Part shown: in pieces, positions 1 through 64,000 of the stretch
Numbering within the stretch: the first letter of the stretch is position 1
How the letters are laid out: every line of letters begins with the position of its first letter
Assembly: GCF_000024405.1 (NCBI RefSeq)
Contig: NC_013517.1
Span: forward strand, 3,069,989 to 3,133,988
DNA: 64,000 nt
DNA from: Sebaldella termitidis ATCC 33386
GTDB lineage: Bacteria > Fusobacteriota > Fusobacteriia > Fusobacteriales > Leptotrichiaceae
Direction of reading: 5' to 3'
Program-made: the position numbers and the translations under genes
Notes under the pieces: model-generated
Told to the model about the DNA's origin: nothing
The model's input: the letters and a program-made list of their open reading frames with translations, nothing else
Database searches by the model: none

Positions 1-1
1 C

Positions 2-901
2 AGATATATCAAGCTCATATTTACTTTAATGGACGGTGAAGAAACTTATGAGTTTGAACTTGATACTAGTTTCATAGATATAGAAACAAAAGTTAGTCTA
101 AGTACTAATATCGAAAAAGATGACCATGCTATTTATTCAAACAAAGCTTCTATTACTATTTATAATCTTCCATTAAAAATAAAAAACGAATTGCTTGAGA
201 ATACACCTGTTACAATTACTGCAGGATATCTTGATCTTCCAGAAACTCAAGGAGTAATTTATAATGGAATTATAGAAAATGTATCTGAATCTTCAGATGG
301 AGTGACTTCGAGAACTCAAATTCAATGTAGTGAGGCTAATGATGAATTTCAAAAACTAAAATATATAATTTCTATAAAAAAAACACAAGTAAAAGCCAGT
401 GAAGTTTTAAAACGTATTTCCGAACATAGTAAATTAGAATTTGAAATCCAAAAGCTAGGAATAGATCTCATATATACAAGGGCCAGAACTTACAACGGAA
501 CATTGAAACAAATAATACAAAGTATAGCCAGAGACACAAACAGTCATGCATTTATAAGCAGAAGAAAAATATTTTTTTTGGATAATAAAGAACCTGTACT
601 TGATGAATTAATCTGTGATATTGAAAAAGTAAAAAATATTACAGAGACTGATACCGGGTATTCTATTGACATGATTTTTGATCATAGAATGGAGCCAAAT
701 TATAATTTAAGTATTAAATATGAAGGAAATCGATTTAAAAAATCTTTAGAAGGAATATACAAAATAATAAGAGTTGAACATGACCTTAGTGCTCTAAATA
801 ATTCTTTTACTTCCAAAATAGAACTTGAAGATAGTTTAAAAAGTATACAGACTAAAGAAAAAAATGAAAATTATCCAAAAGAAATTAAAATTGAAATTTA
901 G
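2..901 (+). CDS. phage baseplate hub protein, 5' end missing
   Basis: The reading frame is open from the first bases of the window, so the true start lies upstream; an internal ATG at 29 has no ribosome binding site. The visible 299 residues look like a contractile-phage hub (gpD / XkdQ / gp27-like): an N-terminal part with an ITIYNLP segment typical of hub proteins, then a mixed alpha/beta middle and a hydrophilic C-terminus. It sits directly before a spike gene, as hubs do in Myoviridae-type baseplate operons. Assignment rests on position and general likeness; no catalytic motif is visible. Confidence 0.6.
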   Translation, partial: RYIKLIFTLMDGEETYEFELDTSFIDIETKVSLSTNIEKDDHAIYSNKASITIYNLPLKIKNELLENTPVTITAGYLDLPETQGVIYNGIIENVSESSDGVTSRTQIQCSEANDEFQKLKYIISIKKTQVKASEVLKRISEHSKLEFEIQKLGIDLIYTRARTYNGTLKQIIQSIARDTNSHAFISRRKIFFLDNKEPVLDELICDIEKVKNITETDTGYSIDMIFDHRMEPNYNLSIKYEGNRFKKSLEGIYKIIRVEHDLSALNNSFTSKIELEDSLKSIQTKEKNENYPKEIKIEI

Positions 902-910
902 GAGATTTAT

Positions 911-1549
911 ATGAGAAAAAGTTTAGATTATATTTTTCAAAAAAAACAAAAAGATTTTTATGAAACATTAAATAATATCAATACAATTGCTTTAGCAAGA
1001 ATAATTGAAGTAGATAATCAGAAATTAGAAGCTAATATTCAGCTAACTGCCAAATCTGAATTTAGGGGTCAATTTATTGAAGAAGGCCCTATTTATATGG
1101 TTCCTATTCTTCCTATTTTTAATTCTTCTAATTTTTTTATTAATGCTCCTTATGAATCCGGTGATTTAATTGTTGTTGGATTTTGTCAGCACTCTCTGGA
1201 AGGAATAATTGATGAAACTGATCAAACTGAACCTTTATCAAAAGATAAATACTCACACAATGATGCAATTATTTTGGGTAATATTACTTCTCAATACAAG
1301 GATTCATTTCCAAATGATATATCTATCCTACATAAAAATACAGGAAATTATATTCGAATCACTTCTGCTGGTAATATAGAAATACAAGGAGATACTAAAA
1401 TAATTGGAAGTCTAGAAGTAACTGAAAAAGGAAAATACGGTGGATTACTGGAATCGAATACTGATGTACAAAGTAATAACGTCAGCCTAATAAATCATAT
1501 TCATACAAATGTGACATCAGGCTCTGAAAATACAGGAGGTCCAAAATAA
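911..1549 (+). CDS. baseplate spike protein, Gp138/gpV-like
   Basis: This 212-residue protein probably forms the central membrane-piercing spike. Residues 15-100 resemble the OB-fold N-terminal domain of Gp138-type spikes. The C-terminus ends with a HIHTNV segment and a SENTGGPK tail, the form usual for the metal-binding apex of phage spikes. The start ATG follows GGAGATTT 9 bases after the hub stop, and its stop shares one base with the next start (TAATG), which shows tight translational coupling. The family call is by motif and context. Confidence 0.7.
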   Translation: MRKSLDYIFQKKQKDFYETLNNINTIALARIIEVDNQKLEANIQLTAKSEFRGQFIEEGPIYMVPILPIFNSSNFFINAPYESGDLIVVGFCQHSLEGIIDETDQTEPLSKDKYSHNDAIILGNITSQYKDSFPNDISILHKNTGNYIRITSAGNIEIQGDTKIIGSLEVTEKGKYGGLLESNTDVQSNNVSLINHIHTNVTSGSENTGGPK

Positions 1550-1911
1550 TGAAAAGTAATGAAAATTGGTTAATGGACAATACAGGTGATATAAAAATCA
1601 AAAAAAATATTATATTAACTGAACCTGAGGAAACCATTGCACAAAGATTACAAAATAAAATTTCTCTTAATTATAAAGAATGGTTTCTTCATGAAAGCGA
1701 AGGAGTAAATTGGTTTGGAACAGAAAATTTAGAAGGAAATATTGGAAAAAAACTGACTGAACTTGTACTTGATTCACAAATAAAAAACTATATAAATTCT
1801 GACAAGGATGTAAGTAAAATTTTAGATTATACAACAGATTTTTCAAATAATGGAAACTATAATATTAAAATTTCTATTGCTACTAACAAGAATGGAATAA
1901 TAAAAATTTAA
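1549..1911 (+). CDS. baseplate wedge protein, gp25/W-like
   Basis: This 120-residue protein matches the size and pattern of the gp25 (lysozyme-like, GPW) baseplate wedge family: an IILTEPEETIAQRLQNKI helix that sets up inner wedge contacts, then a short acidic segment and a beta-rich C-terminus. In P2-like phages protein W lies just before J, exactly as here. It shares one base with the preceding stop. It is expected to connect the sheath end with the baseplate wedge. Confidence 0.65.
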   Translation: MKSNENWLMDNTGDIKIKKNIILTEPEETIAQRLQNKISLNYKEWFLHESEGVNWFGTENLEGNIGKKLTELVLDSQIKNYINSDKDVSKILDYTTDFSNNGNYNIKISIATNKNGIIKI

Positions 1912-1927
1912 AAGGAGGGAAATTTAA

Positions 1928-3103
1928 ATGGGAATACTCACTCCTATTGGATACAAAAAAGAAACATTTTCAGAACATTTAGCTAATATAGAAAAGCGTT
2001 GGAAAGCCCGACTCGAAGACGATCAGTTTCAATTTGATTTTAATACTCCTGAAGGTATTCATAATGAATCTCTTACATATGAAATCTCTGCTTTAGATGA
2101 AGAAATATTAGAGTTGTCCAATATGTTTAATATTGATGGAGCTAAAGGAATTTTTTTAGATTATCTGCAAAAACTTTTACCTGTAGAACCAAGATATACA
2201 GGTAAAAATGCAAATGGTCTTATTATTATTGAAACAGATGTAGAACTTGTTATCCCTAAAGATACTGTTGTTACTGCAGGAACATTGGAATATAAAGTAA
2301 TGGAAACCACTATTCTCAATTCAGTTAATAATGAAATTTACGTTATGGCTGTTGATACAGGAACTGAATACAATATTCCTGAAAGAGCAATAAATAAAAT
2401 AACAGGATTCAATGTTTCAAATATTTATAACCCGTATGCCTTCACAAACGGAGAAGGTTTGGAAAGTGATTCAGATTTCAGATACAGACTTAAAAACGCC
2501 AAAAATAAAAGTGCTACCGCCACATATGATGCAATTAAAACTGCTCTTTTAGATCTTGATGTAGTCAGCGATGTAATTATTCTGGATCCTAAAACTACTC
2601 CTGCTACTGCTAACGGAACCACAAAAATAATTGTAGACGGAACACCCGACAGAAAAATAGCCAAAGCAATTTTGGATACTCTTGCTGCGGGAATAAATAC
2701 AATTGCTGATCCTGCTCTGGATTACCACACAGAAGAATTTCTTATCACAAAAAAAATAAAAACTGCTATTACTTACAATATTCTGAAATTCAAATCTCTG
2801 AAAATAAAAGTTGAAGTTCTTGATGTAAATGGTGAAAAAGACAGCAGATGGACAAAGCCAATTCAGGACGAACTAATAAAATACTGTGATTCTCTTGGTC
2901 TTGGAGAACCTATGACATATAATGAACTGCATTCTGAAGTTAATGGAATAGATGAAATCAGATATGCAAAAGTATACGTTTTAGATAATTCTGAAAATCC
3001 AAATGCAGATTATCAGCTATATGATCTTGAGCATAAATTCGATATTATTGAAACCCAGAAATATAAGCTAAGCAGAAGTGATATCGAGGTAGTTTATGTA
3101 TAG
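1928..3103 (+). CDS. baseplate protein J (gp47-like)
   Basis: The 391-residue product is a baseplate J / Mu gp47-type wedge protein. Visible signs are the N-terminal helix followed by NTPEGI, the KGIFLDYLQKL segment near residue 75, the beta-rich centre with VIPKDTVVTAGTLEY, and the DSDFRYRLKNAK motif near residue 185 that is typical of the family. A strong AAAGGAGGG precedes the ATG. Its last 8 bases overlap the next gene, the usual J-I coupling. Recognition is good at the family level. Confidence 0.85.
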   Translation: MGILTPIGYKKETFSEHLANIEKRWKARLEDDQFQFDFNTPEGIHNESLTYEISALDEEILELSNMFNIDGAKGIFLDYLQKLLPVEPRYTGKNANGLIIIETDVELVIPKDTVVTAGTLEYKVMETTILNSVNNEIYVMAVDTGTEYNIPERAINKITGFNVSNIYNPYAFTNGEGLESDSDFRYRLKNAKNKSATATYDAIKTALLDLDVVSDVIILDPKTTPATANGTTKIIVDGTPDRKIAKAILDTLAAGINTIADPALDYHTEEFLITKKIKTAITYNILKFKSLKIKVEVLDVNGEKDSRWTKPIQDELIKYCDSLGLGEPMTYNELHSEVNGIDEIRYAKVYVLDNSENPNADYQLYDLEHKFDIIETQKYKLSRSDIEVVYV

Positions 3104-3749
3104 AGACGACAAATTAAACGAAGTGCTGGAAAGATTCCCGCATATGTATAATATTGATATCGGAAGCAATAATGAATTTTTGATAAGTTCTGTACTGGAA
3201 GAAATCAAAAATCTAAATCAGGCAGTTTATGAGCTTGCTTCAATGCTGGATGTCAGCAAGGCCAACGGAATCTGGCTTGACCGTCTTGGTAATATATTTG
3301 GTGTCTACAGAGAATCAGGAGAAAATGATGACATATACAGAATAAATATTCTGCAGTATTGGCTTATGGTTAGTAAAAATGCCACTTCCGAAGTTCTGAT
3401 GAAATTTTTATTTTATATAATTGATGAGGAAGATCTTTATGTTTATAAAAAACAAAATGGACTTATTCATATTATTATCAATAAAAATAAGGAAAAAGAA
3501 TACAAACATCTTATCGAAAAGGTCTTACTAAATATAAAAGCTGATGGTGTTAATTTTAACTTTGAATTTAAACACAGAATATTCAGGGAACATTTTGTCT
3601 GCGGTGCTACTATATGTGGCTGCGATATGTTCAGAATTGAAAATGAAGAAATTTTTGTGGATAAACTTCTGGAAATAAAACATAATGAAACAAATCTTAC
3701 AGAATCTGGATATGACTCAGGAATGGAGGGAATAGATGGCGTTTATTAA
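3096..3749 (+). CDS. tail protein I-like baseplate subunit
   Basis: The 217-residue protein has the N-terminal pattern of protein I / DUF2612-type tail proteins: a helical region containing MLDVSKANGIWLDRLGNIFGV (residues about 49-69), followed by alpha/beta segments. The C-terminal part is Cys-containing (CGATICGCDMF, about residues 167-177), which is unusual and could bind a metal or form disulfides. It overlaps gene J by 8 bases and the following fibre gene by 14 bases. In P2-like order, I precedes the tail fibre. Confidence 0.65.
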   Translation: MYRDDKLNEVLERFPHMYNIDIGSNNEFLISSVLEEIKNLNQAVYELASMLDVSKANGIWLDRLGNIFGVYRESGENDDIYRINILQYWLMVSKNATSEVLMKFLFYIIDEEDLYVYKKQNGLIHIIINKNKEKEYKHLIEKVLLNIKADGVNFNFEFKHRIFREHFVCGATICGCDMFRIENEEIFVDKLLEIKHNETNLTESGYDSGMEGIDGVY

Positions 3750-4908
3750 AAAAGTTCAGGACTGGAAAGGTGAAAACCTGAGAACTTACAAAATAACTAA
3801 TGCTTCTGCTATAGAAGCTGATGCCAGTAAAATTGACTGGCTTGGCGAAAAGTATGCCGAACAGATCGGTACTACTCTTGATGAAACAATTATGAATAAT
3901 ATTCAAAAAAACGGATGCTTTGTTGTCAACTCTGAGCATGATATTGTTAATGATACTGAATTTTATAATATCACAGGATTTGACGGTATCAAAGAATTTG
4001 GAATTTTTGAAAATTTAAATATAAAATTTAAAGTCGATGTGACTAATGTAAAGGAAAGACCCTTTATAAAGCTTAACGGAAATCTTTACGAGCTTGTCAG
4101 AAGAAACGGACAGGAGCTTATTTACCTTGCTAAAAATGAGCTTGTAAAAAATCATTCATACAATGCTGTTTACAGAGAAAATAAATTTGTTGTGGAAAGT
4201 GCTTCACTGCTTGCACAAGAAGAAGCATTTGGACTTATAAATATTAAAACTATTAAAAACCTTGTAAAAACAGAGGTTCCTGACGCTACTGAAACCACAA
4301 AGGGAATCAGCTCTTATTCTAATATTATTGATTATATTGACAGTAAATTCAGCAGATTTTTTACAAAAATTTTTCCTGTTGGTACTATTTACACTACTGT
4401 TAACAAAGATTTTGATCCAAATGTAACATTTGGCGGAACTTGGGAGCGATATGCCAAAGGAAGAACTTTAGTTGGTGTTGATACTAATGATGTCAGTTTT
4501 AATGCCGGTGAAAAGATAGGGGGAACTCAGACTACTACTTTAGGAGTAGGAAACTTACCTTCTCATAATCACAATGTTCAGGGAGCTACAGATGCTCAGG
4601 GAAATCACTATCATATTGTTAATGATCATTCACATTATGTCCCGCCTCATGCACATGGTCTCTCTGTTTTACGAGCTAAAGCCGGAGATTCAGGTGGTAA
4701 TGGCGGTAATACTGCATATAATGGTACAATTGTTAATTATTCTACTGATGCCACTGATTTATGGACCCACGGTTCTGCCCCGGCCACAAACTGGGCTGGT
4801 CAGCATAACCACTGGTTTAACGTAACATCTGGAGCAACAGGAAGCGGACAGGCTTTTTCAAATTTAAGCCCGTATATAACAGTATATTTCTGGAAAAGAA
4901 CTAAATAA
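3736..4908 (+). CDS. tail fibre / collar protein
   Basis: This 390-residue receptor-binding candidate has three parts. Residues about 10-155 form an N-terminal module that is distantly shared with the next two genes (GTTLDET, a GI-EF-F segment, a NKFVVES end). Residues 156-210 are a linker. From about residue 213 there is a phage tail-collar / gp10-like fibre tip: FPVGTIYTTVN, TFGGTWERYAKGR, GGTQTTTL and LPSHNHN, with further His-rich loops and a VYFWKRT end. The HxH loops are typical of iron-binding trimeric fibre tips. Confidence 0.75.
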   Translation: MAFIKKVQDWKGENLRTYKITNASAIEADASKIDWLGEKYAEQIGTTLDETIMNNIQKNGCFVVNSEHDIVNDTEFYNITGFDGIKEFGIFENLNIKFKVDVTNVKERPFIKLNGNLYELVRRNGQELIYLAKNELVKNHSYNAVYRENKFVVESASLLAQEEAFGLINIKTIKNLVKTEVPDATETTKGISSYSNIIDYIDSKFSRFFTKIFPVGTIYTTVNKDFDPNVTFGGTWERYAKGRTLVGVDTNDVSFNAGEKIGGTQTTTLGVGNLPSHNHNVQGATDAQGNHYHIVNDHSHYVPPHAHGLSVLRAKAGDSGGNGGNTAYNGTIVNYSTDATDLWTHGSAPATNWAGQHNHWFNVTSGATGSGQAFSNLSPYITVYFWKRTK

Positions 4909-4921
4909 AAGGCGGTGAATA

Positions 4922-5728
4922 ATGAATAAAATAATCTTAGCTAAAAACAGGAAAGTAGAATTTCCAAAAAGAATAAAGCTCGTAGAACCTGATACATTAA
5001 ACAATTACATCTACGACCTTGAATTCGAACCGGGACTTATCACAGAACCAGGAACAAATATTGATGCTGATCTTGTTAATCTTTTACAAAAGAACTCTTT
5101 TATAGATGTAAAGTGTAATACAGTATCTGAAACAGAAATAAACTCAAATCTTGAATCTGAACTTGATGGAATAACTGAATTTAAAGTTTTTCAGGGAATG
5201 AAGATAATTCTTGTTTTAGAAACAGCCAGCAGCTTTAATAAGCCTATACAGCTGAAATTTAAAGATGTCGAGGATGAAACAACTGAAATTCCTTTAAAAA
5301 TCTATAATAACGGCTCACTTGAAAATGTCAGTAATCTTCCTGTAGGGATATATCAAATGATTTATATAAACGGCTCTTTCATTCTTATTTCTGATACTTC
5401 TTCAGGCGACGGCAGTATAAGCGAGATTTTATATGATCAGGATGTAGCCTTTCAGCCGCAGGATCAAATGGGTACTGCAGAAACAGGAATCTATATTCCT
5501 GATAAATATAATTTTATTAATATTGTCCTCTATCAGGGAACTAACAAAAGAGGAAATATGTTTTCCAGAGAGCTTTTAGAAAATAATGAACAGAGATTTT
5601 TTAATCTGCTCCCGTTTGAATATGATGATTTTACAGTCAGTGTGAATACAAAGAACAATTATTTAGTTTTACAGTCATATTACGGACTTACTGCTATTAC
5701 TCATCTAAAAGTAGAAGGTATAAAGTAA
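4922..5728 (+). CDS. tail fibre-like protein A (tandem paralogue)
   Basis: The 268-residue protein shares its first about 170 residues with the following gene: the first 70 residues are nearly identical (AKNRKVEFPKRIKL, then GTNIDA and NLLQKN). The C-terminal about 100 residues (from SGDGSISEIL) differ completely. A GGCGGTGAA ribosome site precedes the ATG, and it lies 13 bases after the collar fibre. A shared attachment domain with a variable distal domain suggests an alternative receptor-binding protein; this is inference from architecture. Confidence 0.55.
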   Translation: MNKIILAKNRKVEFPKRIKLVEPDTLNNYIYDLEFEPGLITEPGTNIDADLVNLLQKNSFIDVKCNTVSETEINSNLESELDGITEFKVFQGMKIILVLETASSFNKPIQLKFKDVEDETTEIPLKIYNNGSLENVSNLPVGIYQMIYINGSFILISDTSSGDGSISEILYDQDVAFQPQDQMGTAETGIYIPDKYNFINIVLYQGTNKRGNMFSRELLENNEQRFFNLLPFEYDDFTVSVNTKNNYLVLQSYYGLTAITHLKVEGIK

Positions 5729-5990
5729 ATAGAAAAGGTGAAAAATAATGAACAGATTAATTTTAGCTAAAAACAGGAAAGTGGAATTCCCAAAAAGAAT
5801 AAAACTTACTGAACCGGATACATTAAATAATTATACATATGATCTTGAATTTGATCCCGGGCTCATCACAGAGCCCGGAACAAATATTGATGCCAACCTT
5901 ATAAATCTTTTACAAAAAAATACAATATTCGATCTGAAATGTGAAAAAGCAGAAACCACTGAAGTAAATTCAAATCTGGAAATAGAACTG
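4934..5990 (+). repeat. direct repeat formed by two fibre-gene 5' regions
   Basis: About 230 bases at 4934-5165 recur at 5760-5990 in direct orientation with scattered third-position changes; the best block covers the first about 50 codons of each gene. The repeats flank the variable 3' part of the first copy. Homologous recombination between them would delete one copy or swap C-terminal domains. This can be read directly from the two DNA segments. Confidence 0.75.
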
Positions 5991-6584
5991 GAAGGAATAA
6001 ATGAGTTTTCTGTATTTCAGGGGATGAAGATAATTCTTCTTATGAAAACTGATGCCACTTTTGAAAAACCGCTGCAGCTGAAATTCACTGATAATGGTAT
6101 GGAAAATGGTGTTTATCCTGTAAAAGTTTATAATAACGGAATACTTGAAACTCTTAATAATATGCCAAAAGGCATTTATCAGTTTATATTTATAGATTAC
6201 TCATTCATATTGATTTCTTCCGGTTCTGCACAGCAGGAAGAAGAAAATACAAGAGAAATTCTCTGGCAGGGTAAACAAGCAATTGCAAATGGTGATTTTA
6301 TCAGCTGTACTCTTGAAAATATTCTCCCGCCTGAAAATTCAAAAAATTATACATTAATAATTAATTTTACACATACAAACGGACTTAATGTAGATATTAT
6401 GGTGCCTTCAGCCGGGCTGCTTTTTACGGGCTTTAATATAGCAATTCCTAATATTCTGCAAGGTCAAATAGCTTTTATTCTGGCTGTAGTTAAAAGGAAT
6501 AACAATGATCTGGTTTTCAGCGGAACAAGATATACTGCTCTGCCAGCTTCATACCATATAAACCAGGTTACATTAATAAAATAA
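5748..6584 (+). CDS. tail fibre-like protein B (tandem paralogue)
   Basis: The 278-residue product repeats the N-terminal module of its upstream neighbour: AKNRKVEFPKRIKL, EPGTNIDANLINLLQKN, an EF-VFQGMKIIL segment and a FILIS end near residue 160. It then carries its own C-terminal domain from about residue 170 (REILWQGKQAI and a long beta-rich stretch). The ATG follows AAAGGTGAAAAATA. Substitutions between the two copies are mostly conservative, so both look intact and selected. The product is probably a second fibre or tip protein. Confidence 0.55.
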   Translation: MNRLILAKNRKVEFPKRIKLTEPDTLNNYTYDLEFDPGLITEPGTNIDANLINLLQKNTIFDLKCEKAETTEVNSNLEIELEGINEFSVFQGMKIILLMKTDATFEKPLQLKFTDNGMENGVYPVKVYNNGILETLNNMPKGIYQFIFIDYSFILISSGSAQQEEENTREILWQGKQAIANGDFISCTLENILPPENSKNYTLIINFTHTNGLNVDIMVPSAGLLFTGFNIAIPNILQGQIAFILAVVKRNNNDLVFSGTRYTALPASYHINQVTLIK

Positions 6585-6598
6585 TAAAAGGGGGATTT

Positions 6599-6898
6599 AT
6601 GATTAATATAATAAATCTAGTAATAATTGTACTTATCTTAGCAGGCGTTTTTCTTCTGTTTAAATATAAAAAGCTTGAAACTCTGGCTGTTCTCGCAGCA
6701 CTCAAAGCCGAGGGCCTCAGTATGATTTCCGGTTCCAGTAAATTGGAATATGCTGTTGATTGGCTTTACAGTCAAAAATTATTCAAAGACTCTTTTTTAT
6801 CATTAATTCCCAGAAGCTTTACAAAATGGGTTGTTAATTTTATCTTTAACCATAAAAAACTTCTTATCGAAAAAGAAAACCGAACCAATAAAATCTGA
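6599..6898 (+). CDS. small membrane protein, holin candidate
   Basis: The 99-residue protein has one clear N-terminal membrane segment (residues about 3-22, INLVIIVLILAGVFLLFKYK), then an amphipathic helical region and a basic C-terminus (NHKKLLIEKENRTNKI). AAAAGGGGG precedes the start. Position at the end of a tail operon and this topology suggest a holin or holin-associated protein of the LLH sort. No endolysin gene is seen next to it, so the lysis role is unproven. Confidence 0.45.
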   Translation: MINIINLVIIVLILAGVFLLFKYKKLETLAVLAALKAEGLSMISGSSKLEYAVDWLYSQKLFKDSFLSLIPRSFTKWVVNFIFNHKKLLIEKENRTNKI

Positions 6899-6917
6899 TG
6901 TCTAAAGGGGGAATAAG

Positions 6918-7091
6918 ATGGAAATCACTAAGTTAGCTGATTTTGGGATAATCGGAATTGTACTCAGTTATTTTATCTGGAAAGATATGAAGACTTTTGA
7001 TACCTTTAAAGTATCAATGCGTGAAATAGTCAATGAACTAAAAGCATTGAATTCACGTATTGAAAAATTGGAGGATAATTATAAAGAGTAG
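6918..7091 (+). CDS. 57-aa phage membrane protein, holin-like
   Basis: This short gene starts at ATG 6918 after AAAGGGGGAATAAG and ends at TAG 7089-7091. The product has an N-terminal hydrophobic segment (residues about 8-21, DFGIIGIVLSYFIW) followed by a charged helix predicted to coil (VNELKALNSRIEKLEDN). This is the architecture of small BhlA/YvrJ-type phage proteins, often annotated as holins. It is the last gene before the prophage terminator. Function is inferred only from topology and place. Confidence 0.55.
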   Translation: MEITKLADFGIIGIVLSYFIWKDMKTFDTFKVSMREIVNELKALNSRIEKLEDNYKE

Positions 7092-7107
7092 GCTTTACAA
7101 AAGATTT

Positions 7108-7141
7108 AACCGGCATTTTCTATAAATTTGCCGGTTTTTTT
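7108..7141 (+). terminator. prophage late-operon terminator
   Basis: An 8-bp stem AACCGGCA / TGCCGGTT with a 13-base AT loop is followed by seven T residues. It lies 16 bases after the last phage gene and marks the end of the tail operon. Confidence 0.85.
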
Positions 7142-7326
7142 ATGTTTACTTTTCATAATTTCCGTACCTTTTCAAAGTTATAATATTAATAGAAAAAGAA
7201 AAACTTTATAATTTTTTCTCTTTTACTTTTTCTCCAGCAGTAAACTCATATATATTTATCAGAGTTTTTTCACTGTCTGTTGCTTAAATCGATCACTTAT
7301 TCTACGATTATTGAATTATTTATTAC

Positions 7327-7354
7327 TTGTTATATTGAATTTTTATGGTATAAT
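7327..7354 (+). promoter_or_regulatory. promoter for radC-PSP1-ricT-trmN6
   Basis: TTGTTA (7327-7332) and TATAAT (7349-7354) are separated by 16 bases, with an extended TG one base before the -10. The first gene starts 38 bases downstream of the -10. The 7142-7326 segment between the prophage terminator and this promoter is AT-rich and shows no other feature; no attachment-site repeat could be recognised. Confidence 0.7.
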
Positions 7355-7392
7355 GTAAATGTCAAATTAATTATTTGAACTGGGGGGATCAA

Positions 7393-8076
7393 ATGATAGA
7401 TAAGCAAATGGTTTCAGGTCATCGGGAACGGCTGAGAAAAAGGTATTTGAAATCGGGAATAAACGGATTGCAGGATTACGAAATAATTGAATTGCTGCTT
7501 ACATATACAGTTTTGAGAAAAGACTGTAAAAGTATTGCAAAGCAGCTTCTGCTTAAGTATAAAAATATAAGTAATTTTTTTGCTTTAGATAAAAATGAAT
7601 TTATTTCAAATAAAAATATTTCAGAAAGAACATATGTACTGTTTAGGCTGATTGGAGATATTATTGAAAAAAAGTTATACAATGATATTTCAGTTCAAAG
7701 AATAAAATTATCCAATAATAAAAAGCTTATACAATACTTAAAATATAATCTCGGTTCCAAAAAAATTGAGATTTTTAAAGTTCTTTTTCTAAATACACAA
7801 AATGAACTAATAAAAGATGAGAATCTTTTTTATGGAACACTTGACAAAAGTGCTGTACATCCCAGAGAATTTATCAAAAAAGTTTTAGAGAATGATGCCA
7901 AGTCGGTTATACTTGTGCATAATCACCCGTCAGGCGCTCTGAAACCTTCTGAATCCGATATTCTTATTACTTCAAAGCTGAAGCATTTATTGGAAAAACT
8001 GGAGATTAAACTATTAGATCACATAATAGTCAGTCCAAACGGCTATTTCAGTTTTTTAGAGGGAGGCATACTATGA
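7393..8076 (+). CDS. radC: RadC-family protein (JAMM domain)
   Basis: The 227-residue protein has an N-terminal helix-hairpin-helix-like part (GINGLQDYEIIELLLTY) and a C-terminal RadC/MPN domain with the metal motif HNHPSGALKPSESD at about residues 176-189. The cellular role of RadC is unsettled despite its DNA-repair name. ATG 7393 is chosen over an in-frame TTG at 7375 because TGGGGGG lies 6 bases upstream of it. The stop overlaps the next start (ATGA), so it is coupled to the PSP1 gene. It is chromosomal in context though adjacent to a prophage end. Confidence 0.85.
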   Translation: MIDKQMVSGHRERLRKRYLKSGINGLQDYEIIELLLTYTVLRKDCKSIAKQLLLKYKNISNFFALDKNEFISNKNISERTYVLFRLIGDIIEKKLYNDISVQRIKLSNNKKLIQYLKYNLGSKKIEIFKVLFLNTQNELIKDENLFYGTLDKSAVHPREFIKKVLENDAKSVILVHNHPSGALKPSESDILITSKLKHLLEKLEIKLLDHIIVSPNGYFSFLEGGIL

Positions 8077-8579
8077 AATTAATAAATGTTAAATTTAGAA
8101 AAACTAAAAAAGTTTATCTATTTAAAATTGATGATAATAATGATTATAAAAAAGGGGATACTGTAATTGTAGAAACTGCAAGAGGTGATCAAATTGGTAT
8201 TATTATTAACGATGATGATAATGCTATAGAAAGTGACGACGATGAATTAAAAGTAAGAGGAATAAAAAGGAAACTTTCCAGCGAAGAAATTGACAAACTA
8301 GAAATTCTTGATCAAAAGGCTGATAAAGCCTATTTTATCTGTAAAAAAATTGTTAAAGAAATTCTTCCTGAAATGAATCTTGTCATTGGAGAGTATACTT
8401 TTGATGAAAGTAAATTAATCTTCTATTTTACTGCTGAAGGAAGACTTGATTTCAGGGAACTTGTAAAAGCAGTAAATAAAGAATTCAAAAAAAGAGTTGA
8501 GTTTTATCAAATAAAACCAAGTGATGAAGGGAGAATCCTAAGTGCTTTCGGAAAATATGGAAAAGAGCTTTATTGGTGA
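8073..8579 (+). CDS. short PSP1-domain protein without cysteines
   Basis: The 168-residue protein has the PSP1 / RicT fold signature (VIVETARGDQIGI at residues 32-44; RLDFRELVKAV at 124-134). It is a truncated paralogue of its downstream neighbour. It aligns to that protein as far as the first cysteine cluster, but where the neighbour has CGVCGKPLCC this one has FGKYGKELYW and then stops. So it keeps the domain and loses all ligands. GGGAGG precedes the ATG, which overlaps the radC stop. The 3' end overlaps ricT by 38 bases. A dimer partner or regulator of RicT is possible; this is inference. Confidence 0.75.
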   Translation: MKLINVKFRKTKKVYLFKIDDNNDYKKGDTVIVETARGDQIGIIINDDDNAIESDDDELKVRGIKRKLSSEEIDKLEILDQKADKAYFICKKIVKEILPEMNLVIGEYTFDESKLIFYFTAEGRLDFRELVKAVNKEFKKRVEFYQIKPSDEGRILSAFGKYGKELYW

Positions 8580-9465
8580 TCATAATAATGATATACGTGT
8601 CATAAATTTGTATTTTGAGGCAGTGCAAAAAAGATACGACTTTGAAATAAATGATACACTTAATCCTGTTTTGGGTGAATTTTGCATAGTAGAAACTGCA
8701 AGAGGACTGGAAATGGGAAAAGTATACACCAAAGCATCATATATCAAACCAGATACTATTTCAGTACCTCTGAAAAAAGTAGTCAGAATTGCTACTGAGA
8801 AAGATATGGAAAAATATAGTGACCTGAAAGTTGAAGCTGTAAAAGCCAGCTATGTCTTAAAAAATAAAATTAAAAAATTTAATCTAAATATGAAATCTAT
8901 TGAGACTGAATTCACATTTGACAGAAAAAAATTGATATTTTATTTTGCTTCTGAAGATCGTGTAGATTTCAGAGAACTTGTAAAAGAACTTGCCAGTATT
9001 TTTAAACTTAGAATAGAATTACGACAGATTGGCGTTCGTGATCAGGCAAAACTTATCGGTGATTGCGGAGTTTGCGGAAAACCTTTATGCTGCAAAGCAT
9101 TTATTAATAAATTTGATTCTGTTACTATAAAAATGGCCAGAGATCAGAGCGTTTCAGTCAGTCCTACCAAAATGTCAGGAATCTGCGGAAGACTAAAGTG
9201 CTGTCTGAATTTTGAATATGACCAATATGCTGAAAGACAGAAATTTTTTCCTGAAGTAGGACAAAGTGTTGTTACTCCAGCAGGGAGAGGGCATGTTGTC
9301 AGCACTAATGTACTTAATAATTTTTTATTTGTAAATGTTCCTGAAAAAGGTGTTATGAAATTTGAAATTAGGGAAATCACTTTTAACCGGGAAGAAAAAG
9401 AAAAAATACTTAAGGAAATTGCAAAGCAGCATATAGAATTATCTGAAATTAAGGATGAAGAATGA
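8542..9465 (+). CDS. ricT: RicT-like PSP1 protein (YaaT)
   Basis: The 307-residue protein resembles Bacillus YaaT/RicT, which with RicA and RicF carries iron-sulfur clusters and helps RNase Y mature mRNAs. PSP1 motifs are VETARGLEMG (50-59) and RVDFRELVKEL. Cysteines at 175, 178, 183, 184 and 215, 220, 221 match the family pattern. GTG 8542 is chosen because AAGGGAG lies 8 bases upstream; ATG 8557 is the alternative. As in Firmicutes, a TrmN6-type methyltransferase follows (ATGA overlap). RicA and RicF are not in the window. Confidence 0.85.
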   Translation: MLSENMEKSFIGDHNNDIRVINLYFEAVQKRYDFEINDTLNPVLGEFCIVETARGLEMGKVYTKASYIKPDTISVPLKKVVRIATEKDMEKYSDLKVEAVKASYVLKNKIKKFNLNMKSIETEFTFDRKKLIFYFASEDRVDFRELVKELASIFKLRIELRQIGVRDQAKLIGDCGVCGKPLCCKAFINKFDSVTIKMARDQSVSVSPTKMSGICGRLKCCLNFEYDQYAERQKFFPEVGQSVVTPAGRGHVVSTNVLNNFLFVNVPEKGVMKFEIREITFNREEKEKILKEIAKQHIELSEIKDEE

Positions 9466-10130
9466 TTCTGAATAATAATGAATATATGGAATTTTTAGAA
9501 AGCAGCGGACAAAAGATTATAGTCAATAATAATTTATTTAAAATTACTAATGATCCGCTTCTTCTTGCAGATTTCTGCCGGGAAAACATAAAAAAAAGCG
9601 GAACACTTCTTGATATAGGGGCAGGTAACGGTATCCTCCCCTTATTATTATGTAATGCCAATTTAACAGAAATCTCTGCTGTAGAAATACAAAAAAATAG
9701 TTTTGACTGTTTAGAAAAAAATATAGATCTAAATTCCCTTTCTGATAAAATTATCCCCTATCACACTGATATTAATGATTTTTTCCCGGATTTTGAATTT
9801 GACTATATTATTTCAAATCCTCCATACTACAGAGAAAATTCCGGTTCTTTATCACAAAGTGAAGAAATCTCTATTGCAAAATTTGAGATAAAAATGACTC
9901 TTGATAACTTAATTTTAAATATAAAAAGACTTCTTAAAAATCACGGTACTTTTTATATTATAATTATTCCCGGACGTTTAAATGATGTTCTAAAAGCAAT
10001 ATATTTCCAGAGACTTAATATTTCAAAACTACGAACAGTTATACATAATAATAAGGCAAAATTTATTCTTATAGAAGGCAAAAAAGGAAGCAGACCCGGA
10101 GACACTGTAATAGATACAGTCTCATTTTAG
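9462..10130 (+). CDS. tRNA1(Val) adenine-N6 methyltransferase-like (TrmN6/YabB)
   Basis: The 222-residue Rossmann methyltransferase shows the SAM motif DIGAGNG at residues 51-57 and the N6-adenine catalytic motif NPPY at 119-122, followed by YRENSGS as in the TrmN6/YabB family. It would methylate a tRNA adenine next to the anticodon. The start overlaps the ricT stop. The last codons (about residues 209-222) also encode the left arm of the terminator, so the C-terminal sequence is constrained by RNA folding. Confidence 0.8.
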   Translation: MILNNNEYMEFLESSGQKIIVNNNLFKITNDPLLLADFCRENIKKSGTLLDIGAGNGILPLLLCNANLTEISAVEIQKNSFDCLEKNIDLNSLSDKIIPYHTDINDFFPDFEFDYIISNPPYYRENSGSLSQSEEISIAKFEIKMTLDNLILNIKRLLKNHGTFYIIIIPGRLNDVLKAIYFQRLNISKLRTVIHNNKAKFILIEGKKGSRPGDTVIDTVSF

Positions 10131-10146
10131 GGTCTGCTTCCCTTTA
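10080..10146. terminator. bidirectional terminator partly inside trmN6
   Basis: A 12-bp outer stem (GGAAGCAGACCC at 10086-10097 with its complement at 10130-10141) encloses a second stem (GAGAC..CTGT / ACAG..CTC). On the plus strand it is followed by CTTTATTAT; on the minus strand by TTTTTT. It can end both the radC operon and the convergent acetyltransferase gene. Its left arm is coding sequence. Confidence 0.8.
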
Positions 10147-10662
10147 TTATAAATAAATTTCATATCTTAAATTTTTGATATTTTTTTCTTCCCATTTTAT
10201 TTCGTCTAGAAACACTCCGCCATTTTTTTCTATGACTCTTTTAGAATTTATGTTATTTTTATTACATGTTATCAGAAGTTTTCTATGACCCTGCTCTTTA
10301 GCTACAGGCTTTAAAAGTTCCAGCATTTTCGTGGCATATCCCTTACTTCTCTCTTCCGGAGCAATAATATAGCCTATATTTCCTATATAACGAAACAAAT
10401 CCTCGCCGGAGTCCTTTCGAAGAGTGATTCTTCCTACTACCTTCTCATCTTCTATTGCCCAGTAATTTTTCATTGGGATTACAATTTCACCCTTTGGATA
10501 TTCACTTATATAATCAAGATAATCTAAAAACTTTTGAAAATTAAATTTTAAAAAAGATAACTTAAAGGTATAAGAACTCTCTATTTCATTATTTCTCCTT
10601 ATCTGTTTTACAAAATTTATATATTCTTTTTTATATTCAATACAAGGTTTTACAAGTTTCAT
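10147..10662 (-). CDS. GNAT-family N-acetyltransferase
   Basis: The 171-residue protein has the GNAT fold pattern: an acidic beta4-type stretch (IGNIGYIIAPEERSKGYATKM, residues about 92-112) whose RSKGYA segment forms the acetyl-CoA pyrophosphate loop, and a SKRVIEKNGG segment near residue 145. Two ATGs occur in tandem (10665 and 10662); the second is preferred because GTGAGG is otherwise too close. The substrate cannot be told. It lies just downstream of rnpB on the same strand and ends at the shared terminator. Confidence 0.75.
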   Translation of the reverse strand: MKLVKPCIEYKKEYINFVKQIRRNNEIESSYTFKLSFLKFNFQKFLDYLDYISEYPKGEIVIPMKNYWAIEDEKVVGRITLRKDSGEDLFRYIGNIGYIIAPEERSKGYATKMLELLKPVAKEQGHRKLLITCNKNNINSKRVIEKNGGVFLDEIKWEEKNIKNLRYEIYL

Positions 10663-10686
10663 CATACCTCACTTATTATATTTTTT

Positions 10687-11024
10687 ATAAAGGCCTTAGT
10701 ATAAGCCGGATTTTGTTTCTGCTAATCATTTATCTAGACTGACAATTAACTGTCAGCTCGAGCAAATTACCCTAAAGTCAGAGCGAGCAACTCCTTTTTA
10801 GACTTATATTTATTCTTGCTTCAGGAGGGGTTTACCTAGCTGGTCAAATTTCTTAGACCACTGGTAGTCTCTTACACTACCTTTTCACCCTTACCGTAAA
10901 CGGCGGTTTATTTTCTGTGGCACTTTCCTTAAGATTACTCTCAGCAGCCATTAGCTGTCTCCCTGCTCTGTGAAGTCCGGACTTTCCTCTTCCTTACGGA
11001 AGCGATTAGCCCTAAAGCCTTTAT
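10687..11024 (-). ncRNA. rnpB: RNase P RNA
   Basis: Read on the minus strand, this about 338-nt segment has the bacterial RNase P core: a GAGGAAAGTCCGGAC block after P1-P3, a CAGGGAGACAGC region, GGTAAGGGTGAAAAGG, and ATAAGCCGG near the 3' end. The P1 helix is a 13-bp pairing of 11012-11024 with 10687-10699 (one G-U), which sets both ends. A TAAAAT -10-like hexamer at 11031-11036 (minus) is at the right distance for a start at 11024. The first 74 nt overlap the upstream protein gene. The RNA is the catalytic part of the tRNA 5'-processing enzyme. Confidence 0.95.
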
Positions 11025-11487
11025 ATATATATTTTACACTAAAAAGTAAAAAAATAAAAGTTATAATTGAAATTATATATATGATCAAAGAATTATTTTT
11101 ATTATGCTCTCCTATTTCTTTAGTAATTTCATATGAATATTCCCTGTATTTTCCGTTTTCTATAAGGTCTTTTCTGTCATTTACCGCCTTATCCAAGAGT
11201 TCCTTATTTATATCCAAATCTTTTGAAATATAAAAATTCACCTCTGTTTCCCTGTTATCTTTCTTTATGATCTCAAGCAGCACTGTATTTTTCTTATCTT
11301 TTAAGCTTATCACTTTCTTGCTGAAATCATACTCAAAAATAAAATTCAAATTACTTTTATTTTCTATTTTACGTACTTTTTCTTCAAATTCTCTTTTTGA
11401 ATTTTCATCAAATATTCCTATATTATCTTTTATCTCGAAGGCACTCAGATTCATGCTTATTATTATAAATAAAATTATTCTCTTCAT
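10951..11487 (-). CDS. small exported membrane protein, TPM-like
   Basis: The 178-residue protein has an N-terminal signal (RIILFIIISMNLSAFE), a domain at residues about 20-125 faintly like TPM/YgcG domains (NIGIFDENSKREFEEKV, then NTVLLEII), a membrane segment at about 133-152 (LIIYIISIITFIFLLFSVKYI), and a basic-acidic tail. Codons for the last 22 residues (GFRANRFRKEEESPDFTEQG and DS) are also the 5' end of rnpB, so this tail probably follows RNA constraint. The start is 10 bases after nif3. Function is unknown. Confidence 0.6.
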   Translation of the reverse strand: MKRIILFIIISMNLSAFEIKDNIGIFDENSKREFEEKVRKIENKSNLNFIFEYDFSKKVISLKDKKNTVLLEIIKKDNRETEVNFYISKDLDINKELLDKAVNDRKDLIENGKYREYSYEITKEIGEHNKNNSLIIYIISIITFIFLLFSVKYIYKGFRANRFRKEEESPDFTEQGDS

Positions 11488-11497
11488 TTTTTTCCTT

Positions 11498-12277
11498 CTA
11501 TATTATTTTAAATACTTGATTTTCTTTTGCCTGAATTATTTTCCCGTTAAAAAATTCTTCCAGATCTTTTTTTATCAGTTCAGAAAAAATGTTTTCACTC
11601 TCATAATGACCTATATCTATTAATGTAAGCCCCGCTTCCAAAGCATCCAGTGTTTCATGGTGCTTCAGATCCCCGGTTATATATAAATCTACAGTATTAT
11701 CTATTTCCGGGATCATAGAACCGCCGGCTCCGGTTAGTACTGCTATTCTTTTTACTCTTTTATTTTCATTACCCGCTATTCTTATATTTTTCAAATTTAA
11801 TTTTTCTTTCACTGCTTTGCTTATATTATAAACATTATCCTCTTTTTTAAGCTCCAGAATACGACCCAGTCCGCTTTCAGGATCGCTTTCATTTTTCAGC
11901 CACACACTTTTTTTCCCGCCTAATGATAGCTTTTCCAATATATAATCACTCAGACCATGAGCAGCAGAATCCGCATTTGTATGAATACTATACACTGCTA
12001 TTTTGTTTTCTGCAAGCTTCAAAATTTTCTCTCCCAGCACTGTATCATTTGTTATCCTTTTTATTTCAGAAAATATCAGCGGGTGGTGTGAAATTATCAG
12101 CTCTGCTCTAGCAGCAATAGCTTGTTCTATTACATCATCAGTAATATCAAGACATATTATTACAGCTGAAACATTACTTCCTTTTCTTCCAATTATGAGT
12201 CCCGAATTGTCCCATTTTTCAGCAAGCTCCGGATTATATTTTTTCTCCAGAAAATTCATTATATCTTCAAGTTTCAT
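11498..12277 (-). CDS. Nif3-like dinuclear metal centre protein (YqfO)
   Basis: The 259-residue protein belongs to the NIF3/DUF34 family. Metal-binding signs are ISHHPLIF (about residues 63-70), HTNADSAAHG (about 97-106) and a C-terminal GHYESE motif. An NSGL motif occurs near the N-terminus (KWDNSGLIIG). It lacks the extra middle PII-like domain of Bacillus YqfO, matching the short form. The exact reaction is unknown; some members are called GTP cyclohydrolase type 2. Location downstream of rpoD is conserved in many bacteria. Confidence 0.85.
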   Translation of the reverse strand: MKLEDIMNFLEKKYNPELAEKWDNSGLIIGRKGSNVSAVIICLDITDDVIEQAIAARAELIISHHPLIFSEIKRITNDTVLGEKILKLAENKIAVYSIHTNADSAAHGLSDYILEKLSLGGKKSVWLKNESDPESGLGRILELKKEDNVYNISKAVKEKLNLKNIRIAGNENKRVKRIAVLTGAGGSMIPEIDNTVDLYITGDLKHHETLDALEAGLTLIDIGHYESENIFSELIKKDLEEFFNGKIIQAKENQVFKII

Positions 12278-12290
12278 AATATCCTCCCTT

Positions 12291-13220
12291 TTAATTCAGA
12301 TATTCCATATTTTCCTCCATTTGCTCTTTATTCAGATTAAAAGCAAGCTTTGTAAGGGCCTTTTCTCTAAGAACATTTATATTGCTTTCCTCTATATTCA
12401 ATATTTTTGATATTTCCTTTGTTTTATAGAATTTATCATCTAAACCATAATGCATCATTAGAATTCTCTCATCCAGATAATTTAATTTTTTAGGAATATT
12501 GCTTAATACATATTTTCTTGTCAAATGCGATACTTTTTCCACTATACTGTATGAATTTTCAGGCATATCATCCATTTTGGTAAATAATTCCTGAAGAGCA
12601 TTTAAATAATTCAGCTCTATATTCATTTGCTTTGATATTTCTTCCAGACTCAGACCGTTATTCAGCTCCAGCTGTACTTTCAAATACAGAATATACGCCA
12701 GCTCTGATGCTTTAAAATCTTTTAATATTTTTTTCTGATATTCCAGAATATATTTTATTGCAAAATTTTTCAGCCAAAACTCAATATCGCTTTCTGAATT
12801 TTTCAGTTTTTCAATTCCGTTTATTACCCCTATTGTTGCCTCCTGTACCAGATCAAGAAATGAAAATCCCAGTTTTACATACTGAAGACTTTCACGAATC
12901 ACTATTTTCAAGTGTTTATTTACAAGCTGATCTCTGTCAGTTTCATCAATTTCTCTTATTTTCAATTGCTTTATATTATGCTCCTTTATATCATCTAAGT
13001 ATAGTTCTATTGTTTCTTTTTCTGATATATCTGCATTTTCTTCGTCTATTACCACAAAATCATTATTTTCAATAGAAACTCTAACTTCAGGAATATTTTC
13101 GGTATATAAAAAGTTTACAATGGCGCCAAACTCTTCGTCAGAAAGATCATACTCCTGAAAAAGCTCTTCCATATTATAATTTTCATTGTTTCGTATTGTC
13201 TCCATTATGCTCTTTAACAT
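12291..13220 (-). CDS. degenerate sigma-70 paralogue next to rpoD
   Basis: The 309-residue protein is collinear with RpoD: a 1.2-like IELYLDDIKEHNIKQL (71-86), region 2.1-2.2 with LDLVQEATIGVINGIEKL (122-139), a region 3-like helical part, and region 4 (LDERILMMHYGLDD 249-262, then a helix-turn-helix to about 294). The core-binding 2.2 part is well kept. The 2.3-2.4 segment, [13 protein letters not shown] in RpoD, is replaced by EFWLKNFAIKYILE, and the recognition helix RERIRQIE is replaced by ESNINVLR. It likely binds core polymerase but not a normal promoter. It has its own extended -10 promoter and reads on into nif3. Confidence 0.75.
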   Translation of the reverse strand: MLKSIMETIRNNENYNMEELFQEYDLSDEEFGAIVNFLYTENIPEVRVSIENNDFVVIDEENADISEKETIELYLDDIKEHNIKQLKIREIDETDRDQLVNKHLKIVIRESLQYVKLGFSFLDLVQEATIGVINGIEKLKNSESDIEFWLKNFAIKYILEYQKKILKDFKASELAYILYLKVQLELNNGLSLEEISKQMNIELNYLNALQELFTKMDDMPENSYSIVEKVSHLTRKYVLSNIPKKLNYLDERILMMHYGLDDKFYKTKEISKILNIEESNINVLREKALTKLAFNLNKEQMEENMEYLN

Positions 13221-13253
13221 TATATATCACATCCTATTGTTTTTATTTATAAA

Positions 13254-13262
13254 ATTATAACA
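13254..13262 (-). promoter_or_regulatory. extended -10 promoter of the sigma paralogue
   Basis: On the minus strand TATAAT (13254-13259) is preceded by TGT, forming an extended -10. No good -35 is visible. It lies 34 bases before the start codon and after the rpoD terminator, so the paralogue can be transcribed separately from rpoD. Confidence 0.5.
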
Positions 13263-13322
13263 TAAAATTATTATTTTTAATAGTTTATTAAATTATTTCT
13301 TTGTTTATTTCATCATATATTT

Positions 13323-13356
13323 AAAAAAGCTAATTTCATATAAATTGAAATCAGCT
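13323..13356 (-). terminator. rpoD terminator
   Basis: An 11-bp stem (AGCTGATTTCA with TGAAATTAGCT, one G-T) and a 6-base loop are followed by TTTTTT. The rpoD stop codon (13351-13353) lies inside the first arm. Confidence 0.8.
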
Positions 13357-14514
13357 CCTGTAATCTTCTAATTTTTTTCTTCTGCTCGGATGTCTCAGCT
13401 TTCTTAATGCTTTTACTTCAATCTGTCTGATTCTCTCTCTTGTGACATTGAATATTTTCCCTACTTCTTCAAGAGTCTTAGGAGAACCGTCATCCAGACC
13501 ATATCTGTACCTTAAAACCATTTCTTCACGTTCACTCAGTGTTTTTAATACTCCGTCTAATTGTTCCTTCAGTAATACCCTAGTTGTAGCATCATAAGGA
13601 TTTAAAAATTTATCATCTTCTACAAAATCCCCAAGCTCACTGTCTTCTTCGCTTCCTACCGGTGTTTCCAGTGAAATAGGATCCTGATTCATTTCAAGTA
13701 TACTCTTTACTTTATCCACAGGTATTTCCAGTTTTTTTGCTAATTCTTCCGCTGTAGCTTCTTTCCCTGTTTCCTGAAGTATTATTCTGCTTTCTTTTTT
13801 GATTTTATTTATTGTTTCTATCATATGAACCGGAATTCTTATAGTTCTTCCCTGATCAGCAATTGCTCTTGTAATAGCCTGTCTTATCCACCATGTGGCA
13901 TATGTAGAAAACTTAAATCCTTTTTCATACTCAAATTTTTCTACAGCCTTCATTAAGCCCATATTGCCTTCCTGGATCAAATCAAGCATTTTAAGACCTC
14001 TGTTTGTATGCTTTTTTGCTATACTTACTACTAATCTTAGATTAGATTCTATAAGCTTCTGCTTTGCCTCTTCATCATTTTCCAAAACTTTCTGTGCAAG
14101 GGCAATTTCCTCCTCATATGTCAAAAGCGGTATCTGCCCGATCTCTCTCAGATACATCTTTATTGGTTCATCTACATCCATTATTTCGGCTAATTTTATT
14201 AGATCAGTGTGGAGTAACTCATTTACTTCAGTTTCATCAATTTCTTCCTCATTGAACTCTTCTTCTTCTATTTCAGGAATTTTCGCAGATTTTTTTGTCG
14301 AATTGCTTTCCATATAGTCTTTTTTCTCAACAAGTGTATCAACTATACTGATTCCCTTATCCTCTATTCCACGAATTAACTGATCTATTTTTTCTACTGG
14401 AAAATCCTCCGGAATAACTCCGTTTATTTCCTCATAGCTTATTACACCGTCTTCTTTAGCCTGTTTTACAAGCTCTAGCAATTTATCTTTTAAATTCATA
14501 TTTTTTTCAGGCAT
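13351..14514 (-). CDS. rpoD: primary sigma factor RpoD
   Basis: The 387-residue protein is a compact group 1 sigma: a short region 1.1, region 1.2 ([14 protein letters not shown]), region 2 with [17 protein letters not shown] and [12 protein letters not shown], region 3 ([14 protein letters not shown]) and region 4 ([15 protein letters not shown], then [17 protein letters not shown]). It directs core polymerase to TTGACA/TATAAT promoters, many of which are visible in this window. ATG 14514 is chosen because GAGGAG lies 9 bases upstream, while the ATG at 14535 has no ribosome site. The start overlaps the dnaG stop by 8 bases (ATGCCTGA), so the two are coupled. Confidence 0.97.
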
Positions 14515-16282
14515 GATCTGATTCTCCTCGGACATAAAGTTTAAATTTATTATATAATTCCTTGATCTCTTGCAAACTGTGAATATTTTTTAATTCATGC
14601 TCTATCTGTTTCATATAGAAATAATTTTGGCCTTTTTTATGTATCTCTTTTTCCAGCTCTCTGTTAAACCAATCTGTATACAATATTTTATAGTATTCAT
14701 CTTCTTTCTCTATTTCCAGATCTGCTTCTCTTGAAAATTTAAAAATTAATTTTTTTTCTTCTTCGTCTATCTCTGAATTATCTAATATTTTTGTATTAAA
14801 GTCAATTTTTTTTAATTTTTTTAAAATTTCGATTATTATAAAACTTTTTATCTCTTTCTCTGCAAACTCCTTATAATACTCAGGATACTTTAAAATTAAC
14901 TTTAAAGTAGATACTTCCAGCAAATCATAATTCAATTTATTTTTTATCGAAATTTCCTCTTTTTTAAATTCTTTAGTTTTTGTTTTTTTATATTTCCCTG
15001 TATTGCTTTTTAGGATTTCTGCCTCTAAATTTTGTTTGCTTATCCCTAATTCTTCACTTAACTTATCCAGATAAATATCGATTTCAATACGATTTTGAAG
15101 ATTTGCAAAAAATTCTTTGAATCTGTCTATGAATATTTTTTTTCCTTCTACTGTTTTTATATCAATATCATAAGAAAATTCCGAAAACATATATTCAAAT
15201 ATGTCCACAGATTCTTTTAGCAGTTCTACAAACTTTTTCTTGTCATTTGATTGAAAAAATTCATCAGGATCCTTTATTCCTTTTGGGAAAAAAAGGCACT
15301 TAACATTAAATTCGTGTTTCTTCAGAATATAAGAAGCTCTGAATAATGCATTTTTACCAGCTTCATCATTGTCATAAGATATGACAATATTATTTGTGTA
15401 TCTTTTTAGCAACTTTGCCTGTTCGTCTGTAAATGCGGTACCTAACGATGCTACTGCATTTTCAAAATCATTTTTATGTGCGGAAAGTACATCCATATAA
15501 CCTTCCATCAATATTACAAAGCCTTTTTTTCTGATTTTTTCCCCTCTGCTTACCAGACCGTAAACTTCACGGCTTTTATTAAATACTTTTGATTCCTGTG
15601 AATTTATGTACTTAGCAGTACTTTCACCATCAAGGGCTCTGCCGCCAAAGCCTACTATATTCTGATTTTTATTATAGATTGGAAATATAATCCTGTCACG
15701 AAATACATCAAAAAAATTTCCTGTGCTCGCTCTTTTTATCAAACCTAATTCTATCAGGTCTTCATTAGAATAGTCTTTATTTTTGAAATTTTCCAGAAGA
15801 CTATCCCAGTTTTCAGGTGCATACCCAAGTTTAAATCTTTTGATATCGTTTTCGTTCAAGCCTCTTTTTTCCAAATAATTTAAGGCCTTCTTATTTTTAA
15901 AGATATTTTCTGAATAAAATTCCAGCGCTGTTTGTAATATCATATGAAATTTTTGCAGTGAATTCTGCTTATTACTGCTTTTTCCCGAAAATCTGCTGTT
16001 GAACTGAATATTATATTTATTAGCCAATTCTTCCACAGCTTCCGCAAAAGTTAAATTATTTATTTTCATATAAAATGTTATTACATCTCCGCCTATACCC
16101 GAACTGAAATCTTTAAAAATATTTTTTCCGGGACTTACTGTAAATGAAGGTGTTCTTTCTGGTTTAAATGGAGATAATCCTTTATAATTTGCTCCTGATT
16201 TTTTCAGAGTCACATATTCGCTTATTACCTGTACAATATCCAGCTTATTTATAAATTCTTGTATTTCATTATCCTCATACAT
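14507..16282 (-). CDS. dnaG: DNA primase with zinc ligands replaced
   Basis: The 591-residue protein has the DnaG layout: N-terminal zinc-binding-type domain (1-100), RNA polymerase/TOPRIM domain ([10 protein letters not shown] with the catalytic Glu, then [11 protein letters not shown] with the DxD acids) and a helical C-terminal helicase-binding domain. The usual CHCC ligands are all changed with spacing intact: S37, K40, D58 and S61 in [13 protein letters not shown] and [14 protein letters not shown] 16282 is chosen; a TTG at 16294 lies in its own ribosome site (TTGGAGA). It makes RNA primers for replication and precedes rpoD as in many bacteria. Confidence 0.95.
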
Positions 16283-16367
16283 AATTTTCTCCAATTATTT
16301 ATCCATCTATACAATTATATTTTATATTTTTAAATAGTCAAGTCTATTTTTAAAATTATTTTACAAT

Positions 16368-16541
16368 TTATATTTTTACCTTTTCCTCTAGTATTTCTTC
16401 AAATACTTCATCCATTATTTTTGATTTCTCTTCCCCTTTTAAAAATAGCTCTCTTGCGGCCTTTCCTGCTACTATGGCAAGTTCATATTTGTTAGGGATT
16501 TTACCTAATAACTCATCCACTGTTATATTTCTTTTTTTCAT
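16368..16541 (-). CDS. rpoZ: RNA polymerase omega subunit
   Basis: This 57-residue protein starts at 16541 (after AGGAGGAAAA) and ends at TAA 16368-16370. It carries the omega core ITVDELLGKIPNKYELAIVA followed by GKAAREL, the segment that clamps the beta-prime C-terminus. It lies 8 bases after gmk, the common gmk-rpoZ pairing. The form is short with an acidic/basic C-terminal helix. A gap of 85 bases separates it from dnaG. Confidence 0.9.
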   Translation of the reverse strand: MKKRNITVDELLGKIPNKYELAIVAGKAARELFLKGEEKSKIMDEVFEEILEEKVKI

Positions 16542-16549
16542 TTTTCCTC

Positions 16550-17095
16550 CTAATGATTAATAATATCTGATAATTCCTGATATGACTGGTCTATACTGAT
16601 ATTTATAATAGAATAATCATATTCCTTTTCATATTCCATTTCTTTTAGAGCATTTTCCAGTCTTTTTCTTATTATTTCCTCAGAATCAGAGCCTCTATTT
16701 CTCAGCCTTCCTTCCAGCTCTTTATCATCAGGAGCTTTAAAAAAAACTAATACAGCACTTGGATCCTTTTTCTTTACTATCAAACCGCCCTGTACATCTA
16801 TCTCCAGCAAAACTGTATTTCCTTCTTCCCTTTTCTTTTCTACTTCAGATTTCAAAGTACCGTAATAATTATCATGAACTTTTGCCCATTCAAAAAACTC
16901 ATCATTATTTACTCTTTTCATAAATTCTTCTTCTGTTAAAAAGTAATAATCTTTTCCGTCTGTTTCGTCCTGTCTGGGTTTTCTTGTCGTTGCTGATATT
17001 GTTAAAGGTATATGTAATTTATCTCTCGCTATTTTTGTAACTGTAGATTTACCCGCTCCGCTTGGACCTGATACTACTATTAGTTTCCCCTTCAT
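16550..17095 (-). CDS. gmk: guanylate kinase
   Basis: The 181-residue enzyme converts GMP and ATP to GDP and ADP. The P-loop GPSGAGKST is at residues 9-17. The GMP-binding region shows TISATTRKPRQDETDGKDYYF (split ISATTRKPR and DGKDYYFLT), then EWAKVHDNYYGT and LLEIDVQGG. It lies one base after the remA-like gene and 8 bases before rpoZ, forming the conserved remA-gmk-rpoZ cluster. The length is somewhat short at the C-terminus but within range. Confidence 0.97.
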   Translation of the reverse strand: MKGKLIVVSGPSGAGKSTVTKIARDKLHIPLTISATTRKPRQDETDGKDYYFLTEEEFMKRVNNDEFFEWAKVHDNYYGTLKSEVEKKREEGNTVLLEIDVQGGLIVKKKDPSAVLVFFKAPDDKELEGRLRNRGSDSEEIIRKRLENALKEMEYEKEYDYSIINISIDQSYQELSDIINH

Positions 17096-17096
17096 T

Positions 17097-17336
17097 TTAT
17101 TCTCCTTTTTCTATCCTTAAGAGTAATGTCTCCACATTAATGGCTGACAAAATAATATGACCGCTGTCCATTATTAATATAGCCCTTGTACGTCTTCCTG
17201 AAGTAGCATCTATTAACATTTCCCTTTCCTTTGCTTCTTCTCTTAATCTTTTGCTTGGAGCAGAATCCGGACTGATAATCCCAACTATTCGGCTGTCTAT
17301 TACGATATTATTAAATCCTATATTTATAGGTTTCAT
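17097..17336 (-). CDS. DUF370 / RemA-like protein
   Basis: The 79-residue protein matches the DUF370 family: [20 protein letters not shown] at residues 4-23 and [20 protein letters not shown] at 43-62. In Bacillus, RemA is a DNA-binding activator of matrix genes that forms ring oligomers; here only family membership is certain. A CATTGGAGGC ribosome site precedes the start. It stands in the conserved position before gmk and rpoZ and after rpoC, separated from rpoC by a strong hairpin. Confidence 0.85.
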
Positions 17337-17361
17337 AATGCCTCCAATGGCTTATTATTCA

Positions 17362-17389
17362 GGGAAAGAGCATATATCCGCTCTTTCCC
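17362..17389 (-). other. strong hairpin between rpoC and remA-like gene
   Basis: A perfect 10-bp stem (GGGAAAGAGC / GCTCTTTCCC) with an 8-base loop lies 12 bases after the rpoC stop. It is followed by TGAATAATAAG, not by a T-run, so it is a poor intrinsic terminator and may instead be a processing or mRNA-stability element. Confidence 0.6.
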
Positions 17390-17401
17390 GCAAATTATAT
17401 A

Positions 17402-20400
17402 TTAACTGTTATTTTCTTCTGATACCGGTTCTTTTAAAAGCATATCTCTATACTCTTTAAACCCTGTACCACCTGGAATTTTCTTACCGATTATTACGTT
17501 TTCTTTTAATCCTTCCAGTCTGTCTACTTTACCTTCTATTGCAGCATTGGCAAGAACTTTTGTTGTTTCCTGGAACGATGAAGCGGAAATAAAGCTTTCT
17601 GTATTTACTGCGGCTTTTGTAATCCCTTGAATAACAGGCTCGTATGTAGCTATTTTCTTGTCTTCCTTGATAAGCTCATTATTTTCTTTGTCCACAATTT
17701 TTTTATCCACTAATTCATCTTCCAGATATAAAGAATCTCCGGAATCCTTGATTTTTACCTTTTGGAACATCTGTTTTACTATTATTTCTATATGCTTGTC
17801 ATTTACTGAAACTCCCTGTTCTCTGTACACTTGCTGTACTGATTCCAGTATAAACTGCTGTGCTTCTATCAGACCTTTTATTTTCAGTATATCATGCGGT
17901 GAAACCGGTCCGTCTGTCAGTTTTGTCCCTTTATCTATAAGCATTTCATTAGTTACAACCAAATGCTCCCCTATTGGTACTGTATATTCTTTTATTGTTT
18001 TTCCTGTATCCGGACTTACTATCAGTATAAGTCTCATACCTTTTTTCTTTTTATCAGATATAAGTACACGCCCTGCTATCTCTGACAAAACAGCTTTCCC
18101 TTTAGGATTTCTTGCCTCAAACAGCTCCTGAACCCTTGGAAGACCGCTGGTAATATCCTTCGTTCCTTCTCCGGACTTGATTATTTTTGAAATAATCTGC
18201 CCTTTCTTTACTTTGTCCCCTTCTCTTACCATTAGATATGCACCGTAAGGAATACTGTATTCATCTACTTTCTTTCCTTTTTCATAAATAATTATTCTCG
18301 GGTTAACATCTCCGCTTTCCACTGGTTTTATAGCCATTCTTTCAGTAACATTATACTTGTGATCAATATTTTCTCTTACATAAAGATCTCTAAATTCTAC
18401 TTTTCCTGGCTCATTACTTATTATCGGTATATGATATGGATCAAATTCCACAAGTACCTGACCTTTTTCTACCTTTTCCCCATCTTTTACCTTTAATAAA
18501 GATCCTGACGGAATTTCATACTTTTGCTTATCTATTACTATTTTTGAATTCTGTGAAACAACAATTTCCTCTCCTGCTTCATTTTCCAGTATTTTCAAAT
18601 CTTTAAATTTAACTTTACCTGCTTCATCCGTCTTTATATTCGTTTGTACAGCTGCTGCCTGTGCCACCCCTCCTGTATGGAAAGTTCTCATTGTCAGCTG
18701 TGTTCCCGGCTCACCTATTGACTGAGCTGCGATAACTCCCACTGCCTCACCTTTAAGTATTTCTTTATGGTTTGACAGATCCAGTCCGTAACACTTTTGA
18801 CATACTCCTTTTTCCAGTGCACATGTAAGTGGTGTTCTGATTTTCACGGCTTTTATTCCAAATTCACTTATTTTTTTAATCAGCTCTTTACCGATTAACT
18901 CATTTCTTTCGGCAATTATTTCACCTTCATGAACTATATCTTCTGCAAGAGTTCTTCCATAGATTCTCTCATCAAGTTTTTCTATGACATTACCGCCGTC
19001 AACCAGATCCGAAACTATAATTCCTTCAAGTGTATTACAATCATGTTCATTTATAATAACATCATGTGAAATATCAACAAGTCTTCTTGTCAAATATCCT
19101 GATTCGGCAGTTCTTAATGCAGTATCCGCCAGACCTTTTCTGGCACCGTGTGATGACATAAAGAATTCCAGTATATTCAGACCTTCTCTAAAGTTTGCCT
19201 TAATAGGTACCTCCATGATTCTTCCCTGTGTATCTGCCATTAGTCCACGCATTCCTCCAAGCTGTCTCATCTGTGCTATACTACCTCTGGCACCAGAGTT
19301 TGCCATCATATAAACCGGGTTAAATTCATCAAGATTATCCATCATTTCCTTAGTTACGTCATCTACTGCTCTTGACCATATTGCTACAGTCTTTCTATAT
19401 CTTTCCTCATCTATAATAGTTCCGTTTTTATACTGCTCTTCTACATCTGCTACTTCTTTTTCGGCATTTTCCAAAATAGATTTTTTTGTTTCAGGTATTT
19501 CAAGATCTTCTATTCCTACTGTTATTCCTGCAGATGTTGCATAATGGAATCCAAAATTCTTAATTTTGTCAATTAAGTCAGAAGTTCTTTCAAATCCGTA
19601 TAATTCATATAATTCTGCTATCAGCTTTCCAAGAGCACCTTTTCCAAATGTTTTATCATACTCTCTTACTTCTTTTGGCAGCATTGTATTAAATAAAAGT
19701 CTTCCCGGTGTTGTTTCTATCATTTCACCGTCTATTCTGACTTTTACCAGCGCATGTGTCCCTACCTGTTTATTCTGGTATGCAGTTATCAGCTGGTTCT
19801 TATTTGAGAATAATTTTCCTTCCCCTTTTTCTCCTCTTCTTTCTTTTGTCATATAGTAGCATCCCATAACCATATCCTGTGAAGGTACTGCTATAGGCTT
19901 ACCGCTTGAAGGAGCAATAATGTTATTTGTAGCCAGCATAAGAAGTCTTGCTTCCATCTGGGCCTCAGGAGATAACACTAAGTGTACTGCCATTTGGTCA
20001 CCGTCAAAATCCGCATTAAATGCAGAACATACCAGCGGGTGAAGTCTTATTGCCTTCCCCTCTATCAATGTCGGCTGAAATGCCTGTATTGACAGTCTGT
20101 GCAGTGTAGGGGCTCTGTTTAAAAGAACCGGATGGTTTTTGATGATTTCTTCTATTAATTCCCATACATAGTCATCTTCTTCTTCTACCATTTTTTTAGC
20201 TATTTTTATATTAGAGGCTATTTCTCTTTTTACCAGTTCTCTCATCAAAAATGGCTTATAAAGCTCAAGAGCCATCTTTTTTGGAAGTCCACACTGATAT
20301 ATTTTCAGATTAGGACCAACGACAATAACTGATCTTCCTGAGTAATCTACCCGTTTACCAAGAAGGTTCTGTCTGAATCTTCCGTTTTTACCTTTAAGCA

Positions 20401-21355
20401 TATCTGAAAGAGATTTCAGCTCTCTGTTATTCTGAGTAACTACCGGCTTTCCTCTTCTTCCGTTATCTATTAAGGCATCTACAGCTTCCTGAAGCATTCT
20501 TTTTTCATTTTTTATTACTATTTCTGGAGCATTTATTGATATTAATTTTTTTAATCTTGTATTTCTGTTTATTACTCTTCTGTAAAGATCATTAAGATCA
20601 CTTGTTGCGAATCTTCCGCCGTCAAGCTGTACCATAGGTCTTATATCAGCAGGAATTACAGGTAATACTGTAAGTATCATCCATTCTGGTCTGTTTTCGG
20701 ACATAATGAAATCTCTTACTATTTTTAGTCTTTTTACTACCTTTTTTCTCTTCTGGCTTGACTGTGAAACTTCAAGTTCATTTTTCAGTTCCTCTTCAAG
20801 CCGTGCAAGATCTATTTCTTCCAGCAGCTTTATTATTCCTTCTGCACCCATTTTAGCTTCAAACTTTTCACCAAACTGGCTTTTATAAAGTCTGTACTCT
20901 CTGTCTGTAAGTATTACGCCTTTTTCAAGATTAGTTTCTCCAGGTTCAGTTACTACATATCTTGCAAAATATAATACTGATTCTAGTTCTTTAGTACTAA
21001 GTCCCAAAAGAAGACTCATTTTATTAGGCGTTCCTTTTGAATACCATATATGTGCTACAGGAGCTGCCAAATCTATATGTCCCATTCTTTCACGTCTTAC
21101 TTTTGAAGTAGTTACTTCAACCCCGCACTTTTCACATTTTATTCCTTTGTATCTCATACGCTTGTACTTACCGCAGGCACATTCAAAATCCTTCGCAGGA
21201 CCGAATATTCTCTCACAGAATAAACCGTCCATTTCAGGCTTCAATGTCCTGTAGTTTATTGTTTCAGCCTTCTTCACCTCACCATAAGACCATTCTCTGA
21301 TCTTATCCGGTGAAGCAAGCTTTATCTGTATACTATCAAAATCTCTTATACTCAT
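17402..21355 (-). CDS. rpoC: RNA polymerase beta-prime subunit
   Basis: The 1317-residue subunit carries the catalytic [12 protein letters not shown] loop, the N-terminal zinc site (CACGKYKRM and KCEKCGVEV), the second zinc site ([17 protein letters not shown]) and the trigger-loop region ([16 protein letters not shown]). ATG 21355 is chosen: TTG 21373 is part of the TTGAGGAGG ribosome site 9 bases upstream. It follows rpoB by 27 bases. The C-terminus ([13 protein letters not shown]) is the usual omega-binding end. Confidence 0.98.
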
Positions 21356-21382
21356 TAACAAGAGCCTCCTCAATCCATAAGT

Positions 21383-24300
21383 TTAATTTTCATTATTTTT
21401 ATCTAATTCTATCACTTGACCATCTTTATCAAATAAATTTATGTCTAATCCTAATGATTGAAACTCTTTTATTAAAACTTTAAATGATTCCGGTGCATCG
21501 GCTTCAGGCATTCCCTGACCTTTTACTATTGCTTCATAAGTTTTTGTTCTACCACTTATATCATCAGATTTTACCGTTAACATTTCCTGAAGGATATTGG
21601 ATGCTCCATATGCTTCCAGAGCCCAAACTTCCATCTCTCCAAGTCTTTGCCCACCGAATTGTGCTTTTCCTCCGAGAGGCTGCTGTGTTACCAGCGAGTA
21701 TGGTCCTATTGCTCTTGCATGCATTTTATCTTCTACAAGGTGATGCAGCTTTAACATGTACATTCTTCCTACAGTAACAGGATTATCAAATGGCTCCCCT
21801 GTTCTTCCGTCTATCAGTTTTACTTTTCCGTTTCTTTCAAATCCTACTTTTTCCAGATAATCTTTTACGTCATTTTCACTGGCACCGTCAAAAACAGGTG
21901 TGGCTATATACTGATCAATATTTCCGATTGCCAGACCCAAATGGACCTCCAATACCTGTCCGATATTCATACGTGATGGTACCCCTAACGGATTAACTGC
22001 CACATCAATCGGCGTCCCGTCTTCAAGGTGAGGCATATCCTCCACAGGAAGTATTCTAGAAACAACACCTTTATTTCCATGTCTTCCTGACATTTTATCC
22101 CCGACAGTTATTTTTCTTTTTTCAGCTATATAAACTCTTACTACTTTGTTTACTCCGGCTTTTAAATCATCTCCGTCATCTTTAGTCAGTACAAGAACAT
22201 CTACTACTGTACCTTTTGTCCCGTGCGGAAGTCTTAACGATGTATCTCTTACATCCTTAGCCTTTTCTCCAAATATAGCTCTTAATAATTTTTCCTCTGC
22301 CGGCGGTTCTGTTTCACCTTTTGGTGTTACTTTCCCTACAAGAATATCTCCCGGATTCACTTGTGCACCTATTCTTATAATACCACTTTCATCAAGGTTT
22401 TTAAGTGTTTCCTCAGAAACATTCGGGATTTCTCTTGTTATTTCTTCATCTCCCAGCTTTGTAGTTCTTGCTTCTATATCAAATTCTTCTATATGAATTG
22501 AAGTAAATACATCATCTTTTCTAAGTCTTTCAGATATCAAAATCGCATCCTCAAAATTATACCCTTCCCAAGGCATGAAAGCCAGAAGTATATTTCTTCC
22601 AAGTGCAAGATCTCCACCTGCAGTTGATGGTCCGTCAGCAATTATATCTCCTCTTTTTACTTCATCATCAAGGTTTATAATAGGCTTTTGGTGTAAACAC
22701 ATTGCTTGGTTTGATCTTTCAAAGTTTAATAATCTATGAACGTGTTCCTTATTATTTTCATCTGTTACTATAATTTGTTTTGCATCCACAGAAGTTACTC
22801 TTCCATTTGCTTTTGATGTCATTACTGCTCCTGAGTCTACTGCCACTTTTCTTTCTAGTCCTGTCCCTACATAAGGAGCCTCTGTTCTTAATAATGGTAC
22901 CGCCTGACGCTGCATATTCGATCCCATTAGTGCTCTGTTGGCATCATCGTGTTCCAGAAACGGAATTAATCCTGCTGAAACTGATACTACCTGTTTAGGC
23001 GAGACATCCAGATAATGAACCTTCTCTTTTACAATATGAACTATTTCTTCACCATATCTGCAGACTACCTCTTCTACAAGGATATTTCCTTTTTCATCGA
23101 CAGGTGTATCTGCCTGGGCTATAAATAATCCTTCTTCTTCATCTGCACCAAGATAGTTTACTTTATCAAGAAGTGCCTTACCATTTTCCACTTTTGCAAA
23201 TGGTGTTTCTATAAAGCCATATTTATTAACCTTCCCATAAGTTGCTAATGAACCTATCAGTCCGATATTTGGTCCTTCCGGCGTTTCTATAGGACAGATT
23301 CTTCCATAATGCGAGTTATGTACATCACGCACCTCGAATCCTGCTCTTTCTCTGGAAAGTCCACCTGGTCCCAATGCTGATATTCTTCTTTTGTGAGTTA
23401 ATTCTGCAAGAGGATTCGACTGATCCATAAACTGAGAAAGCTGTCCGCTTCCAAAGAACTCCAGAATCAAAGCATTCAGAGGCTTCGTATTCAAAAGACT
23501 CTGCGGTGTCAGAGTAGTAATGTCCTGTATTGTCATTTTCTCTTTAACCATCTTAGCCATTTTCATCATTCCGCCTTTTACCTGAATGGCCAGTAATTCT
23601 CCTACTCCTCTTACCCTTCTGTTTGACAGATTATCTATATCATCAGTATATCCGTCGTCATTATAAAGGTTTCTGACATAGTTAATAGTCTGCATAACAT
23701 CTTCTTTAGTCAGTGTGATCTCATTTTCCGGAAGATCAAGCTTCAGCCTTTTATTTATTTTGTATCTTCCTACATTAGCAAGATCGTATCTCTGAGGATT
23801 AAAGAACATCTGTTTTAAGAGTGATCTTGCACTGTCTACTGTAACCAGATCCCCGGGTCTCAGTTTCTTAAAAACTTCTACGACCGCTTCGTCAGATGTC
23901 TTAGTATGGTCATGAATTAGTGAATTCGCAATAATTCTGTCTTCCGGCTTTACTTCCCAGTAATAAATTTTTTCAACTTTATTCTCAATTAATTTTTCTA
24001 TTCCGATCTCATCAATTAATTCTTCTGATTCCAGAACGAATTCTCCTGTTTTCTCGTCAAGAATGTCTTCTTTGTTAAAGCTTCCTTCCAGTCTGTTTTT
24101 TATTACTTCCTGTAAATCATCACCTTTGTATTTTTCATATAGTTTATTTAGCTCCAGTTCTTTTGATTCAAAAAACTGATCCATTATCTCCCTGTTATTC
24201 GTGAAAAAGTCAACTGACTTTAAGAATATAGTTGATAAAACTTTCTTTCTTCTGTCTATTTTCACATTTAATATATCATTCTTGTCAGTTTCAAATTCCA

Positions 24301-24829
24301 GCCAAGTCCCTTTATACGGGATTATTTTCCCAATAAATATATCTTTTCCAGTTTGTATGCTCAACTCTTTATTAAATGTAACACCTGGCGATCTGTGCAG
24401 CTGAGATACTACGACCCTTTCTGCTCCGTTTATTATAAACGTGGCTTTATCAGTCATTAACGGAATTTCTCCAAAATATACCAAAGTTTCCTGAATTTCT
24501 TCTGTCTTCAGATTTATTAAACGTAATCTTACTTTTAGCTGACCGGCATACGTTTTTCTTCTTTTTTTACATTCCAATTCATCATTAAGCGGTTTATCAT
24601 TTTCATGAATCTCATACCATATATACTCTAATTTAAGTTGACCATTACTCGATTCTATTGGAAAAATTTCCTGAAAAATATTTTCTAAACCTTGGTTTTC
24701 TCTTTTTTGCGGCGGGATTCCTGCCTGTATGAAGTCTTCATATGAATTTAACTGAAACTCCAAAAAGTGAGGCATTTCTCCTCTGTCAACAATTTTTCCA
24801 AAACTAAATCTTTTAATAAGTCTGCTCAT
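21383..24829 (-). CDS. rpoB: RNA polymerase beta subunit
   Basis: The 1148-residue subunit shows the rifampicin-pocket region [20 protein letters not shown] followed by [14 protein letters not shown] and the [12 protein letters not shown] fork loop, and the catalytic [14 protein letters not shown] segment near the C-terminus. One pocket residue usually Ser is Gly (FFGSG instead of FFGSS). AAGGAGG precedes the ATG, with a small 7-bp hairpin (ATAGTTA / TAACTAT) just before that ribosome site. It is translated with rpoC and follows rplL after two hairpins. Confidence 0.98.
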
Positions 24830-24864
24830 TAATTATTCCTCCTTATAGTTACCTATAACTATTC

Positions 24865-24888
24865 AAAAACCCAGTAATGACGGGGTTT
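24865..24888 (-). promoter_or_regulatory. second hairpin upstream of rpoB
   Basis: Minus-strand AAACCC..GGGTTT pairs around a short loop and is followed by TTG, resembling a weak terminator 36 bases before the rpoB start. It stands between the rplL attenuator and the rpoB ribosome site and may tune rpoBC expression. Confidence 0.5.
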
Positions 24889-24913
24889 AACTACTCTCTA
24901 TATATAAATAGTG

Positions 24914-24943
24914 GAAAAAGACACCCTGAAATTTAGAGTGTCT
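24914..24943 (-). terminator. rplL-rpoB attenuator
   Basis: Minus-strand GACAC(TCT..AGG)GTGTC forms a hairpin followed by TTTTT, 22 bases after the rplL stop. A partial terminator here would lower rpoBC relative to rplJL, as is known for this junction in other bacteria. Confidence 0.75.
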
Positions 24944-24964
24944 CCTTATTATTTTGTCTTGTAC

Positions 24965-25336
24965 TTATTTTAATTCTACAGTTGCTCCAGCTGCTTCCAA
25001 TTGTGCTTTGATTTTTTCAGCTTCATCTTTAGAAGCTCCTTCTTTAACTGCTTTTCCGCCTGCTTCAACTAAGTCCTTAGCTTCTTTCAGTCCTAAACCA
25101 GTTATAGTTCTTACTTCTTTGATTACAGCTGTTTTCTTTTCTCCGAATCCTGTTAAGATTACATCAAATTCAGATTTCTCTTCAACTGCTGCTGCACCTG
25201 CTCCGGCACCTGCTGCTACAGCTACTGGCTGAGCTGATACTCCAAAAGTTTCTTCTATAGCTTCAACTACTTCTTTTAATTCTAAAACTGTCATGTTTTT
25301 TAAATCTTCTATAAATTGGTCTTTATTAAATGCCAT
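24965..25336 (-). CDS. rplL: ribosomal protein L7/L12
   Basis: The 123-residue stalk protein has the N-terminal dimer domain ([20 protein letters not shown]), an Ala/Gly-rich hinge ([14 protein letters not shown]) and the C-terminal factor-binding domain ([29 protein letters not shown]). AGGAGGAAAA precedes the start. It follows rplJ by 26 bases. Multiple copies bind L10 and recruit translation GTPases. Confidence 0.98.
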
Positions 25337-25362
25337 TTTTTCCTCCTAAAATATTTTTTTTA

Positions 25363-25923
25363 TTAGTTTGCTTCTGTAGCTTCTGCTGCTACTTCTTCCT
25401 TAACTTCGCTTACAGCTGCTGGCGCTTCTGCTCCTGACTCTTTTTGTTCAGTAACATTAGTCATAGCTACTGCTAGCATTCTTACTGGTGATAACAATCC
25501 GTATGCTATCTGACCAAGTAATTCTTCTCTTGAAGGTAATTTCGCTAAAGCTTCTATTGTAGCTGTCTCTACTCTTCCTCCGTCAACATATCCTGCTTTT
25601 ATTAAGAATTTATCTTTTACAGTTTTAGAGAAGTCGTAAACTAACTTTGACGGTGCAACTCCATCCTCAAAACCTAATGCAAATGAAGTAGTTCCTTCTA
25701 AAACGTCATCAAAATCAGCATCTATTCCTGCTTCTTTCAAAGCAATTTTAAATAATCTATTTTTAGCTACTAGATATTCGATTCCTGCCTCTCTGGCTTT
25801 TCTTCTTAATTCAGTATCTTCATTTACTGTAATTCCTTTATAGTCTACAAATACCACAGCTTTTGCTTCTTTGATTTTATCTTTAAGTATACTTACTTTG
25901 TCTACTTTTGATTGTGCTGGCAT
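25363..25923 (-). CDS. rplJ: ribosomal protein L10
   Basis: The 186-residue protein anchors L7/L12 dimers and represses its own operon. Typical segments are KAVVFVDYKGITVNEDTELR and KNRLFKIAL, with an acidic alanine-rich C-terminal end. The start at 25923 follows AGAGGAGGTGA; the longer frame upstream runs through the leader terminator and is not a gene. Regulation is by the L10 leader just upstream. Confidence 0.97.
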   Translation of the reverse strand: MPAQSKVDKVSILKDKIKEAKAVVFVDYKGITVNEDTELRRKAREAGIEYLVAKNRLFKIALKEAGIDADFDDVLEGTTSFALGFEDGVAPSKLVYDFSKTVKDKFLIKAGYVDGGRVETATIEALAKLPSREELLGQIAYGLLSPVRMLAVAMTNVTEQKESGAEAPAAVSEVKEEVAAEATEAN

Positions 25924-25942
25924 TTTTTCACCTCCTCTATAT

Positions 25943-25979
25943 AAAAAACCTCTGATTTGCAAAGACAATAACTCAGAGG
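25943..25979 (-). terminator. attenuator terminator of the L10 leader
   Basis: Minus-strand CCTCTGA (25973-25979) pairs with TCAGAGG (25949-25955) and is followed by TTTTTT, ending 20 bases before the rplJ start. Its loop contains the TGTCTTTG strand that closes the L10 leader, so the two structures compete. Confidence 0.8.
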
Positions 25980-26049
25980 AAAACATAGCTCTATGCTTAA
26001 TTAACCTCGGTAGGATTTACCGGATTACTCCAACCTACTGTCTTTGGCT
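25959..26049 (-). promoter_or_regulatory. ribosomal protein L10 leader RNA
   Basis: On the minus strand, GCCAAAGACAGTAGG at the 5' side and CCTACCGAGG in the middle form the characteristic L10 leader stem, while CAAAGACA pairs with TGTCTTTG near 25960-25967 to close it. This matches the known L10(L12)4 binding leader that precedes rplJ in many bacteria. Binding of excess L10 would decide between the leader fold and the downstream terminator. Confidence 0.85.
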
Positions 26050-26078
26050 TAAAATTTTTTAAAAATATATATTCAAAA

Positions 26079-26786
26079 TTACTTTGAAACGTATGAATTT
26101 ACCAATAACGGATCTATTTTGATACCAGGACCCATTGTTAATGATATTGCTACAGTTCTTAAATACTGTCCTTTTGATGTATCAGGTTTCAGCTTTATAA
26201 TCTGATCAACAACAGTTTTAAAATTTTCTGTGATTTTTTCTTTATCAAAATCAACTTTTCCTATTGGTACATGAATTGAACCTAATTTATCTACTTTGAA
26301 AGCTAATTTACCTTTTTTGAACTCATCTACAGTTTTAGCAACATCTGTTGTTACTGTTCCTGATTTCGGATTAGGCATTAAACCTTTAGTTCCTAATAAT
26401 TTTCCTAACTTTCCTAATTTAGGCATCATATCCGGTGTCGCTATTACTAAATCAAAATCCAGCCATCCACCTTGTATTTTACTGATATATTCATCATCAC
26501 CTGCATATTCTGCTCCGGCTTTTAATGCCTCGTCAATTTTGTCTCCTGAAGTAATAACAAGAATTCTTACATTCTTCCCTGTACCATGCGGTAATACTAC
26601 AGTACCTCTAACCTGCTGATCAGCATGTCTTGGATCTACTCCTAATCTAAATGCTAATTCTACAGTTTCTGTAAATTTCGCACTTTTAGTATCAAATACT
26701 AAGTCCAAAGCTTCTTCAGGTGTATATAATTTCATTTTATCTACTTTTTTAGCAATTTCTTGGTATCTTTTCCCTTTTTTTGCCAT
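26079..26786 (-). CDS. rplA: ribosomal protein L1
   Basis: The 235-residue L1-stalk protein shows the family signature at [20 protein letters not shown] and the conserved [12 protein letters not shown] loop. It binds 23S rRNA and, in many bacteria, its own operon mRNA. AAAGGAGGAAAATT lies before the ATG. It is 55 bases after rplK; that gap holds a hairpin nearly matching one before rplK. Confidence 0.98.
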
Positions 26787-26804
26787 TATGAATTTTCCTC
26801 CTTT

Positions 26805-26829
26805 GTGGTCATTGGGTTATCCCTTCCAC
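26805..26829 (-). promoter_or_regulatory. hairpin ahead of rplA, possible L1-binding site
   Basis: Minus-strand GTGG-AA-GGG(ATAA)CCC-AATGA-CCAC forms two short stems separated by an asymmetric loop, directly before the AAAGGAGG ribosome site. A look-alike stands before rplK. The shape resembles L1-binding mRNA sites; assignment is inference. Confidence 0.45.
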
Positions 26830-26841
26830 TAAAATATATGG

Positions 26842-27267
26842 TTATTCGCTTACTTTTATTCCCATGCTTCTTGCTGTTCCTGCGATTATGTTCATTGCAG
26901 CTTCAACACTTCCAGCATTTAAGTCAGGCATTTTTGTTTCTGCAATTTCTTTAAGCTGAGCTTTTGATATAGTTCCAGCAACATCTTTTACTGAGTTTGC
27001 AGCCCCCTTGTTTACTTTAGCGGCTTTTTTCAATAAGTCAGATGCAGGTGGAGTTTTTAATATAAAAGTAAAGCTTCTGTCTGCATAAACAGAAATCTCC
27101 ACAGGAATTACAAATCCCATCTTATCTTGAGTCTGAGCATTGAATGCTTTACAGAAATCCATTATATTAACACCGTGTTGTCCTAAAGCAGGTCCTACCG
27201 GTGGAGACGGATTTGCCTTTCCAGCGTCTAATTGTAATTTTATTTTTCCAATTACTTCTTTTGCCAT
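26842..27267 (-). CDS. rplK: ribosomal protein L11
   Basis: The 141-residue protein has the Pro-rich [20 protein letters not shown] segment near residues 21-40 and a C-terminal RNA-binding domain ending [11 protein letters not shown]. It binds the GTPase centre of 23S rRNA. AAAGGAGGAAAATTTAAG precedes the start. It is the first gene of the L11-L1 pair. Confidence 0.98.
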
Positions 27268-27285
27268 CTTAAATTTTCCTCCTTT

Positions 27286-27308
27286 GTGGTAAATGATCTC
27301 TCTCCCAC
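27286..27308 (-). promoter_or_regulatory. hairpin ahead of rplK, possible L1-binding site
   Basis: Minus-strand GTGG-GA-GAGAGATC-ATTTA-CCAC matches the outer stem and asymmetric loop of the hairpin before rplA, and both are followed by AAAGGAGGAAAATT. This is the place where L1 autoregulates the rplKA operon in other bacteria. Confidence 0.5.
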
Positions 27309-27324
27309 TTAAATATCTATACGT

Positions 27325-27921
27325 TTATATTTTACGAACTTCGTGATATTCCAGTTCTACTGGTGTCATTCTTCCGAAAACCTCTACCATAACTTTTACT
27401 CTTCCATGTTCATGGTCTACTTCAGCTATCTCAGCTTCCTGATTTTCAAATGCACCGTTCTTTACTATTACTTTTTCTCCTACTTCAAGATCCAGTCTTG
27501 CTTTTGGAGCGCTTGCGCTTTCGTCTAATCCGATTTTACTTAGAAGACTTTTTGCTTCATCATCTGCTAATGGTATAGGATCACTACCTACTCCTACGAA
27601 TCCGGTAACACCATTGGTATTTCTTATTACATACCAGGCATCACTGTCTACCCTGTAGCCCAGACCTAAGTCGTTCTCTTCTTTCTTAGACAGCATTTCT
27701 ACCATTACATATCCGGGAAATAACTTTCTGGGAACCTTAACCATTTTCCCTCTTTTTTCTTCCATTATCTCCTCTTCAGGAACAAGTATTCTGAAAACTC
27801 TGTCTGTAAGATTCAGTGTTACTACACGTTTCTCAAGATCAGCTTTTACTTTCTTCTCATAACCTGAATATGTATGTATTATATACCATTTTTTCTCTAA
27901 ATTATCGCCATCTAACGTCAT
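27325..27921 (-). CDS. nusG: transcription factor NusG
   Basis: The 198-residue protein has the NGN domain (KWYIIHTYSGYEKKVKADLE, PRKLFPGYVMVEM, VIRNTNGVTGFVG) and a C-terminal KOW domain (EVGEKVIVKNGAFENQEAEI). It binds the polymerase clamp and couples to ribosomes or Rho. TAGGAGGATAATT precedes the start, overlapping the secE stop. It is the standard secE-nusG pair. Confidence 0.97.
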   Translation of the reverse strand: MTLDGDNLEKKWYIIHTYSGYEKKVKADLEKRVVTLNLTDRVFRILVPEEEIMEEKRGKMVKVPRKLFPGYVMVEMLSKKEENDLGLGYRVDSDAWYVIRNTNGVTGFVGVGSDPIPLADDEAKSLLSKIGLDESASAPKARLDLEVGEKVIVKNGAFENQEAEIAEVDHEHGRVKVMVEVFGRMTPVELEYHEVRKI

Positions 27922-27931
27922 AATTATCCTC

Positions 27932-28111
27932 CTATTTACCTCTTAAAAAAGTTATTAGTAGAGATAATACTCTGTTAAAGCTAAGATCAAATGCAACTAC
28001 ATACAGAGAAATAAATATAGTTATTAATAAAACAATCACAGTAACATGGAGTACCTCTTGTTTACTTGGCCAATATACTTTTTTATATTCATCTATTATT
28101 TCTTTCAACAT
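27932..28111 (-). CDS. secE: preprotein translocase subunit SecE
   Basis: This 59-residue protein starts at ATG 28111 and stops at TAG 27932-27934. It has the conserved amphipathic VYWPSKQEV helix (12-20) and one membrane segment (about 23-41, VTVIVLLITIFISLYVVAF). It is the single-membrane-span form of SecE that clamps SecY. It sits between the tRNA-Trp gene and nusG, as in most bacteria. Confidence 0.93.
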   Translation of the reverse strand: MLKEIIDEYKKVYWPSKQEVLHVTVIVLLITIFISLYVVAFDLSFNRVLSLLITFLRGK

Positions 28112-28134
28112 AAGTTTTTCACTCCTAATTAAAA

Positions 28135-28210
28135 TGGCAGGTCAGGAGGGGCTCGAACCCCCAACCCTCGGTTTTGGAGACCGATGCTCTACCAATTGAG
28201 CCACTGACCT
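28135..28210 (-). tRNA. tRNA-Trp (CCA anticodon)
   Basis: The 76-nt cloverleaf begins AGGTCAG, has the anticodon loop CTCCAAA (anticodon CCA), the T-loop GTTCGAGC and acceptor strand CTGACCT with discriminator G and encoded CCA. Its place between rpmG and secE is conserved. Confidence 0.97.
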
Positions 28211-28218
28211 AGGTTTCA

Positions 28219-28368
28219 TTATTTTACTTCTCTATACAGAGTGTATTTTCTTAATACTGGATTGTACTTTCTAAGTTCGATTCTCTCAGGATGTGTCTTC
28301 TTATTTTTAGTAGTCACATAGTGTCTCAACTTAGTTTCCGTACATTCCAGGATAACTTGTACTCTCAT
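28219..28368 (-). CDS. rpmG: ribosomal protein L33, zinc-free type
   Basis: The 49-residue protein reads [20 protein letters not shown], then a basic body with a [15 protein letters not shown] end, typical of L33. Only one cysteine remains, so this is the zinc-independent form lacking paired CxxC motifs. GGGAGGGATAGAAGT lies upstream of ATG 28368. It is the first gene of the secE-nusG operon. Confidence 0.95.
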
Positions 28369-28421
28369 ACTTCTATCCCTCCCAATAATAAATTGGTCTA
28401 CCAGAATAAACTAGCCTAAAG

Positions 28422-28450
28422 ATTCTATCATAAATTTTGCATAATGTCAA
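28422..28450 (-). promoter_or_regulatory. promoter of the rpmG-secE-nusG operon
   Basis: TTGACA (28445-28450) and TAGAAT (28422-28427) on the minus strand are 17 bases apart. It is a near-consensus sigma-70 promoter, 54 bases before rpmG. Confidence 0.85.
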
Positions 28451-28540
28451 GGAGTTTTCATTACTCCTGTGATGTTTTTACAGAATCATTTATTTCCGCA
28501 GTTTTTTCAACAAACTGTTATCAGTATACAACTTTTTTAT

Positions 28541-28578
28541 AAAAAAAGCAAAGAAAATATTTAGCTCTTTGCTTTTTT
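28541..28578 (-). terminator. terminator after the 2-hydroxyacid dehydrogenase gene
   Basis: AGCAAAG / CTTTGCT forms a 7-bp stem and has a run of seven T on the minus strand (and six on the plus strand). It lies about 75 bases after the dehydrogenase stop. The 28451-28540 segment shows nothing else. Confidence 0.75.
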
Positions 28579-28652
28579 GGCAGATTTTTTATTTGCCTTA
28601 TTTTATCAAGTACTGGTTTTAAAGCCTTTATGCTGTTTTTATATCAGATATT

Positions 28653-29615
28653 TTATTTATATTTATTTATGGGTGAATAAGGACTTTCTCCCTTTAGTAC
28701 CTGTATTATATTTTTTGCAGCACACAATGCCATCTGATCTCTGGTTTCTATGGTAGCATTTCCTATATGAGGAGTAAGTACCACATTTTTCATATTTTTC
28801 AGCTCATCACTTATATTAGGTTCAAATTCATAGACATCAAGTGCAGCACCTTCTATTTCTTTTTCCCTCAGGGCTTTTACCAATGATTTTTCATTTACAA
28901 TAGGGCCTCTGGCACAATTTATCAGATACGCCGTCTTTTTCATAAGTCCGAATTCTCTTTCATCAATCATATGTTTTAGTGTCGGAGTATATGCACTGTT
29001 TATTGTTATAAAATCCGATTTTTTCAAAAGTGTTTCAAAATCCGAATATTTTGCACCAAGCTTTTTTTCAGTATTTTCATCTTGTTTTTTTACATCATAA
29101 TACAAGATATTCAGACCAAAACCTTTTGCCTTTTCTGCTACAGAACGGCCTATATTCCCAAATCCTATTATACCAAGTGTTTTCCCGTGTACTTCTCTGC
29201 CCAGAAAAAATAAAGGCGCCCATCCGTTAAATCCTGCAGTTCTGCATAATTCATCCCCTTCAGCAATCCTTCTTGATACTGCCAGCAAAAGTCCCATAGT
29301 CAGCTCTGCAGTAGCTTCTGTTGATACAAACGGTGTATTAGTGACAGGAATTCCTTTTTGTGCAGCATATTCATAATCTACATTATCAAATCCGGCACCA
29401 AAATTAGCTACTATTTTTATTTTTTCCGCACCGTCTATTATCTTTTTATTAACCGGAGTAGATAAAAGACTTAGAATAGCATCCGCATCCCTGCTTCTTA
29501 TAAGCAGTTCTTCTTCTCCTATTAGTTTCTCTCCTTTATAAACATCAAGCTCATATTCTTTTAAGGCCTCATACCCTACTGCGGGAATTTCCCCGGCTAT
29601 AAATATTTTTTCCAT
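28653..29615 (-). CDS. D-2-hydroxyacid dehydrogenase
   Basis: The 320-residue NAD(P)-dependent enzyme has the Rossmann motif LGIIGFGNIGRSVA (about 147-160), catalytic Arg in NCARGPIVNE, Glu in YEFEPN and His in LTPHIGNAT. This is the glyoxylate/hydroxypyruvate or 2-ketogluconate reductase branch, interconverting a 2-keto acid and a D-2-hydroxy acid; the precise substrate cannot be assigned. AAGGAGATAAC precedes the start. A separate promoter lies upstream, though read-through from the PTS operon is possible. Confidence 0.9.
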   Translation of the reverse strand: MEKIFIAGEIPAVGYEALKEYELDVYKGEKLIGEEELLIRSRDADAILSLLSTPVNKKIIDGAEKIKIVANFGAGFDNVDYEYAAQKGIPVTNTPFVSTEATAELTMGLLLAVSRRIAEGDELCRTAGFNGWAPLFFLGREVHGKTLGIIGFGNIGRSVAEKAKGFGLNILYYDVKKQDENTEKKLGAKYSDFETLLKKSDFITINSAYTPTLKHMIDEREFGLMKKTAYLINCARGPIVNEKSLVKALREKEIEGAALDVYEFEPNISDELKNMKNVVLTPHIGNATIETRDQMALCAAKNIIQVLKGESPYSPINKYK

Positions 29616-29718
29616 GTTATCTCCTTTTCTGACAAATCAAAAATTTCCAGTCTGCATCAGTATTTTTTTTATTATAACAGTATAAAACTAATTTATTTTC
29701 ACCTGACCATACAGCTAT

Positions 29719-29748
29719 ATCATAACTTTTTTTTGTCATTAAAGTCAA
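29719..29748 (-). promoter_or_regulatory. promoter for the dehydrogenase gene
   Basis: TTGACT (29743-29748) and TATGAT (29719-29724) on the minus strand are 18 bases apart, about 100 bases before the dehydrogenase start, in the gap after the PTS gene. Confidence 0.6.
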
Positions 29749-29811
29749 TCTGCATAAAAAAACTTTTGTTGTCGGGAAATACCAGAAAATCAGTGTCATT
29801 TAATGAACATT

Positions 29812-31221
29812 TTATTCTCCTGTTATCCTTTTCATATATATAATGACATTTGTAACCTCCGGTCCTATCACTACCTGTACATTATGCTTGTCATTTTTGA
29901 TTACTGCATGTGCCCCGGTCTGTTTAAGCCTGCTTATATCCACAAGATCACTGTCATGCAGCTCTATTCTCAGCCTTGTTACACAATTTTGCAATGATAT
30001 TATATTTTCCTTCCCCCCAATGTATTCTATTATTTTTTTTGCCATATATTCATAATTTTTGTGTGACAGTGAGAGATCATTTTCCTCCTCTTCCGCTTCA
30101 TCCCCATAAAATGTCTCATCTTCCCTCCCCACTACTTTTATGTTTAATTTTGTAATCAATATATAAAAAGTAAAGTAATAGAGTATAAAAAAGAATATTC
30201 CCACGGGTATTATCATCCATGTCTTATTTCCTTTGGTAAAATTGAGGATAAAATCTACAACTCCGGTCCCGAAGGAAAAGCCCAGCCTTACCTGTAAAAA
30301 ATACATTATTGCAAAAGACAGTCCTGTATATATACAATGTATAAAATACAGCAGCGGAGAGGCAAACAGAAACGAAAACTCTACCGGCTCAGTAATCCCT
30401 GTAATTATTGAAGTAATAGCCCCTGATGTCATAAGTCCTTCCACTTCTTTCTTTTTATCTTTTCTGGCTGCTCTTGTTATTGCAAGTCCTATAGCCGGTA
30501 TTCCAAACATCATTATTACGAAAAATCCGACAAGAAAAGATCCGGAAGTCGGGTCACCTGCTATGAATCTTGGAATTTCACCGCTTACTATTTCTCCTTT
30601 TGGTGTCTGATATTCTCCCAGTGCAAAATATATATACGAATTAAGAACATGATGAAGTCCGAAAGGTATCAGCAGTCTGTTCAGAAAGCCGAACAGAAAT
30701 ACTCCTGCTGCTCCGAGCTTCACCAGTCCGTGTGCAAATTTATCAATACCGCTCTGCATAAACGGCCATATAATGCCGAATATACCTGACGTTAGAATCA
30801 TAACAGGAATTATAACACTTATAGGCGTCTTCTCTCCTCCGAAAAATGTCAGAACACTGGGCAGTTTTGTTTCTTTAAATTTATTATAAACCGCGGCAGC
30901 AATTAATCCTGCTACAATTCCTCCGAATACGCCCATACTCAGGGCCGGATTCATTATCTTCATTCCTTCTTTCAAAACTATCAATGACAAAAAGCCGGTT
31001 ATTGCGGGAATAGCCTTATCTTTAGACTTGGAAAAGCCTATTACTATACTCAGTGCGAAGAGCATATCCATATTTGCAAAAATAGTACCTGCCGCTCCCA
31101 GCAAAGGTATATTCAGCATATCATCCGCTCCGAATCTTATTAAAAGCCCTGCTACAGGCAGAGCAGCAATAGGAAATAAAACTGATTTTCCTAATTTTTG
31201 CAGAAAAAATTTAAAATTCAT
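29812..31221 (-). CDS. PTS IIBC component, NagE-like
   Basis: The 469-residue permease has an EIIC domain of about 10 membrane segments (1-365) with NagE-type motifs (FPIAALPVAGLLIRFG, NRLLIPFGLHHVLNS, GITEPVEFSFLF) and a C-terminal EIIB domain with the phospho-Cys in LQNCVTRLRIE. No IIA domain is fused, so a IIA from elsewhere must donate phosphate. Similarity suggests import of N-acetylglucosamine or a related sugar. It lies 21 bases after the deacetylase gene and is controlled by the upstream RAT element. Confidence 0.88.
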   Translation of the reverse strand: MNFKFFLQKLGKSVLFPIAALPVAGLLIRFGADDMLNIPLLGAAGTIFANMDMLFALSIVIGFSKSKDKAIPAITGFLSLIVLKEGMKIMNPALSMGVFGGIVAGLIAAAVYNKFKETKLPSVLTFFGGEKTPISVIIPVMILTSGIFGIIWPFMQSGIDKFAHGLVKLGAAGVFLFGFLNRLLIPFGLHHVLNSYIYFALGEYQTPKGEIVSGEIPRFIAGDPTSGSFLVGFFVIMMFGIPAIGLAITRAARKDKKKEVEGLMTSGAITSIITGITEPVEFSFLFASPLLYFIHCIYTGLSFAIMYFLQVRLGFSFGTGVVDFILNFTKGNKTWMIIPVGIFFFILYYFTFYILITKLNIKVVGREDETFYGDEAEEEENDLSLSHKNYEYMAKKIIEYIGGKENIISLQNCVTRLRIELHDSDLVDISRLKQTGAHAVIKNDKHNVQVVIGPEVTNVIIYMKRITGE

Positions 31222-31242
31222 TATCTATCCTCCCGAAATATT

Positions 31243-31983
31243 TTATAGTTCTCTAAATGTTACAAGTTCAAATAATTCGCTGTTCCTAAAGCTCTTTGTC
31301 CTCTTTTTATCAGTTAGAAATGCTGTTTCTTCCAGACGCGGCAGATTAAAGGAAGAATTTTCCATAATAAATTTGTCAAGATAACTTGGATGTGTCATTA
31401 CTTCCACAGAATCATATACTTTAAATATTTCTGAAATACTTTCAATATTTTCAAGTGCCTCTTTATATTCAAGATGAAATAAGTCGGTAGTTTTTGCTTT
31501 ATTGTCTATATGCTTTAAATTGGGAAAGTTATTTCGCACAGGAAGATTATATTCATCTGCTAACCTTAAATATACCTTATAAAGCTCACCAAAGCTGTTA
31601 ATATGATGATGACTGTCTAAATGCGTAGGTATCAGTCCGTAAGATAAAAATTTTTCTATCTGTGCCTTCCATTCTTTATAGACCTCATCTAAATCTATTT
31701 TAAAATCGCCGCTTTCATAAATAGAAAGTTTTTTGAAATTTCCTTCTTTATCAACAATAGTTTTATGAGTATCCAGTAACGGCTTTCCAAATGTAAGAAC
31801 CAGATGTACACCTATTCCCAGTCCCGGATTTTCTTTTGCTGCTTCTACAGCATGCTCAGTAGCTTCAGTATTCATCATCATTGTAGTGGATGTGAGGATT
31901 CCGGTCTTATAAGAGTCCAGAATACCGTATGTTACGGCTCTGGAATATCCGAAATCATCTGCATTAATAATAAGCTTTTTCAT
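31243..31983 (-). CDS. ChbG/YdjC-family deacetylase
   Basis: The 246-residue protein has the YdjC/ChbG metal site: NADDFGYS near the N-terminus and THLDSHHHINSF near residues 116-127. ChbG removes an acetyl group from chitobiose or related N-acetyl sugars. ATG 31983 with GGGAGGTC upstream is chosen; the longer frame runs into the terminator. Pairing with a NagE-like PTS supports use of an N-acetylated sugar or disaccharide phosphate. Confidence 0.85.
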   Translation of the reverse strand: MKKLIINADDFGYSRAVTYGILDSYKTGILTSTTMMMNTEATEHAVEAAKENPGLGIGVHLVLTFGKPLLDTHKTIVDKEGNFKKLSIYESGDFKIDLDEVYKEWKAQIEKFLSYGLIPTHLDSHHHINSFGELYKVYLRLADEYNLPVRNNFPNLKHIDNKAKTTDLFHLEYKEALENIESISEIFKVYDSVEVMTHPSYLDKFIMENSSFNLPRLEETAFLTDKKRTKSFRNSELFELVTFREL

Positions 31984-32011
31984 TTTTGACCTCCCGAAAA
32001 TTAATAAATAT

Positions 32012-32089
32012 AAAAAAACAGGCAATAACCAAAATCCCTATACATATGTATAAAGAATTTCAGCTATTGCCTGCTTAACCAGTTACACG
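32012..32089 (-). promoter_or_regulatory. RAT antiterminator and terminator leader
   Basis: Minus strand: a GTGTAACTGGTTAAGCAGG segment resembles the ribonucleic antiterminator bound by LicT/BglG proteins, and it overlaps the 5' arm of a terminator (CAGGCAATA / TATTGCCTG followed by TTTTTTT). Protein binding would block the terminator. The promoter lies 18 bases upstream and the deacetylase start 29 bases downstream. Confidence 0.8.
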
Positions 32090-32106
32090 CTATATTTAAT
32101 TATTAT

Positions 32107-32134
32107 ATTATATCTCGATTTTTTCAAATGTCAA
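32107..32134 (-). promoter_or_regulatory. promoter of the chbG-PTS operon
   Basis: TTGACA (32129-32134) and TATAAT (32107-32112) on the minus strand are 16 bases apart, both perfect hexamers. Strength implies that control is downstream, by antitermination at the RAT leader. Confidence 0.85.
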
Positions 32135-32143
32135 GATCATAAA

Positions 32144-32989
32144 CTAAAAAATATCTAAGTCTTTAGATTTTATTTTAGCCAAATGAATAGTTATATACCC
32201 TACTTCATCTTCATTAAACAGAATATTATAGTTTTTTTCTGCAAATTTAGCTACTTTCTGAGAAATTTTATAATATAGTTTCAGTTTTTTCTTTATTTCA
32301 GGAAGAAGAATATTTTCTATCTTTATATTATTTTTCACACGGTTTACTGCAAATTTCAAATGTGTAAGAAGGCGTATAAAGTCATAACTCTCCCTGTCTA
32401 TTTTATGTCCGAGTTCGTTCTCTATTACCTTTACCAGTTCATATGTAAGTGTAAGCTGCTCTGAAGTCTCTGATACCTTAACCCCTCTCAGTGCAGCGTG
32501 TATATGCATAGTTATAAATCCTACTTCATCAATTTCCAGCTTATATTCAAGATGCTTATTTACTTCTGCTATAAATTTCTCAGCTATTCTGTATTCCTGA
32601 GGATACAAAACCCTGAGCTCTTCTAAAAACGGATTTCTTATAATAGTCCCGTATTTGCTTCTTTCTATTGCAAATGATAAGTGGCTTAGCATAGTAAGAT
32701 GAAAATAAATGCTGAGCTTTTCTTTTAATTCCTTATCTATTATTTTCAGAGCATCCTCTACTATATCCAAAATTTCCGAATCAGTATTGCTCATAATATC
32801 AGATAAATACTTTTTATCTTCTTCAGAAAGTTCACCATATAGTTTTTCTATTGCACTGTCTGAAATAAAAGTACCAGCCTTGGCTTTAAAGCCAATACCG
32901 CATCCCACAGCAATGATTTCTGTATTTTTTCTTTTATCCTCACATAGTACAACATTATTGCTAAATACTTTAATTATCTCAAAATTCAT
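32144..32989 (-). CDS. LicT/BglG-family transcription antiterminator
   Basis: The 281-residue protein has an N-terminal RNA-binding CAT domain (FEIIKVFSNNVVLCEDKRKN, GCGIGFKAKAG) and two PRD domains with phosphorylatable His: H103 and H162/H164 in PRD1 (SHLSFAIERSK, MHIHAAL), H210 and a late IHLAKI His in PRD2. It would bind the RAT just downstream and allow PTS expression when sugar is present. ATG 32989 is chosen for its GGTGGAGAT site. A TATAAT near 33044-33049 (minus) could be its own promoter. Confidence 0.9.
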   Translation of the reverse strand: MNFEIIKVFSNNVVLCEDKRKNTEIIAVGCGIGFKAKAGTFISDSAIEKLYGELSEEDKKYLSDIMSNTDSEILDIVEDALKIIDKELKEKLSIYFHLTMLSHLSFAIERSKYGTIIRNPFLEELRVLYPQEYRIAEKFIAEVNKHLEYKLEIDEVGFITMHIHAALRGVKVSETSEQLTLTYELVKVIENELGHKIDRESYDFIRLLTHLKFAVNRVKNNIKIENILLPEIKKKLKLYYKISQKVAKFAEKNYNILFNEDEVGYITIHLAKIKSKDLDIF

Positions 32990-33069
32990 ATCTCCACCTG
33001 CTGTCATATTTTTAAATGATAGATAACGCATATAAATACCATTCTAAATTATTATACCTCGAAAATAGA

Positions 33070-33099
33070 AAAAATAAAAAAAGAGCCTGAAAAACAGGC
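33070..33099 (-). terminator. rrn operon terminator
   Basis: Minus-strand GCCTG(TTTTT)CAGGC followed by TCTTTTTTTATTTTTT, 10 bases after the 5S gene. It ends the rRNA operon. Confidence 0.85.
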
Positions 33100-33108
33100 A
33101 AAAAAAAA

Positions 33109-33224
33109 GCTTGGCGAAGACCTATATTCCCTAGAAGTAAATCTAAGTATTGTCGGCGCAAACAGGCTTAACTACCAGGTTCGAAATGTATCTGGGTGTA
33201 CCTCTGTCGCTATGTTCACCAAGC
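33109..33224 (-). rRNA. rrf: 5S rRNA
   Basis: The minus strand has closing helix GCTTGG(T) / (C)GCCAAGC, loop-B-type TTCGAACCTGG and GTAGTTAAGCC segments, and a length of about 116 nt. It is last in the operon. An RNase M5 gene that would mature it lies at 42159. Confidence 0.95.
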
Positions 33225-33302
33225 AAGGATTGTCTTAAAAAGACAATGAGAAATAAATAGTAGGATAGATATCCATCAGTAAAAACGGTATATATTTTTT
33301 AA

Positions 33303-36233
<2,931 letters not shown>

Positions 36234-36301
36234 TTTTTTACTTTCTTTCTTTCTACCTACTATTCATTTCTCATTGTCCAATTATTACTTTTTTATACTT
36301 T

Positions 36302-36377
36302 TGGTGGAGATAAGCGGAGTCGAACCGCTGACCTCTGCCTTGCAAGGGCAGCGCTCTCCCATCTGAGCTATATCCCC
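36302..36377 (-). tRNA. tRNA-Ala (TGC anticodon)
   Basis: The 76-nt cloverleaf begins GGGGATA, has the anticodon stem-loop CTGCC-CTTGCAA-GGCAG, T-loop GTTCGACT and TATCTCC acceptor strand with A and encoded CCA. It sits in the 16S-23S spacer. Confidence 0.97.
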
Positions 36378-36395
36378 AAAAAAACATTTTCGATA

Positions 36396-36472
<77 letters not shown>

Positions 36473-36545
36473 ATATCATTTTTTTCAATTGTCTATAAAA
36501 AACAATCAAAATAAAAGAAGAAGCTGCCATCTTATTTCTCCTTAG

Positions 36546-38060
<1,515 letters not shown>

Positions 38061-38516
38061 TATTTATTTCCACTACCTTAATCTTTTCTTTCTTGGCGTT
38101 TGCTTCTTCTTCTATTTTCATTGTCCTTTTGTCGGCTTCTTTTTCCGTCGACAAGATATATACTATCAAATACTTCCTTTTTTGTCAATGCTTTTTTTCC
38201 CTTTTTTCTTTTTTTTTATTTTTACCATTGATTTTACTGCTTTAATGGCTTTAGGTTTTTTATTTATCCTTGAAAATCCTGTGTTTTTTTTACCTGTTTT
38301 CAATCATAATTAATTTATTATTTTATTATCTCATCTTACTTTATAATACTTTATAAAATTCTTTTTTAAGTATCTTCATTTTATTGCCATTACTTTTCAA
38401 ACATGATAATATATATAATACACTGGCTGGTTGTACATTTTATATTTTCGATATCGGATTATTTAATCCGCAGCCATAATATAATAAATAAGGAATGAAT
38501 TTTGAACGGTGTTATT
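38061..38516. other. intergenic region between divergent rrn and dinB
   Basis: The segment holds the 16S leader and rrn promoter on the minus strand, a very A-rich (minus strand) stretch upstream of the -35 that may act as an UP element (about 38190-38225), and on the plus side AT-rich sequence before dinB with a palindromic ATATCGGATTATTTAATCCG block near 38450-38470. No coding frame of note is seen. Confidence 0.6.
38160..38188 (-). promoter_or_regulatory. rrn operon promoter
   Basis: TTGACA (38183-38188) and TAGTAT (38160-38165) on the minus strand are 17 bases apart, about 100 bases before 16S. The stretch upstream is rich in A runs, as in UP elements. Confidence 0.75.
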
Positions 38517-39572
38517 ATGAAACGTTGTATATTACATTATGATATGGATGCCTTTTATGCTTCTATAGAGCAGAGGGATAATCCTAAATTAAAAGGAAAA
38601 GCTATTGCTGTAGGCAGGGGCGTCATTACTACTGCCAGCTATGAAGCAAGAAAATACGGTGTCCGCTCCGCCATGCCGTCTGTTACGGCAAAAAAACTAT
38701 GTCCGGAATTAATTCTTCTTCCTGTAAGAATTGATTATTATAAAAAACTAGGAAAAAAAATACAAGATCTTATTCAGTCTCTTACATATAAGTGTGAATT
38801 TATTTCTTCTGATGAAGGATATGTTGATATTACAGAATATATGAAGAAATATACTCCTGAAAGTTTTATTGAAAAATTCAAGAATTCTCTTTATAAGCAT
38901 ACCAGACTCACATGTTCAGTGGGCTTAGGCTACAATAAGCTTTCTGCCAAGCTTGCCAGCGATGCTAATAAACCTAACGGCTACTTCATTATTTCTTCCC
39001 GTGAAGAGTTTCATAATTATGTAAAGGATAAATCAGTAAGCATTATTCCCGGAATCGGCAGAAAAAGTCTGGAACCGCTTAATAATATGGGGATTAATAC
39101 TGTTAATGATATTTTTAACCTGACAAAAAATAATTTAATTGATATGTTCGGTACTAATAAAGGCGTACGAATATTTGAGCTGGTGAGAGGTATTGATGAT
39201 TCTGAGGTTGACTATATTTCCGAAAGGCAGTCTTACGGGCAGGAGGAAACATACAGCAGGACTGTTGATGATATAGAAACTGTCCATGATACTCTTCTGC
39301 ATCAGATTAACAAGCTTACAGAAAAGCTCAGGCTTGATAATATTTATATTAAGACAGTTACATTAAAGGCCAGATATTCTGATTTTTCCACAATTACAAG
39401 ATCAAAGACACTTAATGAATATACAAGAAACAGTGATATTATATACACTACAGCACTTACCCTTTTATCCGATCTTGCAAAAAAAGATTCGTTCAGACTG
39501 ATAGGGGTACATCTCAGCCATATTGCCAAAAGGAATTATGTACAGTTAAGTTTCAAAGATTTATTTAAATAA
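38517..39572 (+). CDS. dinB: DNA polymerase IV
   Basis: The 351-residue Y-family polymerase has LHYDMDAFYASIEQRD at the N-terminus (catalytic Asp), SSDEGYVDIT (catalytic Asp-Glu), the GLGYNKLSAKLAS and SIIPGIGRKS helix-hairpin-helix segments, and a C-terminal VQLSFKDLF that looks like a clamp-binding motif. It does translesion synthesis. ATG 38517 has GGTG 5 bases upstream; a TTG at 38502 with AAGGA is a real alternative adding 5 residues. Confidence 0.93.
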   Translation: MKRCILHYDMDAFYASIEQRDNPKLKGKAIAVGRGVITTASYEARKYGVRSAMPSVTAKKLCPELILLPVRIDYYKKLGKKIQDLIQSLTYKCEFISSDEGYVDITEYMKKYTPESFIEKFKNSLYKHTRLTCSVGLGYNKLSAKLASDANKPNGYFIISSREEFHNYVKDKSVSIIPGIGRKSLEPLNNMGINTVNDIFNLTKNNLIDMFGTNKGVRIFELVRGIDDSEVDYISERQSYGQEETYSRTVDDIETVHDTLLHQINKLTEKLRLDNIYIKTVTLKARYSDFSTITRSKTLNEYTRNSDIIYTTALTLLSDLAKKDSFRLIGVHLSHIAKRNYVQLSFKDLFK

Positions 39573-39587
39573 AGGAGGAGTATATTT

Positions 39588-39737
39588 ATGGAATTTTATA
39601 AAAAGCTTATTATTAAAATACTGGAAAGATCAAGTCTGGGACATGAGAGCCAGATTTTGAAAAAACTAAAATCCGGACATGATCTTAATCAAAAGGAAAT
39701 GCAGGAACTGGAAGAACTAATTGAACAAATTATATAA
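39588..39737 (+). CDS. 49-aa helical protein of unknown function
   Basis: A short gene with a strong AAAGGAGGAG site 9 bases before ATG 39588 and stop TAA at 39735-39737. The product is highly helical and charged (KKLIIKILERSSLGHESQIL, then KSGHDLNQKEMQELEELIEQ) with no membrane segment. It lies 15 bases after dinB and 20 bases before pepD, so it is probably co-transcribed. The family is not recognised. Confidence 0.6.
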   Translation: MEFYKKLIIKILERSSLGHESQILKKLKSGHDLNQKEMQELEELIEQII

Positions 39738-39757
39738 ATACAGATCGGAGTGAAAAT

Positions 39758-41221
39758 ATGGAAAATATTACCAAAGACTTGGCACCTCAAAAAGTTTTTT
39801 ACTTTTTTGAAGAAATCAGCAAAATACCCAGAGGTTCAAAAAAAGAAAAGAAAATCAGCGACTGGCTTGTTAAATTTGCCAATGACAGAAATCTGGAAGT
39901 CTATCAGGACTCTGCATTAAATGTAGTAATAAAAAAAGCAGGTTCAAAAGGATACGAAGATTATTCCCCTCTTATTTTGCAAGGTCATATGGATATGGTA
40001 TGGGAAAAAAACAGTGATACTAAATTTGATTTTGAAACAGAGGGTATTAAACTGGCTGTAAAAGATGGTTTTTTGAAAGCTGTCGGTACTACTCTCGGAG
40101 CTGATAACGGAATTGCAGTGGCAATCATTCTTGCTCTTCTTGATTCCAACGAGCTAGTGCACCCTCCGATTGAAGCTGTTATTACTGCTGATGAGGAAGC
40201 CGGAATGACAGGGGTAGAAAATCTGGATGTTTCTGCTTTAAAAGGAAAAACAATGCTTAATATAGATACTGAAGAAGAAGGCGAGATATATGTCAGCAGT
40301 GCCGGCGGTTCCAGAGTACAGATAGATTTTAATTTCACACGTGTTTCTGAGCTGCCTGATTCTAAAAATATTCTTCTTGAAATAAAAGGACTGAACGGCG
40401 GCCATTCTGGTTCGGATATTGATAAAGGGCTTGGAAATTCCATCAAAATATTATCTTTTATTTTATCCGAGCTGGCGAAAAAGTTTAAATTCCAGCTCTG
40501 TGATATAAAAGGCGGAGATAAAACAAATGCTATCCCCAGAGAAGCTTTTGCTGTTGTGAATATCTCTTTGACAGAGCTTGATAATTTTATAAAGGAAAGT
40601 AAAATTTTCTTTGAAGAGATGAAAACTACATACTCCAAAACAGAACAAAATCTTGCAATGGAAATAAAAGAGAGTACTGCTGCTGATAAAAAACCTCTGT
40701 CTGAAGAAGACAGCATTAATCTGATTAATCTTTTATGTGAAATTCCAAGCGGTGTTATTGCTAACAGCGAACATATAGAAGGATTGGTCGAGACTTCATT
40801 AAGCATGGGTGTTTTAAGAACTCGTGATACTGTTTCGTCTATCCAGCTGCTATTAAGAAGCTCAGTAAACTCAGCACTTCGTGAGCTTGAAAATAAGCTG
40901 AAAGATATTTCAGAATTATATAATGCCGGTTTTACCGTAGATTCTTCTTATTCTTCATGGGAATACAGAGAAGATTCTAAATTACGGGAGCTTTTTGTAA
41001 AAGCACATGAGAATATTTTTGAAAAAACTCCTAAAATAAAAGCAATACATGCTGGTCTTGAATGCGGAATTTTCGCAGGTAAAATTTCTGACCTTGATGT
41101 TATATCTATCGGGCCTAACATATACGGAGCACATACTCCCGAAGAAAGAATGGAAATTTCTTCTGTCGAGTATACATGGAAATGGATATTGAAAGCTCTT
41201 GAATTATACAGAATCAAATAA
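39758..41221 (+). CDS. pepD: aminoacyl-histidine dipeptidase (M20C, PepD)
   Basis: The 487-residue metallopeptidase has the two-zinc M20 motifs: QGHMDMVWEKN, TTLGADNGIAVA with the bridging Asp, TADEEAGMTG with the catalytic Glu, and a C-terminal HAGLECGIFAGK with the last His ligand. PepD cleaves Xaa-His dipeptides such as carnosine and other dipeptides in the cytoplasm. It is preceded by GGAGTGAAA and closed by a terminator 7 bases after its stop. Confidence 0.93.
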   Translation: MENITKDLAPQKVFYFFEEISKIPRGSKKEKKISDWLVKFANDRNLEVYQDSALNVVIKKAGSKGYEDYSPLILQGHMDMVWEKNSDTKFDFETEGIKLAVKDGFLKAVGTTLGADNGIAVAIILALLDSNELVHPPIEAVITADEEAGMTGVENLDVSALKGKTMLNIDTEEEGEIYVSSAGGSRVQIDFNFTRVSELPDSKNILLEIKGLNGGHSGSDIDKGLGNSIKILSFILSELAKKFKFQLCDIKGGDKTNAIPREAFAVVNISLTELDNFIKESKIFFEEMKTTYSKTEQNLAMEIKESTAADKKPLSEEDSINLINLLCEIPSGVIANSEHIEGLVETSLSMGVLRTRDTVSSIQLLLRSSVNSALRELENKLKDISELYNAGFTVDSSYSSWEYREDSKLRELFVKAHENIFEKTPKIKAIHAGLECGIFAGKISDLDVISIGPNIYGAHTPEERMEISSVEYTWKWILKALELYRIK

Positions 41222-41227
41222 TAAAAT

Positions 41228-41264
41228 AAAGGCTGCACACTGAATTAACAGGTTGCAGCCTTTA
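41228..41264. terminator. bidirectional terminator pepD / exported protein
   Basis: A 10-bp perfect stem AAAGGCTGCA / TGCAGCCTTT encloses a 16-base loop, with TTTAT on one strand and TTTATTTTATT on the other. It serves the two convergent genes. Confidence 0.8.
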
Positions 41265-41267
41265 TAA

Positions 41268-41885
41268 CTATCTGTTTTTTCTCATTATAAAATTAATACT
41301 TACAATATCAAAATCAGTTTTTATTATGTAAAAACTGCTTCGTCTGTTATAATACCCCGCTGTTATTTCCAGCTCCTCATTGTTATAATCTATATTTTCA
41401 CCGCAATAATTTTTATTGCATATTTCTTTTATCTTCTTATCAATTTCTTCTTTTGAAAAAATTTTTACTGATTCCTTGTCTTCTTCAGGAAAATTTTCAT
41501 ATATTCCGTCATCTCTCATTTCATACTCACTATTATTTCCAAAGTAAGTTATTGATAAATCTATATCCTTTTTAAGCAGATTTTCCAAAACACCTTTATT
41601 TCTCAATTTTCTGACAGAGTTTTTACTTTCTTTGGCATCATCATCAAGAACCATATCTTCCTGCTTTAGAATTCTTTTATATATTAGACTGTTATCATCC
41701 TTATACGCTGCAAGATAAGTATTTTTCTTATACACATAATAGCTGCCGGGATTTAATATTTCGGATATCACTGTATAATATTTTCCTTCTTCCGACCCCA
41801 TAAATACTTCGCTCACGCTGGTAAAATCACTTGGAGTTGCCATCAGCATGCAAAAAAATAAAAAATAAACATAAAATTTCTTCAT
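41268..41885 (-). CDS. exported protein of unknown function
   Basis: The 205-residue product starts with a signal peptide (KKFYVYFLFFCMLMATPSD). The remainder is acidic and Lys-rich with a short Cys pair (ICNKNYCGENID, about residues 152-163) and a basic end. ATG 41885 with GAGGTG is preferred over an ATG at 41897 that lies in that site. No family is recognised; a periplasmic location is inferred. Confidence 0.6.
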   Translation of the reverse strand: MKKFYVYFLFFCMLMATPSDFTSVSEVFMGSEEGKYYTVISEILNPGSYYVYKKNTYLAAYKDDNSLIYKRILKQEDMVLDDDAKESKNSVRKLRNKGVLENLLKKDIDLSITYFGNNSEYEMRDDGIYENFPEEDKESVKIFSKEEIDKKIKEICNKNYCGENIDYNNEELEITAGYYNRRSSFYIIKTDFDIVSINFIMRKNR

Positions 41886-42158
41886 AAAACACCTCATTTT
41901 AATATTATAAACTATTTATACTATAATGTATAAAAAATTTCAATATCTTTCAAAAAAATAATATTTAAGAGAAACCCTTATTTTAATATAGATATAAAAT
42001 TTTCCTTTTTTTATTTATTCGCATATTTATTGAAAATAGTGTAGAATAATATAGAGATTTATACTGGGTCTGATATCTGTCTTTGATAAAAGTTCACTGA
42101 TATTATTTAATTATTCTAAATTTAAACTGCTCAGGACATTTTTTCAGAAAGGAATATA

Positions 42159-42737
42159 ATGAAACCTAAAATAAAAGAAATTATAGTAGTAGAAGGAAAA
42201 GATGACATAGCAGCTGTAAAGCAGGCTGTAGATGCTCATGTTATTGCTGTTCACGGTTATTCTTCCTTTAAGAAAAAAACTATTGAAAAGCTGAAACAGA
42301 TATCTCTTACCAATGATATTATTATTTTGACTGATCCTGATTTTGCAGGAAAAAAAATCAGAAATCTTATAAAAGTACATATCCCAGACGCAAAACATGC
42401 TTTTATTTCAAGAAAAGAAGGAACTAAAAATAATAATATCGGTGTGGAAAATGCAGATACTGCTGCTATAATCGAAGCTTTAAAGAAGACTAAAATAATT
42501 TTCCATGATACAAAAGAACCGAATTCTTATACATTTGACGATCTTATAAATAATAATCTCTGTTATGGAAAAGACTCAAAACTGAGAAGAGAAAAACTCG
42601 GCGATATACTGCACATAGGTTATTATAACAGCAAGCAGTTATTACAGTCTCTTAACAGTTTTAATATACCGCGCAGGTCATTTGACGAAGCGCTGATCCA
42701 AATTAACAAATTAATACAGGAAGGTGATTTTTCATGA
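42159..42737 (+). CDS. rnmV: ribonuclease M5
   Basis: The 192-residue TOPRIM nuclease has VVEGKDDIAAVK (catalytic Glu, residues 10-21) and ILTDPDFAGKKIR (DxD acids) plus the family NNNIGVENAD block. RNase M5 trims the 5S rRNA precursor, using L18 as cofactor in Bacillus. AGAAAGGAATATA precedes the start. It overlaps the next gene by 4 bases. The 273-base gap upstream shows no clear feature beyond AT-rich sequence. Confidence 0.92.
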   Translation: MKPKIKEIIVVEGKDDIAAVKQAVDAHVIAVHGYSSFKKKTIEKLKQISLTNDIIILTDPDFAGKKIRNLIKVHIPDAKHAFISRKEGTKNNNIGVENADTAAIIEALKKTKIIFHDTKEPNSYTFDDLINNNLCYGKDSKLRREKLGDILHIGYYNSKQLLQSLNSFNIPRRSFDEALIQINKLIQEGDFS

Positions 42738-43321
42738 AAAAAATTTCATATCTTTTACTGGTCTTATCAATGACATTACTGTTTTCCTGCTATAAAGATA
42801 CAGATAACAGACCTACGCTGGATGATTATAAAATCTACAAGTCTTTTATTGAGGACAGCTCATGGTACAAAAATCTTTTGCAAAAAACAGGAAAAGATAA
42901 AATTGTATTTCGAAAGCTTGATGATTCAGAATTAAAAGATACTATTACAATGGAAGACAAATTTATTTACGACAGCAGATTTGAAGATAAATATATTTTC
43001 TCTCCTGATAAGAATATGATACTTGATCCATATTCATATGGTCTTGAGATAAGTGACAGCGGTGAGGAACTCAGAGATGCCGACACTGCATTATTTTTAT
43101 ATGACACAAAAAATAAAAAAAGTGCTCCTGTTTTTTATATAGGGCCTTCCGGAAACATTGAACTTGTCAGCTGGATAAATGACACTTCATTTATAACAGT
43201 TACTTCAGACCATGAAACAGAACAAAAAATGAATTTTACTATTCTTGTTTACCAGATTGACAAAGATAAAATATCAAAGGTTTCCGGCTTTTCCGGGGAA
43301 GCTTTTTTGAATGAATTATAA
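42734..43321 (+). CDS. lipoprotein of unknown function
   Basis: The 195-residue product has a lipoprotein signal: KKISYLLLVLSMTLLFSC with the lipobox LFSC giving Cys at about residue 19. The mature part is charged with beta-strand-like stretches (APVFYIGPSGNIELVSW). Its ATG lies within the end of rnmV (GGAAGGTGATTTTTC site). Function unknown; it should be membrane-anchored. Confidence 0.7.
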   Translation: MKKISYLLLVLSMTLLFSCYKDTDNRPTLDDYKIYKSFIEDSSWYKNLLQKTGKDKIVFRKLDDSELKDTITMEDKFIYDSRFEDKYIFSPDKNMILDPYSYGLEISDSGEELRDADTALFLYDTKNKKSAPVFYIGPSGNIELVSWINDTSFITVTSDHETEQKMNFTILVYQIDKDKISKVSGFSGEAFLNEL

Positions 43322-43345
43322 AGTAACAGTTCTAAGGGATTCAAT

Positions 43346-43486
43346 ATGAATTTTCTGGATAAAGAATTTGAAATAAGAAAAGCTGTAAAAATATTTAACA
43401 GAAATGGTTTTCAGATCACAAGCCTTAGTGAAAAAACAATTTTCTTCAATTATTCATAATTTCTTTTCGGAAATAATCAACATATA
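43346..43486 (+). CDS. possible 46-aa protein
   Basis: A short open frame begins at ATG 43346 after AAGGGATTCAAT, 24 bases downstream of the lipoprotein stop, and ends at TAA 43484-43486. The product begins NFLDKEFEIRKAVKIFNRNG and has a hydrophobic Ile-rich end. A plausible ribosome site is the only support; it may be a remnant. Confidence 0.25.
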
Positions 43487-43527
43487 AAAAATATATTTAA
43501 ATAGCAAGAATAAAGATCAGATAAAAT

Positions 43528-43560
43528 AAAAAGGTTGTATCCCTAAGGATACAACCATTT
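43528..43560. terminator. terminator of the AGCS symporter gene
   Basis: A 10-bp perfect stem GGTTGTATCC / GGATACAACC with a 4-base loop. The minus strand is followed by TTTTTATTTTATC, so it best ends the leftward symporter gene; it may also stop plus-strand transcription. Confidence 0.75.
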
Positions 43561-43650
43561 ATAAAGTACACGCTGTACTTTTATAGCCGTGAAATACTGA
43601 CTACTACCTGCAAAAAGTATTATAGCATAATCAGAAAAAAATAGATATAA

Positions 43651-45183
43651 TTATTTCCAGACTTCTGTATCAATTCCGATTTCCTTTGAAATAAATTTTT
43701 TTCCGTTTGTCCTGATATAATGATCCAGAGTTTTGGTTACGATTCCTGTTCCAAGTAAAATTACCGGTACATTGGCATAAACTATCATGATATTTATAAA
43801 ATCAGAAATATACCATAAATTCCCAAGCTCCAGTCCCGAAAGCACCGTAAGCTCACCAAATGGGACAAATAAAACTGCTCCCAGCAATCTGAGGAAAAAT
43901 ATGAAATGTTTATTTGTACTGATAAAGCTTCCCGAAATTTCCGTGAATAATATTAATCCTATCAATGTCGTAAAAGCAAATAATCCATAGCATAAAGAAA
44001 CTATACACTTAATTACTGCATCAAGGCTTTGTCCGGGAATCAGATACTGTATAGAATTCAGATAAACATCCAGCTTTGAATTTTTTATTGCCTCCCATTC
44101 TACACCGCTTGCACCATTACTCCATAAATGTGCCAGTACAACTACAAAACCTGTAAGAGTACAAATCACTATTGTATCAAGAAAAACCCCTATTGACTGT
44201 ACGAATCCCTGTTCACACGGGTGTTCATTATCTGCTACTGCAGCAGCCATTGTAATTGTTCCCTGTCCTGCTTCATTTGACATGAGTCCTCTTTTTATCC
44301 CCTGTGCCAACGCTACTCCGAAAGCACCGCCAAATATTGCCCTTGGAGAAAATGCCCCTCTGATTACTTCCGTAAAAAAGTAAGGAATCAGCTTTAAATT
44401 TATACAAATTATAAATAATACAATCAGCATATAGATAACAGCCATAATAGGAACCAGTACATCTGTTACTTTGGTAACTCTTCTTATTCCGCCTATTGTA
44501 GTGAACAAAACCGAGAAAAATATCACTGCTGCTATTATATAATAAACAGAAGATGTTCTCTCATACTTCACTCCTCCTATTACTTCTGCCACAGATCCAA
44601 GTGCCGTAAACAGGTGAAAGGTCTGCCCCGGAAGTGTAAACAGTGCATACAGGATAAAACATACAGAAAGCAGTATACCTGCAGCTCTTTTATTACCTAG
44701 TATTTTTTTCCCGTAAAAAGGTAGACCTCCTATATAGTTATCCCCATCCTGTTCTTTGAAAACCTGTGCCAAAACAGATTCTGCAAAAGCCGTAGCCATT
44801 CCGAAAAATGCAGATACCCACATCCAGAATACTGCCCCCGGACCTCCCACAGAAATAGCACCGGTAACACCCATTATATTTCCAGGTCCCACTCTTGTAG
44901 CAGAACTCAAAAGGAATGAAGCCAGCGGGCTTACTCCTATATCCGAAGTCTTTTTCTTTATTAATATCTTCAGTCCTGTTTTAAATTTTGTTATCTGCAC
45001 GAATTTTGTCTTAACTGAAAAGAAAATTCCAGTTCCTACCAAAAGTATCAGTGCAAAAGAAAATTTTCCCAAAATCGGTATGTTACTGTAAAATTCAATA
45101 TTCGTGGGAAAATCCCATAAAAAATCTGATATTGGTACTATAAATTCAAAAAAATCGTTTATTACTTTAAATATGTGTTCCAT
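43651..45183 (-). CDS. alanine/sodium symporter family (AGCS) transporter
   Basis: The 510-residue membrane protein has about 11 hydrophobic segments and the AGCS signature (ATRVGPGNIMGVTGAISVGG followed by PGAVFWMWVSAFFGM). It should import alanine or glycine with Na+ or H+. Also visible are NEAGQGTITMAAA and the family loop GGLPFYGKKILG. It follows malY by 19 bases, so the two are likely one operon. Confidence 0.9.
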   Translation of the reverse strand: MEHIFKVINDFFEFIVPISDFLWDFPTNIEFYSNIPILGKFSFALILLVGTGIFFSVKTKFVQITKFKTGLKILIKKKTSDIGVSPLASFLLSSATRVGPGNIMGVTGAISVGGPGAVFWMWVSAFFGMATAFAESVLAQVFKEQDGDNYIGGLPFYGKKILGNKRAAGILLSVCFILYALFTLPGQTFHLFTALGSVAEVIGGVKYERTSSVYYIIAAVIFFSVLFTTIGGIRRVTKVTDVLVPIMAVIYMLIVLFIICINLKLIPYFFTEVIRGAFSPRAIFGGAFGVALAQGIKRGLMSNEAGQGTITMAAAVADNEHPCEQGFVQSIGVFLDTIVICTLTGFVVVLAHLWSNGASGVEWEAIKNSKLDVYLNSIQYLIPGQSLDAVIKCIVSLCYGLFAFTTLIGLILFTEISGSFISTNKHFIFFLRLLGAVLFVPFGELTVLSGLELGNLWYISDFINIMIVYANVPVILLGTGIVTKTLDHYIRTNGKKFISKEIGIDTEVWK

Positions 45184-45202
45184 AACTCCCTTATTTTCTC
45201 CT

Positions 45203-46363
45203 TTACTTTTTTACTATTTTTGTCAGTCTTTCCAAGCCTTCCTCCAGAAGATATCTGGGACAGGCTATATTAATTCTCTGAAAAAGTCCGCAGTCTTCAC
45301 TAAATGTGCAGCCTGAATTTAAAATTACCCCGGCTTTGTTTTTCACAAGATCTTCAAGCTGGTTCTTTGTAATGTTTAATTTACGAAAATCAAGCCATAA
45401 TAAATAAGTTCCTTCCGGTCTTCGGAAACTAACCTCAGGAAGATTTTTTCTGATATATTCTTCTGTAAAATCAATATTTTTCTCCAAATATTCAAGAAGT
45501 GCATAATACCAGTTTTTTCCTTTCCTGAAAGCTGTTTCTATAGCCACAAGATTAAAAGGTGTATTCTCCCTTATACCTAAAATCTCCAGCTCGCTGTTAA
45601 ATTTCTGTTGTTCTTCATGACGCGGAAAATATACAAATGATCCTTGCAAACCTGCAATATTAAAAGTTTTAGTTGCAGAAAAACATGTTATGGTGATATC
45701 TTCAGCCTCTTTTGACAGAGAACTTATAGGAGTATATTTATGTCCCTTATATGTTAGATCCCGCCAGATATCATCCGAGAGTATTCTTACATTATTTCTC
45801 AGACATATATCAACTAATCTTTCCAGTTCTTCTTTTTTCCAAACCCTTCCTACTGGATTATGAGGATTACATAATATGAAAAATTTTGCCTTTTCATCTT
45901 TTGCTTTTTCTTCAAAATCCTGAAAATCAATTGTATAAATACCATTTTCTTCTATTAAGTTATTTATTAAAAGCTTTCTGTTGTTCTTTTCGACCACTCT
46001 GAAAAACGGCGGATAGACCGGAGTCTGAACTATAACTTTGTCTCCCGGATCAGTTAAAAGCCTTATCAGCATTGATAAACTGGGAACCACTCCTGGTGAA
46101 TGCTCTAATTTTTCTGCTTTCATATCAAAGCCGTGTATTTCTTTTGTCCAATTAACAGCACTTTCATAATATGAAGCAGGCCTGCTCGTATAACCGAATA
46201 TTTTCTGATCTAATTTTTTCTGCATTGCTTCAAGTATTTCCGGTGCTGTTTCAAAGTCCATATCCGCAACCCACATAGGCAGCAGGTTTTTTTCATTACA
46301 TTTTTCCCATTTTACTGCATTATTGTCTTTTCTATCTATCCTTTTGTCAAAATCATAATTCAT
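45203..46363 (-). CDS. MalY/PatB-type C-S lyase (PLP)
   Basis: The 386-residue type I PLP enzyme has ILCNPHNPVGRVW, SDDIWRDL and the Schiff-base Lys in FSATKTFNIAGLQGS. The DFDKRIDRKDNNAVKW opening and WVADMDF are typical of MalY/PatB cystathionine beta-lyases. It would split cystathionine or cysteine conjugates to pyruvate, ammonia and a thiol. Its partner in the operon is the alanine-type symporter. Confidence 0.88.
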   Translation of the reverse strand: MNYDFDKRIDRKDNNAVKWEKCNEKNLLPMWVADMDFETAPEILEAMQKKLDQKIFGYTSRPASYYESAVNWTKEIHGFDMKAEKLEHSPGVVPSLSMLIRLLTDPGDKVIVQTPVYPPFFRVVEKNNRKLLINNLIEENGIYTIDFQDFEEKAKDEKAKFFILCNPHNPVGRVWKKEELERLVDICLRNNVRILSDDIWRDLTYKGHKYTPISSLSKEAEDITITCFSATKTFNIAGLQGSFVYFPRHEEQQKFNSELEILGIRENTPFNLVAIETAFRKGKNWYYALLEYLEKNIDFTEEYIRKNLPEVSFRRPEGTYLLWLDFRKLNITKNQLEDLVKNKAGVILNSGCTFSEDCGLFQRINIACPRYLLEEGLERLTKIVKK

Positions 46364-46398
46364 GCAGACTTTCTCCTTTCAAATAGTATTATCTCTTT

Positions 46399-46428
46399 AG
46401 TATACTTTATATTTTCTTAATATGTCAA
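46399..46428 (-). promoter_or_regulatory. promoter of malY-AGCS operon
   Basis: TTGACA (46423-46428) and TATACT (46399-46404) on the minus strand are 18 bases apart, 36 bases before the start codon. Confidence 0.75.
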
Positions 46429-46435
46429 GAAAGAA

Positions 46436-46487
46436 ACAAAAAAATCTTTTTAAAATAATCATATGATTATAAAAAAAGATTTTTATT
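46436..46487 (-). terminator. terminator of recA-recX-plsC-rdgB
   Basis: A 9-bp AT stem (AATCTTTTT / AAAAAGATT) encloses an inner palindrome (ATAATCATATGATTAT), followed by T-runs on the minus strand. It lies about 80 bases after rdgB. Confidence 0.6.
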
Positions 46488-46563
46488 TATGTACATCTAT
46501 AATAACAGATAATATTCGGTTAAAAAAATTTCTGCTGGAAATATGCAGCTGCAGGTTAAAATT

Positions 46564-47151
46564 TTATTTTATTATACTGTCTATATCTTTCATTAGCTTT
46601 TCAAATGCTTTTGCTCTGTGGCTTACTGATTTCTTCTCTTCAGGACTTGCCTCTCCAAAGCATTTATTTAATTCATGCGAAAAAAATATAGGATCATAAC
46701 CAAATCCGTTTGTCCCGTGTCTTTCATGCATTATTTCCCCGTCAGCTTCTCCCCTGTATGAATATACACTTCCGTCAGGTCTTGCAAGCGAAACTACTGA
46801 AACGAATTTTGCAGCTCTCTCATTTACCCCTTCCAAATCTTTTAGAAGCTTATCCATATTTTTGGAATCATCGGCATTTTCGCCGGAATATCTTGCAGAG
46901 TATACTCCCGGAGCTCCGTCCAGATAATTTACACAAAGCCCTGAATCATCTGAAATTGTATACATATTCAGATATTTAGCTATTTCTACAGCTTTTTTCT
47001 GTGAATTTTCCTCAAATGTTTCCCCGTCCTCTTCCACTTCCGGTATATCTTCACTGTCCAGAATAGACAGTACCTCTATGTTTTTTCCGTCAACAAGTCT
47101 TTTAAACTCATTTATCTTTCCTGTATTTTTCGTAGCAAGAAATATTTTCAT
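46564..47151 (-). CDS. rdgB: dITP/XTP pyrophosphatase
   Basis: The 195-residue Ham1/RdgB enzyme has LATKNTGKINEF (7-18 region), ISDDSGLCVNYLDGAPGVYS followed by ARYSGENA, GTNGFGYDPIFF and a SHRAKAFEKL end, all standard. It removes inosine and xanthosine triphosphates from the nucleotide pool. AAAGGAGAAAAAA precedes the start. Placement with recA fits a role in DNA quality control. Confidence 0.95.
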   Translation of the reverse strand: MKIFLATKNTGKINEFKRLVDGKNIEVLSILDSEDIPEVEEDGETFEENSQKKAVEIAKYLNMYTISDDSGLCVNYLDGAPGVYSARYSGENADDSKNMDKLLKDLEGVNERAAKFVSVVSLARPDGSVYSYRGEADGEIMHERHGTNGFGYDPIFFSHELNKCFGEASPEEKKSVSHRAKAFEKLMKDIDSIIK

Positions 47152-47181
47152 TTTTTTCTCCTTTTACATAAAATTCCTTTG

Positions 47182-47925
47182 TTACATACTTTCTTTAAGA
47201 TTATTTACGATTATATCCCTTACTTTATTGTCCAGTTCTTTGATTTCCGGTCTTGTAAGCTTTGATAAATCAACAGGTTCATCTACTATTATCTTTACAT
47301 TTTTATTTGCAGTTACCTTTAGACTTCCTTTTTTCTGTATATTATATGTTCCGCTGATTGTAACCGGAAGAATTTTTGCCCCTGTCTCTGTTGCCAGTCT
47401 GAAACTTCCTTTTTTAAAGTCTTTTACTTCTCCGTCAGGAGTTCTTCCTCCTTCAGGAAAGATTACATAGGAATACCCTTTTTTTATTTTATCCATGGCA
47501 TTCTTCATATCCTTCATACCCTGTCTTGCATTTTTTCTGTCCAGAAAAATACACCCCATTGCTCTCATCCATCTTCCTATTAACGGCCATTTTTCCATCT
47601 CTTTTTTTGCAATAAATGCAAGGCTCTTTGGAAAATATCCGAGAAGAGTCTGAATATCAAGATTACTCTGATGGTTTGAGATCAATACTATTGCTTCGTT
47701 ATTTTTTATGATTTCACTTAATGCTGTCTCGGCCTCTTTGGTTTTATAAATCAGTTTTACCTTACTGCCTGTTGCCCAGATACAGTTCCTTCCCCATCTG
47801 ATAGCTACTTTATCTACATATTTTTTTCTCTGCTCAGAATTCATAAATAAAATAGGCGGATATCTGAATACCATTCCATAAAGAAATGTACCCACTATTG
47901 TTAAACAGTATAAAAGCGTTCTCAT
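47182..47925 (-). CDS. plsC: 1-acyl-glycerol-3-phosphate acyltransferase
   Basis: The 247-residue membrane-bound PlsC has an N-terminal hydrophobic segment, the HX4D motif SNHQSNLDIQ (about 84-93), the GCIFLDRKNARQG segment and FPEGGRTPDG. It makes phosphatidic acid for membrane lipids. The start overlaps the recX stop (ATGA), so it is part of the recA operon by coupling. Confidence 0.92.
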   Translation of the reverse strand: MRTLLYCLTIVGTFLYGMVFRYPPILFMNSEQRKKYVDKVAIRWGRNCIWATGSKVKLIYKTKEAETALSEIIKNNEAIVLISNHQSNLDIQTLLGYFPKSLAFIAKKEMEKWPLIGRWMRAMGCIFLDRKNARQGMKDMKNAMDKIKKGYSYVIFPEGGRTPDGEVKDFKKGSFRLATETGAKILPVTISGTYNIQKKGSLKVTANKNVKIIVDEPVDLSKLTRPEIKELDNKVRDIIVNNLKESM

Positions 47926-48479
47926 CTTTCCTCCTTGGCATGTCTTAATACATATAATATATCTTCCAGTTCAAAGCCTTGTCTTATCAGATATTGTATT
48001 ATCTGCTTATCTGTTTTATGCATAACCTTCTTTATTGCTTTTTTTAATTTATCATAATCAGATACTCCCTCTCCCAAAGCCAGTACTTCACTTATAATCT
48101 TTTTGGATATCCCTCTTTTCATCAGCTCGAATTCTGCTCTTTTTTCGCCGAATCTGGAATTTTTTATATAGGAAAATGCATAATCATGATCATTAATATA
48201 ACCCATTTCTCTGACTTTTTTCACTGCTCTGTCTATAGAAGAAGCATTTCTGAATTTCCCGCCCAGCTTTATCCTGAGCTCTTCCTCTGTTCTGTCTCTC
48301 AGTGATAAATAATACAAGGCTTTTGCAAGAGAAGCCTCATATGAAATTTCATCATAGAGGCTTTCTATATCCATATCTTCTTTTAGGTCATATTTAGTTT
48401 TTATATCTAAATTAATGTCCATAATTTCTTCATTAGATAAAAATATTTTATTTCTTACAATTTTATTTATTTTCATCAT
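47922..48479 (-). CDS. recX: RecA regulator RecX
   Basis: The 185-residue helical protein has the three-helix repeats of RecX ([19 protein letters not shown], then [16 protein letters not shown] and [15 protein letters not shown]). RecX inhibits RecA filaments. It overlaps the end of recA by 17 bases and plsC by 4. Tandem ATGs occur at 48479 and 48476; either could be used. Confidence 0.9.
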
Positions 48480-49590
48480 CTTTTTTCTCTTTTTTTGCTT
48501 TAGTTTCTTTTGCCGGCTTTGTTTCTTTTGCTTCTTCCTTGGCTGTTACTTCTTCTTCCTCTTCCACAGCAGGTTTGATAATCTTCATTACGTCTGTTTC
48601 TATTCTGCCAAGCAGTTCTGTATTTTCAGCAAGAGAATTTTCAACATTTACTCTTCCCTGCCCGAGTCTTTCGTCACCATAGCTAAACCACGCACCGCTT
48701 TTGGCAACAATACCGTTATCTATTGCTATATCCAGTATTTCACCTATTTTCGATATTCCTTTTCCATACATTATATTAAATCTGGCCTCTTTAAATGGAG
48801 GAGATACTTTATTTTTTGTTACTTTTACAAGAGTTTCATTTCCTATTACTTCATCACCCTGTTTTATAGAGCCTATTCTTTTTACTTCCATTCTTACAGT
48901 AGAGAAGAATTTTAGCGCTCTTCCGCCGGAAGTAGTTGTCTGTACTCCGGGAACAAATGAAAATCCACCGATTTTTTCCCTGATCTGGTTTATAAAAATC
49001 ATTACTGTACTTGATTTTGAGATACTGCCTGTTAATTTTCTGAGGGCCTTTGACATAAGTCTTGCCTGAAGTCCCATCTGCTGGTCTCCCATCTCCCCTT
49101 CTATCTCTGCTTTAGGCACTAAAGCTGCAACTGAATCTATTACTATTACATCAAGAGCTCCGCTTCTTACCAGCATATCTGCGATTTCCAAAGCCTGCTC
49201 CCCTGTGTCCGGCTGAGATATCAAAAGCTCGTCTATATTTACTCCCAGAGCTTTAGCATAAACAGGATCCAGCGCGTGTTCCGCATCTATAAAGCCTGCT
49301 ACTCCTCCCAGTTTTTGTGCCTCAGCTATTATATGAATAGCAAGAGTAGTTTTTCCAGAAGATTCCGCACCATAAATTTCTATTATTCTTCCTCTAGGAA
49401 CTCCTCCTACACCTAAAGCAATATCTAAATTCAAGCTTCCTGTAGATATTGATTTTATATTCATTTTCTGATTTTCACCAAGCTTCATGATGGAACCTTC
49501 TCCATACTCTTTTTGTATCTGTTTCATGGCTAAATCTATAATTTTTTCTTTATCATTTAGCTGTGGTGCTTCTTCTTTTTTTCTTGCCAT
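48463..49590 (-). CDS. recA: recombinase RecA
   Basis: The 375-residue protein has the Walker [10 protein letters not shown], the [12 protein letters not shown] Walker B, loop L1 ([19 protein letters not shown]) and L2 ([14 protein letters not shown]), and a long Lys/Glu-rich C-terminal tail from about residue 335. ATG 49590 is chosen: GGAGG lies 10 bases upstream, whereas the ATG at 49599 abuts it. No LexA-box-like operator is obvious before it. Confidence 0.97.
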
Positions 49591-49651
49591 TTTTTCCATA
49601 CCTCCATTTTGTTATTTCTTTATTCCTTTATTCCCCGTATGCAGCACCTTT

Positions 49652-49695
49652 AAATGTTACACTGCACCAACCTCCTTTTAAAATTTATTATACCA
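49652..49695 (-). promoter_or_regulatory. recA promoter and leader with an orphan ribosome site
   Basis: An extended -10 (TGGTATAAT; hexamer 49687-49692) drives recA. The leader then carries AAAAGGAGG (49671-49680), 80 bases before the recA start. At optimal spacing it is followed only by GTG-TAA (49657-49662), that is, a start next to a stop. Confidence 0.55.
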
Positions 49696-49735
49696 TAAAA
49701 ACACTCTATTTTTCCAGTAGATTATATCTTGCCAC

Positions 49736-49770
49736 AAAAAAAATGCCGTCTTAAAAGATCGGCAGTTTTT
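49736..49770 (-). terminator. terminator of the TPR-protein operon
   Basis: Minus-strand TGCCG-ATCTT / AAGA-CGGCA forms a hairpin followed by TTTTTTTT, 9 bases after the TPR-protein stop. Confidence 0.75.
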
Positions 49771-49775
49771 CTATA

Positions 49776-50642
49776 TTATTTACCTGAATTTTTTATTTCA
49801 GCCAATGCATCTGTTGCATCTTTTACACCTTTTTTAGATGCGCTTTCCAGTGATTTTACACCTTTATCTTTTAGTGATTTAGCTGTAGCTGCGTCACCTT
49901 TTCTCTCAGCATCCATACCCTGATTATAATAAATAGCTCCTAGAACATAGTCTGCATACGGATCTTTTTCACTTTGCTGTGATCTTGTAAGATATTTTAT
50001 AGCTAAGTCATTATTTCCAGTTTGTGCAAAATAAGTTCCTAATGTTGAATATTTGAATTCAGGATTTAATTTTTGAATTTCTCTGAAATACTTATTTGCA
50101 TTTGTAGTATCACCTTTTAACTCATAAAATTCTATTAATGTTAATCTGATAGGTATATCATTTGGTGCTGACTGTGCTCCTTTTAGGAATTTACTTTCAG
50201 CAAGATCTTTTTTATCTATTCTGTAGTAATATGTTCCCAATACTTCCAGTATACGAACTTCTTTATCTCCTGTAGCAGTATTTGCCCATTCGAAATATTC
50301 TCCTGCCTGATCATTTTTTCCTTGATATAAATATAAATTTCCAATCTTTAAAGCTGCTGATATAGTGTCAGGATTTACTTTCGATTTATCTCCTAAAGCT
50401 TTTTTGTAATAGCTTTCTCCTTTAACAAGATCATTTTGAGATAGGTAATAATCCCCTAATACGATATTAGACTTTGTAGCATAGTCTGCATCTCTTCCTT
50501 TAGATAATTTATCTAATGCTTTTACTGCATCTGTTACTTTATTATCTCTTATCATTTGTATTGCGCCCTCGAAATCCGATTTTGCATCAGCGAAAACCAG
50601 CATTCCTCCTAAAATTGTCAGAATTACAATTATTTTTTTCAT
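49776..50642 (-). CDS. exported TPR-repeat protein
   Basis: The 288-residue protein has a signal peptide (KKIIVILTILGGMLVFADA) and about six tetratricopeptide repeats across residues 20-275 (for example SNIVLGDYYLSQNDLVKGES and ALKIGNLYLYQGKNDQAGEY). It is probably a periplasmic scaffold. It is the last gene of the dapB-dapH-PDZ operon, 34 bases after its neighbour, suggesting an envelope role. Confidence 0.8.
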   Translation of the reverse strand: MKKIIVILTILGGMLVFADAKSDFEGAIQMIRDNKVTDAVKALDKLSKGRDADYATKSNIVLGDYYLSQNDLVKGESYYKKALGDKSKVNPDTISAALKIGNLYLYQGKNDQAGEYFEWANTATGDKEVRILEVLGTYYYRIDKKDLAESKFLKGAQSAPNDIPIRLTLIEFYELKGDTTNANKYFREIQKLNPEFKYSTLGTYFAQTGNNDLAIKYLTRSQQSEKDPYADYVLGAIYYNQGMDAERKGDAATAKSLKDKGVKSLESASKKGVKDATDALAEIKNSGK

Positions 50643-50676
50643 TTTATCATCCTTTCATTGTTTCGTCATTACATTA

Positions 50677-51405
50677 TTATAATACACTAATTTCTTTTGA
50701 GATTGTTTTGTTTTTCCTTAGTATTTCTATTTTTATTTTTTTTCCTTTGTTTTCATCGGTTATTTTTTTATATTCCTCTTTATTTTTAATATCATTTTCT
50801 TCGATTTTAATGATAACATCTCCCAATGCCAGCTCATCACGGGCTTCTGAATCTTTTCTTATTGCCTGAATCTCTACTCCGTAATTTATCCCGAGCTCTT
50901 TTCTCTTTTCCTGACTTATATCACGCACTAATATTCCCAAACCGCTTAATTTTGTTTTTATCCAAAATGTGGCAAGATAGTCATATCTGCTTTTCAGTAC
51001 ATACTGCCAGTCTGCGCCTGTACAGTTCACTGAATAGTATCCTCCGTAACAAAAACCGTTTAAGAAAACGGGTTCCAGTTCTGAATCCTGAGATACGAAT
51101 TTTTTGGAATATATTACCAGTGTCGCGCCTACATTCAAAGCCTGTGTTCTTACATATTTTTCAGATAAATCACCGGTATTAAAAGAAGAATATCCTATCA
51201 TTTCATAACCGTTTTCGTATACATCCACCATATCTTCCTTTGTATCTTTGGAATTAATAACGGTAATGTCCGAATCAGCCAAAGGTAATTTATCATTGCT
51301 TACCATATCAGGCTCTGATGTCTTTACATACATGTCTGCATAAGGATTTGTACTGCTGCATCCTAGTATCAGCAGTGTAAATAATATTAAAAATATTTTT
51401 TTCAT
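50677..51405 (-). CDS. lipoprotein with C-terminal PDZ-like domain
   Basis: The 242-residue product has a lipoprotein signal (KKIFLILFTLLILGCSS, lipobox LGC), a central domain with a Cys pair (NGFCYGGYYSVNCTG) and a C-terminal PDZ-like region from about residue 160 (LGILVRDISQEKRKELGI, ALGDVIIKIEENDI). PDZ domains bind C-terminal peptides. It follows dapH by 13 bases. Confidence 0.75.
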   Translation of the reverse strand: MKKIFLILFTLLILGCSSTNPYADMYVKTSEPDMVSNDKLPLADSDITVINSKDTKEDMVDVYENGYEMIGYSSFNTGDLSEKYVRTQALNVGATLVIYSKKFVSQDSELEPVFLNGFCYGGYYSVNCTGADWQYVLKSRYDYLATFWIKTKLSGLGILVRDISQEKRKELGINYGVEIQAIRKDSEARDELALGDVIIKIEENDIKNKEEYKKITDENKGKKIKIEILRKNKTISKEISVL

Positions 51406-51418
51406 AAAGAATACCTCT

Positions 51419-52114
51419 TTATTTTCTCAATTCTTCTACTATCTCTGTTTTAGATGCTGTTTTCTCATCTACATTTTTTATTACTCTGGCAGGCATTCCA
51501 GCTACTACCACTCCTGAAGGAACATTTTCCGTTACCACTGCTCCGGCTGCTACTACTGAACCCTGACCTACTCTTACTCCTTCAAGGACAACTGCATTCG
51601 CACCTATAACTACATTATCCTCTATAACTACAGGATCTGCCGAAGGCGGCTCTATTACACCTGCTATAACCGTTCCTGCTCCGATATGACAGTTTTTACC
51701 GATTTTTGCTCTTCCACCAAGTACTGCATTCATATCAATCATAGTTCCCTCGCCAATTTCGGCTCCTATATTTATAACAGCTCCCATCATAATAACTGCT
51801 TTATCTGCTATACTTACTTTATCTCTTATTATTGCCCCGGGTTCTATTCTGGCATTTACATTTTTTATATCCGCCATTGGTACTCCTGAATTTCTTCTAT
51901 CATTTTCTAAATGATAATCTGTAATATTATTTTCATCTATTATTTTTTGAACGATTTCCCAGTCGCCTATTATTACTTTAAATTTCCCTTCACCAAAAAC
52001 TTTACAGTCATATGAATTTTTTATTTCACTGTTTGTGTAAAGTTTAACCGGCGTAATTTTTTTCGAATCAGCGATGTACTTAATAATAGCTTTTGATTTT
52101 TCCAGTTCTGTCAT
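51419..52114 (-). CDS. dapH: tetrahydrodipicolinate N-acetyltransferase
   Basis: The 231-residue enzyme has an N-terminal DapH domain and then hexapeptide repeats of a left-handed beta-helix ([51 protein letters not shown]). It acetylates tetrahydrodipicolinate, committing this organism to the acetylase branch of DAP and lysine synthesis. It is in an operon after dapB. Confidence 0.95.
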
Positions 52115-52168
52115 TATTACCCTCCTTGAATATTCATTAAAAAAAATACACTCAATTATATCATAGTT

Positions 52169-52894
52169 TTATACAATAAGTAAATCTTTCATTGAATACA
52201 GACCACTTTTTTTATTAACAAGTTTTAAAGCTGCGTCTACTGCTCCGTCTGCAAACATCTTTCTTGAGAGGGCTTCATGTTTTATCTCTATTATTTCATC
52301 GCCTCTGGAAAATATAACAGTGTGCTCTCCTACTATATTTCCGGCTCTTACAGAGTGAACTCCTATTTCTTTTGCAGTTCTTTTGCTGTTCCCTTCTCTT
52401 CCATATACTAAATCTCTGTCTTCATCGATACTTGCCTGTATTACTTCAAGCATAGTTCCGGCAGTTCCGCTCGGAGAATCTATCTTTCTGTTATGATGTT
52501 TTTCTATCAGCTCGATATCAAAGCCTTTTAGTAATTTTGCGGCATAGGACAGTATCTCATTTATCATTGTTACTCCAAAAGAAGTATTAGTAGCTTTCAG
52601 CACCGCTATATGCTTGGCAGCTTCTTCTATTAACGCTGTCTGTTCCTTGGAATGTCCTGTTGTTGCTATGATTACCGGCTTTTTATTTTTCACTGCATAC
52701 TCAAGTATATCATTCAATGAACTGAAATGTGAAAAATCTATAATAATGTCACAATCCTTGTCAAATTCCTTCAGACTCTTATATTCGGTATTTCCTAGCG
52801 GGTCTATCATTCCGGCTACATTACTGCCTGAGGTAATAACTGATTCTTTTGTCAGCTGCGCCAATACTCCGGCTCCGTAAATTACTATCTCCAT
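52169..52894 (-). CDS. dapB: 4-hydroxy-tetrahydrodipicolinate reductase
   Basis: The 241-residue reductase has the nucleotide-binding start (VIYGAGVLAQLTKESV), TTGHSKEQ, ATNTSFGVTM and the active-site EKHHNRKIDSPSGTA. It makes tetrahydrodipicolinate, the DapH substrate. It is on the short side for DapB. GGGAAGGAGTAAAT precedes the start. It is the first gene of the dapB-dapH-lipoprotein-TPR operon. Confidence 0.95.
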   Translation of the reverse strand: MEIVIYGAGVLAQLTKESVITSGSNVAGMIDPLGNTEYKSLKEFDKDCDIIIDFSHFSSLNDILEYAVKNKKPVIIATTGHSKEQTALIEEAAKHIAVLKATNTSFGVTMINEILSYAAKLLKGFDIELIEKHHNRKIDSPSGTAGTMLEVIQASIDEDRDLVYGREGNSKRTAKEIGVHSVRAGNIVGEHTVIFSRGDEIIEIKHEALSRKMFADGAVDAALKLVNKKSGLYSMKDLLIV

Positions 52895-53048
52895 ATTTAC
52901 TCCTTCCCTTCTTATATATACATTATTTTTTTACTGCAATATGAACCTCAGTCAGACTCCTGCTGTACATTTTAATATTTTTTTCTTTTTTTAATCTTTC
53001 CCGTCTCTTAGAAATTCCTTATATACTTTTTATTTCCCCTTTATTTTT

Positions 53049-53072
53049 AATAAAAAGACCATGGTCCAGTCT
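53049..53072 (-). terminator. possible terminator after the SUFU gene
   Basis: Minus-strand AGAC(TGGACCATG)GTCT, including a GACCATGGTC palindrome, is followed by TTTTTATT about 20 bases after the SUFU-protein stop. Confidence 0.45.
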
Positions 53073-53090
53073 CTGTATCCCTTTTATTTT

Positions 53091-54203
53091 CTATCCTACC
53101 ACTTCTACTATTTTCCCGTAGCGGTCTCTTATATAGCTTTTTTCTATTATTAGATCAAATCCCTCAAAGCTTTCCAGAATAATCATCTCTGCTTTAGGTC
53201 CTATTTTATCCGCAATTTCCACTGCTGTTTCTTTGGTAAAGTAAATATCATAGCCGTATTCCTTCTCCTCTATCCTGTTTTCAAACGACATTTGAAAAGT
53301 TATCTTATATTTTGAATAAAGTGTAAGAACCTTGCTTTTCAGTACTACTCCTCTTAGTAAATTGCTCAGGCTGACTGCTCCCAGAGCACCCAGTCTGAAT
53401 ATATATCTGAATTCAGTTTCCAGTTCAGCCTTATCCACATATAAAAATCTGGTACTTGATCCGTCTGTTTCTATTCCCAGTTCTACCTTTTCCAGAATTT
53501 CCTCTGTAATTCTGGAATCCCTGTTTAGATAAGTTATATTAAGCGGAAGTCCCAAAAGCTCAGTTACTTTTTCAGTATTCCATGCTATTACAGCCTCCAG
53601 CTCATCATGTGTTATTCCGGTTATCTGAAGAAATTTCAGACTGCCGTTAGGAGATTTATATACTTTATTCAATTCGGCATCCCTGAAAAAAACCACTGCC
53701 TTTAAATTAGTATTGCTGTTTGCCGCTATAGGTCCGTTTGTATTAAGATAATGCCCCTCATTAAAGACATTTCCAGTTTTAAATATATAATTTGCCAGAT
53801 TATTTAAAAAGTTAATTGCCCAGTTAGGAACTTCTGTTTCGCTTTCTTCCTTGGCCAGTCTAAATGTAAGCTCAATACCGTAACCGCTTTTTTCAGGATT
53901 AGCAGACTCTTTTTCATAAAGCTCGGACAGACCGTATGTAACAAAGTGCCAGTGGGGATTTTTCCCTTTTACATCATATACACTTATCCCTTTTAACTTT
54001 TTCTCGCCAAAAGGAGAAATATTCCCGTAATGCAACGGTTCGGTATTTTTATATATTTTTTTGAAAATTCCGTCTATAAAATCCCATCCCAAAGGCTCAG
54101 GTCCTGTTTCTTCCTCTGCCGCTTCCTCTTCCCTGTCTTCATTCTCAGGAGTATTAACATTATTTTTTTTCAAAATATCACTTTCTTTATCTTTTTCCGG
54201 CAT
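53091..54203 (-). CDS. SUFU-domain protein
   Basis: The 370-residue protein has an acidic N-terminal stretch (EDREEEAAEEETGPE, about residues 20-34) and then a Suppressor-of-fused domain (about 40-210) with NPHWHFVTYGLSELYEKE, YGIELTFRLA and VPNWAINFLNNLANYIF. A beta-rich C-terminal half follows. Bacterial SUFU proteins often act as immunity or accessory factors of polymorphic toxins, but no toxin gene is next to it here. Role unknown. Confidence 0.8.
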   Translation of the reverse strand: MPEKDKESDILKKNNVNTPENEDREEEAAEEETGPEPLGWDFIDGIFKKIYKNTEPLHYGNISPFGEKKLKGISVYDVKGKNPHWHFVTYGLSELYEKESANPEKSGYGIELTFRLAKEESETEVPNWAINFLNNLANYIFKTGNVFNEGHYLNTNGPIAANSNTNLKAVVFFRDAELNKVYKSPNGSLKFLQITGITHDELEAVIAWNTEKVTELLGLPLNITYLNRDSRITEEILEKVELGIETDGSSTRFLYVDKAELETEFRYIFRLGALGAVSLSNLLRGVVLKSKVLTLYSKYKITFQMSFENRIEEKEYGYDIYFTKETAVEIADKIGPKAEMIILESFEGFDLIIEKSYIRDRYGKIVEVVG

Positions 54204-54399
54204 AATATATTTTCCCCTTTCTATAATTTATTATTCTGCTGAAACACTTTTTTTTATTATAATTTCCTGTATTAATAAATTTATATCTTTTTTATCTTTG
54301 AATTCTTTGTTATTTTTCCATAAATTTCCTTTTTTCTCCCTGAATTTTAAAAAATAAAATTTTACTGTTTTATGCTAATACTGAACTTTATTATATTTC

Positions 54400-54660
54400 T
54401 CATTTCTTTTTTACCGTTTCCATTATTATTTTCATTTTTTTTATAACATGCTCATATCCTTTATCTTTCACATGCGGTAAAATACAGTCTTCACAGGATT
54501 TTATTCCGTTTCCCGAATACTTAAAATTTCCTCCGCATTCTTCACCGAGCATATATAAAGGACAAAAGCAAAAAAGACAATTAAATTCAGATTCATTTTC
54601 TAATTTATGACATGGAAAATATTCGCATTTTGTATTTTGAAAAAATTTATAATTTTTCAT
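54400..54660 (-). CDS. small cysteine-rich protein
   Basis: The 86-residue protein has nine Cys with the pattern of the Cys-rich small domain family (TKCEYFPCHK, FNCLFCFCPLYML, EECGGNFKYSGNGI, SCEDCILPH), which should bind one or more metals. ATG 54660 is chosen; AAAGGA lies upstream and an extended -10 (TGGTATAAT, hexamer 54694-54699 minus) precedes it. The longer frame upstream covers this promoter. Confidence 0.7.
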   Translation of the reverse strand: MKNYKFFQNTKCEYFPCHKLENESEFNCLFCFCPLYMLGEECGGNFKYSGNGIKSCEDCILPHVKDKGYEHVIKKMKIIMETVKKK

Positions 54661-54742
54661 AATTATATCAAGTCCTTTTATATCATGATAATCATTATAC
54701 CACATTATAAGCACTGTGTATTTTTTTTCTAAAATATACAAT

Positions 54743-54772
54743 AAAAAAATCCGCCCGATATTTCAGGGCAGA
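54743..54772 (-). terminator. terminator of the 549-aa exported protein gene
   Basis: Minus-strand TGCCC / GGGCG hairpin with a 9-base loop followed by GATTTTTTT, 8 bases after the stop codon. Confidence 0.75.
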
Positions 54773-54780
54773 TTCATGTA

Positions 54781-56430
54781 TTATGAATTAAAATTATAAG
54801 TAAAATCAAGTGCTGCTTTAGGCTTCCAGGAACTGCGGTATTCTTTTCTGTCGGCATTTCCCGTATTACCTGATGAAAGCATCTGACTTCTGTTTAATCT
54901 CTCTATAAGGTCATTTCTCAAATCCCAGTCATTTACCATATACATCTCATACCGTGCTTTTGGAATTATCTCGTCCAGATTTAATGTATTTCCTACTCCG
55001 TAATTTAAGTAACTGTAAATATGTTTCGGCTTATTATCAATAATTCCTGATAATGTATAATAATTAAGTGACATATCTAAAGTATCAGATATGCTTATCT
55101 TATCAGAATCATCTTTCAGTTCTCCCAGAAGATTCATGGAATTTTCGATTACTTTTGAAGAATTTTCAGTATCTTCAAAAAGTATGTGACTATTTAATAC
55201 TTCATATTCTTCTGCTTTTTCATTTTTTATTTTTGCATTCTGTGCAGATGCCGCTTCTTCAGAAATACTCAGAAAATCTTTTTCTTTATTCAGAAGCTTG
55301 TTTTCCATAATAAACGGCTCAAAAAACTCTGTGCCTGAGCCATGCAGTGATATTACCAGATTTCCTGCTGCGTCAAATGATGCCAGTGCTTCATTCAGCT
55401 GTATACTGCTTCCCTTTTTATCATCTCTGTATCCCATTTCATCTGACAGTGACTCTGTATCAAATGTGAATTTCTCATATTCTCCGACAGATATCTGCGG
55501 TGTATCATTGATAAAGTTTATTACATTTTCTATCACTTTATTATCTGATTTTATTTCATTTTTGTTTTCATAATTTATACCATAACCAATATAATCATTG
55601 TGATGTTCTAAAATATAATTTGTATCAGGATGTATCTTTTCTCCCACAGTGCTGTGAAAAATCATGTTATCTGCATACACCGGCTGAACTTTCACTTCAC
55701 CGTTATTAAACCAGCTGTAGCCGTCCTTTTCCGTATCAGTTATATCTGAAAACTTCAGAGCTTCATTGTTAAACTCAGCTGCTGCGTCACTTACATAAAT
55801 ACTTAAAGGTTTATTATAAGAATTATTTTCATCTGTAATATCCTTCTCTTTTTTAGGCAGTGTGCTGCCTTTTATATAAGCTTTTGCCGATACTAAACCT
55901 GACCCGTCAGATAAATCAGCAGTCTGCGTACTCTCTATTAATTCAAGATACGAATCCTTATCATCTCTTTCAAGGCTTTTTTCTATTATCTGTACAAAAT
56001 TATCATTAAAACTTTTTCTATCCCATCTTCTTTGTACGTTCGCTGCCAAAACAGATAAAATATTTTCTTTATATTCATCATTTTTAGCATTATAATCGAT
56101 ACGAACCGACTCGTCAGAACTTTGTCTCAGCATGTCGTTTATATCCCCGTTGGGAAAATTCCCCGAGAACATTAACCATTCCAAGTACTCTGGCCTTTTC
56201 CGGCTGTTTTGAATATATATTTCTCTTAATTCAATATTTCTGTTTACAAGCGTTTCGTCAAGAATTTTCAGGTTTTCACTGCCTGTATTATCTGGTTTTG
56301 AATTCTTAAATATATTTTTATATAATCTGCTGTACGTGGTTTTCAACTTACCCGATATGTTAGTAGTAGCTGAAACTAAAGAATTTATGGCGAGTAGTAA
56401 AAAAATTATCAGTTTTTTTCTTTTTTTCAT
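54781..56430 (-). CDS. large exported protein, possible surface protein
   Basis: The 549-residue product has a signal peptide (KKLIIFLLLAINSLVSATT) and a long polar, Asn/Asp/Ser/Glu-rich body. It ends with KAALDFTYNFNS, an alternating hydrophobic strand as seen at ends of outer-membrane proteins, but no full beta-barrel domain is visible. GGGGAGAATGTT precedes the start, with a good promoter about 90 bases upstream. The family is not recognised; it could derive from a fusobacterial autotransporter. Confidence 0.6.
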   Translation of the reverse strand: MKKRKKLIIFLLLAINSLVSATTNISGKLKTTYSRLYKNIFKNSKPDNTGSENLKILDETLVNRNIELREIYIQNSRKRPEYLEWLMFSGNFPNGDINDMLRQSSDESVRIDYNAKNDEYKENILSVLAANVQRRWDRKSFNDNFVQIIEKSLERDDKDSYLELIESTQTADLSDGSGLVSAKAYIKGSTLPKKEKDITDENNSYNKPLSIYVSDAAAEFNNEALKFSDITDTEKDGYSWFNNGEVKVQPVYADNMIFHSTVGEKIHPDTNYILEHHNDYIGYGINYENKNEIKSDNKVIENVINFINDTPQISVGEYEKFTFDTESLSDEMGYRDDKKGSSIQLNEALASFDAAGNLVISLHGSGTEFFEPFIMENKLLNKEKDFLSISEEAASAQNAKIKNEKAEEYEVLNSHILFEDTENSSKVIENSMNLLGELKDDSDKISISDTLDMSLNYYTLSGIIDNKPKHIYSYLNYGVGNTLNLDEIIPKARYEMYMVNDWDLRNDLIERLNRSQMLSSGNTGNADRKEYRSSWKPKAALDFTYNFNS

Positions 56431-56519
56431 AACATTCTCCCCATTAACTATTTATTTTTTATTCAAAAATAATATTTTAGCTTTTAATGTATTACATAAT
56501 ATGTATACTAATTTAATAT

Positions 56520-56548
56520 ATTATATAAAATACTGATGTATTAGTCAA
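56520..56548 (-). promoter_or_regulatory. promoter of the 549-aa exported protein
   Basis: TTGACT (56543-56548) and TATAAT (56520-56525) on the minus strand are 17 bases apart. Confidence 0.8.
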
Positions 56549-56752
56549 CTATTTATTTTTACTGGAATTGAAAATTCACTTTTTATATCAGCCTGCTGTA
56601 AATGCCTTATTCGAGACTGCTGCCTGTTTAAGTATCAGCTGTATTACCTTCAGTCCGTATGCAGTCCGGCATTAACTGTTTTTCAAAATGGTAAAATGTC
56701 TGTTATTTTTGACCAAAATCAAACATAATATTATATTTATATTTTTTAAAAG

Positions 56753-56774
56753 AAAAACTGCCCGGACAGGCAGC
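56753..56774 (-). terminator. terminator of the tandem-repeat protein gene
   Basis: Minus-strand CTGCC(TGTCC)GGGCAG followed by TTTTTCTTTT, just after the stop codon. Confidence 0.75.
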
Positions 56775-56779
56775 TTTCT

Positions 56780-57142
56780 CTATTCATCAAGTAAAATTTT
56801 TTCCTGTGTATTTTCAGGTTCTGCACCGAGCTCCACTCTTCTTGGATTTAACTCGTTTAATTTCTCATCTTCATATTCCAGTTCAGAAAATTCCGGACTT
56901 TTTACTACTTCATCATAAAGCGGTGTTCCGTCATTAAAGTAAGAACGCATTTTATAATCCCTATTATAGTTTTCTGCAAGTATATTCTGAAATGATATAT
57001 GCTCCTGCATTTCAAAATCCTCTGCACCCAGACGGTCTTTTCTGCCCAGTCTGAAATCTTTTTCTTCTTCATAATCCAAATCGGAAAACTCCGGACTTTT
57101 TACCAGTTCATCATATAATGGTATAGTATTTTTTCCAGCCAT
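56780..57142 (-). CDS. acidic protein made of two tandem repeats
   Basis: The 120-residue protein consists of two copies of an about 66-residue unit. Each starts PLYDE[LV]VKSPEFS[DE]L (residues 8 and 74), continues with an acidic YE-EK stretch, and has an LGAE box (38-41 and 105-108). No signal peptide or membrane segment. ATG 57142 with TTGGAG upstream is chosen over a GTG at 57151. The family is not recognised; a cytoplasmic or adaptor role is possible. Confidence 0.65.
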   Translation of the reverse strand: MAGKNTIPLYDELVKSPEFSDLDYEEEKDFRLGRKDRLGAEDFEMQEHISFQNILAENYNRDYKMRSYFNDGTPLYDEVVKSPEFSELEYEDEKLNELNPRRVELGAEPENTQEKILLDE

Positions 57143-57193
57143 AGTGATCACTCCAATTTTTCAGATTATTTGTATATAAAAACTTATATTTTT

Positions 57194-57221
57194 AGTTTAT
57201 CATATTTCAAAAATTTGTCAA
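57194..57221 (-). promoter_or_regulatory. promoter of the tandem-repeat protein gene
   Basis: TTGACA (57216-57221) and TAAACT (57194-57199) on the minus strand are 16 bases apart, about 50 bases before the start. Confidence 0.75.
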
Positions 57222-57362
57222 TCATTTTCTGCATATATTTATTAGATAAAAAACTTTCATATCATATATACTTGGTTTATTCTCCTTAATTACCGCAAAT
57301 ATATTATTTGCTCAAAAATTGTATGATCTTTTAATTTCTTCATATTTTCCGGAATTCTTTTG

Positions 57363-57391
57363 TTTACAATACACTTTTTATATGCTAAACT
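57363..57391 (+). promoter_or_regulatory. promoter of the satP-like gene
   Basis: TTTACA (57363-57368) and TAAACT (57386-57391) are 17 bases apart with an extended TG before the -10. It is divergent from the repeat-protein promoter. Confidence 0.7.
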
Positions 57392-57425
57392 GCTTAAGGA
57401 TTTTATTTTTTTAAAAGGAGCATAA

Positions 57426-57986
57426 ATGGAAAGAATTATTAAAGATCAGACTGCAAATCCTGCCCCGCTGGGACTGTTCGGCTTTGCTATGACTACTATA
57501 CTGCTTAATATTCACAATGCAGGATTTTACCCTTTAAGTGTTATGATTATGGGGATGGGAATTTTTTACGGAGGAGCTGCACAGTTAATTGCCGGTTCTA
57601 TGGAATGGAAAAAAGGCAATACTTTTGGTGCCGTGGCATTTACTTCATATGGAGCTTTCTGGCTTTCCCTTGTTTTTATATGGGCAGGCCCGGTTTTGAA
57701 GCTTCCGGCGGCAGATACCGTATCTATGGGATTTTATCTTGGATTATGGGGTATTTTTACTACTGCTTTATTTATTGGAACTTTAAAAGGAAACACTATT
57801 GGAAAACTAGTATTCGGTTCACTTGCTGTTTTATTTTTCTTACTGGCAGCTGCTAATTTTTCAGGTAGTGAGGCTATTCATAAAATTGCCGGTTTTGAAG
57901 GAATACTATGCGGTTCATTTGCTTTTTACGAAGCTGCTGCAATAGTAATAAACGGTAAATTCGGGAGAAATCTTCTTCCATTATAA
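57426..57986 (+). CDS. acetate/succinate transporter (SatP/YaaH family)
   Basis: The 186-residue membrane protein has six hydrophobic segments and the GPR1/FUN34/YaaH signature NPAPLGLFGFAMTT at residues 11-24, then GIFYGGAAQLIAGSMEW and FTSYGAFWLSL. It should move acetate or other short acids across the inner membrane. AAAAGGAGCATAA precedes the start. It stands alone, with its own promoter and terminator. Confidence 0.9.
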   Translation: MERIIKDQTANPAPLGLFGFAMTTILLNIHNAGFYPLSVMIMGMGIFYGGAAQLIAGSMEWKKGNTFGAVAFTSYGAFWLSLVFIWAGPVLKLPAADTVSMGFYLGLWGIFTTALFIGTLKGNTIGKLVFGSLAVLFFLLAAANFSGSEAIHKIAGFEGILCGSFAFYEAAAIVINGKFGRNLLPL

Positions 57987-58013
57987 AAACAGCTTTGTCA
58001 GCTGTTTTTTTTA
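57985..58013. terminator. bidirectional terminator satP / FtsL-like gene
   Basis: AACAGCT(TTGTC)AGCTGTT followed by TTTTTT on the plus strand and by TTTTT on the minus strand, between two convergent genes. Confidence 0.85.
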
Positions 58014-58014
58014 T

Positions 58015-58461
58015 TTATTTAAAATGAATATATTCTACTCTCTTCTCTTCTGTGAATCCCAGTTTTTTGGATTCATTCACTACTTTTTTCAGGCTTACAT
58101 CACTTTCTCTTAATTTATCCCCGTATTCCAGACTGTTTACTATCTTCTCTGTCTCGAATATTTTAGCATTCAGGTCTCCAAGCTCTATATTCAGATCTAC
58201 TATTTCATAAAGAGCATTCATCTTAAAAATAGACACTCCCATAAATAAAATCGCATATACTGCGAGCATTATAATAAATTTGTGTTTTTTTAATTTTTCG
58301 GACTGCACCATTGCCCGGTATTTTTTCTCTTCTTTTTTCTGAAAATTATCATATCTTCTGATAATTTCAACTATAGGATTGACTATCTCTTCATCAAATT
58401 CATAATATTCCTCATACTCATAGTTATACATATATTCGTAAAAGCTCTCTTTCCTGTTCAT
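58015..58461 (-). CDS. FtsL/DivIC-like membrane protein
   Basis: The 148-residue protein has a cytoplasmic N-terminus unusually rich in Tyr (seven in residues 8-20), a single membrane segment (about 61-79, KFIIMLAVYAILFMGVSIF), a coiled-coil stretch (about 84-112) and a SKKLGF..VEYI end as in FtsL-type divisome proteins. TTTGGAGGTAGT precedes the start. It follows the XRE regulator by 31 bases. The division role is inference from topology. Confidence 0.55.
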   Translation of the reverse strand: MNRKESFYEYMYNYEYEEYYEFDEEIVNPIVEIIRRYDNFQKKEEKKYRAMVQSEKLKKHKFIIMLAVYAILFMGVSIFKMNALYEIVDLNIELGDLNAKIFETEKIVNSLEYGDKLRESDVSLKKVVNESKKLGFTEEKRVEYIHFK

Positions 58462-58492
58462 ACTACCTCCAAATACCCGTTTTATATTAGCT

Positions 58493-59539
58493 TTACTTTT
58501 TTTCGTTTATAAGACTCAGAAAATCTTTTTCAAGCATGTTCAGAAATTTTGCCCCTTTTTTATAGTCAATATATTTTTCAAGAACTGCTTCAATTACTAT
58601 TTTCTTATATTTATCTGATTTTTCATGTTTTATTTCTGTTCCGTCGTCAGATTCTCCGCTCTTATCTTTTACATAGTTGTACAGTCTTATTTTTTCGGCT
58701 TCTGAAATGATTTTCAGCTGTCTGAGTCTTTTTATTATGACTATTTCCGGAAGCCTGTATTTCTTTCTCAGCTCTTCTAATTCATAAAAGGATATTTTCT
58801 TTCTTCTTTCCCCGATATCTTTAATTATTAATTCCCTGCTCATTAAAAAAGAAGAAGCAAATTCATTATTAACATCTTCCGTATTCAAAGCAGGATCATT
58901 TATTTCCAGTACTATTCTGGCCAGCTCGCTTGCAAGAAGGTATCTCTGTGCTTCCTCCGTTTTTTCTTTTCTCAAAGTAACAAACAGATATTTATCCTGT
59001 ATATATCCTTCCTGTGCACTAAATCCCTCCACAGATTCTGCAAAAATAATTATAAGTCCGTTATTTTCAAGCAGTTCAGTCATTCCAAAAACGGCCTTTT
59101 CTCCGGCCCCGAGCTTTTTCCTTATACTTGCCGCTTTTTCTTCTATATCTTCATACGACGATATTACTTCCCTGTATTTAGCCGTATCAAAAGACGGAAA
59201 TCTTTCTTTGGGAAAATACTCAAGCAGATTTGAATATTTTTCCAGTTCCTCTTTGGCAATATATTCTATAAGCTCCTTATTTTTCTTGGTTATTCTCTCT
59301 TCTTCCCTGAATTCTATATTTTTTATATCAACCAGTGTAGATGTATCCAAAACAAGTTTTTGCGTTTTTACCTTAAATATTCTGGCCATCTTCCTTATCA
59401 TTTGTTTATTAGGAGATAACAGCCCTTTTTCAAATTTATTTACCGCAGTATGTGAAACACCTATTTTTTGCGCTAAATCTCTGGTTGTAAGATTATTTTT
59501 CAATCTGTTTTTTCTAATATTATCTCCTATAACACTCAT
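58493..59539 (-). CDS. XRE regulator with degenerate IrrE/ImmA domain
   Basis: The 348-residue protein has an N-terminal helix-turn-helix (residues 5-60; RDLAQKIGVSHTAVNKFEKG) and a middle region like ImmA/IrrE metallopeptidases (about 130-260; YLFVTLRK, then LLASELARIVL and NNEFASSFLMSRE). The protease motif HELGH is replaced by SELAR (204-208), so it is probably not catalytic. A C-terminal helical part follows. It is preceded by a promoter embraced by an inverted repeat, suggesting autoregulation. Confidence 0.75.
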   Translation of the reverse strand: MSVIGDNIRKNRLKNNLTTRDLAQKIGVSHTAVNKFEKGLLSPNKQMIRKMARIFKVKTQKLVLDTSTLVDIKNIEFREEERITKKNKELIEYIAKEELEKYSNLLEYFPKERFPSFDTAKYREVISSYEDIEEKAASIRKKLGAGEKAVFGMTELLENNGLIIIFAESVEGFSAQEGYIQDKYLFVTLRKEKTEEAQRYLLASELARIVLEINDPALNTEDVNNEFASSFLMSRELIIKDIGERRKKISFYELEELRKKYRLPEIVIIKRLRQLKIISEAEKIRLYNYVKDKSGESDDGTEIKHEKSDKYKKIVIEAVLEKYIDYKKGAKFLNMLEKDFLSLINEKK

Positions 59540-59555
59540 GTCTTACACCTTTTTA

Positions 59556-59591
59556 GTTTACATTATACATTATTATTAATTTTTTGTAAAC
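59556..59591 (-). promoter_or_regulatory. promoter and putative operator of the XRE gene
   Basis: TTTACA (59585-59590) and TATAAT (59562-59567) on the minus strand are 17 bases apart. A perfect inverted repeat GTTTACA / TGTAAAC (59585-59591 and 59556-59562) covers the -35 and the start region, a likely site for the XRE protein itself. Confidence 0.7.
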
Positions 59592-59698
59592 AATTTTTAT
59601 GAAAAAAATATTATAAATAATCAGGTCTGTCATTTTTTATTTTAGTATTTATTTTTTGGCTTATTATTTATTTTTCATTAACAGATAAATTTATACAC

Positions 59699-59738
59699 TA
59701 AAAAAACAGTCTTTTTTATTTCCCAAGACTGTTTTTCA
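59699..59738 (-). terminator. terminator of the 113-aa protein gene
   Basis: AACAGTCTT / AAGACTGTT stem with an about 12-base loop; T-runs follow on both strands (TTTTTTT on the minus strand). Confidence 0.75.
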
Positions 59739-59805
59739 TATAAAAACTATTATAATTACAAAAATTCTGTGTAAAATCACCAATGATATTATGATAGCTT
59801 AAACT

Positions 59806-60147
59806 TCACGACAGCATAGTATCACTTACTCCTATGTATTCATACATTGAATTTTTCATAATTTCATTTTGATTTTTGAAAGTATAATCTATCATATCAT
59901 TTTCATGTCCGTTTATCATTTTATATCCTTCTGATAATTCCAGCATTATCAAAGAATGCTTAAATAAATACACTTCTTCCTCTACGAGCTTTCTTGCTTT
60001 TTCTGCACCGTATTCTTTTATCAGATCTGTTATTTTCATATTTCTGTGATTATTCGGCAGTTTTATATCGGACATTTTTTCCCTGATTTCTTTCACTTCC
60101 TGTTCAGTATAAAAATTCTCTTTTTTATAGTTTGTTTCTATTTTCAT
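59806..60147 (-). CDS. hypothetical 113-aa soluble protein
   Basis: The 113-residue protein is charged and helical (NFYTEQEVKEIREKMSDIKL, then IKEYGAEKARKLVEEEVYLF) with no signal or membrane segment. CCGGAGGTATTATT precedes the start, a strong ribosome site. It has its own terminator. The family is not recognised. Confidence 0.6.
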   Translation of the reverse strand: MKIETNYKKENFYTEQEVKEIREKMSDIKLPNNHRNMKITDLIKEYGAEKARKLVEEEVYLFKHSLIMLELSEGYKMINGHENDMIDYTFKNQNEIMKNSMYEYIGVSDTMLS

Positions 60148-60482
60148 AATAATACCTCCGGCTACTTTTTTTATAATTCAAGCTAGTATCCCGTTTACTT
60201 TCAGCTGAATAATAAAGTAATCAGGCTACTATACTACTTTAACATTAAAAATTAAAATAAGCTAAGCCGGATAGCTTCGATTATCACAAATTTTCAAAAT
60301 ATCAGTTTATGGTTTTTCCGTCATTTAAAACAATATTTTTTATTTTTCTTTGTTTTTCTGCATCAGTTGTTTTTTGAAAATTTTATAAATAAAAAAAGCA
60401 TCTTTTATAAAGAATATTTTCTCTTTATATCAGATGCCTGATTTTATTACCCGATAATTATAACAACAGCTTTCATATCGAT
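60148..60482. other. intergenic region upstream of the 113-aa gene
   Basis: It contains the asd terminator (60391-60437) and about 240 AT-rich bases before the hypothetical gene. A short imperfect palindrome AGCTATCCGGCTTAGCT lies near 60263-60279. No convincing promoter, RNA or frame is seen. Confidence 0.5.
60391..60437 (-). terminator. terminator of the lysC-dapF-dapA-asd operon
   Basis: Minus-strand GCATCT(gat)ATAAAGA / TCTTTAT(aaa)AGATGC followed by TTTTTTT, 46 bases after asd. Confidence 0.85.
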
Positions 60483-61481
60483 TTATACAATTTCTCTTTT
60501 TATTAGTTCTTCTGCTATCTGTACTGCATTTGTCGCAGCACCTTTTCTGATATTATCTGCTACAACCCATAAATTCAGACCATTTTCCACGGAGTCGTCT
60601 CTTCTTATTCTTCCCACGAATACTTCATCTTTTCCTGCTGCTTCAAGCGGCATAGGATAAACATTATTCTTAACATCATCTTTTACTATAACACCCTCTT
60701 TTTTAGCAAAAGCTTCTGTTACTTCTTTCAGATCAAAAGGTTTTTCCAGCTCTACATTCACAGATACTGCATGCCCCATTCTTACAGGTACTCTGACACA
60801 TGTTGCTGTTACTTTCAGGTCAGGAAGCCCGAGAATTTTTCTCGTTTCTTCTACCATTTTTATTTCTTCCTTTGTATATCCGTTATCTAAAAAAGTATCA
60901 ATATGCGGAATAAGGTTAAAAGCTATCTTATGAGGATACCCCTTTGAGTCTTCCCCTCTTAGATTAGCTTCCAGATCATCAATTCCTTTTTGCCCTGAAC
61001 CGGCTACTGCCTGATATGTAGAGTATATTACTCTTTTAAGACCGTAAAGCTCGTCTAATACCTTTAATACCGGAATTACCTGTATTGTAGAGCAGTTTGG
61101 ATTGGCAATTATTCCCGAATGATCCGCTGCTGCTTCCGGATTAGCTTCTGGTACTATCAGCGGTACATTTTTATCCATTCTCCATGCACTGCTGTTATCT
61201 ACCACCACTGCATTTTTAGCAGCAAATTTAGGCCCGTATTCTTTACTTGTTCCTCCGCCTGCCGAAAACAGCGCTATATGAATATCATCCCTGATATTAT
61301 CGTCATTTAATTCTATTATTTCATATTCTTTTCCGTCAAACTCTACTTTTTTTCCTGCAGATCTTGCTGATGCATAAAGATAAAGATTATCTATCGGAAA
61401 ATTTCTTTCTTTTAAAACTTTCAGAAAAGTTTGTCCTACCAGACCAGTAGCTCCTACCACTGCAACATTATATTTTTTCAT
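60483..61481 (-). CDS. asd: aspartate-semialdehyde dehydrogenase
   Basis: The 332-residue enzyme has the NADP motif VVGATGLVGQTFLKVL, the active-site Cys in IIANPNCSTIQVIPVL, and RVPVRMGHAVSVNVE. It reduces aspartyl phosphate to the semialdehyde, the branch point to DAP/lysine and homoserine. AGAGAAAGGACAGAA precedes the start. It is the last gene of the DAP operon, 57 bases after dapA. Confidence 0.97.
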   Translation of the reverse strand: MKKYNVAVVGATGLVGQTFLKVLKERNFPIDNLYLYASARSAGKKVEFDGKEYEIIELNDDNIRDDIHIALFSAGGGTSKEYGPKFAAKNAVVVDNSSAWRMDKNVPLIVPEANPEAAADHSGIIANPNCSTIQVIPVLKVLDELYGLKRVIYSTYQAVAGSGQKGIDDLEANLRGEDSKGYPHKIAFNLIPHIDTFLDNGYTKEEIKMVEETRKILGLPDLKVTATCVRVPVRMGHAVSVNVELEKPFDLKEVTEAFAKKEGVIVKDDVKNNVYPMPLEAAGKDEVFVGRIRRDDSVENGLNLWVVADNIRKGAATNAVQIAEELIKREIV

Positions 61482-61538
61482 TTCTGTCCTTTCTCTCCAT
61501 ATGGAATTAATTTATTTACTTGCTATGCTTCGCATTTA

Positions 61539-62423
61539 TTATTTAATAAGTCCTTTTTTCAAAAAAAGTTCCTTTAACTTTTGATTGTTTTTTTCTTCCT
61601 GAGAAACCAGCGGAAGTCTTACACTGTCATTATCTATTAACCCGAGTATTTTCATTGCTGCTTTTACTGTAACAGGATTCCCCTCAATAAACATATTTCT
61701 GCTGATATCATAAAGCTTCGAATGCAATTCAAAAGCCTTATCATATGCTTTTTCTTCAAACGCCTTTATAAGATTGCACATTTCAGCAGGAAGAATATTA
61801 GCCACTACTGAAACTACTCCTTTTGCCCCGATTGACAGCATAGGCAGTATCAGGTGATCCTCCCCTGACAAAATAGCCAGTCTGTCGCCGCAGAGCTCCT
61901 GAATCTTTATCATCTGTTCAAGACTTCCAGTTGCTTCTTTTATAGCAACCACTTCTTCAAGGTCAGTTAATTTTAATACAGTTTCAGGCTCTATATTTAC
62001 CCCTGTTCTTCCGGGAACATTATATATCATTAAAGGAAATTTTGTAGCATCTGCTATAGCCTTATAATGCTCGAATATTCCTCTCTGCGTAGGCTTGTTA
62101 TAATAAGGACATGTACTTAATGCAGCATCTGCACCAAGTGATTTTGCATATTCTGTTAGCTCTATGGCTCTCTTGGTATTATTCGATCCAGCACCGGCTA
62201 TTACCTGTATTTTGCCCTTTGCCTCCTCCATTACCACTCTTATTACTTTTTCATGCTCCTCATATGATAAAGTAGGGTATTCTCCGGTTGTTCCACATGG
62301 CACTATACCGCTCGTACCATTTTCAATGTGAAAGTGAACCAATTCTCTTATTTTATCCTCATCTATCTCGTCATTTTTGGTAAACGGGGTTATTAACGCT
62401 ACATAAGAACCTTTAAATTCCAT
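61539..62423 (-). CDS. dapA: 4-hydroxy-tetrahydrodipicolinate synthase
   Basis: The 294-residue TIM-barrel aldolase has GTTGEYPTLS, the catalytic Tyr in LMIYNVPGRTGVN and the Schiff-base Lys in VAIKEATGSLEQM. It condenses aspartate semialdehyde with pyruvate. ATG 62423 with AGGAGAG upstream is preferred over an ATG at 62444. It follows the exported protein gene by 26 bases. Confidence 0.97.
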   Translation of the reverse strand: MEFKGSYVALITPFTKNDEIDEDKIRELVHFHIENGTSGIVPCGTTGEYPTLSYEEHEKVIRVVMEEAKGKIQVIAGAGSNNTKRAIELTEYAKSLGADAALSTCPYYNKPTQRGIFEHYKAIADATKFPLMIYNVPGRTGVNIEPETVLKLTDLEEVVAIKEATGSLEQMIKIQELCGDRLAILSGEDHLILPMLSIGAKGVVSVVANILPAEMCNLIKAFEEKAYDKAFELHSKLYDISRNMFIEGNPVTVKAAMKILGLIDNDSVRLPLVSQEEKNNQKLKELFLKKGLIK

Positions 62424-62449
62424 AATATCATCTCTCCTATTCATAAAAA

Positions 62450-62887
62450 TTAATATATTTTTTTAAACTCTCCTTTTTCAATTCTCCATCCCGGCCATTT
62501 TCCCTCTTCGTACAGCTCGGGAGCTGACGTATGCAGAGTATAATATCCTTCATATAAATGTTTTTTTCCTTTGGTATCTTCCGAAAATATTTTTACATTA
62601 TAGGTTACCCATCTGTTTCCTGCTCCGGCATCTGAATCCTTATATTTATAATACAGATCTATATGCTTTGTATCGCTGTATCCCTTTTTCCATTTTTCAA
62701 AATCCGGTCCGGGCTTTAGTTTCCAGTAGTTCCAGGCTCTCTGAAAATCTTTTGTATTAATCGCATTTTCGAATGAAAGCATCACATGCTCGGGACTGCT
62801 CACATCATCATACTTACTTGTCATATCAGCCGGCACTCTGGTAATCACTACCAGAAAAAATAAAACATAAAATAAAATCTTTTTCAT
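62450..62887 (-). CDS. exported protein within the DAP operon
   Basis: The 145-residue protein has a signal peptide (KKILFYVLFFLVVITRVPAD) and an NTF2-like/DUF4878-type pattern (SSPEHVMLSFENAINTKDFQ followed by RAWNYW, then WRIEKGEFKKIY). ATG 62887 with GAGGTG upstream is chosen. It lies between dapF (53 bases) and dapA (26 bases) in the same direction, so it is co-transcribed. A periplasmic or surface role is likely, and a link to peptidoglycan is inference. Confidence 0.65.
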   Translation of the reverse strand: MKKILFYVLFFLVVITRVPADMTSKYDDVSSPEHVMLSFENAINTKDFQRAWNYWKLKPGPDFEKWKKGYSDTKHIDLYYKYKDSDAGAGNRWVTYNVKIFSEDTKGKKHLYEGYYTLHTSAPELYEEGKWPGWRIEKGEFKKIY

Positions 62888-62940
62888 ATTCAGCACCTCG
62901 ATTACAAAGAATTTTTTATAAAGTTTAAAATTATAAAATA

Positions 62941-63798
62941 CTACTCGCCTTCATAGCTGTAATATCCTTCTGCCACCTTTTCGCTGGGACCTGTCATAAA
63001 AGCTTCTTTTCCGTGTTCCGGATATTCTATCACAAGAATTCCGCCCGGTACTTCTACGTTCACCTTACTGTCTGTTTTCCCGAGATATGCCGTCAAAACT
63101 GCAGAAGCTGTGGCTCCTGTACCACAGGCCAGTGTAAGTCCTGCACCTCTTTCCCATGTTGTTACCTTTATATTATTTCTGTCCTTTATTTCTACAAAAT
63201 TAGCATTTACTTTTTTAGGAAATAATTCCGTAAAATTTTCTATTTTTTTTCCTGTTCCCTCTATATCTGTTTTTGAAAGATCATCCGAAAATATCATTGA
63301 ATGGTCTGTTCCCATAAATATAAACGATATCTCTATTTCTTCACCGTCTATTGTTATTTTTTCATTTATAAAATTATCTTTATCCGTATTTATCAGTTCC
63401 TTTACATTAAATACAGGCTTTCCCATATTTACCCTTGCAAAAAATGTTCCTTTTTCATCTGTATATGTATCCAGTATCATATCTCCCGGTATTGTTTTCA
63501 CAGTAAACTTATCTTCTGCTACATAGCTGTTATTTTTCAGGTAATATGCAAAGCATCTTATTCCGTTGCCGCACATCGGGGCCTGACTTCCGTCAGAATT
63601 ATAGTACAGCATGAAAGGAACTTCATCCACATACTTTAGTATAAGTATTCCGTCTCCTCCGATTCCGAATCGTCTGTGACACACTTTTTCGGCAAGTTTG
63701 CTGTAATCTTTTATATTATTTTTTTCAAGCTCTTTTTCATCAAATATCACAAAATCATTTCCCAGTCCGTGATATTTTTCAAATTTTAGTTTTAACAT
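62941..63798 (-). CDS. dapF: diaminopimelate epimerase
   Basis: The 285-residue epimerase has both active-site Cys motifs: APMCGNGIRCFAYY and LACGTGATASA, and the YHGLGNDFVIFDE opening. It converts LL-DAP to meso-DAP for peptidoglycan and lysine. ATG 63798 with AGAGGAG upstream is chosen over a start at 63831. It follows lysC by 22 bases. Confidence 0.97.
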   Translation of the reverse strand: MLKLKFEKYHGLGNDFVIFDEKELEKNNIKDYSKLAEKVCHRRFGIGGDGILILKYVDEVPFMLYYNSDGSQAPMCGNGIRCFAYYLKNNSYVAEDKFTVKTIPGDMILDTYTDEKGTFFARVNMGKPVFNVKELINTDKDNFINEKITIDGEEIEISFIFMGTDHSMIFSDDLSKTDIEGTGKKIENFTELFPKKVNANFVEIKDRNNIKVTTWERGAGLTLACGTGATASAVLTAYLGKTDSKVNVEVPGGILVIEYPEHGKEAFMTGPSEKVAEGYYSYEGE

Positions 63799-63820
63799 AA
63801 TCTTTACTCCTCTGCCGTTT

Positions 63821-64000
63821 TTATATTTCAAATTCTTTTGAAAGCAGAACCGCTACTTTTTCTTTGTCTTCTCCGTTAATAATTAAAGAAATGCTTATTT
63901 CGGAAGTAGAAACCTGATGAAAGCTTATGCTGTTTTCTGCAAGTATCTTAAAGACTCTTGATGCTATACCTATATTACTGATCATTCCTATACCGACCAG
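63821..64000 (-). CDS. lysC: aspartokinase, C-terminal ACT domain (partial)
   Basis: The frame enters from the right edge and ends at TAA 63821-63823. The 59 residues visible (LVGIGMISNIGIASRVFKIL, SFHQVSTSEISISLII) match the last ACT domain of aspartokinases, which carries feedback control. The catalytic part lies beyond the window. It heads the lysC-dapF-dapA-asd operon as seen here. Confidence 0.85.
   Translation of the reverse strand: MVGIGMISNIGIASRVFKILAENSISFHQVSTSEISISLIINGEDKEKVAVLLSKEFEI

What the first reader, a model, noticed from the sequence alone, without database searches (positions are those of the whole stretch)
12291..13220. Sigma-70 paralogue that keeps core binding but has lost promoter contacts
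Next to rpoD lies a full-length, collinear relative. The polymerase-binding 2.2 segment is kept (LDLVQEATIGVINGIEKL against [18 protein letters not shown]), while the -10 reading segment ([13 protein letters not shown] in RpoD) and the -35 recognition helix (RERIRQIE) are replaced by unrelated residues. The frame is intact and it has its own promoter. This suggests a protein that occupies core polymerase without normal promoter recognition: a decoy, an anti-sigma-like regulator, or a sigma for a very unusual promoter.
Basis: partly seen in the sequence, partly recalled or inferred. Interest (0 to 1): 0.75.

Follow-up and report, generated by a model that had tools for sequence, protein, structure and literature searches.

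The report
Sigma factor relative lacking promoter contacts
Next to the main sigma gene, bacteria of the Fusobacteriales keep a second sigma-like gene that has held on to the part that grips RNA polymerase but, in at least two lineages independently, has lost the parts that read promoters, which suggests a polymerase-binding regulator made out of a sigma factor.

Summary
ORF 12291-13220 (-), 309 aa, is a sigma-70 relative in a conserved dnaG-rpoD-SIG-nif3 locus, found in most Fusobacteriales genomes examined. It is under strong purifying selection (dN/dS 0.03-0.13) and is predicted to have a sigma fold (AlphaFold2 pLDDT 86).
Across 68 orthologues the region 2.2 residue that docks on the beta-prime clamp helices (Q406) is invariant, and D403 and E407 are kept or swapped D/E. 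RpoD's -10 and -35 contacts are 0-2% retained in Leptotrichiaceae (the window) and 12-20% in crown Fusobacteriaceae. Both lineages also lost the 2.4/3.0 proline turn and shortened the sigma-finger linker.
Basal genera keep STYATWW-type motifs and a full-length linker, so the ancestor looked like a working alternative sigma, and the erosion happened at least twice. Another ~275-aa sigma in the same genomes shows the opposite pattern.
Best reading: a sigma-derived core-binding protein that no longer reads ordinary promoters and competes for the clamp helices. A sigma for unusual promoters is not excluded, because in the window's family helix 4.2 is replaced but conserved and still basic. Binding and transcription are untested. 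The F. nucleatum gene is probably FN1317, so far listed only as a 'sigma factor'.

The parts
12291..13220 (-). SIG: sigma-70 paralogue, 309 aa
13041..13220 (-). N-terminal three-helix part (about residues 1-60), collinear with sigma region 1.1; weak match to RpoD directly (hhalign E=0.058), better through the basal orthologues (Lepto-basal 1.6e-4, basal-RpoD 1.7e-5)
12798..12860 (-). Helix 121-141 with region 2.2 (LDLVQEATIGVINGIEKL): beta-prime clamp-helix docking residues L402, D403, Q406, E407 kept (E. coli numbering)
12660..12785 (-). Residues 146-187: one continuous predicted helix in place of region 2.3-2.4, proline turn and region 3.0; promoter contacts absent
12342..12425 (-). Residues 266-293: region 4.2 helix-turn-helix, fold kept, RERIRQIE replaced by EESNINVL
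13254..13262 (-). Candidate extended -10 element (TGTTATAAT) for SIG, form conserved in three species of the genus
13325..13359 (-). Hairpin with T-run overlapping the rpoD stop; probable terminator or attenuator between rpoD and SIG
   Evidence: -14.1 kcal/mol, z=-3.7
13351..14535 (-). rpoD (primary sigma), 394 aa
14507..16294 (-). dnaG primase
   Evidence: translation; used as the dnaG reference (name from its sequence and place beside rpoD; no family scan run)
11498..12277 (-). DUF34/NIF3 gene, downstream partner of SIG in most genomes where the neighbour could be read

Best explanation
SIG is a former alternative sigma factor, now a regulator that binds core RNA polymerase without reading ordinary promoters. 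Shown: homology, conserved locus, purifying selection, retained region 2.2, altered or lost promoter-contact residues, loss of the 2.4/3.0 proline turn, shortened 3.2 (sigma-finger) linker, repeated loss. Inferred: region 2.2 docks on the beta-prime clamp helices, and the region 4 fold may contact the flap, so SIG shares or contests the site used by RpoD, alternative sigmas and NusG. By doing so it would lower sigma occupancy (a decoy) or ride on elongating polymerase. I favour competition for the clamp helices; whether it acts on free core or on elongation complexes cannot be decided here.
For: Q406 is 100% retained in 68 orthologues of five clades; D403 and E407 are kept or exchanged D/E. 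RpoD-like residues at core-contact versus -10/-35 contact positions: Leptotrichiaceae 75% vs 0%/2% (permutation p 0.0001), Fusobacteriaceae 64% vs 20%/12% (p 0.0046). Control in the same genomes: the ~275-aa alternative sigma keeps 100% of -35 contacts, 63-69% of -10 contacts and W433/W434, but has lost Q406. P453 turn: 69/69 RpoD, 11/11 basal, 0/53 in Leptotrichiaceae, g6 and Fusobacteriaceae; linker 100, 95, then 77/75/62 aa. In Fusobacteriaceae the 4.2 HTH changes from +4.4 (RpoD) to -3.2, and regions 2.3/2.4 (30-37% identity) are looser than 2.2 (59%). Both AlphaFold2 models run region 2.4 into 3.0 as one helix. dN/dS 0.03-0.13. At least two losses on the RpoD+Nif3 tree. Published: sigma2.2 is the main clamp-helix docking helix (PMC4598750); NusG paralogues and sigma share that site (PMC6391919); sigma70 can load onto elongation complexes in trans (PMC4604602).
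Against: No binding or transcription data. Contact lists and E. coli numbering are from memory. Functional sigmas, ECF sigmas especially, can also differ greatly from RpoD at DNA contacts (general knowledge; only one alternative sigma was tested as control). In Leptotrichiaceae regions 2.4, 3.0 and 4.2 are as conserved within the family (79-87%) as region 2.2 (79%), and the 4.2 HTH is still basic (+3.1). M413 and N409 are not strictly kept. In the partly eroded g27 group the core/DNA contrast is not significant. The gene is absent or broken in some genomes, so it is not essential everywhere.
Confidence: 0.55

Rival explanations
1. SIG is still an initiation sigma, but for a divergent promoter class, perhaps needing an activator to supply the -35 or -10 contacts.
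For: Basal orthologues keep STYATWW-type motifs, the proline turn and a full-length linker. In Leptotrichiaceae the substituted helices are themselves conserved and the 4.2 HTH is basic (N586 20/20, K593 20/20). SIG exceeds the family-level sigma cut-off.
Against: In Fusobacteriaceae the DNA-facing segments vary more than region 2.2 and the 4.2 HTH is acidic; the finger linker and domain turn are lost in both lineages. A second alternative sigma in the same genomes shows the opposite pattern.
Confidence: 0.27
2. SIG is a sigma mimic that titrates an anti-sigma factor or other sigma-binding protein, freeing a real sigma (as PhyR does with NepR).
For: Region 2.2 is also a surface blocked by some anti-sigma factors, and a sigma-like mimic of this logic exists (PhyR; PMC4598750). 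DNA contacts would be dispensable.
Against: No receiver or other switch domain in the Pfam scans, and no anti-sigma gene recognised beside SIG in the loci examined, where the neighbours are rpoD and nif3. Only three sigma70 region-2 genes pass the cut-off in this genome, SIG included, leaving few clients.
Confidence: 0.12
3. SIG is a decaying remnant with no function.
For: Absent in G006, G007, G010, G015, G016 and G071; split by an inserted element with a TnpB-like gene in G029; an in-frame stop within the match in G046.
Against: Open frames in nearly all other genomes, dN/dS 0.03-0.13, conserved synteny, an invariant Q406, and the probable F. nucleatum orthologue reported in proteomics (FN1317; PMC4234264).
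Confidence: 0.03

Closest known systems
Group 1/2 sigma-70 factors (RpoD/SigA, RpoS)
   Same: Collinear 1.1-like, 1.2, 2 and 4 regions; best solved relatives by profile are SigA/RpoD and the top structure matches are sigma factors
   Different: -10 and -35 contact residues, the proline turn and the sigma-finger linker are lost or altered in the window's family
PhyR-type sigma mimic (Alphaproteobacteria)
   Same: Sigma-like fold not used to read promoters (PMC4598750)
   Different: PhyR is ECF-like, carries a receiver domain and binds NepR; SIG is nearest to primary-type sigmas and has no receiver domain in the Pfam scan
GafZ of the Caulobacter gene transfer agent
   Same: Transcription factor with a sigma-like helix-turn-helix that acts on polymerase, as an anti-terminator (PMC11150451)
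   Different: Its sigma-like HTH is reported as consistent with DNA binding and it needs a promoter element; no relationship to SIG was tested here
NusG/RfaH
   Same: Proposed docking site, the beta-prime clamp helices, is the same (PMC6391919)
   Different: Unrelated fold (general knowledge)
SigO-RsoA split sigma (Bacillus) and T4 gp33/gp55
   Same: Divided or reduced sigma functions (from memory; only found papers that mention SigO/RsoA)
   Different: SIG keeps regions 2 and 4 in one chain

Membership tests
Sigma-70 family (structural) | Sigma70 region 2 domain above curated cut-off | tested here: met
   PF04542 27.6 bits vs 24; TIGR02937 49.6 vs 42.9
Sigma-70 family (structural) | Region 4 domain above curated cut-off | tested here: not met
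   PF04545 21.2 vs 24.1, PF08281 21.8 vs 25.7; the fold is nevertheless predicted
Sigma-70 family (functional) | Clamp-helix docking residues of region 2.2 | tested here: met
   Q406 invariant; L402, D403 and E407 20/20 in Leptotrichiaceae
Sigma-70 family (functional) | -10 melting and recognition residues (Y430, W433, W434, Q437, T440) | tested here: not met
   0/20 RpoD-like in Leptotrichiaceae; alignment-dependent for W434 (3/20)
Sigma-70 family (functional) | -35 recognition helix residues R584, E585, R586, R588, Q589 | tested here: not met
   2% kept in Leptotrichiaceae, 12% in Fusobacteriaceae
Sigma-70 family (functional) | Region 3.2 finger and 2.4/3.0 proline turn | tested here: not met
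   Linker 77 vs 100 aa, proline 0/20, LGDF 0/20
Sigma-70 family (functional) | Core-dependent promoter-specific initiation | not testable with these tools
   Needs biochemistry
Primary (group 1) sigma | Region 1.1 | tested here: inconclusive
   Collinear but weak directly (E 0.058); supported through basal orthologues (E 1.7e-5)
PhyR-type mimic | Receiver domain | tested here: not met
   No such Pfam match in the window protein or among the families listed for A1

The most novel reading that the evidence does not exclude
An order-wide class of transcription regulators made from a duplicated sigma factor: it keeps the clamp-helix dock, has discarded promoter reading at least twice independently, and works on RNA polymerase as a sigma/NusG competitor rather than as an initiation factor.
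Probability: 0.5. Interest if true: 0.82.

Novelty: new variant of a known kind. Interest (0 to 1): 0.68.

Why it matters
Sigma factors are the promoter-reading subunits of bacterial polymerase. I found no described cellular case of one conserved across a whole order after losing its promoter-reading surfaces while keeping the polymerase dock (the literature search was limited to an open-access library). The living intermediates in basal genera give a natural series from sigma to possible polymerase-binding regulator. If it acts in Fusobacterium, it would be an unstudied global transcription regulator in an organism of medical interest.

Tried and rejected
Pseudogene: rejected by dN/dS and open frames. 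Intact region 2.4/4.2 shifted elsewhere: not seen in the alignments or in either AlphaFold2 model. Generic divergence of any alternative sigma: tested with the ~275-aa sigma of the same genomes and not seen there. Promoter consensus scan at the SIG start: nothing above chance, so conservation within the genus was used instead. Fold-search TM-scores are low (about 0.2-0.37), probably because the domains sit differently from the extended holoenzyme state; only family identity was taken from them. Genome-wide pattern search outside the phylum was weak (3 loci, all Fusobacteriota) and is not proof of absence elsewhere. Literature searches for sigma-like decoys and for FN1317 found no functional study. 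A regex for a finger motif gave false hits in Fusobacteriaceae (IDF) and was replaced by an exact LGDF count.

Full report
WHAT IS THERE. The ORF at 12291-13220 (-) is a 309-residue protein, as described, in the order dnaG-rpoD-SIG-nif3, all on the minus strand. It is collinear with the adjacent RpoD (23% identity over 247 aa, E=3e-12) and recognised as sigma-70 by Pfam region 2 and NCBIfam TIGR02937 above their cut-offs, region 4 just below. A profile of 35 orthologues finds SigA/RpoD as its best solved relatives (E 2e-40). AlphaFold2 gives a confident model (pLDDT 85.7, pTM 0.84) whose nearest solved structures are sigma factors.

DISTRIBUTION. A profile search of all 98 held genomes of the phylum and inspection of loci place SIG between rpoD and nif3 in most Leptotrichiaceae and Fusobacteriaceae and in family f3. 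In the one f2 genome, SIG is next to nif3, but no rpoD was found on the short stretch read. It is absent beside rpoD in the two outlying families of the class (G060, G097), in several small-genome Leptotrichiaceae (G006, G007, G010, G015, G016) and in G071. In genera g6 and g27 SIG stays with nif3 while rpoD is elsewhere or not at this locus; in g27 a serine dehydratase gene lies upstream instead.

SELECTION. Pairwise dN/dS of SIG is 0.03-0.13 in 14 close pairs, usually lower than that of nif3 in the same pair and mostly above that of rpoD. The gene is therefore maintained.

WHAT WAS KEPT AND LOST. In E. coli numbering (numbering and contact lists from memory), Q406 of region 2.2 is invariant in 68 orthologues of five clades, and D403 and E407 are kept or exchanged D/E. 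In Leptotrichiaceae 75% of core-contact residues remain RpoD-like against 0% of -10 contacts and 2% of -35 contacts (permutation p 0.0001); in Fusobacteriaceae 64% against 20% and 12% (p 0.0046). Eleven orthologues from basal or early-branching genera (f2, f3, g20, g23-g26) keep STYATWW-type motifs, the 2.4/3.0 proline and a full-length linker, although Q437 and T440 are already changed. The proline is lost in all 53 Leptotrichiaceae, g6 and Fusobacteriaceae proteins, and the stretch between region 2.4 and region 4 shrinks from 100 (RpoD) and 95 (basal) to 77, 75 and 62 residues, removing the sigma-finger segment. Two AlphaFold2 models (window and a Fusobacteriaceae orthologue) join 2.4 and 3.0 into one long helix. 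In Fusobacteriaceae the 4.2 HTH becomes acidic (-3.2 against +4.4 in RpoD), and 2.3/2.4 are the loosest segments.

CONTROL. Functional alternative sigmas also differ from RpoD, so the same measures were taken on the ~275-aa alternative sigma of the same genomes. It shows the reverse: 100% of -35 contacts, 63-69% of -10 contacts, both tryptophans kept, but Q406 replaced by serine in all but one sequence. The pattern in SIG is thus not a general by-product of divergence.

HISTORY. On a tree of the neighbours RpoD and Nif3 the kept state is basal and spread over several branches; two changes are the minimum, one in Leptotrichiaceae and one in crown Fusobacteriaceae; g27, partly eroded, may be a third. 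The SIG tree agrees in broad outline but has long branches.

EXPRESSION. A hairpin with a T-run overlaps the end of rpoD, and similar hairpins follow rpoD in many relatives. In three species of the window's genus an extended -10 element is conserved upstream of SIG, so an own promoter is plausible. FN1317, next to FN1318, is probably the F. nucleatum orthologue (inferred from the locus numbers and its annotation as a sigma factor; identity of FN1318 with rpoD is from memory). It was reported among proteins significantly different in a proteomics study, described only as a sigma factor (PMC4234264).

MECHANISM. The region 2.2 helix is the main sigma dock on the beta-prime coiled coil (PMC4598750), a site shared with NusG-type factors (PMC6391919), and sigma70 itself can load onto elongating polymerase in trans (PMC4604602). 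SIG is best explained as a core-binding protein that competes there without ordinary promoter reading. The binding step is inferred from conservation. Caveat: in Leptotrichiaceae, including the window, the replaced helices of 2.4-3.0 and 4.2 are conserved inside the family and 4.2 is basic, so a new DNA or protein contact may have evolved, and a sigma for unusual promoters remains possible.

Noticed in passing
L138 1152-4030 (G029): SIG is split after about 57 codons by an insertion carrying a 417-aa gene that looks like TnpB/IS605 OrfB (judged by eye, no family scan); the sigma-like part (253 aa) stays open.
   Followed up: partly
L046, L047, L052, L076, L081, L041: Some Fusobacteriaceae SIG proteins have a His/Asp/Glu-rich linker in place of region 3 (up to 16 His+Cys in L052), possibly metal-binding.
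   Followed up: no
L140-L176, L115-L121: A ~275-aa alternative sigma of these genomes, present also in reduced ones, keeps promoter helices almost unchanged but has Q406 replaced by serine (ISEGN) in nearly all copies.
   Followed up: partly
L004-L006, L034-L047 rpoD-SIG intergenic: Terminator-like hairpins after rpoD, often with complementary GGGGG/CCCCC or AGGAGC/GCTCCT arms, recur across the order.
   Followed up: partly
L139 (G046): The SIG match includes an in-frame TGA; the longest open frame is 232 aa, possibly a later start or a broken gene.
   Followed up: no
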